DNA of 61,463 nt from Nitrososphaerota archaeon (lineage in GTDB: Archaea > Thermoproteota > Nitrososphaeria > Nitrososphaerales > Nitrosopumilaceae). The notes below the pieces were generated by a model. That model was not told the origin of the DNA, made no database searches, and was given only the letters and a program-made list of their open reading frames with translations. The translations under genes were made by a program, and so were the position numbers. Of the stretch, positions 1-61,463 are shown piece by piece. How positions within the stretch are numbered: position 1 is the first letter of the stretch; the number at the start of each line of letters is the position of its first letter. Where the stretch lies: assembly GCA_021325595.1 (NCBI GenBank), contig JAJPGX010000025.1:1-61463 (forward strand). Reading direction: 5' to 3'.

Positions 1-48
1 AAAAGACAGGATTACTACAAATCTTCCAAATCCAAATGATAGGTCCAT
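1..48 (-). CDS. Possible N-terminal fragment of a gene cut by the window edge
   Basis: An open frame runs leftward from an ATG at 48-46 to the window edge and gives 16 codons beginning MDLSFGFGRF, a hydrophobic start that could be a signal or membrane segment. The AT-rich element near 81-92 reads TATA-like on both strands and could serve this gene and the aminotransferase to its right. Only the first residues are visible, so no function is assigned and the fragment could be a chance frame. Confidence 0.3.
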   Translation of the reverse strand, partial: MDLSFGFGRFVVILSF

Positions 49-143
49 TTAGAACCTAAAATACAGCCAATCTTTGCGAACTTTAATTATAAATAATGGT
101 TGTCTTTCCCAATGATTGGAGAAATTATTTGGAATATTTAGTC

Positions 144-1271
144 ATGCTACCCGGACCAACAAATGTTCCGGAACGAGTAACTCGAGCAATGTTTACTCAT
201 ATGATAAATCATAGAAGCAAAGATTTTGTTAAATTATACACAGACGTTGTTGAAAAAACTCAAAAAGTTTTTGATACAACAAGTGATGTAGTCGCACTTT
301 CTGCATCTGGTACAGGTGCAGTTGAGGCTTCTGTTGTAAACATGATAAAAAAAGGCGACAAAGTAATAATTCCAGTCAATGGAGAATTTAGCAGTAGACT
401 TGCAACCATGCTAGAATGGGCTGGTGCCAACGTAATACGACTAACAACTCCTTTTGGACAAAATGCAACTTTTGATCAAGTAAAGGAGGCCTTTGACAAC
501 AACAAGGATGTCAAGGCATTCTACGTAGTATGGAACGAGACTTCAACTGGCACAATGGTCAAGTATCTTGACAAGATTTCAGCCCTTACATCAAGAAACG
601 ACTCTTTCTTTGTAGTTGATGGCGTCTCAATTGTTGGTGGAGAAGAACTTCACATGGACAAATGGGGCATTGATGTTTGTGTTACAGGTTCGCAGAAAGC
701 ACTGGCTGCCCCACCCGGAATATCTCCAATAGCAGTAAGTCCAAAAGCAAAAAAGCACATGATTGCAAATCCGCCTCCAACATTTTACTTTAACATGGCA
801 AGATACTTCAAGTACTATGACGAAAACAAGGAGACCCCATTTACTCCAGCAATTCCATTGTTGTATGCATACAAAGAGGCACTTGACATGATTTTAGAAG
901 AGGGTATGGATAACAGAATTAAAAGACACAGAATCTGCTCTGATGCATTATACAGTGGATTGAGTGCTATTGGCCTTACACCGTTTGCAAAAGAAGATGC
1001 CCGCTCTACAGTTGTTATTGCACTAAACTATTTGCAAGGACTAGATGATAAGACATTTAGAGGAACGCTCTCTGAAAAATTCAGAGTTCTTGTTGCAGGA
1101 GGCTTTGGCGAACTCAAAGGAAAAGTTTTCCGAGTTGGATGTATGGGCGAAGTTCACAAATATCATGTAATGAGAACAATCTCAGCTGTTGCATCAACAC
1201 TTGATATGATGGGATACAAGACAAACCCCGAAGCACTCAAAGTAGCTGAAGAGAAATTAAAGTCATTATAA
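144..1271 (+). CDS. Class V aminotransferase (serine-pyruvate/alanine-glyoxylate type)
   Basis: PLP-dependent aminotransferase of the alanine-glyoxylate/serine-pyruvate family, soluble, about 375 residues as expected for the family. The N-terminus MLPGPTNVPERV matches the usual start, so ATG 144 is preferred to the in-frame ATG at 96; a TATA-like stretch at about 82-92 would also lie too close to 96. Visible landmarks are the SGTGA phosphate-binding loop, VVDGVS with the PLP-ring aspartate, and TGSQK with the Schiff-base lysine (about residue 185 from ATG 144). It probably interconverts glycine or serine and glyoxylate or pyruvate. The exact amino-donor preference cannot be read from the sequence. 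Confidence 0.88.
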   Translation: MLPGPTNVPERVTRAMFTHMINHRSKDFVKLYTDVVEKTQKVFDTTSDVVALSASGTGAVEASVVNMIKKGDKVIIPVNGEFSSRLATMLEWAGANVIRLTTPFGQNATFDQVKEAFDNNKDVKAFYVVWNETSTGTMVKYLDKISALTSRNDSFFVVDGVSIVGGEELHMDKWGIDVCVTGSQKALAAPPGISPIAVSPKAKKHMIANPPPTFYFNMARYFKYYDENKETPFTPAIPLLYAYKEALDMILEEGMDNRIKRHRICSDALYSGLSAIGLTPFAKEDARSTVVIALNYLQGLDDKTFRGTLSEKFRVLVAGGFGELKGKVFRVGCMGEVHKYHVMRTISAVASTLDMMGYKTNPEALKVAEEKLKSL

Positions 1272-1308
1272 TTCCGTGTTAACTTAATATAAGGAACTTG
1301 AAGGATCG

Positions 1309-2067
1309 ATGACGTTGGCTTTCCAAAAAGGCACCTTGATTTTGGTAGACTATACTGCAAAGATCAAAGATACCAATGAGGTATTTGAAACCACAAAAGA
1401 AGCAGATGCTAAATCAAATTCAATTTATGATGCAAATATCAAATATCAACCAAGACTTGTTGCAGTAGGAGAATCTTGGGTACTCAAAGGATTTGATGAT
1501 GCACTTACAAATGCCACAGTAGGTAACAACCTAACAATTGAGGTTCCACCAGAGAAAGGATTTGGTGTGCGAGATTCTGGAAAAGTTCGCATGATTCCTT
1601 TGAGAAAACTAGGTGAAGATGCGGAGAAGGTAACAGTTGGTGATACTATTGAAATTGACAACAGAACAGGAATTATCAGATTCATCGGTTCAGGAAGAGT
1701 ACAAGTTGATTTTAATCACAGATTTGCGGGAAAAACTATTCTTTATGAAGCAAATGTCATAAAATCACTTGACACAGATCAAGACAAGATAATGGGATTG
1801 ATAAAACGATGGTTGCCACTTGAAGAATCAAAGATCAAGTTTGAGATTAAAGGAACCGAAGTTGAAATCAATCTTCCAGAAGAAGTATTCAGAATCGATG
1901 TATTGCAAAGCATAAAAAGAACAACTGCAAATGACATTTTCAAATATACTAAACTAGAGAAAGTCAGCTATATTGAAAGCTACACAAAGCCAAAGCAAGA
2001 CAAGCCACAACCAAAACCCGCAGAACAAAAAGCTGCAGAACAGCCAGCACAACCAAAGGCTGCCTAG
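1309..2067 (+). CDS. FKBP-type peptidyl-prolyl cis-trans isomerase (SlyD-like)
   Basis: Long archaeal FKBP prolyl isomerase and chaperone of 252 residues. The N-terminal part (about 1-150) has the FKBP signature, including an SWVLKGFDDAL segment, the IEVPPEKGFG strand and a SlyD-type insert-in-flap region. A second small domain follows (about 160-225), and the last about 27 residues are a Lys/Pro/Gln/Ala-rich low-complexity tail, probably disordered. No signal peptide is seen, so it should be cytosolic and act on nascent or stressed proteins. The stop codon abuts the stop of the convergent egsA with no intergenic base. A TATA-like stretch at about 1284-1291 precedes the ATG. Confidence 0.9.
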   Translation: MTLAFQKGTLILVDYTAKIKDTNEVFETTKEADAKSNSIYDANIKYQPRLVAVGESWVLKGFDDALTNATVGNNLTIEVPPEKGFGVRDSGKVRMIPLRKLGEDAEKVTVGDTIEIDNRTGIIRFIGSGRVQVDFNHRFAGKTILYEANVIKSLDTDQDKIMGLIKRWLPLEESKIKFEIKGTEVEINLPEEVFRIDVLQSIKRTTANDIFKYTKLEKVSYIESYTKPKQDKPQPKPAEQKAAEQPAQPKAA

Positions 2068-3108
2068 TTACAGAACTCCAGTACTTTTTGCAAGCGCAAG
2101 AGCTTTTTCTTCATCCATTTTTACCTGACTTAAAATAGTGTATCTCTCAGGTCGCAATGACTGTGCAATAGTAAGCGCTCTTGCAAGAATTTCTGGCTCA
2201 AGGCCAATCTCTTTTGCGCTAGTTGGTGCCCCAACATTTTTTAGCATCTTGACTATTTTTTTCCAGTCCTGGCCTTGGAGTTTTGCAATAAGTATGGCAC
2301 CAATGCCGCATTTTTCTCCATGCAAGCCAATCCCAGGTTTGATATAATCAACAGCATGCGAAAAAAGGTGTTCTGCACCAGAACATGGTCTGCTGCTTCC
2401 TGCAATACATGCAGCAACACCTGAGCTGATCAATGCCTCAACTATCATCCTAACATCTGGTTTTTTCTTAAATCCTTCAGAGTTGTCAATGACAATCTTT
2501 GCACTCATCGAGGCCAAGTTTGCAGCATATGTTCCAAAATACTCACCAGTCTTGTCTCTGGCAAGCTCCCAGTCTCGTACTGCAGTAACTTTTGCCATAA
2601 GATCGCCACATCCACTGGCCAAAAGCCTTCTTGGAGCTCTGTTTAGAATCTGAATGTCTACAAATACACCTAGCGGCGCAGTTGCAATAATAGAGTATGG
2701 CTTGTCCCCACGCAAGGAAACAAATGGACTTGCAATACCGTCATGTGAAGCAGATGTTGGTATGCTTACAAACGGTTTTTTTAACGTAAATGCAATCATT
2801 TTTGCAATATCAACAGAGCGTCCTCCACCTATTCCTACAATGAGATCGGTCTTGTCTTTCTTTATTTCAACAAGAGTCTTTTGTGCAGAGTCTACATCAT
2901 TGCTTATGCTTCGATGCCAGACATGTTTTATCTTTGAATCAGAAAGGGAATGAACTACTTTTTCATATGTTATCTTTCTTACCCTATCGCCTGATACAAG
3001 TGAAACTTTTTTTGGGTTTGATAGTCCTACTAGGAAATTTCCTATGTCCTTGATGTTGTTCTCACCAATGACTATCTTTCTTGGTAGCTCCATTACGTGA
3101 GAAGCCAT
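2068..3108 (-). CDS. egsA: sn-glycerol-1-phosphate dehydrogenase
   Basis: NAD(P)-dependent, Zn-dependent reduction of dihydroxyacetone phosphate to sn-glycerol-1-phosphate, the step that sets the archaeal stereochemistry of membrane lipids. It has the iron-alcohol-dehydrogenase/GlpA fold: GIGGGRSVDIAK nucleotide loop, PTSASHDGIAS, the metal-ligand segment CGDLMAK, and two histidine segments (EHLFSHAVD and LHGEKCG). About 346 residues is normal. The ATG at 3108 is chosen because a TATA-like stretch centred near 3133 would place transcription at or next to it; an in-frame GTG lies at 3117. It is divergent from psmB and meets the FKBP gene stop to stop. Confidence 0.95.
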   Translation of the reverse strand: MASHVMELPRKIVIGENNIKDIGNFLVGLSNPKKVSLVSGDRVRKITYEKVVHSLSDSKIKHVWHRSISNDVDSAQKTLVEIKKDKTDLIVGIGGGRSVDIAKMIAFTLKKPFVSIPTSASHDGIASPFVSLRGDKPYSIIATAPLGVFVDIQILNRAPRRLLASGCGDLMAKVTAVRDWELARDKTGEYFGTYAANLASMSAKIVIDNSEGFKKKPDVRMIVEALISSGVAACIAGSSRPCSGAEHLFSHAVDYIKPGIGLHGEKCGIGAILIAKLQGQDWKKIVKMLKNVGAPTSAKEIGLEPEILARALTIAQSLRPERYTILSQVKMDEEKALALAKSTGVL

Positions 3109-3200
3109 GGTTTTCACTTGGAACTTGGTTATTTATCAATATCCAATATCAATACAAAGTTATTTAAAGCGGTCCCATCCTACCGAAAGTATCTCTAGTT

Positions 3201-3206
3201 AAGGAG
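3201..3206 (+). promoter_or_regulatory. Shine-Dalgarno site for psmB
   Basis: AAGGAG lies eight bases before a TTG codon at 3215. This supports TTG as the psmB start, because no ATG or GTG gives the expected short propeptide. A TATA-like TTATTTAAA at about 3162-3170 would give a leader of roughly 25 bases, so this gene is not leaderless. Confidence 0.65.
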
Positions 3207-3214
3207 AATGTTAT

Positions 3215-3847
3215 TTGTCAGACTATATTGAACAACACACATACCATGGAACAACTACAGTAGGAATTGCCTGTACTAATGGAGTAGTACTATGCGCAGA
3301 TATGCGAGCAAGTGCAGGATACTTTATTGCAAATAATAATACAATGAAGATTCAAAAAATTGACAGACATGCAGGCATGACAATAGCTGGAGGTGTAGCT
3401 GACGCACAAAATGTTACAGATATGCTAAGATATCATTGCAACATACATCGAATAGAAAAACAAGAATATCTTCCAATCAAATCCATTGCAAGACTTGCGT
3501 CATTGATATTCTTCCAAAATAGATACTATCCATTTATCGCAGATATACTAGTTGGCGGGCATGACAAACAGGGTCCAGCACTTTACAATATCGATATGTT
3601 TGGCTCACTTGACAAAAAGAATTACGTAACAACAGGGAGTGGGTCTCCAGTAGCATACGGTCTATTGGAAAGTGAATATAGGGATGGACTTACCGTTGAA
3701 GAGGGAAAAGTAATAGCTCTTCGAGCAGTAAAAGCTGCAATTGTACGAAACATTGGCACAGGAGATGGTATCAATGTCGCAATTATCGACAAAGATGGAT
3801 ATCGTCTCTTGACAAAAGAACAGAAGAAAGCCATTATTCCGCTTTAG
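3215..3847 (+). CDS. psmB: 20S proteasome beta subunit
   Basis: Catalytic subunit of the archaeal 20S proteasome. Translation starts at TTG and gives a 12-residue propeptide ending in Gly; autocleavage before TTTVGI would expose Thr1. Counting from Thr1, Asp17 and Lys33 are both present, so the nucleophile system is complete and the subunit should be active. The 210-residue precursor is of normal size. Nitrososphaerota usually carry a second beta gene, which is not in this window. The fttA gene begins only seven bases after the stop, so the two are likely cotranscribed. Confidence 0.95.
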   Translation: MSDYIEQHTYHGTTTVGIACTNGVVLCADMRASAGYFIANNNTMKIQKIDRHAGMTIAGGVADAQNVTDMLRYHCNIHRIEKQEYLPIKSIARLASLIFFQNRYYPFIADILVGGHDKQGPALYNIDMFGSLDKKNYVTTGSGSPVAYGLLESEYRDGLTVEEGKVIALRAVKAAIVRNIGTGDGINVAIIDKDGYRLLTKEQKKAIIPL

Positions 3848-3854
3848 TGATTTA

Positions 3855-5786
3855 ATGCAAAGAAAACAAGCACAAAAAGAATTATCTCCAGCCCAAAATA
3901 TAATGGGAACAATACTGCAAAGTATTCCAAAAGAAGCTGATGTTACTAAGATAGATTATGAGGGACCACGCATCGCCATATACACAAAGAATCCAAAATA
4001 TCTAATGGAACACAACGAAGTAATTTCAAACATGGTAAACATCATCAAAAAAAGAATTGTTGTTAGAACAGAAGAATCAATTAGAAAAAACGAGGAAGAG
4101 TCACGACAAATTCTAACTCAAATGCTTCCAAAAGACGCCGATCTTCGAGGTACATTCTTTGATACCGCAACAGGTGAAATGACAGTTGAAGTAAAGCGAC
4201 CTTGGCTTCTCAATAACACTGAAGCTTTTAGTTTACCAGAATTAGTATCTATGACAGGATGGAGAGTAAGAATAAGAAAAGCAACCACAATCCAGTCTTC
4301 TACAATTCAAACTATCAACTATAACCTTAAGATATCATCTACAGAGCGAAGCAAGCATCTAAGACAAGTCGGTGAGGAAATATTCAGACCAAAACTCTCC
4401 GAAGATGCCGAAGTGTCCCTGATTACATTGGGCGGCTTTAGCCAGGTAGGAAGGTCATGTATGCTTCTTACCACACATGAAAGCAAGGTACTCATAGATT
4501 GTGGATTAAATCCAGGAGCACGAAACCCAATGGAGGCATATCCTCGCCTTGATTGGGCAAATATTACGCTCGATGAGCTAGACGCGGTGGTAATCAGTCA
4601 CGCACACTTGGATCATACAGGTTTCCTTCCAGCGCTATTCAAGTATGGATACAAGGGCCCCGTCTACTGCACCGAACCTACCCTTCCTATGATGAGCCTG
4701 ATTCAACTTGATGCCATAAAGGTGGCTGCTGCACAAGGCAAGGTTCCATTGTATTCTGAGCGTGACGTAAAACAAGTCATGAAACAGACCATTCCATTAT
4801 CGTATGGCACGGTTACTGATATCTCACCAGACATCAAACTGGTATTTTCCAACGCAGGACACATCTTAGGTTCTGCAAGCTGTCATTTCCATATAGGAAA
4901 CGGTAATCATAATTTTGTTTACACAGGCGATCTAAAATACGGCAAATCAATGCTCTTTGAGAGTGCTTCTTGGAATTTCCCAAGAGTTGAGACACTTTTG
5001 ATAGAGAGTACTTATGGTGCAAAAGAAGACATTCAAGCATCTAGAGAAGAGGTAGAGGCTGCATTTATCAAATCAGTAAATGAGACACTCCGAAATGGAG
5101 GTAAAGTGTTGATTCCAATTCCAGCAGTTGGTCGTGCACAAGAACTAATGATGGTAATGGATCAATACATGAAACAAGGTCAGCTAATGGAAGCTCCCGT
5201 ATTTACAGAAGGAATGATATCCGAAGCAACAGCAATTCATGAAGCTTATCCAGAATACCTAGCGCGTGAGCTAAGACAAAAAATACTTGAAACAGATGAC
5301 AATCCATTTGATTCTGAATATTTCACAAATATTGAACATGCAGATGCAAGAGAAGAACCACTGCGCGAAGGACCATGTATTATTATGGCAACTTCTGGCA
5401 TGTTAGAAGGAGGTCCAGTACTGGAATATTTCAAAAATATCGCACCTGTACAAAAAAACAAGATCCTATTCGTCTCATATCAAGTAAATGGAACTTTGGG
5501 CAGAAGAGTTCTTGATGGCTCAAGGCAAGTTTCAGTGGTAGGAAAAGATGGAAAAATTGAAGTAATCAACATTAATTGTTCAACAGAAAAACTTGATGGA
5601 TTTTCAGGTCACAGTGATTATAATCAATTAATGTCATATGTACACAGACTCAGACCAAAGCTTAGAAGAGTTATTGTCAATCACGGTGAAAGAAGAAAAT
5701 GTGAAAACTTGGCAAGCTCAATTCATAGAATGTTTAGAATAATGACAACTTGTCCTCAAGTTCAAGAAGGAATACGACTACTTTAG
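3855..5786 (+). CDS. fttA: KH-domain beta-CASP ribonuclease, archaeal CPSF1/FttA
   Basis: Archaeal homologue of the eukaryotic cleavage and polyadenylation factor CPSF73. In other archaea this family cleaves the nascent RNA 3' end and terminates transcription. The 643 residues contain two KH-like RNA-binding domains (about 1-160), then a metallo-beta-lactamase core with the zinc motif HAHLDH (249-254), the beta-CASP insertion, the late GFSGHSDYNQL histidine motif and VNHGERRKC near the C-terminus. All catalytic motifs look intact. It sits immediately downstream of psmB. Its 3' end overlaps the convergent sepF-like gene by nine bases. Confidence 0.95.
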   Translation: MQRKQAQKELSPAQNIMGTILQSIPKEADVTKIDYEGPRIAIYTKNPKYLMEHNEVISNMVNIIKKRIVVRTEESIRKNEEESRQILTQMLPKDADLRGTFFDTATGEMTVEVKRPWLLNNTEAFSLPELVSMTGWRVRIRKATTIQSSTIQTINYNLKISSTERSKHLRQVGEEIFRPKLSEDAEVSLITLGGFSQVGRSCMLLTTHESKVLIDCGLNPGARNPMEAYPRLDWANITLDELDAVVISHAHLDHTGFLPALFKYGYKGPVYCTEPTLPMMSLIQLDAIKVAAAQGKVPLYSERDVKQVMKQTIPLSYGTVTDISPDIKLVFSNAGHILGSASCHFHIGNGNHNFVYTGDLKYGKSMLFESASWNFPRVETLLIESTYGAKEDIQASREEVEAAFIKSVNETLRNGGKVLIPIPAVGRAQELMMVMDQYMKQGQLMEAPVFTEGMISEATAIHEAYPEYLARELRQKILETDDNPFDSEYFTNIEHADAREEPLREGPCIIMATSGMLEGGPVLEYFKNIAPVQKNKILFVSYQVNGTLGRRVLDGSRQVSVVGKDGKIEVININCSTEKLDGFSGHSDYNQLMSYVHRLRPKLRRVIVNHGERRKCENLASSIHRMFRIMTTCPQVQEGIRLL

Positions 5787-6056
5787 ATCGTATTCAGCTC
5801 GCCAGATCTTTACCCCAGCTGGAGTAACAATAATTCTTTCCTCACCAAGTCTTGCTATGTCAGCATCGGCATTTTTTGCAATGTTGTAGATTTCTTCTAC
5901 TACCTTTCGTAGCTCATCTACATTTTTTTGTGCAAGTGGTGTTACCCTAAGTACTAGGATCATTCCTTTCTTAATGTCCTCTTTTACAGCATGGATATCG
6001 CTATAGTCTCGCAATGTTAATGCCTTAAGGTAGGTTGGAGCCTTTTGTGTCTGCAT
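5778..6056 (-). CDS. SepF-like protein (cell-division SepF family)
   Basis: Small 92-residue protein that matches the archaeal SepF core almost end to end: YLKALTLRDYSDIHAVKEDI, then MILVLRVTPLAQKN, a helix, and the GGDIARLGEERI-like stretch (here ADIARLGEERIIVTPAGVKIW). SepF anchors FtsZ polymers to the membrane in archaea and some bacteria. The usual N-terminal amphipathic membrane-targeting helix is not evident, because the core begins by about residue 9. It may bind FtsZ-like proteins without anchoring, or use another partner. Monocistronic and convergent with fttA, with nine bases of 3' overlap. Confidence 0.8.
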   Translation of the reverse strand: MQTQKAPTYLKALTLRDYSDIHAVKEDIKKGMILVLRVTPLAQKNVDELRKVVEEIYNIAKNADADIARLGEERIIVTPAGVKIWRAEYDLK

Positions 6057-6127
6057 ACAATTGTAATCGATCTACGCCCTCAAAAAGGCTTTCTAGTCAA
6101 TTGCAATTCACAGACTAGCTTGTGCGA

Positions 6128-7132
6128 CTAAATTCTATATTGTAGGTACTCTGGCTCGCTTATCTGTAACACAGAAATCTCTGTTTTTGTATTGTCCTTC
6201 TCTAATATCACAATACCCTGTTGGTCTTTTGGGGCATCAGAATATCGCAAAGTAATAGCTGCAGCTAACTTGAGATTATGTTCAATGTCTTGTCCACGTA
6301 ACAATGAAATTGGTCCGACATGATCTTTTGTTTCAAATAAAACATCTCCAGGTAATGCAAGAGCTTTTAGCATTTCATTTTCATCTTGGTTTCTACCAAC
6401 AATGAATTTTGTTTTTTGATCAAATCTAAAATGTCTCCCAATTTTCAGTAGATCGATGTCGTTTGTTGTTGGAGTTTCTATATGATTAAAAAGATCTTTT
6501 GCCCGTATAGCAAATTTTGGATCGGTGAGTAAACAACCTCCTCCTGCATTTGGAGGATTTTCAAAACCAAATTCTTTTGCCAATCTCATCTGCTCTTTTC
6601 TTGTCCTACCTCTAATCATGCCGAGATCTTCTCTTTTTATCAAACCATCTACTTCTGGTTGTGTAGCCGGCAGCAATCTGCCAGAAAGAGGTCTCACTAT
6701 TTTGCCTTCAAGGCCCGACTCTTTTTCTATTGTTCGTAATGCCGGCCCATGTTGACTCATCGGTCTTTGGCCAAGAACCTCACCTGATATGATAAAATCT
6801 GCACCAATATTTTCCATAACTTGCTTTCCTGCTTTGAACATCATGACTCTGCAATCAATACATGGATTCATCCCAGAACCAAATCCATGTTTTGGATTTT
6901 TTAACATCTCTATGTATTCATCTCCCAGATATACTGTTTTGAGATCTACTCCTAACATGTCGGCTGTTTCTCTTATTTCAAATCCACAACCTCTACCACA
7001 ATCAAAATCACAAAATGGAGTCTTTATTGCAACAGCTGTAACATCAAATCCTTGATTTTGCATCATTTTTACAGCTAGTCTACTATCTAATCCACCTGAA
7101 AGTAATGCTACAACCTTCTTTTTTTCTTCCAC
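6128..7132 (-). CDS. ThiI/MnmA-like PP-loop tRNA thiouridylase-type protein
   Basis: ATP-pyrophosphatase of the ThiI/MnmA type that probably adenylates a tRNA uridine before sulfur insertion. From the GTG at 7132 it is 334 residues, with the PP-loop SGGLDS at 12-17. Cysteines at about 41, 45 and 49, the pair CIDC at 91-94 and GGGC at about 200 could bind an iron-sulfur cluster or carry sulfur. No rhodanese or THUMP domain is visible. The frame stays open to 7354, but the extra N-terminal residues are not family-like and overlap the divergent peptidase gene, so GTG 7132 is preferred. The modified tRNA position is not determined. Confidence 0.75.
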   Translation of the reverse strand: MEEKKKVVALLSGGLDSRLAVKMMQNQGFDVTAVAIKTPFCDFDCGRGCGFEIRETADMLGVDLKTVYLGDEYIEMLKNPKHGFGSGMNPCIDCRVMMFKAGKQVMENIGADFIISGEVLGQRPMSQHGPALRTIEKESGLEGKIVRPLSGRLLPATQPEVDGLIKREDLGMIRGRTRKEQMRLAKEFGFENPPNAGGGCLLTDPKFAIRAKDLFNHIETPTTNDIDLLKIGRHFRFDQKTKFIVGRNQDENEMLKALALPGDVLFETKDHVGPISLLRGQDIEHNLKLAAAITLRYSDAPKDQQGIVILEKDNTKTEISVLQISEPEYLQYRI

Positions 7133-7173
7133 GAAACCAGAAGATCGCTGTCTTATATCTAAACCTTCCAGCA

Positions 7174-7186
7174 AATATAAAATAGT
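7174..7186. promoter_or_regulatory. Shared AT-rich promoter element between divergent genes
   Basis: The AATATAAAAT stretch between the thiouridylase-like gene and the M24 peptidase reads as a TATA-like box on both strands. On the minus strand it lies about 45 bases from GTG 7132, allowing a leader of about 20 bases. On the plus strand it is very close to ATG 7192 and would fit a downstream in-frame TTG at 7210 better. This rests on spacing only. Confidence 0.4.
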
Positions 7187-7191
7187 AAAAG

Positions 7192-8271
7192 ATGTCTCGA
7201 GTTGTTGTATTGCAACAACGTAGAAAAAATCTACTAAAATATTGTAACAATATTGGCTGTGACGCACTTGTTGTATTCGAGCCTGAAAATCTGTTTTACA
7301 TGACAGGTTTTTGGGGTGAAGCAGTAGGTATACTGGACAAGGATGGATGTACAATAATATCTCCTGAACTAGAGATGAGCAGGGCCAAAGAAGACTCGAT
7401 TAATTGTCATATAGTCAAATCCGAGCGTGGAAAGGGCTCCATTGGAATGATAGCAAGGTTGCTTGAAGGCAAAAAAGTGTGCACAGACAGTGATAGCTAT
7501 GGAATTATTGAAACGCTAAAAAGATCATTACCTGTGGTCAAGTCAGATACCAATCCATTTTACCGTGCAAGGGAGGTAAAGGATTCAAATGAAATAATCC
7601 TTCTCAAAAAAGCTTCATCTGTACTTGATAAGATGTATGAGTTATGTCTTGGAGAAATAAGAGTAGGAAAGTCAGAAGCTGAACTACAGACTATCTTAAT
7701 GTCTTATGCAATGGAACAAGGCATGTTTGCTACAGGTTACAGATCCACACTGAATCCTCTGATCATCGCAAGCGGTACCAATAGTGCACTACCACATGCA
7801 CAGGTAACCAATAGAAAATTCAAGAATGGCGATATGATAGTAGTTGATCTTACGCTACGATACAAAGGATATGTATCTGATGCAACTCGTACATTTGGTC
7901 TTGGAAAGATATCTAGCACAGCAAAAAAAGTCTATGAAATTGTGCGACAGTCACAAGAGGCAGGACTAGATGCAGTAAAACCAAATGTTTCTTGTAAATC
8001 AGTAGATGATGCATGTAGAAAAATAATAGACAAAAAAGGATATGGAAAGTATTTCATACATTCTACTGGTCATGGCATAGGACTTGAGGTACATGAACTA
8101 CCAAATCTTGGTCCCTCAAGCAAAGCAATTCTAACAAAGAATATGGCAGTAACTGTAGAGCCTGGAATTTATCTACCAACAAAGTTTGGAGTAAGAATTG
8201 AAGACTCGGTAATTGTAGGAAACAAAGTAGATGTGATGCACAAGTTCACAAAAGAATTAATTGTTATCTAA
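7192..8271 (+). CDS. M24 family Xaa-Pro aminopeptidase/dipeptidase
   Basis: Metal-dependent peptidase that removes or splits residues next to proline. It has a creatinase-like N-terminal domain (about 1-120, CDALVVFEPENLFYMTGF) and a pita-bread catalytic domain. The five metal ligands are visible: VVDLTLRYKG and SDATRTF (two Asp), STGHGIGLEVHE (His), VEPGIY (Glu) and VRIEDS (Glu). At 359 residues it is of normal size and cytosolic. The ATG at 7192 is used, although an in-frame TTG at 7210 fits the upstream TATA-like element better. Its 3' end overlaps the convergent FN3 gene by eight bases. Confidence 0.9.
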   Translation: MSRVVVLQQRRKNLLKYCNNIGCDALVVFEPENLFYMTGFWGEAVGILDKDGCTIISPELEMSRAKEDSINCHIVKSERGKGSIGMIARLLEGKKVCTDSDSYGIIETLKRSLPVVKSDTNPFYRAREVKDSNEIILLKKASSVLDKMYELCLGEIRVGKSEAELQTILMSYAMEQGMFATGYRSTLNPLIIASGTNSALPHAQVTNRKFKNGDMIVVDLTLRYKGYVSDATRTFGLGKISSTAKKVYEIVRQSQEAGLDAVKPNVSCKSVDDACRKIIDKKGYGKYFIHSTGHGIGLEVHELPNLGPSSKAILTKNMAVTVEPGIYLPTKFGVRIEDSVIVGNKVDVMHKFTKELIVI

Positions 8272-10327
8272 TTACTTTTCTTGAAAAAATTATTACTGAG
8301 GTTAGTGCTATGACAAGTACCAAGACAGAAGTAGGAAATTCTGGAACAACATGTGTACCATAGATAGATATCTGGCTAGTTCCTGCAGGAATATCGATAG
8401 TAAGAGCTCTCATGTCAATAGTTTTCGTTTCAGTAAACTTGAGGATCTGTTTGTCTGCAGTAACCAAGTAAAGGTCATCTGTACCATCAGATTTTTTGGC
8501 ATCAATTAACTCTCGAGGTAGATTCAAAGATAATGTACCATCAGAACTTGATTGCATCTGTACCTGTAATGAAAATGTGCTTGGATCGACACTTATTCCC
8601 GTCACTTTTCCACCAATGATGTTGTAATTTACAGAATAACTTGTTCCTGTAATACTCATCAATCCACCAGATGACTGGATTGGTGGCGGAGGAGGTGTAT
8701 TTTGGACCAGGGTAATTGAAGCCTCTGCAGATGGATTTCCAGTACCTACTGAATTGATAGATGAAACTCTATACGTGTAGGTTCCAACAGCAAGTCCAGT
8801 GTGCAAATATGAATTGGTGACACCTGTGTTTGAAATCAATGTATTCCAAATACCCGTGCCTATCTTGTACTCTATTTTGTATCCAGTGACAGATGGTTTG
8901 CCATTATTTGATGGGGAAACCCATGATATTTGTACGCTAGTTGGAGAAGCTTTTGTAACATTTAGTCCAGTTGGAGGATCTGGTAGTGCAGGAGATGGCG
9001 TTGTGGTAGTTGTTCCAGTACCAGATGTAGTGCCAGATGGTGGAGCTGAAGTACTGGTTGGTGTTGCAGAAACTTCAGAGGATGGGTTACTCTCTCCCCC
9101 ACCTGTATAAAGCGCAATAACAACAAAAGTGTACGTTTTTCCAGTTACCAAATTCTTAATTTGGTAGCTTGTTGTCTGACCTGTATTTTCTACTATTGAA
9201 TCAAAAGTACCTGAAGAAAACTTTTGATCAATTCTATATCCACCAATTGGCTGCCCATAAGTCTGCGATGGTGCAATCCATGAAAGATCTATCTCGGTCG
9301 GTGATACTGCAACAGCAGTTACTCCTGTCGGTGTTAATGTTTGTGCTGGTGTGGCAGAAGCTTCATTTGAAGGTCCACTTGTTCCAATTGAATTAATTGC
9401 AGATACACGGTATGTGTAAGTTGTCCCAGTAATCAATCCAGTATTAACATATGAGGTAGATGTGGTTCCTGTATTTGCAACAATAACTGTATATGCACCA
9501 CTTCCTATCTTTGCTTCTATTTTGTAACCCATAATTGGTGAGCCACCATCACTTGATGGAGTTGTCCATGACAAACTGATACTTGTTGGAGAAGCTGGGT
9601 TTGCGGTAAGTCCTGCTGGTGGATATGGCGCTGTACTTACTTGAGTTGGTACTGCAGAGGCTGTATTGGAGCCATTACTGGTTCCTACAGAATTAATGGC
9701 AAAAACTTGATAGTTGTAAGTATGACCTGAAGATAATCCGGTGTGCGAGTAAGCTGTAGCTGTTGTACCTGTGTTTTGTATCAGAATAGTAAAGCTTCCC
9801 GAATCAATACTATACTGAATCTTGTATCCTGTAACAGGATAACCTCCATTGCTTGTGGGTGAATTCCATGCTAGATTAACTTGGGTTCCAGATGATGCCG
9901 TAGCTACAAGTCCAGTTGGTGGATTTGGAGGTATGTTCTTTGGTGGAGCTGAAGTACTGGTTGGTGTTGCTACTGACTCTGGCGATGGGTTTCCTGTGCC
10001 AATAGCATTGATTGCAGATACTCTAAAGATGTATGTAGTACCTGTATTCAGGCTTGTAACGTTATACTTGGTTACATTACCTGGTGTAATACTAGGCCAG
10101 CTTGAATAGGTAGTAGTCGGTGTCTTATACTCTATCTTGTAACCTGTAATCGCAGAACTTCCATTGTGTTGTGGTGGATTCCATGATAAGTTTACGGTGG
10201 TAGGAGCTATTGGTATTGCATTAAACCCAGTTGGTGGATCTGGTACTGTTGCAGCATGTGCATCATGCATAACTAGAAACAAACTTGATGATAAAATTAT
10301 TGTAATTATCAAAAATCCATTTTTCAA
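8264..10327 (-). CDS. Cell-surface protein with five fibronectin type III domains and PEF-type C-terminal anchor
   Basis: Predicted exported protein of 687 residues from a TTG start. A signal peptide (about 1-26, ending DAHA) is followed by five FN3 domains at about 28-121, 132-227, 231-325, 330-425 and 450-545, each with the PPTGL...SWxxP and TYxxRVxAINxxG patterns. Pro/Ser/Thr-rich linkers separate them. A beta-rich domain (about 555-655) resembles the one in the proteins at 16138 and 17846. The C-terminus is VPEFP plus a transmembrane helix and basic tail, the thaumarchaeal PEF-CTERM arrangement expected to be processed by an archaeosortase. Probable role: adhesion or surface layer. The FN3 units are recently amplified, with near-repeated DNA. 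Confidence 0.85.
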   Translation of the reverse strand: MKNGFLIITIILSSSLFLVMHDAHAATVPDPPTGFNAIPIAPTTVNLSWNPPQHNGSSAITGYKIEYKTPTTTYSSWPSITPGNVTKYNVTSLNTGTTYIFRVSAINAIGTGNPSPESVATPTSTSAPPKNIPPNPPTGLVATASSGTQVNLAWNSPTSNGGYPVTGYKIQYSIDSGSFTILIQNTGTTATAYSHTGLSSGHTYNYQVFAINSVGTSNGSNTASAVPTQVSTAPYPPAGLTANPASPTSISLSWTTPSSDGGSPIMGYKIEAKIGSGAYTVIVANTGTTSTSYVNTGLITGTTYTYRVSAINSIGTSGPSNEASATPAQTLTPTGVTAVAVSPTEIDLSWIAPSQTYGQPIGGYRIDQKFSSGTFDSIVENTGQTTSYQIKNLVTGKTYTFVVIALYTGGGESNPSSEVSATPTSTSAPPSGTTSGTGTTTTTPSPALPDPPTGLNVTKASPTSVQISWVSPSNNGKPSVTGYKIEYKIGTGIWNTLISNTGVTNSYLHTGLAVGTYTYRVSSINSVGTGNPSAEASITLVQNTPPPPPIQSSGGLMSITGTSYSVNYNIIGGKVTGISVDPSTFSLQVQMQSSSDGTLSLNLPRELIDAKKSDGTDDLYLVTADKQILKFTETKTIDMRALTIDIPAGTSQISIYGTHVVPEFPTSVLVLVIALTSVIIFSRKVIR

Positions 10328-10447
10328 TTATTCTTTCAACCCCACACTAGAGTTTTTATGGATTGCTGATAAATTGTATGAAAAAGATTATTGATTTATT
10401 GATAAAAATACTGTATGTTTGAAGACCTATTCAAGACTAGACCATTT

Positions 10448-11689
10448 TCAACGAGCGTTATGAGTTTGAATTCTTTTTTCAATCTCATTTCTGATAAATC
10501 TTGCAATTTTAGATTTATCCTTCCGTCCTGATTCAATTGATTTTTTTGAATCTATAATAATTACATTATTTTTGTTCGAGTTCTGTTTGTATTCTAGTCC
10601 AATGTCGTTAGCAACAATCATATCTGCTCTTGATTCTATCATTTTCTTTCTAGAAGATTGAATCAAAGCTTGTCTTGATACATTAGTTTCTGCTTTGAAT
10701 CCAACAAGAAAAACATCCTTCTGTATCTTCTTAATTTCATTTATCATCTTAGGAACCCTCTTTAATTTCAGATTTAGATTTGGAAGATAACTTTTGATCT
10801 TGATTTTACTAGGTTTCTCTGGTGTATAATCAGATACCGCTGCAGCAAGTATCACAATATCAAACTTTTGCTTCATTTCTTTTTTCAAGGCATCTCTCAT
10901 TTCATTACTAGTTTCAACTCTGATTATTTTGGCACCTTTAGGAGGTAATTCTGTTCCAGGACCATAGATCAGAGTTACCTTTGAACCAGCTGAGACAAAT
11001 TCAGATGCAAGCAAAACGCCAGTCCTGCCCGTACTTTGATTCGTGATTACTCGTACAGGATCGATATATTCTACAGTAGGTCCTGCGGTAATCAAGATCT
11101 TCTTTCCTCTGAGTATTTGTGAGACACCAAACTTTTTGAGAACAAAATCTAACACCTCTTCTGGTTCTGCAGCTTTTGCTTTGTCTTCTACAAATTGTGG
11201 AGAGATAAAATCAACCTTGTCTTTTAGAAATTCTATATTTTTTACCACAGAGGGATTCTCATACATTGCCTGATGCATTGCAAGTGAGATAACAATCGGA
11301 ATTTTTGAACCAAATCCTACACTCAAAACTGTTGATATCGGAGTATCATCTATACCGTTTGCCAATTTCCCAAGTGTATTTGCAGTACATGGATAAACTA
11401 CAATCAAATCAGATTGTTTATAGTCAGCTACTTTGATGTGCTCTAAATCTCCAGTTAGTTTTGTTATGACCTCGTTTCCTGTTGCCCACTTGAAATAACT
11501 TGGCTTAATCAAATCAGTTGCTGCATTGCTTGTAACACAGATAACATTGGCACCATGTCGCATAAACAATCTTGCTAATTCTATTGCCTTGTATGCAGCA
11601 ACGCTACCTGTTATACATAATACGATCTTTTTTCCTGCAAGCTCAGTGCCATCAGAGCTAACAATGTCAAGTGAAGGATGTTCACCCAA
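10448..11689 (-). CDS. coaBC: Bifunctional phosphopantothenoylcysteine decarboxylase / phosphopantothenate-cysteine ligase
   Basis: Catalyses two successive CoA steps: 4'-phosphopantothenate plus cysteine to phosphopantothenoylcysteine, then FMN-dependent decarboxylation to 4'-phosphopantetheine. The 413 residues contain a flavoprotein CoaC domain (about 20-195; ITGSVAAYKAIEL, the LEHIKVADY histidine) and a CoaB domain (about 205-405; ITAGPTVEYIDPVRVITNQSTG). The start is TTG at 11689, overlapping the panB stop by eight bases (TTGGGTGA). Last gene of the pantoate kinase-PPS-panB-coaBC operon, so it completes the local route from pantoate to phosphopantetheine. Confidence 0.93.
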   Translation of the reverse strand: MGEHPSLDIVSSDGTELAGKKIVLCITGSVAAYKAIELARLFMRHGANVICVTSNAATDLIKPSYFKWATGNEVITKLTGDLEHIKVADYKQSDLIVVYPCTANTLGKLANGIDDTPISTVLSVGFGSKIPIVISLAMHQAMYENPSVVKNIEFLKDKVDFISPQFVEDKAKAAEPEEVLDFVLKKFGVSQILRGKKILITAGPTVEYIDPVRVITNQSTGRTGVLLASEFVSAGSKVTLIYGPGTELPPKGAKIIRVETSNEMRDALKKEMKQKFDIVILAAAVSDYTPEKPSKIKIKSYLPNLNLKLKRVPKMINEIKKIQKDVFLVGFKAETNVSRQALIQSSRKKMIESRADMIVANDIGLEYKQNSNKNNVIIIDSKKSIESGRKDKSKIARFIRNEIEKRIQTHNAR

Positions 11690-12515
11690 TTTCCTTTCTC
11701 AACCTTTCAAGCTCGGTTTTGTCCATTGAAAAAGAATGCTCAGTTCCAGGAAATTTACCTGCTATTACATCGCTTTTGTATAGTTCAACTGCCTTTACAA
11801 TCTCTGATGATAATTCAAGGTATCTTTTGACAAATTTTGGTTTTAGTTTTTCATAAAGACCCAAAATATCATGTATTACAAGAACCTGTCCATCACAATC
11901 AGGACCAGAACCAATCCCAATTGTTGGAATATGAATTGAGCTTGAAATTATTTTTGATACCTCTTTTGTTACCATCTCAAGTGTTATGCTAAAGACGCCA
12001 GCTTCTTCTAATGTCTTAGCACTCTCAACTAGTCTTAATGCAGCATCTTTTGTCTTTGCTTGCACCTTATAGCCTTCCTGTAATGTACTTGTTTGAGGTT
12101 GGAATCCAATATGGCCCATCACAGGTATGCCGATATCAACAATTGCGTGTACGGTGTCTTTAATCTCAGTTCCTCCTTCTAGTTTTACAGCATCTGCACC
12201 AGCTTTTACAAGCCTTCCAGCATTTTCAATTGCCTGTGATTTGCTTGACTGATACGACATAAATGGCATGTCTGCTACAACCAATGCATTCTGTCTTCCT
12301 CTTGATACTGCTTCTGTAAAAAGGCACATCTGTTCCATTGTAACAGGAATTGTATTTTCATATCCTAACATTACCATTCCGGCACTATCGCCTACTAACA
12401 TAATGTCAACTCCTGCCTTATCACAAAGTTGTGCTGTAGTGTAATCATAAGCTGTAACAACAGTAATTTTTTTAGAATTTTTCATCAATAAAATATCTCT
12501 AACAGATTTAGGCAT
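11682..12515 (-). CDS. panB: 3-methyl-2-oxobutanoate hydroxymethyltransferase (ketopantoate synthase)
   Basis: Transfers a hydroxymethyl group from methylenetetrahydrofolate to 2-oxoisovalerate, giving ketopantoate, the entry to CoA synthesis. The 277-residue TIM-barrel protein is close to bacterial PanB length. Landmarks are VTAYDYTTAQLCDKAGVDIMLVGDSAG, TIPVTMEQM with a metal-binding neighbourhood, and GHIGFQPQT. It starts with ATG overlapping the PPS stop by eight bases (ATGCCTAA), and its own stop overlaps coaBC by eight bases, so the three are translationally linked. Ketopantoate reductase, needed next, is not in this window. Confidence 0.94.
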   Translation of the reverse strand: MPKSVRDILLMKNSKKITVVTAYDYTTAQLCDKAGVDIMLVGDSAGMVMLGYENTIPVTMEQMCLFTEAVSRGRQNALVVADMPFMSYQSSKSQAIENAGRLVKAGADAVKLEGGTEIKDTVHAIVDIGIPVMGHIGFQPQTSTLQEGYKVQAKTKDAALRLVESAKTLEEAGVFSITLEMVTKEVSKIISSSIHIPTIGIGSGPDCDGQVLVIHDILGLYEKLKPKFVKRYLELSSEIVKAVELYKSDVIAGKFPGTEHSFSMDKTELERLRKEIG

Positions 12516-13254
12516 GAGACATTCTCCTCAAGTTTTTCTTTATTTCAAGAATTGATTCTTCCAAGTTTTTCTTGTTATCAAATTTGATCTTTTTTGTAAA
12601 ATCTTCCCTTGAATATTTTTTGCAAGTATTAATCAAAACCTTCATTCCACGAATTACATTATCCACAATTGTGATATCAGCAGTCTGTGCAGTACGTGAC
12701 ATTGGGTTTAGATCAAATGTTATTATTTTTTTCCCAAATTTTTTGAGTGCAATTGTACGGTCGCCGTCTTCTAGTGGTACTAGCACAACATCTGCAGAAA
12801 ATATTCCTCGACTATCTACTATTCTTCTTGCACTATCAAGATTGGGGATTCTTTTTGAAAATTTTGCGTTTATTCCAAATATCTCCTTAGCACCGTTTTT
12901 CTTCAGTACACGTGCTATTGCCTTTTTTCGCTTTTCACTTGCATAAAACAAGTTTACCTCTATTTTTGCTCCTGTTATCTTGGATAACTCAACTATTTCT
13001 TTTGCACAAAGGGCTGCAAAATTGCCATTTACTGATATCACAGGATGTTCTGAAGCAAGAAGGAGTCTTGCAGAAGCCTTGATTGCCTCATGAGATGATT
13101 TTGAGGTTTTTTCACCAATTAGATAATCAAACATCTCGCCCCTCCCATGTGCAAGAAGCCCTTCCTCTACTACCAAACCGTTTTGAAAACCTCGTACAAG
13201 TTTTTCTCTGATATGCAGGGATTCAGCCCTGGGATGTGATCTTGGAATCAACAC
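12508..13254 (-). CDS. 4-phosphopantoate-beta-alanine ligase (archaeal phosphopantothenate synthetase)
   Basis: Archaea-specific enzyme that condenses 4-phosphopantoate with beta-alanine using ATP, replacing bacterial PanC. The 248 residues match the family: IPRSHPRAESLHIREKLV at the start, GLLAHGRGEMFDYLIGE and VLVPLEDGDRT in the middle, then DLNPMSRTAQTADITIVDN. GTG at 13254 is the start; it shares its first base with the TAG stop of the pantoate kinase gene (TAGTG), a tight coupling that supports this choice. It works directly after the upstream pantoate kinase. Confidence 0.92.
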   Translation of the reverse strand: MLIPRSHPRAESLHIREKLVRGFQNGLVVEEGLLAHGRGEMFDYLIGEKTSKSSHEAIKASARLLLASEHPVISVNGNFAALCAKEIVELSKITGAKIEVNLFYASEKRKKAIARVLKKNGAKEIFGINAKFSKRIPNLDSARRIVDSRGIFSADVVLVPLEDGDRTIALKKFGKKIITFDLNPMSRTAQTADITIVDNVIRGMKVLINTCKKYSREDFTKKIKFDNKKNLEESILEIKKNLRRMSHA

Positions 13255-14138
13255 TAGGATACTCTAGCTCCACTTTTGTCAATCTGGGTCTTGATTATTA
13301 TCCCATCATATTTTTTTAGAATATTGATTACATCTGATTCTTTTTGTTTTGGGACCAATGTGAATACAGTTTCACCAAACATTGCAACACCAGATTTGAA
13401 TCCGTGTTTTGATAAATCATTGATCACTTGTTGCATCTTTGGTGTTATCACACTAACATATCTTGCAAATTCTAAGGACATGTCCAAAAACTCCATCTGA
13501 TCTCTTGACTTTAATAATTTGGCGACCATCTTTCCTCCAAGACCATTTATCTTGGATAATTCACTCTTGATGAACTGCCTTGTTGATATCGGTGAAAAAC
13601 AAATAACTATTGCAGAATAATCCGTATGAATCTTGTGTAAGCTTCCAATTCCTGGGGCACCATACTTTGTTCTGATCTCAAATCCACCATGATAAGATGA
13701 CAATACAGTTCCAAGTCCTGTCTTGCAATGGATCTCAGCATTATGTGCAATTTGTCCTATTTTTGTTCTTGAAAGGTTTGCATCTAGTGCTTTGTTTAGT
13801 GCAAATGCAAGACTTAGTGCAACAGCACCACTTGAGCCCAGACCATATCCGATAGGAATTGTGGCATAATGTTCAATTTCTAAAAAATAACTTCCTTTTA
13901 CAATTTTTTGAAATTCTTTTATGACATATTCTGATACCTGTGTGTTATCAGACTTGTAACCTGAAACTGTTATTCTATATCCAAACTTGTCAGAGCTTGT
14001 GACCTTTACCTTTGTAGTCACTCCTTCTTTTATTGAAAACCCAGCACCGATGGAGCCCTTCTGTTCTGATTCTTTTGGCTCTACTTCTGCCTTGAAGAAT
14101 CCTGTAATATGGCCTGGAGCAAACGCTGTTGCTTGCAT
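13254..14138 (-). CDS. Pantoate kinase (GHMP family)
   Basis: ATP-dependent phosphorylation of pantoate to 4-phosphopantoate, the first step of the archaeal variant of CoA synthesis. GHMP fold: the N-terminus starts AFAPGHITGFF, and the phosphate loop is PIGYGLGSSGAVALSLAFALN. The 294 residues are as expected for archaeal pantoate kinase. It is the first gene of the four-gene CoA operon and is divergent from the PhoU-like gene; the AT-rich 14139-14212 stretch must hold both promoters. In other archaea this enzyme escapes CoA feedback, which then acts elsewhere; the sequence cannot show that here. Confidence 0.92.
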   Translation of the reverse strand: MQATAFAPGHITGFFKAEVEPKESEQKGSIGAGFSIKEGVTTKVKVTSSDKFGYRITVSGYKSDNTQVSEYVIKEFQKIVKGSYFLEIEHYATIPIGYGLGSSGAVALSLAFALNKALDANLSRTKIGQIAHNAEIHCKTGLGTVLSSYHGGFEIRTKYGAPGIGSLHKIHTDYSAIVICFSPISTRQFIKSELSKINGLGGKMVAKLLKSRDQMEFLDMSLEFARYVSVITPKMQQVINDLSKHGFKSGVAMFGETVFTLVPKQKESDVINILKKYDGIIIKTQIDKSGARVS

Positions 14139-14212
14139 GATTTATTTAAATTATGGAAAAAATATAAAAATGATCATTAAATAATATAAATTGATATAAA
14201 TTAACTAAATTC

Positions 14213-15184
14213 ATTCGGCGTCTGCAAAAGATAGGAAGTAGCATATTAGTATCATTACCTATTGAGTGGGTAGCGGCAAACAAACTCGAAAAAAGTGATG
14301 AGGTTGAGCTTGAAACCGGTACTAACAGTATATCGATTACACCTACGGGAAACAGCAAGCAAGTAAAAGAAGTTGTAATAGAATACCCGGTATCAAAAAA
14401 GGAAAACATTAGTGCTGACGTTACAGGTGCGTATCTTTTAGGATATGACATAATCAAGATTAAAGGAAAGTCTACCATATCTACAGAGGATAGAGAAAAG
14501 ATTCGTGGACTTATGCGTAGGCTTGTTGGAATGGAAATAGTAGACGAAGATGCATCAAATGTAAATGTACAATTTCTTTTGGATGCTACGACGCTAAGTC
14601 CTGACAAGATCCTAAAACGAATGAGCTCAATTGCACTTGGAATGTTTCGTGATACTATCAATACCTTTACTTCAAATGACAAATCAGTACTACAAACAAT
14701 TTCAAGCAGAGATGATGAAATAGACAGACAGTATTTTCTTCTGGTACGGCTAATACGAAGTGCAATGGTTGACAAAAAACTGGCAACTGCCCTAAATCTT
14801 GGTAATATTGATATTCTTGATTACAGACTGGCAGCAAACTTGTTGGAAACTGCAGGTGATACCATAGTTGAGCTTGCTAATTCTATACCTGATCTAGATA
14901 TTTCAAAATCAGAGATGAAAAAACTATATGATATTGCAGCTGAAATAGAAAACATCCACGAAAAATCTATTACATCATTTATTGAAAATAATAGGCTTTT
15001 AGCAATTGAAGCAATCTCGATACAAAGAAGTTATCAGAAAAAGATATCAGACATATTATCATCACTTGGTCCAAAAAAACAGGTATCAATACAGCTTCTA
15101 GACCTAGTATACACACTTGAGAAACTGGCAAGATGTTGGGGTGATGTGGCAGATTTGGTAAAACCGGTTTATTCCTCATCATAA
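14213..15184 (+). CDS. PhoU-like phosphate/metal regulator with AbrB-type N-terminus; non-canonical start
   Basis: The frame coding IRRLQKIGSSILVSLPIEWV (an AbrB/SpoVT-like swapped-hairpin start) runs without break into a PhoU domain (about residues 110-315, two helical repeats). It probably regulates phosphate transport or a related sensor. After the in-frame TGA at 14192-14194 there is no ATG, GTG or TTG until ATG 14513, yet the coded sequence is clearly family-like from ATT 14213 onward. A TATA-like box at 14184-14190 is centred about 26 bases before ATT 14213, suggesting a leaderless ATT start; TTA 14201 and CTG 14222 are alternatives. About 323 residues from ATT. A sequencing error at the start codon is possible. 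Confidence 0.75.
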   Translation: MRRLQKIGSSILVSLPIEWVAANKLEKSDEVELETGTNSISITPTGNSKQVKEVVIEYPVSKKENISADVTGAYLLGYDIIKIKGKSTISTEDREKIRGLMRRLVGMEIVDEDASNVNVQFLLDATTLSPDKILKRMSSIALGMFRDTINTFTSNDKSVLQTISSRDDEIDRQYFLLVRLIRSAMVDKKLATALNLGNIDILDYRLAANLLETAGDTIVELANSIPDLDISKSEMKKLYDIAAEIENIHEKSITSFIENNRLLAIEAISIQRSYQKKISDILSSLGPKKQVSIQLLDLVYTLEKLARCWGDVADLVKPVYSSS

Positions 15185-15231
15185 TTCTAGCACAACTTTT
15201 TAAGATGGTGTCAAAAAATTGATCTTGTAAT

Positions 15232-15813
15232 ATGAGACATCCTATACTTGCAGTTGTATTGACTATGATTACATCTACTATGGTATTACCACATGCATTT
15301 TCAGAAGATATGGCAAATGTCCAATTAGGTACAAATTTTGAGATATCTGCCAATCGGACAATATCGATACAGCCACAAGGACTTATGATACAACTGGTAA
15401 ATGTGACTGATTCTAGATGTCCATCTGATGTTACATGTGTATGGGCAGGCCAAGCAAGCATAGATCTTGCTCTACAAATGAATGGAAAAAACAACCTCCT
15501 TACACTAGTAAGCTCAGCCGGAAATTCTTCTACCAAATCCGTTGGTATCTATGTCATTCATCTTGTAAAAGTAGATCCCTATCCTACAAGTAAAAAACAC
15601 CTCCAACTTTCTGATTATATTATTTCATTGAAGGTTACTGCCAATTCGCCATTGAAACAATTCAAGGCAGGTATTGCTGCCAAAGATGTGACATGTATGC
15701 AAGGATATACACTTGTGATAAAATCTAACGGTGGAATACCAGCATGTGTAACACCAGAGACGGCGTCAAAACTTGCTACACGTGGTTGGACCTTGTCTGT
15801 ATCGACACCATGA
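15232..15813 (+). CDS. Secreted protein of unknown function with paired-cysteine motifs
   Basis: 193 residues with a signal peptide (about 1-24, ending PHAFSED). The middle has DSRCPSDVTCVWAGQ, a motif of small secreted bacterial and archaeal proteins whose two cysteines probably form a disulfide. The C-terminal 45 residues (KAGIAAKDVTCMQGYTLVIK...PACVTPETASKLATRGW) are a module I recognise as recurrent at the ends of thaumarchaeal exported proteins, also with two cysteines. No catalytic motif is seen. Monocistronic, between the PhoU-like gene and the CDGSH gene. Confidence 0.7.
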   Translation: MRHPILAVVLTMITSTMVLPHAFSEDMANVQLGTNFEISANRTISIQPQGLMIQLVNVTDSRCPSDVTCVWAGQASIDLALQMNGKNNLLTLVSSAGNSSTKSVGIYVIHLVKVDPYPTSKKHLQLSDYIISLKVTANSPLKQFKAGIAAKDVTCMQGYTLVIKSNGGIPACVTPETASKLATRGWTLSVSTP

Positions 15814-15862
15814 TTTTAACAAATAATTTAAGACACCACAGATATGATTATTCTGATTTAAG

Positions 15863-16054
15863 ATGGCAAGACTAGTAAAAAAAGATGCAACAGGACCTCT
15901 TGAGATCAAAGTAGGTGAAGAGTCAAAATGGATATGTATGTGTGGTTTAAGCAAGAACCAACCATATTGCGATGGTTCTCATAAAAAGACTGCTGGAGAA
16001 CAACCAGGAAAACTATACAGATACAATGACGATGGATCAAGAACAGAGATATAG
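15863..16054 (+). CDS. CDGSH-type iron-sulfur protein
   Basis: 63-residue protein with one CDGSH zinc-finger-like motif that binds a [2Fe-2S] cluster through three Cys and one His: C25, C27, C36 and H40 (CMCGLSKNQPYCDGSH). It lacks the membrane anchor of mitoNEET and should be a soluble electron- or cluster-transfer protein. The next gene codes for a secreted cupredoxin, but nothing in the sequence shows a shared task. ATG start, standalone. Confidence 0.9.
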   Translation: MARLVKKDATGPLEIKVGEESKWICMCGLSKNQPYCDGSHKKTAGEQPGKLYRYNDDGSRTEI

Positions 16055-16137
16055 AAGAACGTTTTTTCAGCTATAGTAGAAATTATTAGAATAAATCATA
16101 AGCAATACTGAAATAAAAAAAATCACATAATAACTGA

Positions 16138-17748
16138 ATGATAAGCATAAAGAATTTCACTTTACTGCTAGTCCTTACCATAATAGCCGGAGTGTCATTC
16201 TCGTCATCATTTGCAGATACTGAGGTAACAATTCCACTTGGAGCATCTCATTCTGAGAATCCGTATTCCTTGTCTCCTGCAGTTCTAAATGTTGGTGTGA
16301 ATGAAACTATTACATGGAAAAACAATGACAACGCTATCCATACTATAACAACAGGAAAACCGCAACTAGGATATGACGGCAGAATAGACAGTAGAATAAT
16401 TCAACCTGGCAAAGAATTTTCCTACCAATTCACCAAGGAGGGGGTATATGCATACTATTGCTTGTTTCATCCATGGATGACTGGATTAGTAAATGTGGGT
16501 ACAGATACCACAAAAGCAAATCCTGCTATTCAAATCTCTATTTCTACTGACAAAGTATCGTATAACAATGCAGATACAATTCAGGTTTCAGGTCAAGTGT
16601 CAAAATTTATTCCAAATGAACAAGTTACAGTATGGATAACTGATGATCAAGGCAAGGGAATAACAATCTCACATGTAGAAACTGACAGTAATGTCTTTTC
16701 TACAAATATTCCGATTCATGGTGCATTATGGATTCCTGGAAATGATTACAAAGTATTTGCACAATATGGAACAAGAAGCTCAGTTGCGCTTGCAACTATC
16801 ACATATGAACCACAATTATCTGTAACATCCAATACAAATTCACAATCAAATGTAACCATATATGCAAATACACAAAATAGCGTGTTATATCCACACGAAC
16901 ATAAAAAACTGGAAGCTAACTCCAATCAATACATTACAGTTCAAGAACAAAATAATCTTTACACTCCAATTCAGACTGTACAGATAGATGGTACAATATG
17001 GAACGGAGTGTACCAACAATTAGGTGGCGCAAAATTCCTAGTCACTGCTACACTAGGAACTAGTGATTCTGTTACTGAGTTAGTAACTATACAGATAAGA
17101 GATCCTAATGGAAAACTAGTTTATAACAATAAGGTTCAATCAGATGCGACAGGTAACTACCACACCTCATATACCGTGCCTGAAGGAGCAGCAAGCGGAA
17201 CATATGGCATAGAAACTACAATCGAAACAAAACAGGGTATACTTGGAACACTAGATGCTTCTATATCCTCTAAAATGAAATCTTCATCAAGTTTTACGGT
17301 AACAAGTCCATCTGAATTTACAGTAAAAACACAGACCGGTGATCTTAATGTGCAACTAAACAGTAATTCTACTATAAGCAATTTTGAATTTAGTTCAAAT
17401 GCAAAAAAGATCTCTTTTGATGTGCAAGGACAATCTGGTACAAAAGGAGTTACTACAATAACAATTCCAAAAGCACTTCTCAATGGAAATCTTCAAGTTT
17501 TCATTGATGGTAACCTACAACCTTATGATTCTGATAATGTCATTGCAACAGAAACAAGCTCAGATATTACACTTGAACTAAATTATCATCATAGCACACA
17601 TACAATTGATATTGTAGGTACACAATCCGCACAAGATTATCAACCAAGCACTCAAGCTGTACCCGAGTTTAGCTCTATAGCACCCCTAGTACTGATCATG
17701 TCTATCATACTAATTGTAATATTTACAAGATTCAAATTGTATCTCTAA
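16138..17748 (+). CDS. PEF-anchored surface protein with N-terminal blue-copper domain
   Basis: 536 residues: signal peptide (1-26), a cupredoxin domain (about 27-120) with the type 1 copper set H68, C108, H111 and M114 (YYCLFHPWM), two beta-sandwich regions (about 130-220 and 265-385), a C-terminal beta domain shared with the next gene, and a VPEFSS motif followed by a membrane helix. Probably an extracytoplasmic electron carrier or copper protein fixed at the surface; ammonia oxidisers carry many such proteins in place of c-type cytochromes. A TATA-like AT-rich stretch lies about 26 bases before the ATG. It shares a perfect 50-bp segment with the downstream paralogue. Confidence 0.85.
   Translation: MISIKNFTLLLVLTIIAGVSFSSSFADTEVTIPLGASHSENPYSLSPAVLNVGVNETITWKNNDNAIHTITTGKPQLGYDGRIDSRIIQPGKEFSYQFTKEGVYAYYCLFHPWMTGLVNVGTDTTKANPAIQISISTDKVSYNNADTIQVSGQVSKFIPNEQVTVWITDDQGKGITISHVETDSNVFSTNIPIHGALWIPGNDYKVFAQYGTRSSVALATITYEPQLSVTSNTNSQSNVTIYANTQNSVLYPHEHKKLEANSNQYITVQEQNNLYTPIQTVQIDGTIWNGVYQQLGGAKFLVTATLGTSDSVTELVTIQIRDPNGKLVYNNKVQSDATGNYHTSYTVPEGAASGTYGIETTIETKQGILGTLDASISSKMKSSSSFTVTSPSEFTVKTQTGDLNVQLNSNSTISNFEFSSNAKKISFDVQGQSGTKGVTTITIPKALLNGNLQVFIDGNLQPYDSDNVIATETSSDITLELNYHHSTHTIDIVGTQSAQDYQPSTQAVPEFSSIAPLVLIMSIILIVIFTRFKLYL
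17569..17618 (+). repeat. 50-bp perfect direct repeat, copy 1
   Basis: Identical to 18788-18837. It encodes a TLELNYHHSTHTIDIVG strand pair just before the PEF sorting signal of the first surface protein. Flanking DNA in the two genes is much more diverged, so this looks like a locally converted or strongly constrained patch. Confidence 0.9.
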
Positions 17749-17845
17749 AAAAAGTCTGATGATTTTTCTATAATTTTCTTCTAGTAGAATTTATCAGTAA
17801 AAAACTAGAGAATCATTTATCTATTACATATATGATCATTCTTTC

Positions 17846-18940
17846 ATGAAATTTGATGGATTGTCAAATTCTATCAAAATTTTTTCTGTGTTTTCTCTAG
17901 TCGCACTAGTTGGAACCGGTCTTATTGTTTACAATGCATATGCACAAGAAGAAAGCGTAGGAATAAAAAATGATGTCACCGTTAAACTAAATCCAAACAA
18001 ATCCGAGATCGATGCCAATGCTTCTGCAAGTGCTAATGTTACTGCAAAATCAAATGAGGGTAAATCGGATGAAAGCTCTCAGGTAAAATCATCTGAAGAT
18101 ATGAAATCTTCTAGCGAAGTTGAATCTCACGGAGAAGCTGAATCTCATGGGCATTATGCAATGTCGTATGAAAAAATGTCTGCCAGTTCGGATGACACAA
18201 TAACGATTCAAACAGAAAGACACCTCTACAAACCAGGTGACCAAGTTACTATCGAAGGTTCATTCTGGTCAAATCTTGTTTCTACTGTAGGAGGAATCAA
18301 CACTGTATCAGTACAAGTTACTGACAACAATGGAACCGTAGTGTATACAGGAAAAGGACAAGTAAATGCAGAAGGAGATTATTCTGCTAGTTTTCAATTA
18401 CCATCTGATGCAAAAAATGGTGCATACAAAGTTGACATTAAAGCAGATGTTAACTCGGATGTACTAAATTCACTTCCAATCAAGATGCAGGCAGGTATAG
18501 ATAGTTCAACAAAATTTGTTGTCATTAGTCCAAATGCTTGGGCAGTAAAAGCTGAAGGAAAAGACTTCCAAGTAAATATTGCATCAAATTCAAGTGTTAC
18601 AAACCTACACTTTGATGGACAAAATAAGAAATTGTCATTTACTGTACAAGGTGAAACTGGAACCAAAGGTGTAACTCAAGTAACTATACCAAAATCAATG
18701 CTTAGTGGTGATCTCACAGTAATGATCGATGGTCAAGCTATGGCTCAGTCTGATGTAGTTGAAACAGCAGATACTAGTGATTCTACAACACTTGAACTAA
18801 ATTATCATCATAGCACACATACAATTGATATTGTAGGAACAAATTCAGTACCGGAATTTCCTCTTGCTTCGATTATTCTAGTTGCTGGTATTAGCTCATT
18901 AATTCTAGTCTATAATATAAAACCCAAACTTAGATTCTAA
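17846..18940 (+). CDS. PEF-anchored surface protein, paralogue of the upstream gene's C-terminal half
   Basis: 364 residues: a signal peptide (about 1-33, ending YAQE), a Ser/Glu/His-rich disordered spacer (about 45-115, with ESHGEAESHGHYAM, a possible metal-binding run), a beta-sandwich domain (about 118-225; TERHLYKPGDQVTIEGSFW), a second domain (about 228-335) matching the one at the end of the 16138 gene, and VPEFPLAS plus a membrane helix. It lacks the cupredoxin domain of its neighbour. Role unknown; a surface or cell-envelope protein. Tandem duplication of part of the upstream gene is the simplest origin. Confidence 0.8.
   Translation: MKFDGLSNSIKIFSVFSLVALVGTGLIVYNAYAQEESVGIKNDVTVKLNPNKSEIDANASASANVTAKSNEGKSDESSQVKSSEDMKSSSEVESHGEAESHGHYAMSYEKMSASSDDTITIQTERHLYKPGDQVTIEGSFWSNLVSTVGGINTVSVQVTDNNGTVVYTGKGQVNAEGDYSASFQLPSDAKNGAYKVDIKADVNSDVLNSLPIKMQAGIDSSTKFVVISPNAWAVKAEGKDFQVNIASNSSVTNLHFDGQNKKLSFTVQGETGTKGVTQVTIPKSMLSGDLTVMIDGQAMAQSDVVETADTSDSTTLELNYHHSTHTIDIVGTNSVPEFPLASIILVAGISSLILVYNIKPKLRF
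18788..18837 (+). repeat. 50-bp perfect direct repeat, copy 2
   Basis: Identical to 17569-17618 and at the matching position in the paralogous coding sequence, just before the PEF sorting signal. Confidence 0.9.
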
Positions 18941-18943
18941 AAT

Positions 18944-19453
18944 TTAACCAGAAATTTTCTGTGTTTTATAAGCCAAAACAGCACAAATTGTTTTAGAATC
19001 AACTATCTTTCCTGCAAGTATCATCTTTACCACTTTATCAAAATCAATTTTAACTACTGACATTATTTCATCATGATCTAGTTGCAAACTTCCAACTCTT
19101 TTAATTCCAGATGCCAGATAGCAATGAATTATTTCTGTATTGTATCCAATCGAAGGATAATACTTTATCAGAGGTTTCATCTTTTTTGCTGTATGGCCAG
19201 TTTCTTCTCGTAGCTCTCTATGGGCACATTTTAGAGGGCTCTCACCTCTCTCAAGCGTCCCTGCAGGAATCTCAAGTACATATCCATGAGGAAATCTATG
19301 TTGTCTCACAAGTAATACCTGTCCATTTTCAATGGCAAGTATTGCAGCAGCTCCTGGGTGTTCTATTACCTCACGTGTAACTTTGCGTTTGTTAATTGTA
19401 ACTGTATAAAGATTCAATGAAAGAACTCTGCCCTTGAAGATGTTTTTTTTCAT
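18944..19453 (-). CDS. Nudix hydrolase, ADP-ribose pyrophosphatase type
   Basis: 169-residue Nudix enzyme. The Nudix box is complete: G-x5-E-x7-REL-x-EETG (GTLERGESPLKCAHRELREETGH). The preceding VRQHRFPHGYVLEIPAG stretch is typical of ADP-ribose or nucleoside-diphosphate-sugar pyrophosphatases. It would hydrolyse ADP-ribose to AMP and ribose-5-phosphate with Mg. Cytosolic, ATG start. The convergent PEF-protein gene ends four bases away. Substrate is inferred from the family only. Confidence 0.88.
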   Translation of the reverse strand: MKKNIFKGRVLSLNLYTVTINKRKVTREVIEHPGAAAILAIENGQVLLVRQHRFPHGYVLEIPAGTLERGESPLKCAHRELREETGHTAKKMKPLIKYYPSIGYNTEIIHCYLASGIKRVGSLQLDHDEIMSVVKIDFDKVVKMILAGKIVDSKTICAVLAYKTQKISG

Positions 19454-19477
19454 TTGATAAAATCACAATATAATATG

Positions 19478-20383
19478 TTATGAATGTATCTCGGATAAGA
19501 GATGTAATTTCTTTGATCTTTTTGCTTGTTCTATTGTACTTTTTACCCATTCTTGAGGTAAAGTAATTGTTTTAGGGATGAAAAGATCAACTGACAAGAT
19601 ATTATCTATCTCTTGAATTTTTTGTGTGATGTCATCCATCCTGTAGATATTATCAGTATGCATGAATAACACAATTTGATTCTCATGTACAAATGGCTTT
19701 TGCAAAAATGAAGATGAGAATTGTTTTTCTAGTTTAATTCGTGTGGATCTGATATCTCCTTTTACTCCAACCAAAACTGCAAACGGAATTATTTTATCCA
19801 TGTGTTTTGGATTATATATTAAAGTAAATTGTATTGCTTCATCATTTTGTAGTTTCTCAAGTGAACGCGCAACAGTTTTTGTTGAGAATTTTGATCTTTT
19901 AGCAATCTCCTCAATTTTTAATCTAGGATCATCTAATAGAATATCAATTATTTCAATATCCGTTTTTGTAAGATCTGATCTTATCCCTGGATTTTTAGCC
20001 TCAAAGATGCTTAAGACTCTGACTTCACGTAACAGATTTTTTGCAAGCTCCATCTTTTTTGTAGGATCATCTCTTACTACGATACTGCATACTGTGATTC
20101 CTCCAACACATGGAACCACAAAGAAAGGTTCTCCAACCAATTTCACTTTGCCCATAATGTCATCTAGATCTTTTCCAACTACAACAAAATACAATACACT
20201 ATAACCTAAAACAGGCGGTTCAATTTTTAGTGCAAATTCCTCTATGATTTTTTTATTAATCATCTTTTCAATTCGGGACTTGACTGCAACTCCTGAAATC
20301 CCAATCTCTTTTCCAATCTGTCTGTCAGGCATCCTGCAATTATTGAGTAACCGTGATAGAATCTGTATATCTAAATTGTCCAT
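19478..20383 (-). CDS. Lrp/AsnC-type transcriptional regulator with two HTH domains
   Basis: 301-residue DNA-binding protein. An AsnC-type HTH lies at about 1-50 (NCRMPDRQIGKEIGISGVAVKSRIEKM) and a second at about 145-190 (DDPRLKIEEIAKRSKFSTKTVARSLEKL), each followed by a ligand-binding-like alpha/beta part. This tandem arrangement is common in Nitrososphaerota. The effector is unknown. It is divergent from the ABC exporter genes, with 116 bases between the proposed starts, so control of that operon or of itself is plausible. Normal ATG start. Confidence 0.85.
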   Translation of the reverse strand: MDNLDIQILSRLLNNCRMPDRQIGKEIGISGVAVKSRIEKMINKKIIEEFALKIEPPVLGYSVLYFVVVGKDLDDIMGKVKLVGEPFFVVPCVGGITVCSIVVRDDPTKKMELAKNLLREVRVLSIFEAKNPGIRSDLTKTDIEIIDILLDDPRLKIEEIAKRSKFSTKTVARSLEKLQNDEAIQFTLIYNPKHMDKIIPFAVLVGVKGDIRSTRIKLEKQFSSSFLQKPFVHENQIVLFMHTDNIYRMDDITQKIQEIDNILSVDLFIPKTITLPQEWVKSTIEQAKRSKKLHLLSEIHS

Positions 20384-20499
20384 TCTTTATGTTATCTACC
20401 TTTCAATCTTATTAAAGTGAACATCTTGTATATATAATTGTCCTATTTACTAACTAAATAACAATAAACTATTAAATATCAGACTAATTCTTGATCATC

Positions 20500-21693
20500 G
20501 TGGATTATCGAGCGCAAATAGGTATTCGCTTTATTACTAGACGTAAAGGTAGCCTTATTGCTGCTAGCTTGGCAGTTGCGATTGCAATACTTGTAGTCCA
20601 AGTAAATTCCGTTATTTTCCAAGGTCTGTATGATGCTATAGTTCGTGATCAGATCAATTATCGCTTCGGTCATGTCTACATTACAAGACAAGAAGACTAT
20701 ATCACAAAATCTGATTTTGTTCTAGTAAACTGGCTTGAAAGAATTCCATATGTGCAAGCAGCTGCTCCAAGACTTGATTCTGTTGCACAAATAAATTCAA
20801 CTGTAAATGGTCAGCTCATAAAAGACTACCAAGTTCCAATAATTGGGGTAGATCCAGTTCTTGACAAAGAAGCATCTACAATATTTACTACCGTAGGACA
20901 AGGAGAATTTGTTTCGTTTAGAAATTCAATTGTATTGGGAGCACTTGTGGCAAGAGATCTTGGAAATCCGCAGATAGGTGATACTGTCAAGCTCAAATTC
21001 AAGGATAGATATGGAAACGATGTTCTAAAACGTTTTACCATTGTTGGTATTACACAAACTGCAGGTTCAGTTGGACTTGATAACAGTGCAATTATAAATA
21101 TTGATACTCTCCGTGACGTTATAGAAAGGCCACATGAAAGTGGGGCTATACTTGTTAGATTAAATGATCCCTCAAAAGCTGAGGACGTCAAACAACTATT
21201 TCTTAGCGCATTTCCATCAAACAGCGATAAATTCAAAGCTCAAACAATCGAGGAATCTGCTGAAACAACATTACGTGGTTTTCGTTCTGGTATTGCACTA
21301 ATCAACTTAGTTGGATACTTTGGTATGATGTCATCTGCATTTGCAGTTGTTACTATTCAGATGATGCAAGTAACAAGCAAGACTCGTGAAATTGGAATAA
21401 TGAGAGCAATTGGTTCAAAGCGCAAAGATATCTTGCTTGTTTTTATATTCCAAGGAATGGTAATAGGTGCGATAGGTGCAGGTCTTGGTACTGTACTTGG
21501 TATTGGATATACCGTGTATGCAAAGGAAACTCACATGACATTTCAAGGAAGTCTTCCGTTGGAGGTGCATTATAACTGGGCAAGCATCATTCAGACTGAT
21601 ATTATGGCATTTGTACTTGCAGTCATAGCATCAATTTATCCTGCCTACAAGGCTACAAAACTTGAACCAGTGGAGGCTATGAGATATGCCTGA
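20500..21693 (+). CDS. MacB/FtsX-type ABC transporter permease
   Basis: About 397 residues with an N-terminal membrane helix, a large extracytoplasmic MacB-like periplasmic domain (about 45-265) and three helices at the C-terminus (FtsX domain, with SKTREIGIMRAIGSKRKDI). Such permeases move no substrate through a channel but drive mechanotransmission or lipoprotein and peptide export. GTG 20500 is preferred because a TATA-like ATTAAATA at 20471-20478 lies about 26 bases upstream; an in-frame TTG at 20491 is the alternative. Its stop overlaps the ATPase start by eight bases (ATGCCTGA). Confidence 0.88.
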   Translation: MDYRAQIGIRFITRRKGSLIAASLAVAIAILVVQVNSVIFQGLYDAIVRDQINYRFGHVYITRQEDYITKSDFVLVNWLERIPYVQAAAPRLDSVAQINSTVNGQLIKDYQVPIIGVDPVLDKEASTIFTTVGQGEFVSFRNSIVLGALVARDLGNPQIGDTVKLKFKDRYGNDVLKRFTIVGITQTAGSVGLDNSAIINIDTLRDVIERPHESGAILVRLNDPSKAEDVKQLFLSAFPSNSDKFKAQTIEESAETTLRGFRSGIALINLVGYFGMMSSAFAVVTIQMMQVTSKTREIGIMRAIGSKRKDILLVFIFQGMVIGAIGAGLGTVLGIGYTVYAKETHMTFQGSLPLEVHYNWASIIQTDIMAFVLAVIASIYPAYKATKLEPVEAMRYA

Positions 21694-22378
21694 TTATGTA
21701 CTTGAAGTACAAAATCTAGACAAGATATACGGAGAAGGCGAGACAGCATTTAGTGCACTCAAAAATCTCTCCTTTACTGTAAAAAGAGGTGAGTTTATCT
21801 TAATTGTGGGAAGCTCAGGTTCTGGAAAATCAACATTACTTAACATGATTGGGCTTCTTGATAAACCAACAAGGGGTACAGTGATAATTGATGGAGTAAA
21901 TACATCAGTTCTAAACGACAACCAGCTTTCTTCTTTTAGGAACTCAAAACTCGGATTCATATTCCAATTTTCCAATTTATTATCTGATCTTACTGTATTA
22001 GAAAATGTTGTCTTACCAAGAAAAATTCAAGGAACAATGTCTGGTGCCATGGAAGAAGGGAAAAATCTACTCAAGACGGTAGGACTTGAAGATCAAATGA
22101 ACAAATTCGCAAACAAAATTTCAGGTGGGCAAGCTCAAAGAGTGGCGATTACACGAGCTCTAATAAACAAACCAGCAATTGTATTGGCAGACGAACCAAC
22201 AGGAAACTTGGACTCTGTTTCTGCTGAAACTACGATACAACTATTAAAATCATTAAACCGTAAACTACATCAAACCTTTATTGTAGTAACACACGACAGA
22301 CCGCAATTTGGTGATGTTGACAAAGTAATAACAATAAAAGACGGAAGAATTGTAGAAGGAGAACTGGAGGTAGCTTGA
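21686..22378 (+). CDS. MacB/LolD-type ABC transporter ATP-binding protein
   Basis: 230-residue ATPase partner of the upstream permease. Walker A GSSGSGKST, Q-loop FQFSNLLSDLTVLENV, signature SGGQAQRVAI, Walker B IVLADEPTGNLD and the H-loop VTHD are all intact. The N-terminus LEVQNLDKIYGEGETAFSALKNL is typical of the LolD/MacB class. It overlaps the permease by eight bases, and the extracellular partner starts one base after its stop, so the three form one operon. Confidence 0.94.
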   Translation: MPDYVLEVQNLDKIYGEGETAFSALKNLSFTVKRGEFILIVGSSGSGKSTLLNMIGLLDKPTRGTVIIDGVNTSVLNDNQLSSFRNSKLGFIFQFSNLLSDLTVLENVVLPRKIQGTMSGAMEEGKNLLKTVGLEDQMNKFANKISGGQAQRVAITRALINKPAIVLADEPTGNLDSVSAETTIQLLKSLNRKLHQTFIVVTHDRPQFGDVDKVITIKDGRIVEGELEVA

Positions 22379-22379
22379 G

Positions 22380-24026
22380 TTGATTTACAAGGCAATAGCA
22401 TTAGCAATACTATTTTTGGCAGGACAAATAATAATTCCAAGCTATGCAGTTACACCTGAACAAAATACTCCTGGTGAATCCCCATTTGAACATGGCTTTA
22501 CCGATGTCAAGTTTCTTGATGCATATTTTGGGCCGTCTGGACAAAAAATTGAGGTGGAACCAGGAGACAAAAATGTACCACTCACAATTGTATTTTCAAA
22601 CGTAGGAACTGAGGATATAGCTGGAATCAAAGGAACTCTAAGCTTACCAGTAGGATTTAGTGGAGCTACCTCATCTAATGGATTAATCGAGTCAGATAAT
22701 ACACAAACTGCAGCAAGCGGTCAATCCTTTACGCTCACCTTCTTTGTAAATCTAGATAAAACAATAAACACTCATAATTATTCAGGAACTGTCAAGGTAA
22801 CTTATTCTAGAGTGAGAGAAAATGGAGTCAGGACGGCGTTTTTTGACTTTACCTACAAGGTACCTGGAAAAGCAGTGCTTAATCTAAAGGCAGAAAATCC
22901 ATTCTTACAGCCTGCATCTAACAATGATGTTACTATAGATATTTCAGATTCAGGATCTGGACCATTAAACAATGTGGATGTGACTTTACAAAGTAGTGAT
23001 ACCACAGGAACAAATACCAATCTAAACAATGTGGTTTTAGATCAAAATCACTGGAGGGTAGGAACAGTACAAGCTGGTTCAACAAATACATTTTCATTCA
23101 AGGCATTTGTATCACAGAGTTTAGCTGATCAAACCGTACACGTACCACTATCAATCACATATTTTGATGGACAAGGAAATCAAGTAACCACTACAAGAAC
23201 AGTGGATCTCATAGTTGGTCCTACAAGCTCAACCTCAGTTGTCAAGATATCATCTCCTTCATACCTATTGACAGGAGTAATGCAAAACTTGACTTTGGGA
23301 ATTCAAAACCTTGCACCCTCTAAGATTTCTGATATTTCAATTTCAATTACTCCAAATTCAAACAATTTGAAAATACTAGAGGATACAAAATGGTTTATCA
23401 AGGAAATAAATCCATTTGAGCAAACACAACTTGTAATTCCAATATATGCTGACACCAGTATAGAAGGACAGGCAGTCAACTATGATGTTAATCTACAATA
23501 CACAAAAGATGGCTCTACAGTTATAGAAAAACAAAACTTTGCAACTTACATACGGGGGGTAATTGACATCTCAATACATGATATTGGTGTGACTGAGATT
23601 GCAGGAAAGAAAATGATCATTGGAAATGCACTCAATCAAGGAAATATCAAGGCACAGTTTGGTCAAGTAACAGTAGAATCACTAGATAACTCAAACATAA
23701 AGAGATCATCACAATATATCGGTGATATTGATATTGATGCGCCAGTTCCATTTAACATACCTATAGAATCAGATACGCCGCCAACAGGAGATCAAAAAGT
23801 TCAGGTGACACTAACCTATAGAGATTCATTATTACAACTTCACACTATAACTGATGTAACTACTGTATCTTTTGGAAGCCCGCCACCACAATCAAATGGA
23901 GTTGACATTGGTCAACTGCAATTGGTAATAATTGTGGCAATAGCAGGAGGTATAGGTGGAATTATCTTTAAGATAAGAAAAAACAAGATAGCATTAGCAA
24001 AGAAAATCAGTAAAGATTCAAGCTAA
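22380..24026 (+). CDS. Secreted, membrane-anchored multi-Ig/CARDB-like protein linked to ABC exporter
   Basis: 548 residues from a TTG start: signal peptide (about 1-23), then several beta-sandwich domains. The segment LTIVFSNVGTEDIAGIKGTLSLP and the second VTIDISDSGSGPLNNVDVTL resemble CARDB/NEW3 adhesion-type domains. A single membrane helix (about 515-535) and a short basic tail follow. It starts one base after the ABC ATPase stop, so it is probably the external component of the exporter, either a substrate-binding or surface-tethered adaptor. No sorting motif of the PEF type. Function not established. Confidence 0.8.
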   Translation: MIYKAIALAILFLAGQIIIPSYAVTPEQNTPGESPFEHGFTDVKFLDAYFGPSGQKIEVEPGDKNVPLTIVFSNVGTEDIAGIKGTLSLPVGFSGATSSNGLIESDNTQTAASGQSFTLTFFVNLDKTINTHNYSGTVKVTYSRVRENGVRTAFFDFTYKVPGKAVLNLKAENPFLQPASNNDVTIDISDSGSGPLNNVDVTLQSSDTTGTNTNLNNVVLDQNHWRVGTVQAGSTNTFSFKAFVSQSLADQTVHVPLSITYFDGQGNQVTTTRTVDLIVGPTSSTSVVKISSPSYLLTGVMQNLTLGIQNLAPSKISDISISITPNSNNLKILEDTKWFIKEINPFEQTQLVIPIYADTSIEGQAVNYDVNLQYTKDGSTVIEKQNFATYIRGVIDISIHDIGVTEIAGKKMIIGNALNQGNIKAQFGQVTVESLDNSNIKRSSQYIGDIDIDAPVPFNIPIESDTPPTGDQKVQVTLTYRDSLLQLHTITDVTTVSFGSPPPQSNGVDIGQLQLVIIVAIAGGIGGIIFKIRKNKIALAKKISKDSS

Positions 24027-24057
24027 GGTTATATTTAGTAAAAGTCAATTTTTTGAC

Positions 24058-24450
24058 ATGAGTTGGGACGAAATTGAAATCCCAAAAGAAATTCGTCCTT
24101 TTATGCTAGAGCAAGCAGAGGAAACAATGCTTGGTCAGAAAAATGGCGCTAAAAAACAATATCGATACGGCAATTTACACATTAGAGAATATGACGACAA
24201 ATATCTAGTTCATATGGATAAAGTTGATCCAAGAGAGAATCCGCTTGGTCATCTTGTAGCAGATGCACCAGAATTTTTAGTGGCAATAGCGGGAGGATTA
24301 CTGGCAGGAAAAAAAGTCGCATCAGAAGTTTACAAATTACAAAAGAATAAGCCATTTGCAAAAACAACCTCAATTCTTACAGGATTATTCGCATCTATTG
24401 CAGCTGGATACGCAAGCTATTCTGTAGTAAAAAAACTCAGAAGTTTCTAG
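24058..24450 (+). CDS. Conserved hypothetical membrane-associated protein
   Basis: 130 residues that I do not recognise as a named family. The N-terminal half is charged and soluble (MSWDEIEIPKEIRPFMLEQAEETM; YRYGNLHIREYDDKYLVHMDKVDP). The C-terminal half has two hydrophobic stretches (about 74-86 and 104-124) separated by a basic turn, which fits a hairpin in the membrane. It lies 31 bases after the ABC operon and 26 bases before the UbiB-like gene, possibly cotranscribed with either. Confidence 0.65.
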   Translation: MSWDEIEIPKEIRPFMLEQAEETMLGQKNGAKKQYRYGNLHIREYDDKYLVHMDKVDPRENPLGHLVADAPEFLVAIAGGLLAGKKVASEVYKLQKNKPFAKTTSILTGLFASIAAGYASYSVVKKLRSF

Positions 24451-24476
24451 GAGGAATTGTTATTTCAAAAGTTAGA

Positions 24477-26012
24477 ATGATCCGAACCTTCATCAAACTT
24501 CTTCCTCTTGTATTAGCACTACGAAAGGACAGAAGAGAATGGGTAAAAAATCAAGGAAAAAACGTGGATCTCACTAGATATAAAAAAAATGCTCAAAAAG
24601 CTTTGAAAACTTTTGTATCATTGGGACCTGTTTACATTAAGCTAGGACAATGGCTTTCATCACGAGCTGATATATTACCTCAACCATATCTCGAAGAATT
24701 AGCAAAACTTCAAGACGAAGTTCCAGCGCAACCATTTGACAAAGTAAAACCAATTATCGAAAAAGATCTTGGACCAATCAACCAAGCATTTGATTTCATT
24801 GATACTAATGTAATATCTGGTGCGTCACTAGGACAAGTCTATAGGGCAAAGGTAAACGATCAAGACGTAATTGTAAAAGTAAAGCGACCAGAAATAGAAA
24901 AAGTAGTTGAAGAAGATATTCACGTTTTAAAAAAAATTGTACCTTTTGCCATGAAATTTGTAGATCCAAATTTGCGTTATTCAGCTGAAGCAATGCTATC
25001 ACAATTTATCGAGACCATTCATGAAGAGATGAATTACACAATAGAATCACAAAATCTCAAATCCATCAAAAAGAATATGCAAGACTATCCCAAAGTCATA
25101 ATTCCATCTGTTATAGAAAGCAGGTCTAGTAAGAATATCCTTACTTTGGAATACTTGCCTGGAATCAAAATTACTAATGTAAAAGCACTAGAGGAAGCAG
25201 GAATAGATAGAGAACAGCTGGTAGTTCAGGCGCATAAGGTCTTTTTCACCATGTTGTTACGACATGATTTATTTCATGCAGATCCTCATCCTGGAAACAT
25301 TTCAGTTACAAAAGATGGCTCTCTGATATTGTATGACTTTGGCATGGTGGGCAGACTTGACAAACAGACTCGTCTCAAATTGATAAGATTGTATCTTGCT
25401 TTGGTGGAAAAAGATCCTGTCAGAACAGTAAGTGCGATGGATGACTTGGGTATGCTAATGCCTGGTTATGATAGAAGTATAATTGAAAAGGGAATTGCAC
25501 TTTCGATCCAAGCTATGTATGGAACCAAGGTTGACAGAATGGAAGTCAAAGCACTGATGGAGCTTGCAAACAAAACAATGAGCCAATTTCCATTCAAGCT
25601 GCCAAAACACTTGGCACTCTATATGAGAATGGCATCAATTCTTGAGGGCATATACCTAACACACAAAGTCAATTTTAGATTCATTGGAGTATTACAAAAT
25701 ATCTTACAAGAAGAAAATGTTGTAAGAGACGCATACATTGAAGAGCTGAAACTTTCATTTAACAGATTTGTTAAATCTATAGATTCTGCTATCGCAGTAG
25801 TCCCAGAAATTAGAAGATTCTTGGAAGAAAATAGAAAATTACAAGCCAATCCACCAAAACCAAAAAATATTTTGTTATCTGGAAGTATTCTTTCTGCAGC
25901 AGTTTTTATCGGCTCTGCTGTCCTGTACCAAACAAACCAATTGGTTGGTGAAATAGGAATGATTGGCTCTATTGTAATAATGACAGTTTCTGTTTTGATA
26001 AAAGATCACTAG
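24477..26012 (+). CDS. ABC1/UbiB-family atypical protein kinase
   Basis: 511-residue member of the UbiB/ADCK family. KxGQ motif (VYIKLGQWLSSRADILP), the Ala/Gly loop ASLGQVYRA, VKVKRP lysine, LFHADPHPGN catalytic loop and LYDFGMVGRL metal-binding motif are all present. The C-terminal about 45 residues form two hydrophobic segments that likely anchor it to the membrane. In other organisms the family supports isoprenoid quinone synthesis through an ATPase activity; here menaquinone or another prenyl lipid is a reasonable guess. ATG start. Confidence 0.9.
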   Translation: MIRTFIKLLPLVLALRKDRREWVKNQGKNVDLTRYKKNAQKALKTFVSLGPVYIKLGQWLSSRADILPQPYLEELAKLQDEVPAQPFDKVKPIIEKDLGPINQAFDFIDTNVISGASLGQVYRAKVNDQDVIVKVKRPEIEKVVEEDIHVLKKIVPFAMKFVDPNLRYSAEAMLSQFIETIHEEMNYTIESQNLKSIKKNMQDYPKVIIPSVIESRSSKNILTLEYLPGIKITNVKALEEAGIDREQLVVQAHKVFFTMLLRHDLFHADPHPGNISVTKDGSLILYDFGMVGRLDKQTRLKLIRLYLALVEKDPVRTVSAMDDLGMLMPGYDRSIIEKGIALSIQAMYGTKVDRMEVKALMELANKTMSQFPFKLPKHLALYMRMASILEGIYLTHKVNFRFIGVLQNILQEENVVRDAYIEELKLSFNRFVKSIDSAIAVVPEIRRFLEENRKLQANPPKPKNILLSGSILSAAVFIGSAVLYQTNQLVGEIGMIGSIVIMTVSVLIKDH

Positions 26013-26023
26013 AAACAAAGATT

Positions 26024-26425
26024 CTATTCTATTGTTATATTTTTTCCAGTATTTGCTGGTATGGTAAGAACAAGTACACCATCATTATATTTTGCTGACA
26101 TGAAAAGTTCTTCGTCATGTTTCATATGAATTGGGAGTCTTATTTTCTTGTCAATTATGCGTGGTCTTTGTCTCCAGACATAAGTCCCGTCATCATCCTC
26201 TTCTCTTTTTGCGTTAATTGATAAGATATGACCATGGATCTTGAGCTTGATGTCTTTTTTATTAAAACCTGGCATGTCTATTTTTACTATTAGATTATCA
26301 TTCTGTAATACCATATCTACGGGGGGCAGAACGAATTCATAGAATTCTCTTGATTTATTGCCTATCTCTCTTATTATCTCTTTTACCATGTAATAGCCAA
26401 AACCCATTTTATTTATCATACTCAC
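26024..26425 (-). CDS. Hsp20/alpha-crystallin family small heat-shock protein
   Basis: 133-residue small chaperone with an alpha-crystallin domain (about 35-130): VKIDMPGFNKKDIKLKIHGHILSINAKRE, then RLPIHMKHDEELFMSAKYNDGVLVLTIPAN. The short N-terminus contains the family-typical aromatic run. The usual C-terminal I-x-I/V motif is absent or reduced (ends NITIE), so oligomer contacts may differ. ATG at 26425 is used; ATG codons at 26407 and 26386 are alternatives. Convergent with the UbiB-like gene. Confidence 0.88.
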   Translation of the reverse strand: MSMINKMGFGYYMVKEIIREIGNKSREFYEFVLPPVDMVLQNDNLIVKIDMPGFNKKDIKLKIHGHILSINAKREEDDDGTYVWRQRPRIIDKKIRLPIHMKHDEELFMSAKYNDGVLVLTIPANTGKNITIE

Positions 26426-26488
26426 TTTTTTATTATTAAACCTTAGTCACATCCACAATTTATCTACCGCCCAATTCAATAGACTTTG

Positions 26489-27067
26489 ATGATTATAGTA
26501 ATAGAAGGGTTTGATCAGGCTGGTAAAAGAACTCAATCAAATCTTTTGGCTAGATTTCTTACAACCAAAAAAAAGAAATGCAAAATCTTTAGCTTTCCAG
26601 ACTATACTACGCCAGTAGGTAGAGAGATCAAAAACTTTCTTTCAGGTAAGCGAAGATTTCCGCCGCAAGTAATCCACTGTCTTCTTGCTGCAAATCGGTG
26701 GGAAAGATCAAATGAAATTAAAAATGCTTTAGAAAAAAAATTTACAATAATCATGAACAGATACTACCAATCAAATTTAGTCTATGGAACTGTAAATGGA
26801 CTTGATCTAAACTGGCTTGAAAATCTAGATAAAGGATTGCCAAAAGAAAATCTCGTAATATTACTCGATGTAAATCCATCCGATTCATTTTCCAGAAAAA
26901 GACGAAGGCGTGATAAATTTGAAAAGGATGCTGTATTTGCAAAAAAAATCACACACACTTATAGAAAATTGGCAAAAAGATATGGTTGGTATATTGTAAA
27001 TGCATCGCAAGATAAAGAAAATGTTCACCAAGAAATACGAAGGATTGTATCAAGATATTTGAGATAA
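26489..27067 (+). CDS. tmk: Thymidylate kinase
   Basis: Phosphorylates dTMP to dTDP for DNA synthesis. About 192 residues. P-loop IEGFDQAGKRTQ, then FPDYTTPVGREIKNFLSGK, NRYYQSNLVYG substrate region, and a basic LID (SRKRRRRDKFEKD). The P-loop is odd: the residue after the catalytic lysine is Arg instead of Ser (GKRT for GKST), and the nucleotide-binding DR-type motif is NRYY. It may still be active because Thr follows. ATG 26489 is used rather than the overlapping TTG at 26486. First of three linked nucleotide genes. Confidence 0.82.
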   Translation: MIIVIEGFDQAGKRTQSNLLARFLTTKKKKCKIFSFPDYTTPVGREIKNFLSGKRRFPPQVIHCLLAANRWERSNEIKNALEKKFTIIMNRYYQSNLVYGTVNGLDLNWLENLDKGLPKENLVILLDVNPSDSFSRKRRRRDKFEKDAVFAKKITHTYRKLAKRYGWYIVNASQDKENVHQEIRRIVSRYLR

Positions 27068-27068
27068 A

Positions 27069-28316
27069 ATGACAAAAAAATATTTGCAAATTGTAGATCC
27101 AATTCATGATTTTATCACAGTATATGCAAATGAACTTGGTATAATTGATACATCTGTCTTTCAACGTCTTAGAAGAATACGACAGCTAGCTGGAGCACAT
27201 CTGGTCTATCCTAGTGCACAACATTCGAGATTTGAACATTCTTTAGGAACTATGCATATTGCAAATAAAGCAGCAATTGCTCTAAAAGAGAAAGGATTTC
27301 TTGATTCCGTAGATGTTGAAAATATCCGGCTGTCTGCTCTTTTGCATGATATTGGCCACGGACCATTTTCTCACCTATTTGAAGAAGTGCTACAAAAAAA
27401 GAAAAAAATCTCACATGAAGAAATAGGGGAAAAACTCATACTCCAATCAGAAATTGGTGATCTAATAACAAAATATGGGTATGATAAACGATTTATCAGT
27501 AAACTTGCTTTTGGAAACTCAAAATATCAATTTATGAACGAAATAATTTCTGGTGGTCTTAGTGCGGACATGATGGATTATCTTTTACGAGATGGTTACT
27601 TTACAGGTGCAGAACACGCAAAAGTTGACTATATGAGAATAATAAATTCCCTAGATGTTTATGACAAAAAACTATCACTTGCTAGATCTGCATTGTATTC
27701 TTTTGAATCTATGATGATCTCAAGATATCAAATGTTCAAGGCTGTTTACTTCCACAAAACTGTTCGAGCAGCAGAAGTTATGTTGCTTGAATCTATGTTA
27801 CTCGCTGACAAGGAATTGGGTCTTACTACAAATAATTTAGAAAAATATGTAGAATTTACAGATGAATTTGTTATATCAAAACTTGTTTCTTTACCGAACA
27901 AAAATTCTGATCTTAGACGAGCAAAGCAATTAGCAATAGAATATCAAGAACGCAAATTACTAAAATGTGTATACGAAAGAGTCTTCACAAAACCTAGAAT
28001 GGGGAAAATAAATGCAACAGATATTCAAAAAGAAATTGCAAGAAAATCAAAAATTGAAGAATCTGAGGTTTTTGTTGATATCTCAAAAACCCCATCTATT
28101 CCTCTCTCTCCATCCAAAAAAGAATCCCAATCCATTATTCTTTCTACAAGGAAAGATGCAGAACCAAAAGAAGCATACGAACTCCCAATTTCTGAAATTC
28201 CACTTGTTTCTGCAATATCTGGTTTTATGGATATGCTTAGAGTATACACTCGTCAAAAGTTTAGAAAAAAGGTTGAAATGGCAGCAGGAATGATTCTTGG
28301 TGAAAACAAACAATGA
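27069..28316 (+). CDS. HD-domain phosphohydrolase, SAMHD1/dGTPase-like
   Basis: 415-residue HD-superfamily protein. An [14 protein letters not shown] segment supplies the first His-containing motif, [16 protein letters not shown] the HD core, and [16 protein letters not shown] the later aspartate. This pattern matches the SAMHD1/dGTP triphosphohydrolase group that cuts dNTPs to nucleosides. It starts one base after tmk and ends overlapping pyrH as ATGA, so it probably balances the dNTP pool with them. No allosteric-site assignment is possible from the sequence. Confidence 0.85.
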
Positions 28317-28990
28317 GAAAAAGAATAGTAATAAAATTATCAGGAAGCCTGTTTGGCCTCGATGATACAAAAACTATCAAACAATTTGCAGAGTTTTTTG
28401 CAAAGATAAGTAAGATTTGCCAACCTATCATAATTGCAGGCGGAGGAAAAATTGCAAGACATTACATCACTCATGCGCGTTCCTCTGGTGCAGATGAATC
28501 GACTCTTGATGAGCTTGGAATTGAAGTTTCAAGATTAAACGCAAAGCTCTTGATCTATGCATTACAGAGTATGGCTTATCCACATCCACCAGTAAATCTC
28601 AAAGAGGTTGCAAATGCTGCTGATTCTGGCTTGATTGTGGTAACCGGAGGGCTGCATCCAGGGCAGAGTACAAATGCAACGGCTGCTCTTATTGCAGAAA
28701 AGGTGCGTGCAAGTATGTTTCTTAATGCCACTGATGTCGATGGAGTTTATGATTCTGATCCGAACAAAAACAAGAATGCAAAAAAATTCAAAAAAATCAC
28801 ATTAAAAAATCTGCGTTCTATGCTTGTTCACCAAGAATCAATTGCAGGTGGATACGATCTTATGGATATAGTGGCATTGAAAGTTATTGAACGTTCAAAA
28901 ATTAAGACTAGGATTCTCAAGGCAAACCCAAAGATACTTGAAAAAGCCATAAAAGGTAGTCCAGAAGGAACAGAAATTACACTAGTTTAA
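28313..28990 (+). CDS. pyrH: UMP kinase (archaeal-type PyrH)
   Basis: Phosphorylates UMP to UDP; amino-acid-kinase fold of 225 residues, the shorter archaeal form. [10 protein letters not shown] at the start, [14 protein letters not shown], then the [22 protein letters not shown] nucleotide region and [15 protein letters not shown]. The ATG overlaps the HD-protein stop by four bases (ATGA). Third gene of the nucleotide operon. Its 3' end overlaps the convergent small gene by 14 bases. Confidence 0.93.
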
Positions 28991-29291
28991 CTTGGCCTTT
29001 GAATTCTGAGATTCCTGCATCAACTGCTTTCTTGAATATAGCTCTTGCTTCTTCTTCTGACAAATTTTTTGATTGTGCTTTAGCATATCCTTCCTCATCA
29101 ACTATTACTGTTATCCAACCTTCGGGTTTTTGAGCTACTGCAACAAATTCTTGCTCCCCTACAGGAACAAAAGTTCCCTGTGATTTTTTTACAGTAAGCG
29201 TAAGCATAGCAAATCCTGCATGTGTAAATAGAGTCATTTGAGATTTCCTTGCTCTGTCTTGACCAATTCGTACTGCTTTATGGTATTGCAC
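28977..29291 (-). CDS. Conserved small protein of unknown function
   Basis: 104 residues, not recognised. It contains alternating beta strands ([45 protein letters not shown]) and one helix ([16 protein letters not shown]), with no membrane segment, cysteine or catalytic motif. GTG 29291 is taken as the start because a TATA-like TTATAGTAAA (read on the minus strand, 29311-29320) is centred about 26 bases upstream; ATG 29237 is an alternative. It overlaps the convergent pyrH 3' end by 14 bases. Confidence 0.6.
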
Positions 29292-29360
29292 AAATTCTCT
29301 TGGCTGATCTTTTACTATAAGGGTTTTTCAACTTAACATTTAAGAGAAGAAGAAATTCCA

Positions 29361-29927
29361 TTGATATCCTTGGAATCTAAAATTCTGGTTTACGTAGCAG
29401 TAGGAGCTATTGTTGCAATAATTGGTGTTATTGCAGTTCTTCCAAGTTCTGGAATTTTGAAAACTTTGATACCACAAAATGCAAATGTACCAACAGCTCT
29501 AACATCAGTCTCTGCTGATATCAAACCAATAGAAATTGAATATGGTGGCTCGTCTGTAGTTTCAATAACTGATAGAGACGCAGTTATTGCTTCCAAGATT
29601 ACTGTCTCAAATCCTAATAACGCTACTGTACTTATTGAAACTATAACTTATGAAATTCATGCAAATGGAGTCCTGATAGGTCATGGCCAATATGGTCAGA
29701 CATATGAAGGGAGTTTTCAGAGCTCGTATTACTTACCCCTAGTTCCGCACAACTCAGAAACAATATCTAATAATGCTCAGATCCATAATGATGGAAATAA
29801 CCCTGTTGTATGGACTGCATTGCAAAAAGGTACTGCTAAAATAACTATAAGTGGAAATGTAGCTTTTGCAACAAATACAATGTTTTCAGGCAAGAACTTT
29901 AACAAAGATTTTAATTTTACAAAATAA
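29361..29927 (+). CDS. Membrane-anchored LEA14/WHy-like protein
   Basis: 188 residues from TTG 29361 with an N-terminal membrane helix (about 7-30) and an extracytoplasmic beta-sandwich. The run ITVSNPNNATVLIETITYEIHANGVLIGHG is characteristic of the WHy/LEA type 2 fold, which is linked to desiccation or surface stress in archaea and plants. LEA14-like membrane proteins are common in Nitrososphaerota. No close functional partner is next to it. The 3' end meets the convergent gene after three bases. Confidence 0.7.
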   Translation: MISLESKILVYVAVGAIVAIIGVIAVLPSSGILKTLIPQNANVPTALTSVSADIKPIEIEYGGSSVVSITDRDAVIASKITVSNPNNATVLIETITYEIHANGVLIGHGQYGQTYEGSFQSSYYLPLVPHNSETISNNAQIHNDGNNPVVWTALQKGTAKITISGNVAFATNTMFSGKNFNKDFNFTK

Positions 29928-29930
29928 AAT

Positions 29931-30491
29931 CTAGTGTACCGGATTGTATCTTGAGCGTATGAATTTTATCAAATAGACAAATCCAAGAATAATCCAAGTT
30001 ACAATCATTGCTCCCCAGACTATGGTGACCATTTTTTCTATACTGAGGCCAAACTGGTGCATAATGCCTACATACTGAACTGGAATTACCTTGTCTATCA
30101 TATAGAGCGGAAACAAGTATTGATTAAAATTTTGTACATCATGAAGAAGTTGTTTACTAAGTAATGTTACTATGGCATGCCATCCAAAGAAAAATGTAAC
30201 AAAGAAAAATACTGCTTTTCTTCCAATGGGTTTTTTATAGCCACGCTTCTCATATTTTTCAAGACGTTGTTTTACTCTTGTAAGTTCTGTTTTTAGCTCT
30301 TCTACGGTTGGATCACGTCTTTTCTTTATGGGTCCAAGATATGTGGAAATCATAGAATCCAAATATTTTCTATCTGACGCATACAGTGTTTTTCCATCCT
30401 GTAATGCACTAAGAATATAATTTAGTCTACCAACATCTCCTTTTTTGGAATCTATTAATCTAATAACGCTCTCTATTAGTTCATCTACCAT
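29931..30491 (-). CDS. Hypothetical membrane protein with N-terminal helical domain
   Basis: 186 residues. The N-terminal part (about 1-85) is helical and basic: LIDSKKGDVGRLNYILSALQDGKTLYASDRKYLDSMI, a motif that I have seen in other small thaumarchaeal membrane proteins. A coiled-coil stretch follows (about 62-85). The C-terminal half has two or three hydrophobic segments (about 91-112, 125-135 and 152-176). Unknown function; probably a cytoplasmic-facing membrane protein. ATG start. Confidence 0.6.
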   Translation of the reverse strand: MVDELIESVIRLIDSKKGDVGRLNYILSALQDGKTLYASDRKYLDSMISTYLGPIKKRRDPTVEELKTELTRVKQRLEKYEKRGYKKPIGRKAVFFFVTFFFGWHAIVTLLSKQLLHDVQNFNQYLFPLYMIDKVIPVQYVGIMHQFGLSIEKMVTIVWGAMIVTWIILGFVYLIKFIRSRYNPVH

Positions 30492-30594
30492 GTCTTACAC
30501 CTATTCCTACGAATTGAATTGCTATAATTGGTTTTAGACAACCATTATCAACATTATCAAGCTCTTTTGGAAAGGGATTTTAATTATTTGTAGA

Positions 30595-31278
30595 CTAGGC
30601 TACTTTCTTGAGTAGATTTATGATATACTCTCGATCCAAACTGGAAAGCGATGCAAATCCTTCAAGGAGCTCTCTTTGAACAGTTAAGGCGTCATCAAAG
30701 GCATTTTTGAGATTTTCAACATCAAATGGAACAAGTCGCTTGATTTTTCCCTCACTATATGATTCCACATATCCTCTTAGTATGGATGAAACAAAGCTTG
30801 GTGCAACTTCTAGCAGTGTTAGTATTGATTTTTTCAAGAGTTCTTTATCACGCGAACCGGAATTTTTTTCAAAAAATTCGCTCATAATTTTTGTTCTTTC
30901 TTTACTAGTACCTAACAGTGATGCAGCAACAAGCAATCCACTTTCAGTTAATTGATAGTATGGCACTCCTTGTTCTTGTAGCGCTTTTGGTCCTCGTTTT
31001 ATTGGAAGTCGTCCGCCTTCTTCTACTATCTCAAGTGGCAGGAGTATTTCATCAAGATCCCTAAAAATTCCAGAATAGATATTCTGCCAGGTAGTATTAT
31101 TTTGCTCTGCTAATTTGTGAGCAATCGCAGTTCTAGTTTTTCTAGTTGGCATTGTTTCTGTAGCAAGATGTATAATTATTCCTCTCTGTCGCATTGCCTC
31201 TCCTGTGAACTCTTTTTCCTTTGTCTTGAAAGTTTGAAAGACAGAGAGTTTTGGTGATTGTTTTTTGATTTTTGTCAT
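30595..31278 (-). CDS. Hypothetical protein, possibly winged-helix DNA-binding
   Basis: 227 residues, not recognised. Residues about 35-125 carry a pattern compatible with a winged helix: helices, then VEEGGRLPIKRG, and a terminal YYQLTESGLLVAASL strand-helix as seen at the end of many wHTH domains. The rest is helical with acidic and basic patches and no metal or membrane motif. A long inverted repeat lies 46 bases upstream of its start (31324-31364), so autoregulation is possible. DNA binding is inference. Confidence 0.55.
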   Translation of the reverse strand: MTKIKKQSPKLSVFQTFKTKEKEFTGEAMRQRGIIIHLATETMPTRKTRTAIAHKLAEQNNTTWQNIYSGIFRDLDEILLPLEIVEEGGRLPIKRGPKALQEQGVPYYQLTESGLLVAASLLGTSKERTKIMSEFFEKNSGSRDKELLKKSILTLLEVAPSFVSSILRGYVESYSEGKIKRLVPFDVENLKNAFDDALTVQRELLEGFASLSSLDREYIINLLKKVA

Positions 31279-31323
31279 TTTATATCACTACATTTCATTC
31301 CAGTTATCAAACTAGATATTTCC

Positions 31324-31364
31324 ATATGATAACGTAGAATTTTTATTTTGTGATATTATCATAT
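31324..31364. promoter_or_regulatory. Inverted repeat, putative operator
   Basis: Perfect 9-bp arms (ATATGATAA at 31324-31332 and TTATCATAT at 31356-31364) flank a 23-bp spacer in the region between the possible regulator gene (start 31278) and the rhodanese gene (start 31514). The remaining intergenic DNA 31279-31513 is AT-rich and holds no gene I can support. Confidence 0.45.
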
Positions 31365-31513
31365 TTTGCTAAGATATAAGAATTTGTTGATCTAGAAAAT
31401 TTACAAATATTAGGTATTCAAAACATACTGCTTGGATTCAAATAGAAATCTTGTACGCATCAAAACCTTTCTTTATGAAATGAATTTACATACCCTTGGT
31501 ATGACATCACTAT

Positions 31514-32287
31514 ATGCTAATTTCACAAAATCAATTAAAAAAAGATCTTAAAGATCCGAATCTTATCCTAGTAGATTGTAGATCATATGAAGAATATTCA
31601 AAAGGACACATACCTAGAGCAGTAAATCTTGATCTATTTTATTATCATTGGTCAGACACCTCAAGAGAAGGAATGAAATCATTTGAGAAACAGATGAAAA
31701 ACCTGCTTTCTTTTCTTGGCGTAACTAAGAGAAAAACCATTGTGTTTTATGACGAAGTCTCAGGAACAAGCGCAGCAAGGGGGGTTTGGCTTTTGCTGTA
31801 TTTTTCTCATTCAAATGGATATATGCTTGATGGTGGATTTAAAAAATGGAAAAAACATGGATTACCAATTGAAAAAAAGACAAATGGTTTCAAACCTGCG
31901 AAATTCTCAGGTAAGATAAATAAGAACATTATTGCAGGATATGAATACATCAACAAGAAGATCGGTAAAGTAAAACTAATTGATACAAGAACAAAAGATG
32001 AATACAAAGGAAATATCATCAGAGCTGCTAGAAAAGGCCACATTCCAACCGCAATTAACATTGATTGGACTTTGAACATACAAAATGATGGAACCATGAA
32101 ACCAACAAAGGACCTTTCCAAATTGTACAATCTATCAAAGAATGATGAAATCATAACATATTGTCAAGGAGGATATAGAGCAGCAAATTCTTTTCTTGCT
32201 TTGAAAAGATTGGGATTCAAAAATGTCAGAGTCTATCTTGGTTCTTGGGGAGAATGGGGAAACAAACTAGAACTTCCGGTGGAATAA
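31514..32287 (+). CDS. Two-domain rhodanese sulfurtransferase
   Basis: Thiosulfate or mercaptopyruvate sulfurtransferase of 257 residues with two rhodanese domains (about 1-112 and 125-255). The C-terminal loop is CQGGYR, which supplies the persulfide cysteine. The first domain has Asp in place of the cysteine (FYDEVSGTSA), as expected for the structural domain of a tandem rhodanese. Soluble. It may supply sulfur for tRNA thiolation or detoxify cyanide or thiosulfate; neither is shown. ATG start. Monocistronic before the ATP synthase operon. Confidence 0.9.
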   Translation: MLISQNQLKKDLKDPNLILVDCRSYEEYSKGHIPRAVNLDLFYYHWSDTSREGMKSFEKQMKNLLSFLGVTKRKTIVFYDEVSGTSAARGVWLLLYFSHSNGYMLDGGFKKWKKHGLPIEKKTNGFKPAKFSGKINKNIIAGYEYINKKIGKVKLIDTRTKDEYKGNIIRAARKGHIPTAINIDWTLNIQNDGTMKPTKDLSKLYNLSKNDEIITYCQGGYRAANSFLALKRLGFKNVRVYLGSWGEWGNKLELPVE

Positions 32288-32395
32288 TAATATTTGACGA
32301 CGATGATCGCACATTATTATTTTCTATAATTTTTGAAAAAACGAAATGGTCTTTTGTAAGAATTAGATTAATATAGCCTCTGCAAATGAGCCTAG

Positions 32396-32743
32396 ATGAT
32401 GGGTTTTAACAAGCGTTCAAAGTTATCGCTTATCGTTATCGCCGCTGCTTTAACCATTGCATTATCTACATTCTTATCAACAACACCAGTATTTGCTGCT
32501 GAAAATACTGCTACTAGTTCTGGATTAACCAAACCACTCCTTGCAATAGCTGCTGCAATTGCAATTGCAGGTGGTCTAATTGGTACTGGTAATGCACAAC
32601 AGGGTATTGGTGCTGCCGGTATGGGTATCATAGCAGAGAAACCAGAGAAGTTCGGTCAAGTACTGTTCTTCTTCGTAATTCCAGAAACTCTATGGATCAT
32701 TGGATTCGTATTGGGAATCATCTTACTACTAGGCATACTGTAG
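32396..32743 (+). CDS. atpK: A-type ATP synthase subunit K (proteolipid)
   Basis: Membrane rotor subunit. An N-terminal hydrophobic segment (about 10-34, ending PVFAAE) looks like a cleavable signal. The two-helix hairpin follows (about 45-75 and 88-113). The ion-binding carboxylate is E97 in VIPETLWIIGF. A TATA-like TTAATATA at 32368-32375 lies about 26 bases before the first ATG, so the operon message is probably leaderless. First gene of the K-E-C-F-A-B-D-H-I cluster. The Gln after PET seen in Na-coupled Pyrococcus K is Leu here, so coupling is more likely to be protons; this is inference. Confidence 0.93.
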   Translation: MMGFNKRSKLSLIVIAAALTIALSTFLSTTPVFAAENTATSSGLTKPLLAIAAAIAIAGGLIGTGNAQQGIGAAGMGIIAEKPEKFGQVLFFFVIPETLWIIGFVLGIILLLGIL

Positions 32744-32755
32744 TGGGTTTCACTA

Positions 32756-33310
32756 ATGAGCATTGAGACGTTCATTCAAGAGATAGAGAATAGAAAAAGA
32801 AAGGAGATAGAAAATCTTGAAAAAGATCTCCAAGAACGAAAGTCAAAACTTCAAGAAGAGACAAATCAAACTATTAAAGAAATCCAAGAACGTTTTGCTG
32901 CTGAGGCCAAAATTAAATCAGAAAGGGAACAGGCAAGAATAATTGAGGCTGCCAAGTTACAAGCAAAAAAGATCTTATTTGATGCTATAAATGCTAACAT
33001 GCAATCCGCATTTGCAGTGATTAGACAAGAAATTGAAAACTATACAAAAAGTCCTCAATACAAAAAATCCCTTGAAACTATGGTAAATACTTCCAAAAAG
33101 AAACTTGGGCAAAATATTGTAGTTCACTGCCGAGAAGAAGACAAATCAATTTTAAAAGATCTTGGTGTGAACATAGGAAAATCAATTAAAACTCTTGGTG
33201 GAATTATTTCAGAAAACAAAGAGGGTACCAAAGAATTGGACCTTACCTTTGAAGAGCTGCTTCGAACACACGAAGATCAAATCAAGAGCTTCCTCTCGGA
33301 GAGGATGTAA
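32756..33310 (+). CDS. atpE: A-type ATP synthase subunit E
   Basis: Peripheral stalk subunit of 184 residues: a long N-terminal coiled coil (about 1-95, rich in Glu/Lys/Gln, starting IETFIQEIENRKRKEIENLEK) and a compact C-terminal domain that binds the A/B head. It pairs with subunit H to form the stator stalks. The stop codon overlaps the atpC start by one base (TAATG). The spacing of 12 bases after atpK supports cotranscription. Confidence 0.9.
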   Translation: MSIETFIQEIENRKRKEIENLEKDLQERKSKLQEETNQTIKEIQERFAAEAKIKSEREQARIIEAAKLQAKKILFDAINANMQSAFAVIRQEIENYTKSPQYKKSLETMVNTSKKKLGQNIVVHCREEDKSILKDLGVNIGKSIKTLGGIISENKEGTKELDLTFEELLRTHEDQIKSFLSERM

Positions 33311-34377
33311 TGCCAACTTCGCAATATGCATCATCGTTTGGTAGACTACAGGCCTTCTCACTCAATCTTCTTTCAAAAGAAGTAATGCAGAATCTCCTAA
33401 AATCAAAAGACGAGGGAGAAATGGTTAAAGTTCTTGAATCTACGTGGTATAAACCCGAAATAGAAAAAGCAGCATCAGTTTTCAAACAATCCGAACTACT
33501 GGAAGTTGCACTAAACAGACACCTAGTTTATATAAACAAACTTGCTCTTGAAGCAACTCCCTTTAACGGAAAATCTGCAGTAAAAGCATATCTTTCAAAA
33601 TGGGATATTTACAATATCGAACTAATTCTTTCTGCAAAAAGCATGGGAAGACCAATCTCTGAAACAGAATCATTTCTAGTTTCAAGTAGAAACGTACCTG
33701 CAGGAATTTCTGCAGGAAATATTTCTCATGATGAAATGAAGCTTATTCTCTCCCAGACGGGAGTTGATGGTGTTGTAAATCAACTTGTCAAATTCAACTA
33801 TGGAACGATTCTAATGCAACATCTTGAGACATATCAAAAAACAGGAGATCTTGGACCAATGATGTCTGCACTTCAGACACATTATTATCATAATTTACTA
33901 GAATCACTAAAATTCTTCCAGGGTGATGAGGGAACAATTCGTGATCTCTTCAGAGCTGAAATTGACAAGAAAAATATTCTGAGTTTATTAAAAGCAAAGG
34001 AATCAAACCTTGAGAAAGACTTGGTTAGTAGACACCTAATCGATGGTGGGAAACTAACAAAAAATGAATTGCTTGATATCTATGGAGCAAAAGATGTAAT
34101 TGAAATTGTTGGAAGAATCGAAAATAGATTCATGCTTGTAAATGCACTAATACAATATAAGAAATCAAAAAGTTTGATTGACTTTGAGATTGCATTGGAT
34201 AAATTCATAAATTCCGAATATGTCAAAAAATTGAAAAATATTGCTCTCTCAATTGGAACAATTTTCTACTTTATCATTAACACAGAACATGAACGTGAGA
34301 ATATCAAAAGAATTGCTTATGGAAAGCGTTACAATCTGTCTTCCGAATACCTTAACTCGTTATTATTAATGGAATAG
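33310..34377 (+). CDS. atpC: A-type ATP synthase subunit C
   Basis: Central-stalk funnel subunit of 355 residues that couples the D/F shaft to the proteolipid ring (V-ATPase subunit d homologue). All-helical with three repeats; SFGRLQAFSLNLLSKEVMQNLLKSKD at the start, LKFFQGDEGTIRDLFRAEIDKKNILSLLKAKE near 200-235 and INTEHERENIKRIAYGKRYNL at the end match the family. Starts at ATG sharing a base with the atpE stop. Cytoplasmic side of the membrane. Confidence 0.92.
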   Translation: MPTSQYASSFGRLQAFSLNLLSKEVMQNLLKSKDEGEMVKVLESTWYKPEIEKAASVFKQSELLEVALNRHLVYINKLALEATPFNGKSAVKAYLSKWDIYNIELILSAKSMGRPISETESFLVSSRNVPAGISAGNISHDEMKLILSQTGVDGVVNQLVKFNYGTILMQHLETYQKTGDLGPMMSALQTHYYHNLLESLKFFQGDEGTIRDLFRAEIDKKNILSLLKAKESNLEKDLVSRHLIDGGKLTKNELLDIYGAKDVIEIVGRIENRFMLVNALIQYKKSKSLIDFEIALDKFINSEYVKKLKNIALSIGTIFYFIINTEHERENIKRIAYGKRYNLSSEYLNSLLLME

Positions 34378-34381
34378 AAAA

Positions 34382-34720
34382 ATGTCAAAACAAAAAACAG
34401 ATTCCAGTGGGCGAATAGCTGTGGTAGGTGAACGAGAGTTAGTCATAGGCTATAGCCTTCTTGGAATCGAGGATACTTTCATAGCAACAGGAGAAGAGGC
34501 AAGCAAGACCATACAAGACTTGTATGTCTCAGGCAAGTTCAGCCTGATTATTGCAAGCGATGCTGTTAGGACTGTACTTCCAATTGTATTTAGAAAAAAG
34601 ATCGAGGCTTCAATAGAACCACTCGTGATCTTTATGCCTGCCCTTGAAGGAAATATCCAAGAAGAGTCGATCGCTGCTTTGGCTAAGAGAGTGTTAGGAA
34701 TAAGTATCCCCTCAGGTTGA
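34382..34720 (+). CDS. atpF: A-type ATP synthase subunit F
   Basis: 112-residue central shaft subunit. IAVVGERELVIGYSLLGIEDTF at the N-terminus and the EESIAALAKRVLGISI end match the family, and the Rossmann-like core is intact. It regulates ATPase activity by contacting subunits B and D. Four bases from atpC and nine from atpA. Confidence 0.92.
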   Translation: MSKQKTDSSGRIAVVGERELVIGYSLLGIEDTFIATGEEASKTIQDLYVSGKFSLIIASDAVRTVLPIVFRKKIEASIEPLVIFMPALEGNIQEESIAALAKRVLGISIPSG

Positions 34721-34729
34721 TGATGATAA

Positions 34730-36493
34730 ATGGCTGAAGGAATAATTTCAAGAATTTCTGGTCCTGTAGTTATCGTCAGCGGGCTTGAAGGTGCACAAAT
34801 GTTTGATGTGGTCCGTATTGGTGAAATGGGGCTAGTCGGTGAAATAATTCGTCTTGAGGGAAACAAGGCTACAGTTCAAGTTTATGAAGATACTACTGGT
34901 CTGCGCCCGGGAGAGAAGGTAATTAATACAAAAAGACCACTCTCCATGCAGCTTGGCCCCGGTCTACTAACATCAATTTATGATGGTATTCAAAGACCAC
35001 TTGATGTTCTGCGTGAACAAAGTGGTGACTTTATCAGTAGAGGAAAAGTAATCCCTGCACTTGATCAAACAAAAAAATGGGAATTTGTTCCACTAAAGAA
35101 GAAAGGAGATCATGTATCACCTGGAGAAATAATTGGTGAGGTACAAGAAACCCCACTTATCATGCATAAAATCATGATTCCACATAACGTTGAAGGAACA
35201 TTGAATGACATCTCAGAAGGCAAGTATACCGTTAACGATATTGTTGCAACTGTACAAAATGGAACCAAAGTAGACGTTGGTTTGTCAAGCTGGTGGACTG
35301 TAAGAACTCCAAGACCAGTTCTTCGTAAATTAGCTCCGGAGGAACCATTGCTTACTGGACAAAGAGTACTTGATACTTTCTTCCCAGTTGCAAAAGGAGG
35401 AACTGCGGCAATTCCAGGTCCATTCGGAAGTGGAAAAACAGTAACTCAGCAACAACTTGCAAAATGGGCAGATAGCAATGTAATTGTGTATGTAGGTTGT
35501 GGTGAAAGAGGAAATGAAATGACTGAAGTTCTTTCAACATTCCCAAAACTTGAGGATCCTAAATCCAAAAGACCATTAATGGAAAGAACAATTCATGTTG
35601 CTAATACTTCTAACATGCCAGTAGCTGCACGTGAAGCAAGCATCTACACTGGTATTACAATGGGTGAATATTATCGCGATATGGGATATGGTGTTGCATT
35701 AATGGCAGACAGTACTTCAAGATGGGCAGAAGCATTACGAGAAATCTCTGGTAGACTTGAAGAGATGCCAGGTGAAGAAGGTTATCCAGCTTATCTTGGT
35801 AGAAGACTGGCAGAATTTTATGAACGTGGTGGAAAAGCAGTTGTTATTTCACCTGAAGAAAGAGTTGGTTCACTTACACTTGTCGGTGCAGTATCACCAC
35901 CTGGTGGAGACTTTTCAGAACCAGTATCACAAAACACACTTAGAGTAACCAGAGTCTTTTGGGCACTTGATGCAAGCTTGGCTTCAAGAAGACACTTTCC
36001 ATCAATTAACTGGCTTACAAGCTATACCCTATATGCAGATGGTATGGGAGACTGGTACAAGAAGAATGTTTCTGCAGAATGGATTGCATTAAGAAAAGAA
36101 GCACTTGAAATTCTACAAAAAGAATCTGAATTGCAAGAAATTGTTCAACTTGTAGGTTATGATGCACTACCAGAGCCAGAAAAAGGAGTTTTAGATACAG
36201 CTCGCTCTATCCGAGAAGACTATCTACAACAGAGTGCTTATGATGATGTTGATACATATACATCAATTAGAAAGCAATTCCTGATGCTTCAAACCATAAT
36301 AGAATTTGGTAAGATGGAAGCAGATGCAATAAAGAAAGGAGTTCCATCTGGCAAGATAGGCCAATTAGAGTCAAGAAAAATGATATCAAAAATTAAATGG
36401 ACAAAAGAAGACCAAGTTGAACAACTAGTAAAGGAGACAAAATCCAAGATGCAACAAGAATTTTCAAATCTACTGACGGAGGTTACTCATTAG
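34730..36493 (+). CDS. atpA: A-type ATP synthase catalytic subunit A
   Basis: Catalytic subunit, 587 residues. Contains the A-type insertion (non-homologous region, about 115-190), the P-loop GPFGSGKT at 230-237, GERGNEMTEVL and the catalytic-side segment ADSTSRWAEALREISGRLEEMPGEEGYPAYLG. No intein interrupts the P-loop, unlike some archaeal AtpA. The stop is followed at once by the atpB ATG, so the reading order is tightly coupled. Confidence 0.97.
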   Translation: MAEGIISRISGPVVIVSGLEGAQMFDVVRIGEMGLVGEIIRLEGNKATVQVYEDTTGLRPGEKVINTKRPLSMQLGPGLLTSIYDGIQRPLDVLREQSGDFISRGKVIPALDQTKKWEFVPLKKKGDHVSPGEIIGEVQETPLIMHKIMIPHNVEGTLNDISEGKYTVNDIVATVQNGTKVDVGLSSWWTVRTPRPVLRKLAPEEPLLTGQRVLDTFFPVAKGGTAAIPGPFGSGKTVTQQQLAKWADSNVIVYVGCGERGNEMTEVLSTFPKLEDPKSKRPLMERTIHVANTSNMPVAAREASIYTGITMGEYYRDMGYGVALMADSTSRWAEALREISGRLEEMPGEEGYPAYLGRRLAEFYERGGKAVVISPEERVGSLTLVGAVSPPGGDFSEPVSQNTLRVTRVFWALDASLASRRHFPSINWLTSYTLYADGMGDWYKKNVSAEWIALRKEALEILQKESELQEIVQLVGYDALPEPEKGVLDTARSIREDYLQQSAYDDVDTYTSIRKQFLMLQTIIEFGKMEADAIKKGVPSGKIGQLESRKMISKIKWTKEDQVEQLVKETKSKMQQEFSNLLTEVTH

Positions 36494-37885
36494 ATGTCAA
36501 CTATATCCTACAAAACAATTGGAAAGATTGCAGGTCCTCTAATGTTCGTAGAGGGCGTAGATAATGCCGCATATGGTGAAATGGTTGAGATCAAATTACC
36601 TAATGGCGAAAGAAGACAAGGTCAAGTACTAGATACAAGACAAGGACTAGCAGTTGTCCAAGTCTTTGGTGCTACTATGGGACTTAACATAACAGGCACA
36701 TCAACCAAATTCCTAGGTGAGACTGCACAGCTTGCAGTTTCTGATGATATGTTAGGACGTGTATTTGATGGACTTGGAAATCCAAGAGACAACGGTCCTA
36801 ACATTGTATCAAAACACAAAGTTGATCTTGTAGGTTCCGGTATTAACCCATATTCAAGAGAAGAACCATCTGAATTCATTCAGACTGGTATGTCTAACAT
36901 TGATGGAATGAACACTCTAGTAAGGGGTCAGAAGCTACCAATCTTTTCCGGTGCAGGTCTTCCACATAACTTACTTGCATCACAAATTGCAAGACAGGCA
37001 AAAGTATTGGGCGGTTCAGAAAACTTCTCTGTTGTATTCGCTGCTATGGGAATTACAAGTGAAGAAGCAAACTTTTTCGTAAAACAATTTGAAGAAAGCG
37101 GAGCACTTGGCAGAACCGCATTATTTCTAAACTTGTCATCTGATCCATCTATGGAGAGAATACTTACTCCAAGACTTGCATTAACAACAGCAGAATACCT
37201 TGCATATGAAAGAGACATGCACGTACTTGTAATTATGACTGATATGACAAACTATTGTGAAGCATTAAGAGAAATTTCTGCAGCAAGAGAAGAAGTTCCA
37301 GGACGAAGAGGATATCCTGGTTACATGTACACTGATTTGTCATCATTGTATGAAAGAGCAGGCAAGATCAAAGGAAGAAACGGTTCCGTAACTCAGATTC
37401 CAATTCTTACCATGCCAGCAGATGATATTACTCACCCAATTCCAGACCTCACAGGTTACATTACAGAAGGACAGATTGTCATGAGTAGAGATCTACACAG
37501 AGGGGACATTCATCCACCAGTAGATGTATTGACAAGTCTTTCACGTTTGATGAATCAAGGTATTGGAAAAGGAAGGACAAGAGAAGATCACAGAAGCCTT
37601 GCTGACCAACTTTATGCTACATATGCACAAGGAAAAGATGCAAGAGCACTTGCAGCAATTGTAGGTGAGGAGGCTTTAAGCGATCTTGATAGAAAGTTCC
37701 TTAGAGTTGCTAATAACTTTGAAAGAAAGTTTGTTAATCAGGGAATGGATGAGAACCGTTCAATTGAACAAACCTTGGATATTGGATGGGAATTGCTAAG
37801 CGAATTATCAGACTCTGAACTCAATCGTATCAAACCAGAATTCATAGAAAAATACAGGAAGAAACCGAGTGCAGGTGCAAATTAA
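36494..37885 (+). CDS. atpB: A-type ATP synthase subunit B
   Basis: Non-catalytic nucleotide-binding subunit of 463 residues. [18 protein letters not shown] replaces a true Walker A lysine loop, as expected for [57 protein letters not shown] and the C-terminal helical domain are all present. It alternates with subunit A in the A3B3 head. The ATG directly follows the atpA stop. Confidence 0.96.
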
Positions 37886-38548
37886 GTGCCATCAGCAATT
37901 AACATCAGACCAACACGTCTTGAATATATTCGCACTAAACGAAGGATCAACATAGCAAAGAAGGGTCTGAAGTTACTAAAGCTGAAAAGACAAGCACTGA
38001 TCTTAGAATTCTTTAACACAAGCAAAAGTGCAGCAGCACTCAGAGGAGGTCTTCAAGCTGAATTGATAAAAGGATATCAATCAATTCGAATGGCAGAAAT
38101 GCTTGCAGGTGCAATGAGATTAGAAAATGAAGCAATGAAAATTCCACAACTAAACAAATTACAAATCACTCCAAAAAACGTCATGGGAGTTAGAATTCCA
38201 AAGATCGATGGGGGACAAAGCAACCAAGCATTAACTGAACATCTATTGGAACTCCCACCATCAATTAATGAAGCAATCAAGGCTTTTCATAATGTACACA
38301 AAATGGTTCTAGACGTTGCAGAAAAAGAAACCACACTACGCAAACTTTTGTTAGAAATTGAAAAAACAAAAAGAAAATCAAACGCGATTGAAAACGTTTT
38401 CATTCCAAGATTACAATCTGCAGTAAAATTCATCACATTCAGACTAGAAGAGATGGAACGAGATACTTTCATTATGTTAAAGACTGTAAAACGTAAGATG
38501 GGAGAAAGAGAACAAGAGGCCAAAAAGGAGAAAGAGATTCTTGCCTAA
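37886..38548 (+). CDS. atpD: A-type ATP synthase subunit D
   Basis: Central-shaft coiled-coil subunit of 220 residues that turns inside the A3B3 head. INIRPTRLEYIRTKRRINIAKKGLKLLKLKRQALILEF at the N-terminus and NAIENVFIPRLQSAVKFITFRLEEMERDTFIMLKTVKRKM at the C-terminus are typical. The start is GTG immediately after the atpB stop. The C-terminal run is rich in Lys and Glu. Confidence 0.94.
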   Translation: MPSAINIRPTRLEYIRTKRRINIAKKGLKLLKLKRQALILEFFNTSKSAAALRGGLQAELIKGYQSIRMAEMLAGAMRLENEAMKIPQLNKLQITPKNVMGVRIPKIDGGQSNQALTEHLLELPPSINEAIKAFHNVHKMVLDVAEKETTLRKLLLEIEKTKRKSNAIENVFIPRLQSAVKFITFRLEEMERDTFIMLKTVKRKMGEREQEAKKEKEILA

Positions 38549-38585
38549 ATTTAGTAATTCTCAACAACAAAGATTCTATTTCATC

Positions 38586-38666
38586 ATGAGAGCATTTAAG
38601 ATTGGTAATATTCTTGCTACAATTGCCTTGGCACTATATGCTAGCAAGCACTTTCTGGGAGTATAG
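38586..38666 (+). CDS. 26-residue membrane micropeptide inside the ATP synthase operon
   Basis: A short ORF (ATG 38586 to TAG) lies in the 120-bp gap between atpD and atpH. The product starts MRAFKIGNILATIALAL and ends YASKHFLGV: one hydrophobic helix of about 14-16 residues with a basic start. It ends two bases before the atpH ATG, so its 3' end carries the ribosome entry for atpH. No family is recognised. It could be a stabiliser of the membrane sector or merely a coupling ORF. No clear Shine-Dalgarno precedes it. Confidence 0.45.
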   Translation: MRAFKIGNILATIALALYASKHFLGV

Positions 38667-38668
38667 GG

Positions 38669-38992
38669 ATGTCTACGGCTGAAAAATACGTTCATTCATT
38701 GAAACAGATCAAGGAATCAGAGGAGAAGGCACAAAAGGAAATAGACGAATTTAAAAAAAGAGTATCAGAAGATTTTAGAAGTTTTGAAATAAATACATCT
38801 AAATCAATAGTTACAGCAAAAAGTGATAGCGAAAGACTAGTCGAGACTTCAGTTGAACACGCAAGAAAGATAGCTAATACAGAAACTGAAAAAATCATCG
38901 AAGAAGCCAAAAACAAATCAAAAACTATTTCATCAAAAATAGATGCACAAACAGTTCGTGAAATAATCGATATTTTACTAAAAGAGGTATAG
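38669..38992 (+). CDS. atpH: A-type ATP synthase subunit H (stator coiled coil)
   Basis: 107-residue, almost entirely coiled-coil protein (STAEKYVHSLKQIKESEEKAQKEIDEFKKRV and so on), which pairs with subunit E in the peripheral stalk. The identity rests on the coiled coil, the length and the position directly before the subunit I gene, as in other archaeal operons. The C-terminal DAQTVREIIDILLKEV matches the short conserved end of the family. A GGGA ribosome site lies in the upstream micropeptide ORF. Confidence 0.8.
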   Translation: MSTAEKYVHSLKQIKESEEKAQKEIDEFKKRVSEDFRSFEINTSKSIVTAKSDSERLVETSVEHARKIANTETEKIIEEAKNKSKTISSKIDAQTVREIIDILLKEV

Positions 38993-38994
38993 AT

Positions 38995-41019
38995 TTGGTT
39001 CTAAAACCAGTACCAATGCAGAGAATTGCAGTACTAGGACTACGAAATGAAAGACAAACGGTTATCTCCATATTGCATGACCTAAACGCAATACAATTAG
39101 AGCCTCTCTCAAAAGATGTTTCTACAATGTTACGAAATGAGCGTGATAATGATCTATACAGACAGGTATCTGATCAGCTTTTAAGAATGAAAGCTTTCAG
39201 AACAATACTTCCCCCAATTGAAGTTAAACAATGTCAAAGATTTACTTCTCTTGATCAGCTAATGCAAGCTGTAAATTCTATCAATATAGATAATCAAGTT
39301 TCAACATTAGAAAAAGAAAAAGAAAGTCTTCTTACACAACTAAAAGAGACTGAAAATAACCTAAAACTAATAGAAGAGTTTTCATTCTTTCCCGAAGATT
39401 TTAGTGTCTTACAGTTAAAATCTGCCCACTCTTACTTTGGTAGAATAGATTCAAAGAATTATGCTGCATTCAAAAAGGCACTTGATGTAAATAGTCAAGA
39501 CGTGTTTGTATATCCAAAAGAAGGCAAAGATACAACACAAGTTGTTCTTGTTACATTCCCAAATTTTCCACCTCATGCTCTTGCAACAATAGTTCAAGAG
39601 TATGATGTAAAAATTGAAGTAGTGCCAAAATTAGAAGGCAAATCAGATCAATTAATTCAAAAACTAAAAACTAATCAAACCGAGATATCGCAAAAACTAA
39701 AAGAAATAGATAAACAGTTAGAAGAGATCTCAAAAGCTAATTATGTTAATATTGTATGTATTGAAGAACAACTTGAAATAGAAAACAAGAAACTTGAAGT
39801 AATAGATAACTTGGGAGTAACTTCTGATTCATTTGCTCTTGAGGGATGGATTCCAAAAGCAAAGGTAAACCAACTACGGCAAGCATTTGAAAAAAACACT
39901 AAGTGTACAATGCTCTTTGAGATAGAAACTGATGAGCGTCCTCCAACGCAATTTGATAATCCAAAAAGATTCAAACTCTTTGAAGCTTTTATAAGATTCT
40001 ATTCATTACCAGATGGAAAAGAATTTGATCCTACATTGATCTTTGGAATAATCTTCCCAGTATTCTACGGAATGATGGTAGGAGATGCAGGATATGGATT
40101 GGTTATATTACTTGTTTGTAGATGGGTAATCAGAAGAATAGATGGTGGAAAGAAAAACATCAACATAATGCCAGGTATGTTACGTAAGTTTGCATTAACA
40201 ATTCTCAAAAAACGACAGATGGCAAAACTAGCAAGAGCTATGACACCAGGTGCAATCATTGCAATTGTATTAGGATTTGTGTTTAATCTCTACTTTGGAT
40301 TCCATCTAAATGGTTATTTGTTTGGATTCCTAAACTCCACACTAGGATTACATCTTCCAGCAGATGGAACAATCTTCAGTCCTATTACTGGATTAAGAAA
40401 ATTATTGCTTATCAGTGGATACATAGGACTTGGGATGGTAACCTTTGGACTAATCTTGGGTATAATAAACACCATAAGAGAAGGAGAAAAGAAACATGCC
40501 ATAGGAAAAATGGGCTGGCTTGTTTTTGGATGGGGTGTAGTTCTTACAGGACTTGCATTGATGCACCACCAACATATCAACCCAATACACCATGTAGAAG
40601 GATTATTCTATGTTGGATTAATGGGCGGAGGAATAGGTCTGATGTTTGTTGGCGAAGGACCACGTGCTATCATGGAGTTACCGTCTATTGTTAGTCACAT
40701 ATTGTCATATACAAGAATTGTAGGTATCTTACTAGCTTCTGTCATATTGGCCGATGTCATTGATTTCATATTTACTAAAACATTGCATCATACAATTCCA
40801 TATATCGTTCTTGGAACAATGATACTTTTCATTGGACATATATTCAATATTATAATTGGTGTGTTTGAACCAGGTATTCAGGGTGCAAGATTGGTATACG
40901 TGGAATTTTTCTCTAAATTCTATCATGGTAACGGAAAACAATTCAGACCATTTGGAACATCAAGAAAATACACATACGATCAATATGAACTACAAGCAGA
41001 AACCAAAACCAAGAAATAA
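38995..41019 (+). CDS. atpI: A-type ATP synthase subunit I (a subunit, stator)
   Basis: Ion-channel stator subunit of 674 residues. A soluble N-terminal half (about 1-340, with coiled coil at about 95-130 and 215-265) is followed by about seven or eight membrane helices (about 345-640). The essential arginine is in SHILSYTRIVGILLASVIL, facing the proteolipid glutamate. VGDAGYGLVIL in the first membrane segment and GVFEPGIQGARLVYVEFFSKFYHGNGKQFRPF at the end are family hallmarks. Start TTG, two bases after the atpH stop, with an AAAGAGG ribosome site. Confidence 0.95.
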   Translation: MVLKPVPMQRIAVLGLRNERQTVISILHDLNAIQLEPLSKDVSTMLRNERDNDLYRQVSDQLLRMKAFRTILPPIEVKQCQRFTSLDQLMQAVNSINIDNQVSTLEKEKESLLTQLKETENNLKLIEEFSFFPEDFSVLQLKSAHSYFGRIDSKNYAAFKKALDVNSQDVFVYPKEGKDTTQVVLVTFPNFPPHALATIVQEYDVKIEVVPKLEGKSDQLIQKLKTNQTEISQKLKEIDKQLEEISKANYVNIVCIEEQLEIENKKLEVIDNLGVTSDSFALEGWIPKAKVNQLRQAFEKNTKCTMLFEIETDERPPTQFDNPKRFKLFEAFIRFYSLPDGKEFDPTLIFGIIFPVFYGMMVGDAGYGLVILLVCRWVIRRIDGGKKNINIMPGMLRKFALTILKKRQMAKLARAMTPGAIIAIVLGFVFNLYFGFHLNGYLFGFLNSTLGLHLPADGTIFSPITGLRKLLLISGYIGLGMVTFGLILGIINTIREGEKKHAIGKMGWLVFGWGVVLTGLALMHHQHINPIHHVEGLFYVGLMGGGIGLMFVGEGPRAIMELPSIVSHILSYTRIVGILLASVILADVIDFIFTKTLHHTIPYIVLGTMILFIGHIFNIIIGVFEPGIQGARLVYVEFFSKFYHGNGKQFRPFGTSRKYTYDQYELQAETKTKK

Positions 41020-41023
41020 AATT

Positions 41024-41485
41024 CTAATAATATTTTAGCTCGTTAACATCTAATGTTCTTGTACAATACCTGCATCTTAAAACTAGACCTGTCTTGTCAA
41101 CAACATCCATGATGGGTTCAATATCTTCATCACTATTTGTGATACAATCTGGATTTGAACAGCGAAAAATTCTTTCAATCTCATTTGGTAAAGCAACGCG
41201 TCTTTTCTCAACTAGCTTATAGTCACGAATTATGTTTACAGTTGCTTTTGGAGAAATAAGTGCCAGCTTGTTTGTATCTGCATTCTCCAAGAACTTGTTT
41301 TCTACTTTAATTATGTCTTTTTTCGATACCTTTGAGCTTGGAACATTGAGCGCAATTGTAATTACATTTCCATCCTTTCCATCTATTCCTAGTGCATTCA
41401 AAACTTTCAAACCTTTTCCAGATTCTATGTGATCAATCACTGTTCCATTTTTGATCTTTCGTACTATGAGGTCAGACTCTGACAT
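41024..41485 (-). CDS. pyrI: Aspartate carbamoyltransferase regulatory subunit
   Basis: Allosteric subunit of the pyrimidine enzyme ATCase. From ATG 41485 it is 153 residues, normal for the family: VRKIKNGTVIDHIESGKGLKVLNALGI nucleotide-binding domain, and a zinc domain with four cysteines (CSNPDC ... CRYC). CTP or UTP would bind the N-terminal domain. A longer upstream frame exists but runs into pyrB, so ATG 41485 is preferred; a TATA-like box about 26 bases away agrees. Divergent from pyrB rather than in the usual pyrBI order. Confidence 0.93.
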   Translation of the reverse strand: MSESDLIVRKIKNGTVIDHIESGKGLKVLNALGIDGKDGNVITIALNVPSSKVSKKDIIKVENKFLENADTNKLALISPKATVNIIRDYKLVEKRRVALPNEIERIFRCSNPDCITNSDEDIEPIMDVVDKTGLVLRCRYCTRTLDVNELKYY

Positions 41486-41528
41486 TGGAATAGTTTGTAT
41501 AGTACTTATATATAATAGTGAATTACAA
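41486..41528. promoter_or_regulatory. Compact bidirectional promoter between pyrI and pyrB
   Basis: Only 43 bases separate the two start codons. The stretch CTTATATATAATAG (about 41506-41519) read leftward is centred about 26 bases from the pyrI ATG. A second TATA-like TTTGTATAG (about 41494-41502) is centred about 30 bases before the pyrB ATG. Both messages therefore look leaderless, with opposed promoters that overlap and may compete for TBP. Confidence 0.55.
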
Positions 41529-42461
41529 ATGAGCAATACTTTTTTCCAAAAAGATATTGTCTCAGTAAGAGATTTTGATAAGCAAAAGTTTGAAGATGTT
41601 TTCAAGGCAACAGACAAAATTCTTGAAATGAATCAAAATGAGAGAAGAGAGCTTGGCCGTGGTAAGACTCTGGGATACCTATTCTTTGAACCTAGTACAA
41701 GAACAAGACTAAGTTTCGAGGCTGCCATGGCTTCAATAGGAGGGACATCCATTGGTATAGCTGATGCCTCATCATCATCTACAAGAAAAGGTGAGAGCCT
41801 TGCAGATACGGTACGAATAATGTCGTTATATTCAGATGTAGTTGTATTAAGACATCAACTCGATGGCTCTAGTAGATTTTCAGCCGAAGTATCAGAAAAG
41901 CCCCTGATTAATGCAGGAAGTGGAACTGAAGAACACCCAACACAGGCAATTCTCGATCTTTATACTATAAGAAAAGAAAAGAAGCGAATTGATGGTCTTA
42001 AGATAGGAATAGTTGGAGATTTAAAATATGGAAGAACAGTTTACTCACTTTTGTATGCATTATGCAACTATAAAGTAGATGTCAAACTGATATCTCCACA
42101 GGCTCTGAAAATTAGGGCTGATTCAACATATGAAATAAGAAAAAAATTGCAATATACAGAAACAAGTGATCTGGAAGAAAACCTTGATGATCTTGATGTT
42201 ATCTATGTAACAAGAATTCAAAAAGAAAGATTTGCTGATGTTGAAGAATATGTTAAAGTTAAAGGCAGCTATAAAATTGGACCTGAACTAATCAAAAAAA
42301 TAAAAGATGATGCTATCATAATGCATCCATTACCACGCCTTGATGAAATATCGCATGAAATAGACTCTACGAGACAAGCTACTTACTTTAAACAAGCTAA
42401 GTATGGAAAAGATACTCGTGCGGCACTTCTTGCATTGGTTCTAAACGAAAAAGGAATCTAA
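41529..42461 (+). CDS. pyrB: Aspartate carbamoyltransferase catalytic subunit
   Basis: Condenses carbamoyl phosphate with aspartate in pyrimidine synthesis. 310 residues from ATG 41529, whose product begins MSNTFFQKDIVSVRDF as in the family; the frame is open further upstream, but those residues are not family-like. FEPSTRTRLSFEAAM binds carbamoyl phosphate and HPTQAILDLYTI is the matching late loop, with HPLPRLDEI near the end. Works with the divergent pyrI product as the holoenzyme. Confidence 0.95.
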   Translation: MSNTFFQKDIVSVRDFDKQKFEDVFKATDKILEMNQNERRELGRGKTLGYLFFEPSTRTRLSFEAAMASIGGTSIGIADASSSSTRKGESLADTVRIMSLYSDVVVLRHQLDGSSRFSAEVSEKPLINAGSGTEEHPTQAILDLYTIRKEKKRIDGLKIGIVGDLKYGRTVYSLLYALCNYKVDVKLISPQALKIRADSTYEIRKKLQYTETSDLEENLDDLDVIYVTRIQKERFADVEEYVKVKGSYKIGPELIKKIKDDAIIMHPLPRLDEISHEIDSTRQATYFKQAKYGKDTRAALLALVLNEKGI

Positions 42462-42475
42462 AATATTTTAAAATT

Positions 42476-42859
42476 CTACATTGAAACCAGTTTTACATTA
42501 TCCATCTTTCGATTGGTCTTAAAATCTCGCGTCATCACACTAATTTTAGATGCATCACCATGTAACATGAAAAGCTCCATACACTTGTTTCCATCAACTT
42601 TGCTATGAAGGTGTGTTCCAATCAAATCTTCATAATTGTGTTTTATTGCAGTTACAACCTGTTCAGAATCTTCGTCATGCGTTATCATCAAGATTGCATG
42701 AATGGTTCCTGTGAGATTTCCTATCTGTTTTTCTTCTGATATGAGATTTCTAATACCTGCTCTGATAATTTCAGATCTTCCTGAAAATCCCATGGTTTTT
42801 TGTATTCTGTCAATTTCATATAGAATCTCATCATTTAGTGATATGGAAATGATTGGCAT
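42476..42859 (-). CDS. NikR-like ribbon-helix-helix metal regulator
   Basis: 127-residue regulator: a ribbon-helix-helix DNA-binding domain (about 1-45; ISISLNDEILYEIDRIQKTMGFSGRSEIIRAGIRNLI) and an ACT-like metal domain. The metal site resembles NikR (H74, H83, H85, C93), but the spacing H-x-H-x7-C differs from the canonical H-x-H-x5-C, so the metal may not be nickel. Divergent from a ZnuA/C/B-type importer, which is the obvious target. A palindromic TATA-like CTTATAAG (42881-42888) lies about 26 bases before its ATG, so the message is probably leaderless. Confidence 0.8.
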   Translation of the reverse strand: MPIISISLNDEILYEIDRIQKTMGFSGRSEIIRAGIRNLISEEKQIGNLTGTIHAILMITHDEDSEQVVTAIKHNYEDLIGTHLHSKVDGNKCMELFMLHGDASKISVMTRDFKTNRKMDNVKLVSM

Positions 42860-42871
42860 AAGGCAGATATT

Positions 42872-42932
42872 ATTAACTATCTTATAAGTTTAATAGCAAA
42901 AATTATTAAGATTTTATAGAGTTATTAATAAC
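42872..42932. promoter_or_regulatory. Dyad elements in the regulator/importer intergenic region
   Basis: Between the NikR-like gene and the metal-importer genes there is a perfect 12-bp palindrome GTTATTAATAAC (42921-42932), centred about 25 bases before the importer's first codon and so overlapping its TATA position. A second imperfect dyad (ATTAACT at 42872-42878 with AGTTTAAT at 42887-42894) surrounds the regulator's TATA-like CTTATAAG. Both are good places for a metal-responsive repressor to block both promoters. Confidence 0.5.
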
Positions 42933-42950
42933 AATATCACACAATCAGTA

Positions 42951-43847
42951 TTGAATATCGACACCAAGGCTGCATTAGCAGCCATTGTAATAATTGTACC
43001 ACTATCTGGTTATGCATTATGGATATCAGAACAAGGCAGAGAACCACAACAAATTTCAGGACAAAAAATTTTGGTTACATTTTATCCTCTTTACAAATTT
43101 ACAAAAGCTGTAGGCGGTAATAAGGTAGATGTATCCCTAATTATTCCACCGGGGATTGAACCGCATGATTGGGAACCAACAATACAAGATATTGAACAAT
43201 TCAAAACTGCGAGTTTAGTTATCATAAATGGTGCCGGATTTGAACAATGGTTACCCAAACTTATCACCGCCAATCCAGAAATGACTGTAATAGATACAAG
43301 CAAAAATATCAAATTATTACAAAAAGGTACAAATCAAACAGATCCACATATCTGGTTAGATCCGATTCTAGTTAAGACGCAGGTGCAAAATATAGCAGAC
43401 GGGCTTGAAAAAATTGATCCACAAAACGCAGATTATTATCAACAAAATGCAAATCAATACAAATCAAGACTAGATTCACTTGACGCTACAATTAGAACTG
43501 ATCTGTCAAACTGTAATAAGAAAGATTTTCTTGCATTTCATGATGCATTTTCTTATTTTTCAATTGAATATGGTTTACATCAAAATACAATAGTTGGTGG
43601 ATTAAGCCCCGAAGCAGAACCCACTGCAGCAACTTTAGAACAAATAACGCAAAAATCACAAAATCTTGGATTACACATAGTCTTTACTGAAGAAGCAGTT
43701 AATCCTCAAATAGCTAAAGTAATTGCAGATGAAATACATGGAAAAGTACTAGTGTTAAGTCCGCTTGAAGTTACTAGCATAAATAATGATTATGTTGATG
43801 AAATGAAAAAAAATATTTCTAATCTAAAGGAGGCACTATGCCAATGA
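42951..43847 (+). CDS. ZnuA/TroA-type metal ABC transporter substrate-binding protein
   Basis: 298-residue cluster A-I solute-binding protein, with an N-terminal membrane anchor (about 7-25, no lipobox). The metal ligands of the family are H72 (PPGIEPHDW), H133 (TDPHIW), H197 (AFHDAF) and a late acidic residue (E247 or E248, FTEEAV). The H-H-H-E/D set is typical for zinc or manganese binding. No long His-rich loop is present. It starts with TTG at 42951. It overlaps the ATPase gene by ten bases. Confidence 0.9.
   Translation: MNIDTKAALAAIVIIVPLSGYALWISEQGREPQQISGQKILVTFYPLYKFTKAVGGNKVDVSLIIPPGIEPHDWEPTIQDIEQFKTASLVIINGAGFEQWLPKLITANPEMTVIDTSKNIKLLQKGTNQTDPHIWLDPILVKTQVQNIADGLEKIDPQNADYYQQNANQYKSRLDSLDATIRTDLSNCNKKDFLAFHDAFSYFSIEYGLHQNTIVGGLSPEAEPTAATLEQITQKSQNLGLHIVFTEEAVNPQIAKVIADEIHGKVLVLSPLEVTSINNDYVDEMKKNISNLKEALCQ
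43826..43833 (+). promoter_or_regulatory. Strong Shine-Dalgarno inside the substrate-binding-protein gene
   Basis: AAAGGAGG lies four bases before ATG 43838 and ten before the in-frame ATG 43844, just inside the end of the upstream gene. It explains re-initiation on the ATPase gene. The second ATG would give the classic ATGA overlap; the site does not decide between them. Confidence 0.6.
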
Positions 43848-44569
43848 AAGTAGTTGAAATAGAAAATCTTACAGTATCATACGAAAATATTCTTGCTCTA
43901 GATAATATTACATTCTCTGTGGAGGAAAAAGACTTTTTGGGCATAATTGGACCCAATGGTGCAGGAAAAACTACCTTGTTTAGTTGTATGCTTGGACTAA
44001 CAACAAACTATCAAGGCACAATCAAATTTTTTGGTAGTGACATCAAGAAATCAAGACAATATTTACATAAGATAGGCTATGTTCCACAAAAACCAGTATT
44101 TGAAAAAAATTTTCCTGCCACTATAGAAGAAGTTGTTGGAATGGGTCTTGGGCAAGATCAAACTAAGGATAAGATTGATATTGCACTTCAAAAAGTTTGG
44201 TTACACGAACTTGGTAAACGAAGAATTGGTGATCTATCGGGAGGACAACAACAACGTGTATTTATTGCAAAAGCACTTGTAAATAATCCACAAATACTAA
44301 TTCTCGATGAACCTGTTACCGGTATAGATGCACAAAGTATGGATTTTTTCTATCAAATATTGCACGACTTGAATCGTAAAGAAGGAATAACAATTATCTG
44401 GTCTTCACATGATTTGGATGCAGTGTCTAGACTTGCAACAAAAGTTGCATGTCTTAACAGAACTTTATTTTTCCATGGAATTTCTAAAGATTTCTTCCAT
44501 GATGAAGATCTCTTGAAAATGTATTCTGAATCATCAATGCAAATGCATATGCATAAACATGAGGATTAA
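43838..44569 (+). CDS. Metal ABC transporter ATP-binding protein (ZnuC-like)
   Basis: 243-residue ATPase. Walker A GPNGAGKTT, Q-loop YVPQKP, signature SGGQQQRVFIAKAL, Walker B ILILDEPVTGID and switch histidine SSHD are all present. The YVPQK segment is a hallmark of the Zn/Mn ABC class. A Met/His-rich tail (MQMHMHKHED) at the extreme C-terminus is unusual and could bind metal. ATG 43844 is an alternative start. Second gene of the importer operon. Confidence 0.93.
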   Translation: MPMKVVEIENLTVSYENILALDNITFSVEEKDFLGIIGPNGAGKTTLFSCMLGLTTNYQGTIKFFGSDIKKSRQYLHKIGYVPQKPVFEKNFPATIEEVVGMGLGQDQTKDKIDIALQKVWLHELGKRRIGDLSGGQQQRVFIAKALVNNPQILILDEPVTGIDAQSMDFFYQILHDLNRKEGITIIWSSHDLDAVSRLATKVACLNRTLFFHGISKDFFHDEDLLKMYSESSMQMHMHKHED

Positions 44570-44574
44570 ACAAA

Positions 44575-45417
44575 ATGACATTTGAAATACTGACTTATGG
44601 TTTCATGCAAAGAGCATTGGTGACTGGAATTGCTATATCTCTAATGTGTTCTGTAGTGGGCTTGTTTCTCGTTCTTAGAAGATATTCACTTTTTGGTGAT
44701 GCGTTAGCTCATGCAGCATTTGGTGGAATAGCAGCAGGACTCTATCTAGGAATATACCCATTATGGACAGCATTTGTTGTAACTATATCAAGTGCATTGG
44801 GTCTCACAAGCATCAAGCAACGATTCCAAATCTCAGGAGACTCTATTGTAGCAATATTACTTTCTGCAGGACTTGCAATGGGTGTAATTTTGATAAGTTT
44901 AGCAAAGGGATTTACTGTAGATATATTCAGTTTCCTTTTTGGAAGTATACTTCTAGTTAGTCTACAAAACACATTACTTATTCTTGGACTTTCTGGTACT
45001 ATACTCGTCATCATATTGTTGTTGTATAGGCAACTAGTATATGCTACATTTAATGAAGAACAAGCTAAGGTAAGTGGAATTAGAGTTGATAAACTAAATT
45101 ATCTCCTTGTAGTAATTTCCGCAATTACTGTAGTAAGTTCAATGCAGCTTGTTGGCATATTGCTAACCTCATCACTTATTGTAGTACCAAATGTAACTGC
45201 AGTGTTATTTTCTAGAGGATTCAAACAAACTGCTATTTTATCAATGGCTTTTGCTGTTTTTTCTGCTATAACAGGAATATTGACTTCATATGTCTTTAAT
45301 GTGGCACCCAGTGGAATGATTGTACTCATATCGATTCTAATTTTTGGAACCTCTCTAGCAATCAAATCACTTAGAACTACAAATAAATTCGCAAAAAAAT
45401 CCAAGATCATAACTTGA
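44575..45417 (+). CDS. Metal ABC transporter permease (ZnuB/TroC-like)
   Basis: 280-residue permease of the ABC-3 family with about eight membrane helices. GDALAHAAFGGIAAGLYLG in the second helix region and the EEQAKVSGIRVDKLNYLLV coupling segment are typical. It completes the importer made with the two upstream genes; the metal is zinc, manganese or iron on family grounds and cannot be settled here. Starts five bases after the ATPase stop. Confidence 0.92.
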   Translation: MTFEILTYGFMQRALVTGIAISLMCSVVGLFLVLRRYSLFGDALAHAAFGGIAAGLYLGIYPLWTAFVVTISSALGLTSIKQRFQISGDSIVAILLSAGLAMGVILISLAKGFTVDIFSFLFGSILLVSLQNTLLILGLSGTILVIILLLYRQLVYATFNEEQAKVSGIRVDKLNYLLVVISAITVVSSMQLVGILLTSSLIVVPNVTAVLFSRGFKQTAILSMAFAVFSAITGILTSYVFNVAPSGMIVLISILIFGTSLAIKSLRTTNKFAKKSKIIT

Positions 45418-45474
45418 TTATTTTTACATGTGATCACGTTTATGTTTTTATAGGAGATAATTGATTATTTTACT

Positions 45475-46056
45475 GTGAAGTCTGTATCTGATGTAGCGCC
45501 ATTTGGCATTCTGATTTTAATTACTATCTTCTCAATTTCTCCTCAATTATTATCCGATGTAAATGTATACGCTAGTGACATGAACATGTCATCAAGTGAT
45601 CAATCAATGACAACAGAAGATGAAATGTCTGCAGATGGTACAACAAGAGTAGAAATTGATACATCACCCGCAGTTCCAACTAGCGGTCAATCACTACTAG
45701 TAGCATTATCATTTACAGACTCAAATGGAAATAAAATACAACACCAAAATTACGCTATTACGGTAACACAGGGAGATGTGATAGTGCTTGATAACCAACA
45801 CGGTCACACTCACACTGGAAATGATATTCAAACAACAGATGTACTGACGTCATCTTCTCCAGTAGACATAAAAGTAACACTAAATGGAGTTGGTCTTCCA
45901 AATACAGATCCATCAACTTGGACTGGACCAAAGGGTGATGTAATTAGTTTCAATGTGGTACCAGAATTTGGTTCAATTGCACCAATAGTACTTGCTATTG
46001 CTGTAATCAGCATTGTTGTATTCACAGCAAAGAATAGAGTAATTCCAAAACTCTAG
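45475..46056 (+). CDS. Secreted PEFG-anchored protein with Met/His-rich segments
   Basis: 193 residues from GTG, with a TATA-like TTTTATAG about 26 bases upstream. Signal peptide (about 1-35), then a Met/Ser/Asp-rich stretch (DMNMSSSDQSMTTEDEMSAD) and a beta-sandwich domain containing QHGHTHTGND. The Met- and His-rich runs could bind copper or another soft metal. It ends with VPEFGSIAP plus a membrane helix and basic tail. It directly follows the metal importer genes and precedes a blue-copper protein, so a metal-handling role is plausible but unproven. Confidence 0.75.
   Translation: MKSVSDVAPFGILILITIFSISPQLLSDVNVYASDMNMSSSDQSMTTEDEMSADGTTRVEIDTSPAVPTSGQSLLVALSFTDSNGNKIQHQNYAITVTQGDVIVLDNQHGHTHTGNDIQTTDVLTSSSPVDIKVTLNGVGLPNTDPSTWTGPKGDVISFNVVPEFGSIAPIVLAIAVISIVVFTAKNRVIPKL
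45958..46056 (+). repeat. 99-bp perfect repeat coding for the PEFG sorting signal, copy 1
   Basis: Identical, including the stop codon, to 46570-46668. It encodes the full VPEFG motif, the membrane helix and the tail ending NRVIPKL. The coding sequences before it are unrelated. Confidence 0.97.
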
Positions 46057-46122
46057 TTATACGTAGACTTTGTGACTATTACCTGTGAGATTTTTATAAT
46101 GGCACAATTGTATAAAACTACA

Positions 46123-46668
46123 ATGAAGTCAAAACCAACTATCGCACTATTTGGTGTTTTGACTCTAGCTGCCATTATAGCAATCTCTCCATCTGCATTC
46201 GGTCAAATGTCTGTGGAAGTAGATATGGCTAAGGGTGCAGGCTCAAGTGCAAATGCTGACTGTGTTGCAGCAAACAACTGTTTTACTCCAAACCCAGTCA
46301 CTGTTGCACCAGGTACTGAAGTTGAATGGAAAAACACTGACACAGTGGGTCACACTGTAACAAGTGGACAGCCATCTGACAATGAGACTGGTACTGTCTT
46401 TGACAGCAATGGTCTAATCAAGCCAGGAGCTGAATTCAAATTCACATTCCAAAAGGAGGGCACATTCAATTACTTCTGCCAAGTCCATCCATGGATGGTT
46501 GGTCAAGTAATTGTTAGCGCATCAGCAGCTAGTACAGGAACACCTAGTGGAACAGGCGGCAATGCAACTGTACCAGAATTTGGTTCAATTGCACCAATAG
46601 TACTTGCTATTGCTGTAATCAGCATTGTTGTATTCACAGCAAAGAATAGAGTAATTCCAAAACTCTAG
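46123..46668 (+). CDS. PEFG-anchored blue-copper (plastocyanin-like) protein
   Basis: 181 residues from ATG 46123: signal peptide (about 1-27), a cupredoxin domain with the type 1 copper ligands H77, C119, H122 and M125 (YFCQVHPWM), a short Ser/Thr/Gly linker and VPEFG plus a membrane helix. ATG 46123 is preferred to upstream in-frame starts because TATA-like TTTATAAT at 46093-46100 is centred about 26 bases away and the signal peptide then looks normal. It is a likely electron carrier on the outer face of the membrane. Confidence 0.92.
   Translation: MKSKPTIALFGVLTLAAIIAISPSAFGQMSVEVDMAKGAGSSANADCVAANNCFTPNPVTVAPGTEVEWKNTDTVGHTVTSGQPSDNETGTVFDSNGLIKPGAEFKFTFQKEGTFNYFCQVHPWMVGQVIVSASAASTGTPSGTGGNATVPEFGSIAPIVLAIAVISIVVFTAKNRVIPKL
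46570..46668 (+). repeat. 99-bp perfect repeat coding for the PEFG sorting signal, copy 2
   Basis: Identical to 45958-46056, at the same position at the gene end, attached to an unrelated cupredoxin. Not a single base differs across the 99. Confidence 0.97.
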
Positions 46669-46691
46669 ACTTTCTTCTTTTTATTATTTTA

Positions 46692-47798
46692 CTATGAACT
46701 TAGCTGTGGCTTTACTGTAGATAATGATATGGCATGATCATCTATCAATACGCCAACACCAACTGAAACATCCTTTATCAGAATAGTAATCTGAGAAAGA
46801 TCATTATTGGTTAGATTGTATTGATTTGCTAACATTTTCTTGACTTTCATCTGAGTGTTATCTATCTGGTTTAGTGTGGAAGGGATTGACACGTCAAGAG
46901 TTGTTCTTAGCACATCTTTTGGAATTTTTCCAGTACTGTCTTGTACTATGTAAAATGAAATTTTGTCAACAATTACCTCTTGAGGTAATCTATCTAACGC
47001 GTTTGCAGTATAGAAAGCTTGAACATCTAACAAGTTGATGTCAGTTGAAGTATTTGATACTGTTATTCCGGGACTAAACGAAGAATCAAGTGGCACGCTA
47101 ATTATTACAAACCCTTCAACAAAATTATCATTGTTATTTCCAAGTATACTACGTACATCTTTGCAGGTAATGCTTTTTGATGTATCAGAATCCATGTTAA
47201 TTAATAGTGCATTTGAGATAGACCCATTGTTAACTACGGCATTCCAAAATATTTGCATCTTTGTCTTTTGTTTGTTAAACATGCTAATATCGGTATCATA
47301 GTGACCAGGTCTAAGTGGTCCTTCACCAGCATAAATTGAGCCACATTCAAACTTGGTAGAATATGTAACACTTCTTGCAGAAGAAGACATGGCATCGCTT
47401 ACGGGCAAATTAGTAAATGTGGCAACTGCAGAAGAACTTTTCACTTGAACTGTTTTCAAGATTCTATCAATACTATAGCCTGACATTGTACCAATTTGTA
47501 GTATAGAATAATTTCCATTTTTTATTCCAGTCAAAGTAATCACCCCATCTTTGTCTTTATCTGTATCATCTTGAGAATTGTCACTTATGGTGTAATTCCC
47601 ATTACCTGTAAATGGATTTGGAGAAATAACAAACTGACCGCTTCCAATTAACTTGTTATCACTTGACAATGAAATTATAGTGAGTGATGAGCTCTGTGCA
47701 AATGCTTCTAAATTTGAAAAGTTCTGCCCAACAAGATAGATAATTATTCCAACAAATATTACTCCACAAACAGAAGAAATTTTTAGCCATCTTTTCAT
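46692..47798 (-). CDS. Secreted hypothetical protein
   Basis: About 368 residues from ATG 47798. A signal or anchor segment (about 8-28, then FAQSSSL) is followed by beta-rich domains; the stretch GDGVITLTGIKNGNYSILQIGTMSGYSIDRI-like region (from the text at about 60-115) resembles carboxypeptidase-regulatory or SdrD-type folds that bind calcium, but I cannot confirm this. No known enzyme motif. ATG 47846 and TTG 47855 are in-frame alternatives; a TATA-like AAAATTATTA (minus strand) is centred about 28 bases from 47798. No PEF signal. Confidence 0.65.
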   Translation of the reverse strand: MKRWLKISSVCGVIFVGIIIYLVGQNFSNLEAFAQSSSLTIISLSSDNKLIGSGQFVISPNPFTGNGNYTISDNSQDDTDKDKDGVITLTGIKNGNYSILQIGTMSGYSIDRILKTVQVKSSSAVATFTNLPVSDAMSSSARSVTYSTKFECGSIYAGEGPLRPGHYDTDISMFNKQKTKMQIFWNAVVNNGSISNALLINMDSDTSKSITCKDVRSILGNNNDNFVEGFVIISVPLDSSFSPGITVSNTSTDINLLDVQAFYTANALDRLPQEVIVDKISFYIVQDSTGKIPKDVLRTTLDVSIPSTLNQIDNTQMKVKKMLANQYNLTNNDLSQITILIKDVSVGVGVLIDDHAISLSTVKPQLSS

Positions 47799-47888
47799 TT
47801 TATCATTCTGCTTGTTTGCTGTTAATAATTTTATGTTATATGACATTTTGCCCAAGAATTAAATATCATGTAATAATCATTTGAGGTA

Positions 47889-49580
47889 TTGCAGAGACCT
47901 TTGACTAAGAGCATACTGGCAGTAATTTTCGGTATTTTGATTCTCACGTCGATGGTACCACTTATTCCAAAAAAAGCATATGGTGATGGTTTTGCAATGG
48001 AAAATCTTCCACCTGCATCAGTAGGTAACCTGAAACTTAGTTTATTTGTAAAGCTAGATCCTCCAATTATTACTAGTGATTTAAGTAAAGATCGAACTTT
48101 GACTTTTAGATTATTTGATGCTGATACTAATCAAACAATTCCACATGACACTCTTCTCATAACTGTCACAAAACATGACCAATTACTATTACGAGATAAA
48201 TTTCATACCCATGACGGCGTACTTACTCTAGTAATTAATCCAACCAAAACTATTGGTAAATGGACTGTATACGGAAACCAAGATGACGTATTGGGATGGA
48301 CTCCTGACGTTGGACAACCAATTAGACTCTTAGCTCCAATTCTTGGTGAGGGAGGACTTTATCACATAAACGTACAAGTAATATCATTCCAAAATGACAA
48401 AAATTCATTTGCCGTAGATCAAATACCAAATTTTGATTCATATCTTAGCGTAGGTGATATAACTAATCAAACAATATCTTATCAGAATAATCCATACGAT
48501 GTACAACTAATCTCATATTATGATAAAGTAGATAGCATTAATTTTGATGAATCATCAAAACAGTTTTCATGGTCAATGCCATTTGATTGGAATGTAACAA
48601 GATTTGCAAATAGACCGATCTTCATACATGAAGAACTTCATGTGCCAAAGGCCTTCAAAGACTTTTCTAATACTCCAACATATTCTGCAAGCGCACAAGG
48701 ATTTGCTCTAACTGGAAGAAGAATTATCGTAGATCCATATACACAAGGAGATAACATGATAGTTCACTTGTTCCTCAATAAACCTGATATTGATAATATT
48801 GCAAAGACAGTACCTACAGGAATCAATACTATAACGTTTAATCTGGCTCCTGAAAAACCTAATGTGCAAACTTCGTCCTCACTTCTAACTGATTTTGGAG
48901 GATGGCATATTCAACTAGGATGGAATCCAAGTTCATTAACAGCTAACAGTCAAAATAATCTTAAACTTACGTTTCTAGATGCTTTTACAGAACAAAAAGT
49001 AGCAGGTGATGTCAATTATGACATACAATTACAGGATACAACTGGAAGTACCTTGTGGTCTAAAACCGGTGCAATAGCAAAAGCAGGAACAGATACACAA
49101 TCAATCAATTTACCAGGAAATGGAATTTACAGCATAGTTGTAAAAATGAACTCTGTAATCACTAATGGCCTTCCTGACACGACTAGAACTGGTTTGGGAA
49201 GAGGTAATGTGGTTATACCATCCACACCTTCTACAGATGAATCTCTAGTACAACAAACAACAAATCAAACAAGCACTTCAGGTAGCTCACAAGGCAATAG
49301 TCAATCTATTGTAATCCCTGCCTGGATCAAAAATAACGCAGGATGGTGGCATGATGGTACAATCGACGACAATACATTTGTGCAAGGAATTCAGTACATG
49401 ATTACAAATGGTATAATGAAAGTACCACATGGAACACAATCATCATCTTCATCAAACCAAATCCCTGCCTGGATCAAAAATAACGCAGGATGGTGGCATG
49501 ATGGTACAATCGACGACAATACATTTGTGCAAGGAATTCAGTACATGATTACAAATGGTATAATTGTACTCAAACAATAA
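47889..49580 (+). CDS. Secreted protein with two identical C-terminal WWH repeats
   Basis: 563 residues from a TTG start. Signal peptide (about 1-32, ending KAYGDG), then long beta-sandwich regions (about 40-445) with no named motif that I recognise; FHTHDGVLTLVINP and VFIHEELHVP segments hold histidines. A Ser/Gln/Thr-rich linker is followed by two copies of a 34-residue module (IPAWIKNNAGWWHDG...) separated by a Ser-rich spacer. This module is recurrent in thaumarchaeal exported proteins. No PEF signal or final membrane helix, so it may be released or held by the repeats. TTG 47901 is an alternative start. Confidence 0.78.
   Translation: MQRPLTKSILAVIFGILILTSMVPLIPKKAYGDGFAMENLPPASVGNLKLSLFVKLDPPIITSDLSKDRTLTFRLFDADTNQTIPHDTLLITVTKHDQLLLRDKFHTHDGVLTLVINPTKTIGKWTVYGNQDDVLGWTPDVGQPIRLLAPILGEGGLYHINVQVISFQNDKNSFAVDQIPNFDSYLSVGDITNQTISYQNNPYDVQLISYYDKVDSINFDESSKQFSWSMPFDWNVTRFANRPIFIHEELHVPKAFKDFSNTPTYSASAQGFALTGRRIIVDPYTQGDNMIVHLFLNKPDIDNIAKTVPTGINTITFNLAPEKPNVQTSSSLLTDFGGWHIQLGWNPSSLTANSQNNLKLTFLDAFTEQKVAGDVNYDIQLQDTTGSTLWSKTGAIAKAGTDTQSINLPGNGIYSIVVKMNSVITNGLPDTTRTGLGRGNVVIPSTPSTDESLVQQTTNQTSTSGSSQGNSQSIVIPAWIKNNAGWWHDGTIDDNTFVQGIQYMITNGIMKVPHGTQSSSSSNQIPAWIKNNAGWWHDGTIDDNTFVQGIQYMITNGIIVLKQ
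49313..49417 (+). repeat. 105-bp perfect tandem-type repeat, copy 1
   Basis: Encodes the first WWH module. Identical to 49460-49564, separated by 42 bases of Ser-rich coding DNA. Confidence 0.97.
49460..49564 (+). repeat. 105-bp perfect tandem-type repeat, copy 2
   Basis: Identical to 49313-49417; encodes the second WWH module directly before the C-terminus of the secreted protein. Confidence 0.97.
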
Positions 49581-49659
49581 TTAACCAATCTTTAACAATA
49601 CTTTTCTTATCCTAGAATAGAAAATACTATTATAGAAACAATGAAAGAATCATTATTCA

Positions 49660-50391
49660 ATGCTTCCCATACGAGATGAAAATCCCAAACCTCCAGGTTA
49701 CAGACCATATGTTAATTATACATTAATAGCAATTAACATAGTTGTATTTTTTTGGGAAATTGCTGTAACGCATCAAGTTTGGGAATTTACAAATCAAAGA
49801 GCAGAAAACCTATTTCTAAGCTACGGTACAATTCCATCAGTAATTACTAATGGATTCATAGATCATAATTACAGCATAGTTTCCTCAATCCTTAGTTCAA
49901 TGTTTCTTCATGCAGGATTGCTGCATATAGGAGGAAACATGTTGTTTTTGTGGATATTTGGAGATAATATAGAATACAAATTTGGACGAGCAAAATATCT
50001 CTCTCTGTATATTTTCTGGGGTTTAATTGCAGGTTTTGTTCATGTATTATCTGATCCTTCAAGTCAGGTCCCAGCGCTTGGAGCTTCAGGTGCAATTTCT
50101 GGTGTTCTCGGTGCATATCTTATTTTATTTCCAAATGCCAAAGTAGTGACATTTATTTTCCTGGGATTTTTTGCACGACTAACAAGAATTTCTGCAAAGT
50201 GGTATCTTCCCTTCTGGTTCGTATTCCAAAATGTGTTACCTGCATTTGTGGGTTCAAGCGGTTCAGGGGTTGCATTCTTTGCTCATATAGGTGGATTTCT
50301 AATAGGATTGGTATCAGGATTTATCTACAAAAAAACACACAGCTCTGAATTTAGTTACGGTACACGATATGGATGGAAAGGCAGCACTTGA
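49660..50391 (+). CDS. Rhomboid family intramembrane serine protease
   Basis: 243-residue membrane protease with about six helices. Active-site serine in ALGASGAISGVLGAYL, catalytic histidine in FFAHIGGFLIGL, and HAGLLHIGGNMLFLWIFGDNIE for the conserved second helix. N-terminus RPYVNYTLIAINIVVFF is typical. It would cut single-span membrane proteins within or near the bilayer; the PEF-anchored proteins nearby are possible but untested substrates. ATG start. Confidence 0.93.
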   Translation: MLPIRDENPKPPGYRPYVNYTLIAINIVVFFWEIAVTHQVWEFTNQRAENLFLSYGTIPSVITNGFIDHNYSIVSSILSSMFLHAGLLHIGGNMLFLWIFGDNIEYKFGRAKYLSLYIFWGLIAGFVHVLSDPSSQVPALGASGAISGVLGAYLILFPNAKVVTFIFLGFFARLTRISAKWYLPFWFVFQNVLPAFVGSSGSGVAFFAHIGGFLIGLVSGFIYKKTHSSEFSYGTRYGWKGST

Positions 50392-50441
50392 CAATATAGA
50401 TAATTGTCAAAGAATAAATTCTGTTTGTATATCTGAAACTT

Positions 50442-50618
50442 ATGCCGCTGATAACAATCTCTATGTATCCTGGCAGAACTGAAAAACAAAAAGAGGAATT
50501 TGCAAAAGCTATAACAAAAGCTGCAGTGGATATTCTGAAAACAAAAGAAAATCATGTTATAGTTGTTTATGAAGAAAACCCAAAAGAAAATTGGTACATG
50601 GCAGGCAATCCTCTCTAA
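50442..50618 (+). CDS. 4-oxalocrotonate tautomerase-like protein
   Basis: 58-residue protein with Pro1 after the initiator Met (MPLITISMYPGRTEKQK), the catalytic base of the tautomerase superfamily. The spacing to EEFAKAITKAAVDILKTKENHVIVVYEENPKENWYMAG matches short 4-OT monomers that form hexamers. Basic residues corresponding to Arg11 (here R12) are present. It probably isomerises enol and keto forms of a small acid; the substrate is unknown. It overlaps no confirmed gene, and the nitrilase gene starts 35 bases after its stop. Confidence 0.87.
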   Translation: MPLITISMYPGRTEKQKEEFAKAITKAAVDILKTKENHVIVVYEENPKENWYMAGNPL

Positions 50619-50653
50619 ACACATTTTTATTTTATTCAAAATCTAGGAAAATT

Positions 50654-51463
50654 GTGTCAAAAATTGCTCTAGTACAAATGAAAGCAGATGTGAGAAAAGA
50701 AAAAAACCTTCAAAAAATTTTACGATATATTTCGAAATCATCTTCTAAAGGTGCTACATTATGCGCTTTTCCTGAATTTATGATGTGTTATACTCCATCT
50801 TCTCAATCTGCCAAAGAATTAGCAAATATCTCTGAAAAAATTACAGGAGATTTTGTTTCATCTATTGCTGATTCGGCAAAACAAAACTCTATACAAGTAG
50901 TGGGAACGTTTTATGAAAAAAGTCCAAAACCAAATAGGGTATATGATACATCATTTGTAGTGGGAAAAAATGGTAAAGTAATTTCAGTATATAGAAAAAT
51001 CCATCTCTATGATGCATTAGGATTCAAAGAATCAGACAAACTTTATCCCGGCTCTTCAATAACAAAGCCAATCAAGACAAGCATTGGAAAGATGGGAATG
51101 ATGATCTGTTATGACGTACGATTTCCAGAAATGTCTCGGATATTAGCATCTTCTGGTTCTGAAATACTAGTAATTCCTTCTGCATGGGTTAAAGGCAAAC
51201 AAAAAGAAGAGCATTGGATAACTATTAACAAAACAAGGGCTATTGAAAATGGTTGTTATGTAATTTCACCAGATCAAGTCGGAAACATTTACTGTGGAAG
51301 AAGTCTAGTTGTTGATCCATTTGGAAAAATTCTGCTTGATATGAAAAAATGGGAAGGAATTGGAATTGCAGACATATCATTAAGTATGGTACATCAAGTG
51401 AGAAAGAAACTACCTCTTTTACGAAACAGACGAACTGATATCTATACAAATCTTAAGATTTAG
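50654..51463 (+). CDS. Carbon-nitrogen hydrolase (nitrilase superfamily, Nit2-like)
   Basis: 269 residues from GTG 50654, with a TATA-like TTTTATTTTATT about 26 bases upstream. Catalytic triad visible: Glu in LCAFPEFM, Lys in YRKIHLYDA and Cys in MMICYDVRFPE. The VYRKIHLYDALGFKES region is typical of omega-amidase/Nit2. It likely hydrolyses an amide such as 2-oxoglutaramate. The frame is open upstream to 50591 but overlaps the tautomerase gene there, so the GTG is preferred. It overlaps the convergent zinc-finger gene by 11 bases. Confidence 0.9.
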   Translation: MSKIALVQMKADVRKEKNLQKILRYISKSSSKGATLCAFPEFMMCYTPSSQSAKELANISEKITGDFVSSIADSAKQNSIQVVGTFYEKSPKPNRVYDTSFVVGKNGKVISVYRKIHLYDALGFKESDKLYPGSSITKPIKTSIGKMGMMICYDVRFPEMSRILASSGSEILVIPSAWVKGKQKEEHWITINKTRAIENGCYVISPDQVGNIYCGRSLVVDPFGKILLDMKKWEGIGIADISLSMVHQVRKKLPLLRNRRTDIYTNLKI

Positions 51464-51914
51464 AAACTCTACTTGTACATCTTATGTTAGAACATTGCCT
51501 TGACCATTTTTGTTTTCGTGAATATCTAAATAAAATGATAGGCCATGCACAAATTTTGCAAGGTATTTTCATTGCACAAATCATTCCTTTTTGAATAAGT
51601 GGCGTAGAAGCTCTACAACCGTTGTAATAATTGGAACATCCAATAAATCGCTTCTTAGTCTGTATTGATCTTATTATGAGAAGTTTGCCTGTGTGACACT
51701 GGGGGCATTCTACAAGTCCATTTGCGGGAGTATTTGTTCCTAATATTACATATTTTTTCTTTCTTTCTGACCATGAAAGATATCCATTTTTGTCATAATA
51801 TTGCCGAATCTCACTTTGTATTTTACCAATCTTCCTTTTTGTTATGTGAATAGAATTTCTTGAACTCACTTGTTGGTTTTGGAATGTTAATGACTGCATA
51901 ATATGGTCTTTCAT
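51453..51914 (-). CDS. Topoisomerase-type C4 zinc-finger protein
   Basis: 153 residues. Two zinc-ribbon units resembling those at the C-terminus of DNA topoisomerase I: CPQCHTGKLLIIRSIQTKKRFIGCSNYYNGC and CKICAWPIILFRYSRKQKWSRQCSNIRC. The N-terminal about 75 residues are basic, with no nuclease or topoisomerase catalytic motif. It is probably a nucleic-acid-binding accessory; its partner is unknown. ATG start; an in-frame ATG lies five codons later. Confidence 0.75.
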   Translation of the reverse strand: MKDHIMQSLTFQNQQVSSRNSIHITKRKIGKIQSEIRQYYDKNGYLSWSERKKKYVILGTNTPANGLVECPQCHTGKLLIIRSIQTKKRFIGCSNYYNGCRASTPLIQKGMICAMKIPCKICAWPIILFRYSRKQKWSRQCSNIRCTSRVSKS

Positions 51915-51986
51915 TGATATGATGTCATCTATCAGATTAAAGAAACTAATGAAGAATTTTTATATGGAATCTAGTCAGCGAGATTT

Positions 51987-53141
51987 GTGGAAAAGGTTTG
52001 TGTTATCGGTGCTGGAAGCACGAAATATGGAAAATTAGAAGATAGTATTACTGACATATCCTTACAGGCATCCGTTGACGCTATTGAAAGTGCTGGAATA
52101 CAACCTAAAGAGATTCAAGCAGGTTACATCTCAAACGTCTTTGGTATAGCAGACAAACAAGTCCATCTTGGACCCGTTATAATGAGTGACCTGGGAATTC
52201 CAGAAGTACCATCACTTTCGATTGAATCTGCATGTGGTAGTGGTTCAGTATCATTTAGAGAAGCATATGCAAATGTAGCTGCTGGATTTTATGATGTTGT
52301 ATTAGCAACTGGAGTTGAGAAAGTAACTCATACTGGTACAGAATGGACTACAACATATTTTTCATATTGTTCTGATTTCTTTTATGAGGGAGGTGCTGGC
52401 GCGTCATTTCCAGGATTATTTGCATCTATGGCAAGAGCTTATCTTGCTGAATTCAAAGCAACTGAAGAAGATCTTGCGATGGTTGCAGTAAAAAATCACG
52501 ACAACGGTTTTCTAAATCCAAAAGCACATCTAAGAAAAAAAATTACAATAGATGACGTTTTAAAATCTGCAGTAGTTGCAAGTCCATTAAAGCTATATGA
52601 TTGCTGTCCTTTCTCTGATGGAGCAAGTGCTGTAATATTATGTAATGAAAAATTTGCTAAAGCTCATACAAAAAATTATGTTGAGGTAATAGGATCAGGA
52701 AGGGGTGGATCACCTGCTGCACTCCAAGGAAGAGAACACATTACTACTATACCAAGTACAAAACTTGCTGCACAAGCAGCATATAAAATGGCAGGAATAA
52801 CCCCAAAAGATATAGACTTCGCAGAGGTTCATGATTGTTTTACAATTGCAGAATTAGTAGATACAGAAGATCTTGGATTTTTTGAAAAAGGCACAGCTGT
52901 TCAAGCAGTAAGAGAAGGAAGAACTAAACTAAACAGTGATATCTCAATCAATCCTTCAGGCGGGCTCAAATCCAAAGGACATCCAATTGGTGCTACTGGA
53001 ATAGGACAAGTTGTAGAAGTTTTTGATCAACTTACAGGAAAAGCTGGAGAAAGAACAGTAAAGGATGCTAGAATTGGACTCACGCATAACTTTGGTGCAA
53101 CAGGTGCCAGTTGTGCAGTTCACATATTCAAAAGTGTATAA
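51987..53141 (+). CDS. Thiolase (acetyl-CoA acetyltransferase, SCP-x type)
   Basis: 384-residue thiolase. GTG 51987 fits a TATA-like TTTTTATATGG about 26 bases upstream. Catalytic Cys in IESACGSGSVSF, His in FAEVHDCFTIAE, GGLKSKGHPIGATG, and a final GASCAVHIF motif. It makes or splits acetoacetyl-CoA. In this lineage candidate roles are the last step of the 3-hydroxypropionate/4-hydroxybutyrate carbon-fixation cycle or the first step of the mevalonate route. Its last eight bases overlap the DUF35 partner. Confidence 0.9.
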   Translation: MEKVCVIGAGSTKYGKLEDSITDISLQASVDAIESAGIQPKEIQAGYISNVFGIADKQVHLGPVIMSDLGIPEVPSLSIESACGSGSVSFREAYANVAAGFYDVVLATGVEKVTHTGTEWTTTYFSYCSDFFYEGGAGASFPGLFASMARAYLAEFKATEEDLAMVAVKNHDNGFLNPKAHLRKKITIDDVLKSAVVASPLKLYDCCPFSDGASAVILCNEKFAKAHTKNYVEVIGSGRGGSPAALQGREHITTIPSTKLAAQAAYKMAGITPKDIDFAEVHDCFTIAELVDTEDLGFFEKGTAVQAVREGRTKLNSDISINPSGGLKSKGHPIGATGIGQVVEVFDQLTGKAGERTVKDARIGLTHNFGATGASCAVHIFKSV

Positions 53142-53508
53142 GTTGTTATCCAAAGAAGAATTCATCAATAATGCAAAAGCAGGTAAAGTTCTAGCTAGAA
53201 AATGCACAAAATGCGGACATCTTCATTTAGTCACTACATATTTTTGCCAAAATTGTGGAAATAAATCGTTTGAAAATACTATAATTGATGGTAAAGGGTC
53301 AGTTGTTACCTATACCATAATAACAGTGCCTCCAGACGGATATGAAAAATATGTACCGTACGCTTGGGTGGTAATGAACCTAGATAATTCCGAACTACGA
53401 ATTTCAGGTTTTATGGCAAATATTAATTCTCCAGCAGACCTTCCTCTTGGAACTAGGGTGAAGATCACAGGTTATGATGAACGTGGAATAATACTTGAAA
53501 AACAGTAA
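53134..53508 (+). CDS. DUF35 OB-fold/zinc-ribbon protein, thiolase partner
   Basis: 124 residues. Rubredoxin-like zinc ribbon CTKCGHLHLVTTYFCQNC (about 25-43) followed by an OB-fold (GKGSVVTYTIITVPPDGYE...). In other archaea such proteins scaffold thiolase and HMG-CoA synthase. GTG 53134 overlaps the thiolase stop by eight bases (GTGTATAA); TTG 53143 is an alternative. The paired order with the thiolase strongly suggests a complex. Confidence 0.88.
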   Translation: MYKLLSKEEFINNAKAGKVLARKCTKCGHLHLVTTYFCQNCGNKSFENTIIDGKGSVVTYTIITVPPDGYEKYVPYAWVVMNLDNSELRISGFMANINSPADLPLGTRVKITGYDERGIILEKQ

Positions 53509-53579
53509 ATCAAATTTATTAAACTGATTAAAAAAAATCAAAAAATCTCTTTTATAATATTTGTACAAAATACTTCATA

Positions 53580-53741
53580 ATGTCAGTAGATGTTATATGC
53601 AGCAGATGTGGATCTAAAATTGCCAGTATGCGTATGCTAAAACCAATAAAAGATGTCATGAGGCCATACAACAGTAAATGTCCTTCTTGTGGACAAACGT
53701 TATCTGGATCAGAATTTACCGTTGACGTGCAGAAAAACTGA
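53580..53741 (+). CDS. 53-residue zinc-ribbon protein
   Basis: ATG 53580 to TGA: MSVDVICSRCGSKIASMRMLKP, then CPSCGQTLSG. Four cysteines in two C-x2-C pairs about 24 residues apart fit a zinc ribbon. A TATA-like TTTATAAT at 53551-53558 lies about 26 bases before the ATG, so this small gene has a credible promoter of its own. It is 64 bases upstream of the NrdD-like regulator gene. It may bind nucleic acid or protein; its role is unknown. Confidence 0.75.
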   Translation: MSVDVICSRCGSKIASMRMLKPIKDVMRPYNSKCPSCGQTLSGSEFTVDVQKN

Positions 53742-53805
53742 TCTAAAAAGATTGCGTATGGATCAAGTCATAAATCTTATTTACTGATACTATCTAGACA
53801 AGCCT

Positions 53806-55902
53806 ATGGAACTTAGTGAGGACTTTGGGGAGCAGAAGCGGGGAGGAATTTTACAATCAGCATCAAAACGTGTAAGAATGATCTTTTCTGTAATGGCAAG
53901 CCCAAACAGAATTGATATATTACGTATTCTAAATTCAAAAGGCCCACTTACATATTCAGAGCTAAAGTCCCTTGCTGGATTTAAATCAAAAAAGGAAAGT
54001 GGTAAGTTTGCCTATCACTTGAGAAAATTGTTACGACAATCTCTAGTCGCACTAAACAAATCTGAGAGACGATATACGATTACCAATCTAGGAAAGCTTG
54101 TTCTAAGTCTTGCAAGGCAGATCGAGGAACGTTCCATCATAGAAAGCGGTAAGATGTACGTACGAACATCGCATGAATCTATTGAGGAATTTAACTCACA
54201 TAAGATTATCCAATCCCTTGTAAGGGAAGGAAGCCTTCCACTTGAGTTAGCCCAGAAGATAACAGAAGAAGTTGAAAATAGAATATACAAATTCCAGACT
54301 TCTTACCTTACATCATCACTCATTCGTGAGATGGTAAACTCTGTGCTTCTAGAACAAGGACATGAGGATTATAGGCATAAACTTGCAAGATTTGGCCTTC
54401 CTGGGTATGATATACATGAAATGCTTACAAATGTAGACGGTATACACAACGGCGTAGAAGGACTCCTATTTAAGACAGGCCAAAAAGTATTCGGTGAATA
54501 TCTAGTCTTAAACTCTCTACCAAAAGATGTTGCAGATTCTCATCTATCCGGAGACATTCACATAACAAACACAGGGCTGTGGTCTCTATTACCAGATACC
54601 ATATTTGTAAACATAAAGGAACTTGTAGAAGATGGAGTAGATCTAAGAGGCAAGTTCCTTGGGGTAACACGTACTCCTCCACCCAACTCTCTGGAAGATC
54701 TTGTTACATCGTTATCCCTACTCACATCACTTCTTATCAAAGAAGCTTCACAAGAAGTAGTAATAGACGGATTGGTCGCTGCATTGCAAAAATATTCAAA
54801 GAACCTATCTGAAGTTGAAGAAAAAATTGCAAATTGCTTTACAAAGATCTCTACTGCACCAATATATAGCAAAAGTGGTACATTAGCTTCTTTTAGAATA
54901 TCTATTGCTACAGAACCAAAAATTGTTGGAACAATATTAAATGCATACAAAAAATATGTAAAATCAACCCCTATGCCATCAATTGGACTAATAATAGATT
55001 ATGAAAAAGCCAAGATAAGCGACTTTTCAGAAACTCTATCTGACATAATTGCTCTTGGAGGTCGAGTGATGTTCTCTAAAGGCTTGGTTTCTAGTAAAGG
55101 TTTGGCAAAAGCAGACGCGAAGAATACCAACATAACATCAATTAATCTACAGTCTTTGTCAATCAATATGCCACGACTAGCATTTGAATCCAACAAAGAT
55201 GAGACATACTTTAGAGCAAGACTTGCACTATTGATGAAACCTGCATTATCTGCAATGTCTCTGAGGAAAAAAGAAATCTCAGATCTTACTAGGCGCGGAT
55301 TGAATCCTATTCTTGCAAACAATACTCAATATATGCAAAAAGGATCAGTAACACTAGTAGTTAATCTGATAGGGCTAAAAGAAGCAGTTTATGGTATATT
55401 AGGTTATGAAAATAACAAGGCCGGACAGGAGATATTATCTAAAGTCATTAATACCGCAATAGAAGTTGCAGCCAAGAAAGGAAAGGAAATGGGAGACAAC
55501 GTAACCGTCTCTATGACTGAAAGCGATGCAGCATCACGATTTTCGGCTTTGGACGGCGAAAAATACGGTAAAATGTCTATCCATCAGCACCTAGAAGGCG
55601 AATCATACTCACAAGGGGTGGTCATTGATGCCTCTGAAATAGAGGGAATGAATACCAAGAACGAAAAGATAGTGGAATCCAACCAATTTTCCAAGATCCT
55701 CAATGGAGGATTATTGGTTCAACTAAAGATACCTGATAACATGGACTCTGCTGGAATCAAGAAGACAATAGAAAAGGCAGGAGATCTCTTAGGAACGTTT
55801 AGGCCAATCAAGAAGGTTCCTATATGTAGCAACTGCGGTCTGAAGGAAGAAAAAATATCAGAAAAATGCCCTGTCTGTAAGTCACCATACATTCTAGCAT
55901 AA
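53806..55902 (+). CDS. Winged-helix + ATP-cone + inactive NrdD-like fusion protein (candidate RNR regulator)
   Basis: 698 residues. Residues about 20-105 form an ArsR-type winged helix (VMASPNRIDILRILNSKGPLTYSELKSLAGF). Residues about 116-196 form an ATP-cone (KMYVRTSHESIEEFNSHKIIQSLVREG). Residues about 205-670 align with anaerobic ribonucleotide reductase NrdD (FGEYLVLNSLPKDVADSHLSGDIHI; TSINLQSLSINMPRLAFE). The end has a four-Cys zinc site (C674, C677, C688, C691). The glycyl-radical segment is missing, as the chain stops seven residues after the last Cys. The only other Cys is C344, outside the expected catalytic loop. Reductase activity is therefore unlikely; DNA-binding control by dNTPs is inferred. 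Upstream of nrdJ. Confidence 0.82.
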   Translation: MELSEDFGEQKRGGILQSASKRVRMIFSVMASPNRIDILRILNSKGPLTYSELKSLAGFKSKKESGKFAYHLRKLLRQSLVALNKSERRYTITNLGKLVLSLARQIEERSIIESGKMYVRTSHESIEEFNSHKIIQSLVREGSLPLELAQKITEEVENRIYKFQTSYLTSSLIREMVNSVLLEQGHEDYRHKLARFGLPGYDIHEMLTNVDGIHNGVEGLLFKTGQKVFGEYLVLNSLPKDVADSHLSGDIHITNTGLWSLLPDTIFVNIKELVEDGVDLRGKFLGVTRTPPPNSLEDLVTSLSLLTSLLIKEASQEVVIDGLVAALQKYSKNLSEVEEKIANCFTKISTAPIYSKSGTLASFRISIATEPKIVGTILNAYKKYVKSTPMPSIGLIIDYEKAKISDFSETLSDIIALGGRVMFSKGLVSSKGLAKADAKNTNITSINLQSLSINMPRLAFESNKDETYFRARLALLMKPALSAMSLRKKEISDLTRRGLNPILANNTQYMQKGSVTLVVNLIGLKEAVYGILGYENNKAGQEILSKVINTAIEVAAKKGKEMGDNVTVSMTESDAASRFSALDGEKYGKMSIHQHLEGESYSQGVVIDASEIEGMNTKNEKIVESNQFSKILNGGLLVQLKIPDNMDSAGIKKTIEKAGDLLGTFRPIKKVPICSNCGLKEEKISEKCPVCKSPYILA

Positions 55903-56021
55903 CTCTCACCGTAGGAAACAGTAAAATTTTTTTAGAAAATTTTTGACATAATCTAAGAACTAATTCAATTTTCTAGATGAATTTTTTTAAGGTTTAATTT
56001 AGTCTTATGCGATCTAGTACT

Positions 56022-56135
56022 ATGAAAATTGTAACGGTGTCAACAAAATTGATCCAAAGCTTAGCTTTAGAAAATAATTTTTTGCCGGAGTGTTTAATTA
56101 ACTCTCATTTGATAGGGTTTCGGGGAGTAAATTGA
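56022..56135 (+). CDS. Possible 37-residue leader ORF overlapping the nrdJ start
   Basis: In the 229-bp gap before nrdJ an ORF starts at ATG 56022 (or in-frame ATG 56007) and ends at TGA 56133-56135, overlapping the nrdJ TTG start by two bases (TTGA). A TATA-like TTTAATTT at 55993-56000 is centred about 26 bases before ATG 56022. The product begins MKIVTVSTKLIQSLALENNF and has no recognisable family. It could couple translation to nrdJ or be a chance frame, since nrdJ also has its own TATA-like TTTAATTA at 56093-56100 and a CGGGGAG ribosome site. The rest of the gap contains T-runs and an AAAGC/GCTTT dyad (56056-56068). Confidence 0.35.
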   Translation: MKIVTVSTKLIQSLALENNFLPECLINSHLIGFRGVN

Positions 56136-58789
56136 CTGATTTTTCACAAATAGAGAACTCGATCATTCAGGTTAAGAAGCGTGATGGTCGAGTATCAAAT
56201 TTCCAGAAGGACAAAATTTCAAATGCTATCTTTAAAGCACTTGTAGCATGTGGCAGACCTGATCACGGACTTGGGAATAAGCTTGCTGATCATGTTATTG
56301 AAAAACTAGTTAATCATGGATATTCCTCTTCTGAAGCACCAAGTGTAGAAGACATACAAGATATGGTGGAGTCTACATTAATAGAAGAAGGATTAAGTGA
56401 GATAGCCAAAGCCTACATTCTCTACAGACACGAACGTAGACGAGTAAGAGACGAAAAAATGAAAGTTCTAGAATCAAAGAGTCTTGATAGCGTATCCAAG
56501 AAGTTTGATTTGAACTGCCTTAGGGTGCTCGCATCAAGATATCTGCTTAGAAATAACAAAGGACAGATAATAGAAAGCCCAACTGAAATGTTTGAAAGAG
56601 TTGCTGTCCTAGTAGGACTTGGCGATGTTTTAAAAGATCCAGCTATATTTCAGGTTGAAGGCGGATACTCACAAAATATAGAAGATGCTGCAAAATATCT
56701 AGACAAACTTGATGACTTTAACTACAAATTCAAAGTTGGCAAGTACTATCTTAACAAATATCATTTTAGATCACTGATAAATCACTACATCGACTTGGCA
56801 AAGCATGGCCAGATGAAAGTAGGAATAAAAGACGTTCTTACTATGCTGGCAGCAAACAAGTTCGAACAATATGCAGAAAGAATCACAGAATACTTTGACC
56901 TTATGGTTTCACAAGACTTTCTGCCTAATTCACCAACAATGATGAATGCAGGTGCAAGATTAGGTCAGCTTTCTGCCTGTTTTGTTCTTGCAATGCCAGA
57001 TGATATGGAAAAAATAATGAAATCCTCATCCGACGCTGCACTCATATTCAAATCAGGAGGAGGAGTTGGCATCAACTACTCGGAACTAAGACAAGAGGGA
57101 GATGCCGTAGCTTCAACCTCTGGAGTAGCCTCAGGACCTGTATCCTTTATGAATATAATCAACACCGTAACTGAAGTAGTAAAGCAAGGTGGTAAACGAA
57201 GAGGTGCCAACATGGGAATAATCGAAGCTTGGCACCCAGATGTTGAGAAATTCATTACAGCAAAAACAAAACCAGGAGTTTTGGAGAACTTTAATGTAAG
57301 TGTGGGGGTGTGGGAGGACTTTTGGGATGCACTTGTAAACTCAAATGATGGAAAATATACTCTATTAAGTCCACGCGACAAAGTTCCAATAAGAGAAGTA
57401 AATGCTCATCACCTAATTGATTTGATTGCACTTTCAGCTTGGAAGAGCGCCGAACCTGGATTGATATTTTTTGATATCATAAATAAATACAATGTATTTG
57501 CAAAAGCAAGAGGAGGACCTCTTCGTGCAACAAATCCATGTGGAGAACAAAGTCTCTATCCATACGAATCATGCAATCTTGGATCAATTAACCTTGCCAA
57601 CTTTGTAAAACGAAAAGCAGATGGTCAGTATGAATTTGATTGGCAAAGATATGAAGAGACAATCAGAAAGACAACCAGGTTCCTTGACAATGTCATCGAT
57701 GTAAACACATACCCAATACCAGAAATTGACAAAGCATCTAAGGATTCCAGAAGAATTGGACTTGGAGTAATGGGTGTAGCAGATCTATTATTCAAATTGA
57801 GAATTCCATACAATTCCCAAGAAGGATTTGAATTCCAAGAAAAGCTTTCAGAGGCACTAACCTATTATTCCATGGAAGAAAGTATCGCACTTGCAAAGAC
57901 ACGTGGTCAATTCCCATTATGTTCCAAAACTGAATTTCCCGAAGGAAAAATTCCAATTGCTGGATATTATGAAAAATCAAAAAGTGCTCATACTTATGAC
58001 TGGGACGCACTGATTTCCAAGATTCAAAAGCACGGCATTAGAAACGTACTAACAACAACAGTAGCACCAACAGGTACTCTATCCATGATTGCAGACTGTT
58101 CCAACGGAATGGAACCAATATTTGCTCTTGTATTTGAGAAAAGAGTAACAGTAGGTAGATTCTTCTATACAAACAAAATCTTTGAAGCAGTTCTAAAAGA
58201 ACATGGTCTCTACAATGATCAGATATTAGAAAAGATTGCAAATAACTATGGTTCTGTAAAGGGAATTCCAGAAATTCCTGAATGGATGCAAAAGATCTTT
58301 GTTACTGCTATGGATATCCACTGGGCTGACCACTTGCTAGCTCAAGGAGTTTGGCAAAAATGGATAGGCAACGCAATTGCAAAGACTATCAACATGCCAA
58401 ACGATGTATCATCTGATGATGTAAAGGCCGCTTACCTGTTAGCGCATGAACTTGGCCTCAAAGGAATCACCGTATTCAGAGACGGCTCAAGACATGAACA
58501 AGTGTTACACATGACAGGAAACAATGTACAAAAGAACTTCCAGGTAACACCAAGCACGTATGTAACAGATTACATATCAAAAAACATCACAAATGCATAC
58601 CTGAAAACGCAGATAGAAAGAGCACTTCAGATAAAGATTCCAGATGCTAATGTAACTGCACCCGCACCAGCACTAACACCAGAACAAATGGAAGAAAGAT
58701 TATGCCCTACATGCAAGAACAATCTTGTGTTTGCAGAAGGATGTAGTGTCTGTATTGAATGCGGTTATAGTGGTTGTACATCTGGATAG
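56132..58789 (+). CDS. nrdJ: Adenosylcobalamin-dependent (class II) ribonucleotide reductase
   Basis: Reduces ribonucleotides to deoxyribonucleotides through an adenosylcobalamin-derived thiyl radical; oxygen-independent. 885 residues: ATP-cone (about 10-105), reductase barrel with redox cysteine C283 (LSACFVLAMPD), NPCGEQ (468-473; C470 radical Cys, E472), TVAPTGTLSMIADCSNG, and a C-terminal zinc/redox-tail region CPTCKN...CIECGYSGCTSG (C874, C877, C882). All catalytic residues are present. TTG start with a GGGGAG ribosome site. No intein. Cobalamin is made by this lineage, which fits use of this class. Confidence 0.96.
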   Translation: MTDFSQIENSIIQVKKRDGRVSNFQKDKISNAIFKALVACGRPDHGLGNKLADHVIEKLVNHGYSSSEAPSVEDIQDMVESTLIEEGLSEIAKAYILYRHERRRVRDEKMKVLESKSLDSVSKKFDLNCLRVLASRYLLRNNKGQIIESPTEMFERVAVLVGLGDVLKDPAIFQVEGGYSQNIEDAAKYLDKLDDFNYKFKVGKYYLNKYHFRSLINHYIDLAKHGQMKVGIKDVLTMLAANKFEQYAERITEYFDLMVSQDFLPNSPTMMNAGARLGQLSACFVLAMPDDMEKIMKSSSDAALIFKSGGGVGINYSELRQEGDAVASTSGVASGPVSFMNIINTVTEVVKQGGKRRGANMGIIEAWHPDVEKFITAKTKPGVLENFNVSVGVWEDFWDALVNSNDGKYTLLSPRDKVPIREVNAHHLIDLIALSAWKSAEPGLIFFDIINKYNVFAKARGGPLRATNPCGEQSLYPYESCNLGSINLANFVKRKADGQYEFDWQRYEETIRKTTRFLDNVIDVNTYPIPEIDKASKDSRRIGLGVMGVADLLFKLRIPYNSQEGFEFQEKLSEALTYYSMEESIALAKTRGQFPLCSKTEFPEGKIPIAGYYEKSKSAHTYDWDALISKIQKHGIRNVLTTTVAPTGTLSMIADCSNGMEPIFALVFEKRVTVGRFFYTNKIFEAVLKEHGLYNDQILEKIANNYGSVKGIPEIPEWMQKIFVTAMDIHWADHLLAQGVWQKWIGNAIAKTINMPNDVSSDDVKAAYLLAHELGLKGITVFRDGSRHEQVLHMTGNNVQKNFQVTPSTYVTDYISKNITNAYLKTQIERALQIKIPDANVTAPAPALTPEQMEERLCPTCKNNLVFAEGCSVCIECGYSGCTSG

Positions 58790-58820
58790 AATAACAAAAT
58801 CACATTAATCCTTGATTGAG

Positions 58821-58828
58821 ATATATTT
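58821..58828 (+). promoter_or_regulatory. TATA-like box for candidate small RNA
   Basis: ATATATTT lies 22-26 bases before the first paired base of the hairpin RNA at 58847. This is the distance expected for an archaeal promoter, supporting separate transcription from nrdJ. Confidence 0.45.
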
Positions 58829-58846
58829 CAGTTAAGTGATGAACAC

Positions 58847-58908
58847 TGGTGTGTGATGGGTAATGCGGCAACGAGTGTCGTCACCTGATCAGTGACCATC
58901 ACACACCA
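58847..58908 (+). ncRNA. Candidate structured small RNA (three-way junction)
   Basis: A GC-richer 62-base island in AT-rich DNA. A perfect 13-bp outer stem (58847-58859 with 58896-58908) encloses two hairpins: CGGCA/TGTCG (58866-58870 with 58876-58880, one G-U) with loop ACGAG, and TCAC/GTGA (58881-58884 with 58892-58895) with loop CTGATCA. A TATA-like box sits about 26 bases before it, and TTTT follows at about 58920. It is 57 bases after nrdJ. The rest of 58790-59071 shows no gene. It could also be an unusual terminator. Not matched to tRNA, box C/D or H/ACA rules. Confidence 0.5.
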
Positions 58909-59071
58909 AAACTTCTTACGTTTTAATTAAACAAGAAATCGAATATGATATAAACTTTTGAAAAATTTTTTGATCCTCCCGGATCTACTTTTATTAACTA
59001 TGGTTTGTTCTTATTTGAAACACAAATCCAATCAAAACTCTTTTAGTATCATTATCTACTGAAAGACATCA

Positions 59072-60178
59072 TTGAACAAGAAAAAAATAGGCATAGCTGC
59101 TGGAGTAGCAATTGCCGCTGTTGCAATAGCAATAATTTTTCTATATAACCCACAAACACCAACAGGAATTCATACTATATCTCACAACCCAAGTCTTGGA
59201 CTTGTAATCATGCCACCGACTCAAACTCCTACATTAAAAGAAATTCAAAGTGCATACAGTGATGCAGCTTCAACTGGAATTGGAAGAAGCAACGTGTATC
59301 TTTCATGGCCTAATGTAGAACCTAAAGAAGGAAAGTACAACTGGTCTACATCTGATATTTTGATGGGACTCAACAGAGAACAAAACCTCAATGTAACTTT
59401 GTACTTTTCTGTTATCAATAATCGAGTACTAGGACCATTTCCAGATTGGATGGGAACTCCAAAATTTGATCAAAAACTCCAAGACCAAACAGTATCCGTA
59501 CTTGATGCAATTCTCTCAAGGTATTATATCGTAGATTATGTAATAATTGGTGGTAATGTTGATAGCTATTTTAGGGATCATCCCGATCAAATTCCAAGTT
59601 ATGTAGACTATTTTAATGGTGTCTATGCAAAAATAAAAGAAAAACATCCAAATGTAAAGATGGGAAACTGGTTTTCGCTAAATGATGTAGCAAATCACTA
59701 TGAAGGCGATGTAGTATCAAAGCTAAACCAAGGTGATTTTGTAGCGTACTCATATGCTCCAGTAGATTTGCTTTATTATCAAAATGAAAGTCCTGAAGCA
59801 AAGGCAGGTAATTTACAAAAAATGATAGACTATGCAAAGGGTAAAAAAATTGCTCTAATGGAAATAGGTTGGAGTACTAATACCTCTATTAATGGAACAA
59901 AGAATGATCAAGTAAAATTTATGCAACTTGTTTTTGATTTTTATAAAAAGAACAGGTCGGATTTTGAATTTCTGACATGGTATAGACAATATGATAGGCC
60001 CTTTGATACCTGTTACAATTCATTAAACAAGGATTCATCATCGATATTTGGAAATGAAAATGTTCTAAATAATACCGCCTCATATCTTTGTGGTTCAGGA
60101 TTGTTTGATACTGACAAAAATCCAAAACCTGCATGGACTGAATTTAAAAAACAAATACAATTGAGTCTTAATTCTTAA
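59072..60178 (+). CDS. Membrane-anchored glycoside-hydrolase-like TIM-barrel protein
   Basis: 368 residues from TTG 59072. N-terminal membrane helix (about 7-24) then a barrel with clan A features: SWPNVEPKEGKYNW (about 78-91) and the nucleophile-type motif IALMEIGWS with E264. The acid/base position expected as Asn-Glu after a strand is GGNVD (N162, V163, D164), so the usual glutamate is replaced. It may be inactive, use Asp164, or bind rather than cleave. It would act outside the cell. No partner gene is obvious. Function as a carbohydrate protein is inference. Confidence 0.7.
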   Translation: MNKKKIGIAAGVAIAAVAIAIIFLYNPQTPTGIHTISHNPSLGLVIMPPTQTPTLKEIQSAYSDAASTGIGRSNVYLSWPNVEPKEGKYNWSTSDILMGLNREQNLNVTLYFSVINNRVLGPFPDWMGTPKFDQKLQDQTVSVLDAILSRYYIVDYVIIGGNVDSYFRDHPDQIPSYVDYFNGVYAKIKEKHPNVKMGNWFSLNDVANHYEGDVVSKLNQGDFVAYSYAPVDLLYYQNESPEAKAGNLQKMIDYAKGKKIALMEIGWSTNTSINGTKNDQVKFMQLVFDFYKKNRSDFEFLTWYRQYDRPFDTCYNSLNKDSSSIFGNENVLNNTASYLCGSGLFDTDKNPKPAWTEFKKQIQLSLNS

Positions 60179-60205
60179 TTATACAGCTACGGTAACTTTC
60201 TCAAC

Positions 60206-61348
60206 TTGAAATTCATCTCATTATTTTTGGCATCGCTACTTTTGATTAGTTTTTTACCATCATTTGCAAGCTATGAATCACCTACAAAGGGAGAACAAAA
60301 TGCATTCAACCAACTATTAAGTGAATTTCAAAAAATCAAGATACCAAAAAAAGATGTATCAGACGTAATATCTACATTTAACAAACCACTAATCACCACT
60401 TTTACCTGTAATGCTAATGACACAAACCACCTGATAGTAATTGTTGTTAAGACTGCGCTAGCAAAATTTGATAAATCTACAACTCATCAAGATATGATTA
60501 CCGGTGGCACATATACTTGGCAATGTTTGATAACAACTGAACAGGGTACCATAACAGTATACTGTAACAACGAACTCAGATTAAATCCAGATGTTATATC
60601 GAATTATACTGGTATTGATTATGGAATACATCAAATCGAAAATCTGGCTATCTTATATCATGAATTTTTGCATGGCCAGTTGATGATTGATGCAATTAAA
60701 AACTCATCACAATGGAGAGAGGAAATTTGTAATAAACAACCAGGAGATACTGTGGATTATTCTTACGCAGATTCTGATCATAAAATAATTAATCCATTAC
60801 AAACACAATTTACATCAGAACTTGTAGCAAAATCTGGAGGTAAAATGCTTACCCAAGAAATAACTCCGCAAGAAACAACCAATGGTAAGTTTAGTACTCA
60901 AGTACTGAATCTTCGCGATTATCCTGAATTTGAAAATGGTGCAAAGATAACAATGAGGGCTAGTAACATGGAAAACACATCATTTTCCACTATACAAAAT
61001 AATGTATTTTTAGATGGTCAATTGGTAAATAAAACAAAATCAGGAATGGTCTGGTTCTATATATTCAAGGATCAAAATCAAACCACAAGCAGCTATGAAC
61101 CAATACCAATGTGGGCAAAACGAGCCGCGGGACTTTGGTCAAATCAAGGTAATGATACTGAAATTTATCCCGTGATACAATATTTAGTTGATCATAATCT
61201 ATTGACTCTTAATAATGACAAAAAATTTGTAACCAAAATACCTGACTGGATTAAGAAAGATGCTTCTTGGTGGTATGCTGGAATAATAGACGATCATACA
61301 TTTCTCGCTTCTTTTCAGTATCTTATTTCAGTAGGAGTAATTTCATAA
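60206..61348 (+). CDS. Secreted putative zinc metalloprotease with WW-type C-terminal modules
   Basis: 380 residues from a TTG start, 27 bases after the previous gene. Signal peptide (about 1-21), a domain with LAILYHEFLHGQLM, giving HEFLH at 152-156 (an HExxH zinc motif). Possible third ligands are D191 or H192 in YADSDHK. Then a beta region and two modules of the type IPMWAKRAAGLW / IPDWIKKDASWWYAG, as in the protein at 47889. Probably secreted or surface-held. Protease activity is predicted from HExxH only; the third ligand is not certain. Confidence 0.7.
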   Translation: MKFISLFLASLLLISFLPSFASYESPTKGEQNAFNQLLSEFQKIKIPKKDVSDVISTFNKPLITTFTCNANDTNHLIVIVVKTALAKFDKSTTHQDMITGGTYTWQCLITTEQGTITVYCNNELRLNPDVISNYTGIDYGIHQIENLAILYHEFLHGQLMIDAIKNSSQWREEICNKQPGDTVDYSYADSDHKIINPLQTQFTSELVAKSGGKMLTQEITPQETTNGKFSTQVLNLRDYPEFENGAKITMRASNMENTSFSTIQNNVFLDGQLVNKTKSGMVWFYIFKDQNQTTSSYEPIPMWAKRAAGLWSNQGNDTEIYPVIQYLVDHNLLTLNNDKKFVTKIPDWIKKDASWWYAGIIDDHTFLASFQYLISVGVIS

Positions 61349-61357
61349 AAATTACAA

Positions 61358-61431
61358 TGCGGTCGCCGGGATTTGAACCCGGGTAACGGGCTTGGAAGGC
61401 CAGTGTACTAACCAAACTATACTACGACCGC
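61358..61431 (-). tRNA. tRNA-Gly (anticodon UCC)
   Basis: On the minus strand the sequence folds as a tRNA. The acceptor stem GCGGTCG/CGACCGC, a D arm starting TAGTAT, the anticodon loop CTTCCAA (UCC), and a T arm CCGGG/CCCGG with loop TTCAAAT are present; the discriminator base is A and no CCA is encoded. The anticodon stem has one U-C mismatch. No intron is seen. A TATA-like ATTATTATG at 61455-61463 on the same strand lies about 26 bases upstream. It reads GGA and, by wobble, GGG glycine codons. Confidence 0.95.
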
Positions 61432-61463
61432 TCACTCTGCCAATCTTAGACCTACATAATAAT

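Follow-up and report, generated by a model that had tools for sequence, protein, structure and literature searches.

Directly upstream of the gene for a class II ribonucleotide reductase (RNR) in a Nitrososphaerota archaeon lies an open reading frame whose product resembles the class III, anaerobic reductase NrdD with an additional winged helix. Is this protein an enzyme, or has it become a nucleotide sensor that regulates the reductase gene beside it? An earlier note, made from the letters of the window (the whole stretch of 61,463 nucleotides analysed here), took the latter view, proposing a catalytically dead NrdD that would act as a dNTP-sensing transcription factor for nrdJ.

Architecture and fold of the NrdD-like protein

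The reading frame, at 53806–55902 on the forward strand (as are all window features below), is correct in its coordinates and strand, and encodes a protein of 698 aa that we characterized by an ORF check, Pfam, TIGRFAM and an AlphaFold2 model. The three domains that the earlier note had placed in a single chain, namely a winged helix, an ATP-cone and an NrdD-like barrel, all score above their Pfam cut-offs. The winged-helix DNA-binding domain (aa 26–100; 53881–54105), delineated by Pfam, Foldseek and its identity across ammonia-oxidizing archaea (AOA), matches both DUF7347 (41.0 bits, cut-off 27.6, E = 2.3e-10) and HTH_20 (32.6 bits, cut-off 27, E = 7.8e-8). It is succeeded by an ATP-cone (aa 117–189; 54154–54372; PF03477, E = 2.6e-9), an NrdD-type barrel without catalytic cysteines (54454–55812; PF13597) and a four-Cys zinc knuckle (55825–55878), just after which the frame stops. 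The NRDD match (aa 414–693, plus a weak N-terminal stretch) has an E-value of 2.5e-26 and is therefore no chance match; the NrdD equivalog model TIGR02487 gives 86 bits (cut-off 326).

Structure prediction, which had been put forward as a check, recovered the NrdD fold together with the winged helix. The AlphaFold2 model, for which the input was the window protein and 54 named homologues, has a mean pLDDT of 83.6 and a pTM of 0.71. In Foldseek searches its best PDB matches are all NrdDs (9d3x, E = 2.4e-22; T. maritima 4col, TM 0.65 by target), and its N-terminus retrieves weaker matches to ArsR-type winged helices (CadC 3f72, and 3cuo); the orientation of the domains in the model is uncertain, since the whole-chain TM values are moderate. 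Both the NrdD fold and the four-Cys zinc knuckle are present in the protein. The ATP-cone is likewise present, but VRTS replaces the canonical VxKRDG. An alignment of archaeal NrdD cones places VRTS in some active archaeal enzymes as well, so it has the appearance of an archaeal variant and not of a product of decay, which weakens the idea that it marks a dead cone.

Loss of radical chemistry and spread of the family

To survey the active site, 147 homologues drawn from Nitrososphaerales, Bathyarchaeia and their relatives were aligned with 23 active NrdDs. The glycyl-radical motif, R[VIT]xGY, occurs in all 23 active NrdDs and in none of the 147 homologues, the window protein included. The latter has no glycyl-radical tail, as had been claimed, because its chain stops 7 residues past the last zinc cysteine. 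Numbered from the ATG, its cysteines are at positions 344, 674, 677, 688 and 691; the last four constitute the zinc site, correctly described as kept (C674, C677, C688, C691), and the finger-loop segment, when aligned with NrdDs, indeed holds no cysteine. The sole cysteine outside the zinc knuckle, C344, is not conserved among the homologues, and the chain has no RVxGY. Across the family, the finger-loop cysteine (23/23 active NrdDs) is lost in most homologues, with one kept in 18 of the 97 non-AOA members and a cysteine near the finger position in 3 of the 39 AOA homologues; the first-strand cysteine (the Cys175 column; again 23/23 active NrdDs) is found in none of the 39 AOA homologues, 38 of which have threonine.

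The LNxPR motif is retained among the homologues, as are the four zinc cysteines in their long forms. A general loss of the zinc site is rejected for these long forms, the site being lost in G108, G082 and most short homologues. Shorter homologues of 550–718 aa (L045, L047–L049, L067, L068 and L070) also lack the zinc knuckle, one step further in the decay. The substrate-phosphate motif HxHD (PMC11226230) is degraded to HxTN or HxSN in AOA homologues; because it is not conserved, the proposal that the nucleotide-binding parts are kept holds for the ATP-cone, possibly for the specificity site too, and fails for the substrate motif. The entire glycyl-radical tail is gone in AOA homologues. In Bathyarchaeia it often persists with the glycine replaced (SRVSAKHLPAPF versus SRVVGYLRPVDQ), and in some homologues the surviving tail has alanine for glycine (SRVSAKH versus SRVVGYL), in which the decay can still be read.

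The activase NrdG (TIGR02491) was found over cut-off in none of 31 genomes, the window's own included, and the weak matches to this model are probably other radical-SAM proteins. No second copy or active NrdD turned up in the same genome, where the window protein is the only NRDD protein. The claim that catalysis is lost and the fold retained is supported by both the missing glycyl motif in the 147 homologues and the NrdD fold of the model; judging by their residues, the window protein and its AOA homologues are catalytically dead derivatives of NrdD.

In a tree of the cone and barrel, built by a quick method with the winged helix cut off and no root inferred, 32 regulators lie on one side of a branch and 23 active NrdDs on the opposite side (SH-aLRT 99). 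Matches were found in 210 of 300 genomes of the phylum, although some weak ones may be NrdD or other proteins; within Nitrososphaerales the gene is present in 183 of 201 genomes and in 126 of the 130 that are near-complete. A scan of named genomes yielded mostly Bathyarchaeota; Hecatellales also appear, as do two MAGs whose labels, Njordarchaeum and Freyarchaeota, may reflect misbinning. The HTH-fused dead NrdD family is far older than the Nitrososphaerales lineage. The viral contigs searched gave no relative of the protein, and viral carriage of the gene is rejected on that ground. A literature search, mostly without subscription papers or preprints, found no description of an HTH-fused or dead NrdD.

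Genomic neighborhoods, conserved DNA and competing explanations

The presumed target, nrdJ (56132–58789; TIGR02504, 731 bits, over cut-off), encodes a class II, B12-dependent RNR of 885 aa with its own canonical KRDG ATP-cone; its start lies on the same strand, 229 bp downstream of the candidate regulator, which is thus directly upstream of it as the earlier note had stated. The genome also encodes a second class II RNR, of 602 aa and without an ATP-cone (contig C34, L154:3621–5429, reverse strand).

Conserved and nearly genome-unique DNA elements are found at the promoters of both genes. A search of AOA genomes recovered TCAYAARTCTTAWTTA (53768–53783) exactly upstream of the regulator gene in 12 of 15 genomes and with at most one mismatch in the other three, there being only 2 exact matches elsewhere. 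It overlaps a TATA-like box (the promoter was read by eye) and may therefore be the regulator gene's own core promoter; its near-uniqueness within each genome makes a general promoter motif unlikely, and we regard the element as a candidate autoregulatory operator or special promoter. Upstream of nrdJ, AOA column conservation delineated a 38-bp element (56018–56055; consensus TATGAAnTTCATAGTAnCGGTGTnAA...TTGA, here TACTATGAAAATTGTAACGGTGTCAACAAAATTGATCC), followed about 37 bp later by a TATA-like box at about 56092–56100 (again by eye). Its core, allowing up to 3 mismatches, has a single match in its own genome, at nrdJ, and the element is a candidate nrdJ operator. Sequence conservation ahead of the regulator gene recurs in another family of the order (TTTACAAAGTAGTTTTAAT). 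A single motif for both promoters is not established, an ATRARnYTYAT-like dyad being visible by eye in several AOA. A riboswitch or other known RNA is rejected for 53400–56400, where an Rfam search gave no match up to E = 1.

A zinc-ribbon microprotein of 53 aa (MSVDVICSRCGSKI...CPSCGQTLSGSEFTVDVQKN; 53580–53741), encoded directly upstream of the regulator and conserved in other AOA genera, could be its partner. Thiolase and DUF35/OB-fold genes upstream of the regulator (51987–53508) recur in another family of the order, and a DUF35 gene also lies ahead of it in a Freyarchaeota-labelled contig; the loci concerned are L143:5491–5919, L175 and L177.

A survey of nrdJ neighborhoods, as had been suggested, reveals that the linkage is conserved in 79 of the 81 Nitrososphaerales genomes checked. 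Of 39 AOA genomes, 38 have nrdJ as the next gene in the same orientation, the exception (G082) keeping the gene in another setting without nrdJ beside it; 42 additional genomes of the order give 41 cases of linkage, with L203 as the exception. L177 was rejected as an exception, its nrdJ frame overlapping the end of the regulator gene. Among the 60 named non-AOA loci with enough sequence to be counted, an RNR lies downstream on the same strand in 10 (eight active NrdDs and two NrdJs) and is absent within 2 kb downstream in 50; linkage is also seen at L043, L061 and L065 (NrdD) and L057 (NrdJ). Whole-genome searches of 28 non-AOA genomes indicate that most of the unlinked ones have RNR genes elsewhere. 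The link to nrdJ is hence conserved across Nitrososphaerales but is not specific to nrdJ, as active nrdD genes also follow the regulator. With about 1500 genes per genome, we ourselves estimate the probability of chance adjacency at well under 1%; association with RNRs of two classes is therefore not accidental, though it is not universal.

At four loci a glutaredoxin-like gene is situated between the candidate regulator and the RNR (e.g., L098:4190–4507 and L099:4480–4866); its occurrence between a dead regulator and an active nrdD suggests a regulator–redoxin–reductase cluster. In Bathyarchaeia, aspartate carbamoyltransferase (pyrB) is a convergent neighbor in about 38, approximately half, of the named loci (e.g., L074:4271–5188) and is sometimes followed by pyrI; these pyrB neighbors form one protein cluster, of which one member was checked by Pfam.

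Such neighbors, and the position of the gene away from any RNR in most Bathyarchaeia, would be in keeping with a nucleotide-responsive factor that has a wider or different main target, such as pyrimidine synthesis or replication, with RNR as one case of several. However, convergent neighbors share no promoter with the regulator gene, the linkage to nrdJ recurs in nearly all Nitrososphaerales genomes checked, and the core of the nrdJ element occurs in the window's genome only at nrdJ; we accordingly hold this explanation to be unlikely.

Comparison of the window with seven other AOA loci brings out what selection has preserved: the winged helix is 100% identical at the amino acid level, the cone 91–100% and the barrel 64–85%, such that winged helices are identical even between genera whose barrels are only 64% identical. 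Synonymous sites in these comparisons are at or near saturation (dS > 1 is rough), and dN/dS is about 0.03–0.07. Purifying selection is strongest in the winged helix, whose constraint is extreme. An unchanging DNA-reading domain alongside unchanging DNA would be expected of a regulator, though it is no proof of which protein binds there. These observations bear on a second alternative, a pseudo-subunit that pairs with NrdJ or NrdD and relays nucleotide signals, with a winged helix used for protein contacts or of minor importance. The fold and ATP-cone common to RNRs and the adjacency to RNR genes of two classes agree with such a partner, but its most constrained part is a winged helix of DNA-binding type above the Pfam cut-off, the intergenic DNA contains conserved elements, the NrdJ of AOA is already equipped with an ATP-cone, and one kind of protein would need to fit the strongly differing bodies of NrdJ and NrdD; this makes it quite improbable in our estimation. 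That the protein is still an active enzyme using an unusual radical site, or a functionless relic in decay, we consider scarcely credible: the finger-position cysteine of 18/97 non-AOA members is its one attraction, set against a glycyl motif in no member and no NrdG over cut-off in relatives on the first count, and the low dN/dS and presence in 126/130 near-complete genomes on the second.

Proposed mechanism and relation to known regulators

In conclusion, we favor as likely a one-component, nucleotide-sensing transcription factor for RNR genes that arose from NrdD. The observations behind it are the architecture, the loss of catalytic residues, the single branch, the constraint, the RNR linkage, the lack of NrdR and NrdG, and the cis elements; DNA binding, the elements bound, the nucleotide ligand and the choice between repression and activation are what we infer. 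Of the earlier proposal of a dNTP-sensing factor for nrdJ, the linkage to RNR and the distinctness from NrdR survive, and the restriction to nrdJ does not.

The bacterial RNR repressor NrdR (TIGR00244), like the candidate, couples an ATP-cone to a DNA-binding domain, and both accompany RNR genes of different classes. However, NrdR is short (a model of 147 positions) with a zinc ribbon directly before the ATP-cone, whereas the candidate has a winged helix as its DNA-binding domain and a whole dead NrdD after the cone. TIGR00244 does not match the window protein, no NrdR was found over cut-off in 41 genomes, and NrdR is described as rare in archaea (PMC9110341). With NrdD (PF13597) the candidate shares the ATP-cone, barrel, zinc knuckle, LNxPR and common ancestry, but it lacks the glycyl radical site, the radical cysteines and NrdG, has a degraded HxHD and has an added winged helix. 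ArsR-type/HTH_20 regulators (e.g., CadC) have a comparable N-terminal winged helix, which in the candidate is fused to an RNR-derived body of ~600 aa. By function, this would be an RNR-specific ATP-cone regulator, a known kind; by descent, it is a new family.

Briefly, we advance the following mechanism. Duplication of an archaeal NrdD would have yielded a copy that acquired an ArsR-like winged helix at its N-terminus and whose radical chemistry disappeared. Like NrdD itself, the protein would dimerize through its NrdD-derived body. Binding of ATP or dATP by the ATP-cone, and perhaps of dNTPs at the specificity site, would alter the arrangement of the dimer or a larger oligomer and thereby reposition the winged helices on the DNA at its own promoter and that of nrdJ. 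High dATP would then lead to less RNR synthesis and low dATP to more. Speaking against this proposal are the unlinked majority of non-AOA loci, G082, the cone without KRDG and the two elements that are not clearly one motif. Marine AOA exposed to hydrogen peroxide reportedly have RNR in high relative abundance (PMC6593220); hence, RNR levels may be regulated. Since the dead NrdD copy of ammonia oxidizers is nearly always beside a working RNR gene, it probably serves as an archaeal switch for that gene, responsive to nucleotide levels.

More broadly, we lean somewhat toward an undescribed class of transcription factor in which a whole catalytic subunit of RNR, through its own allosteric machinery, senses the dNTP pool. 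On this slightly favored reading it would be the general regulator of RNR, in the place of NrdR, across a large part of the archaea: most Nitrososphaerales and Bathyarchaeia, and perhaps some Asgard lineages. The annotation of the family as 'anaerobic ribonucleotide reductase' in aerobic ammonia oxidizers would be wrong. The protein offers a concrete, testable candidate for control of dNTP supply at the gene level in archaea, where NrdR is described as rare (PMC9110341), and its family occurs in archaea that rank among the most abundant on Earth. If the proposal is true, an essential metabolic enzyme has come to sense its own product, and intermediate stages, such as the Gly-to-Ala change in the surviving tail, can still be seen in living lineages.
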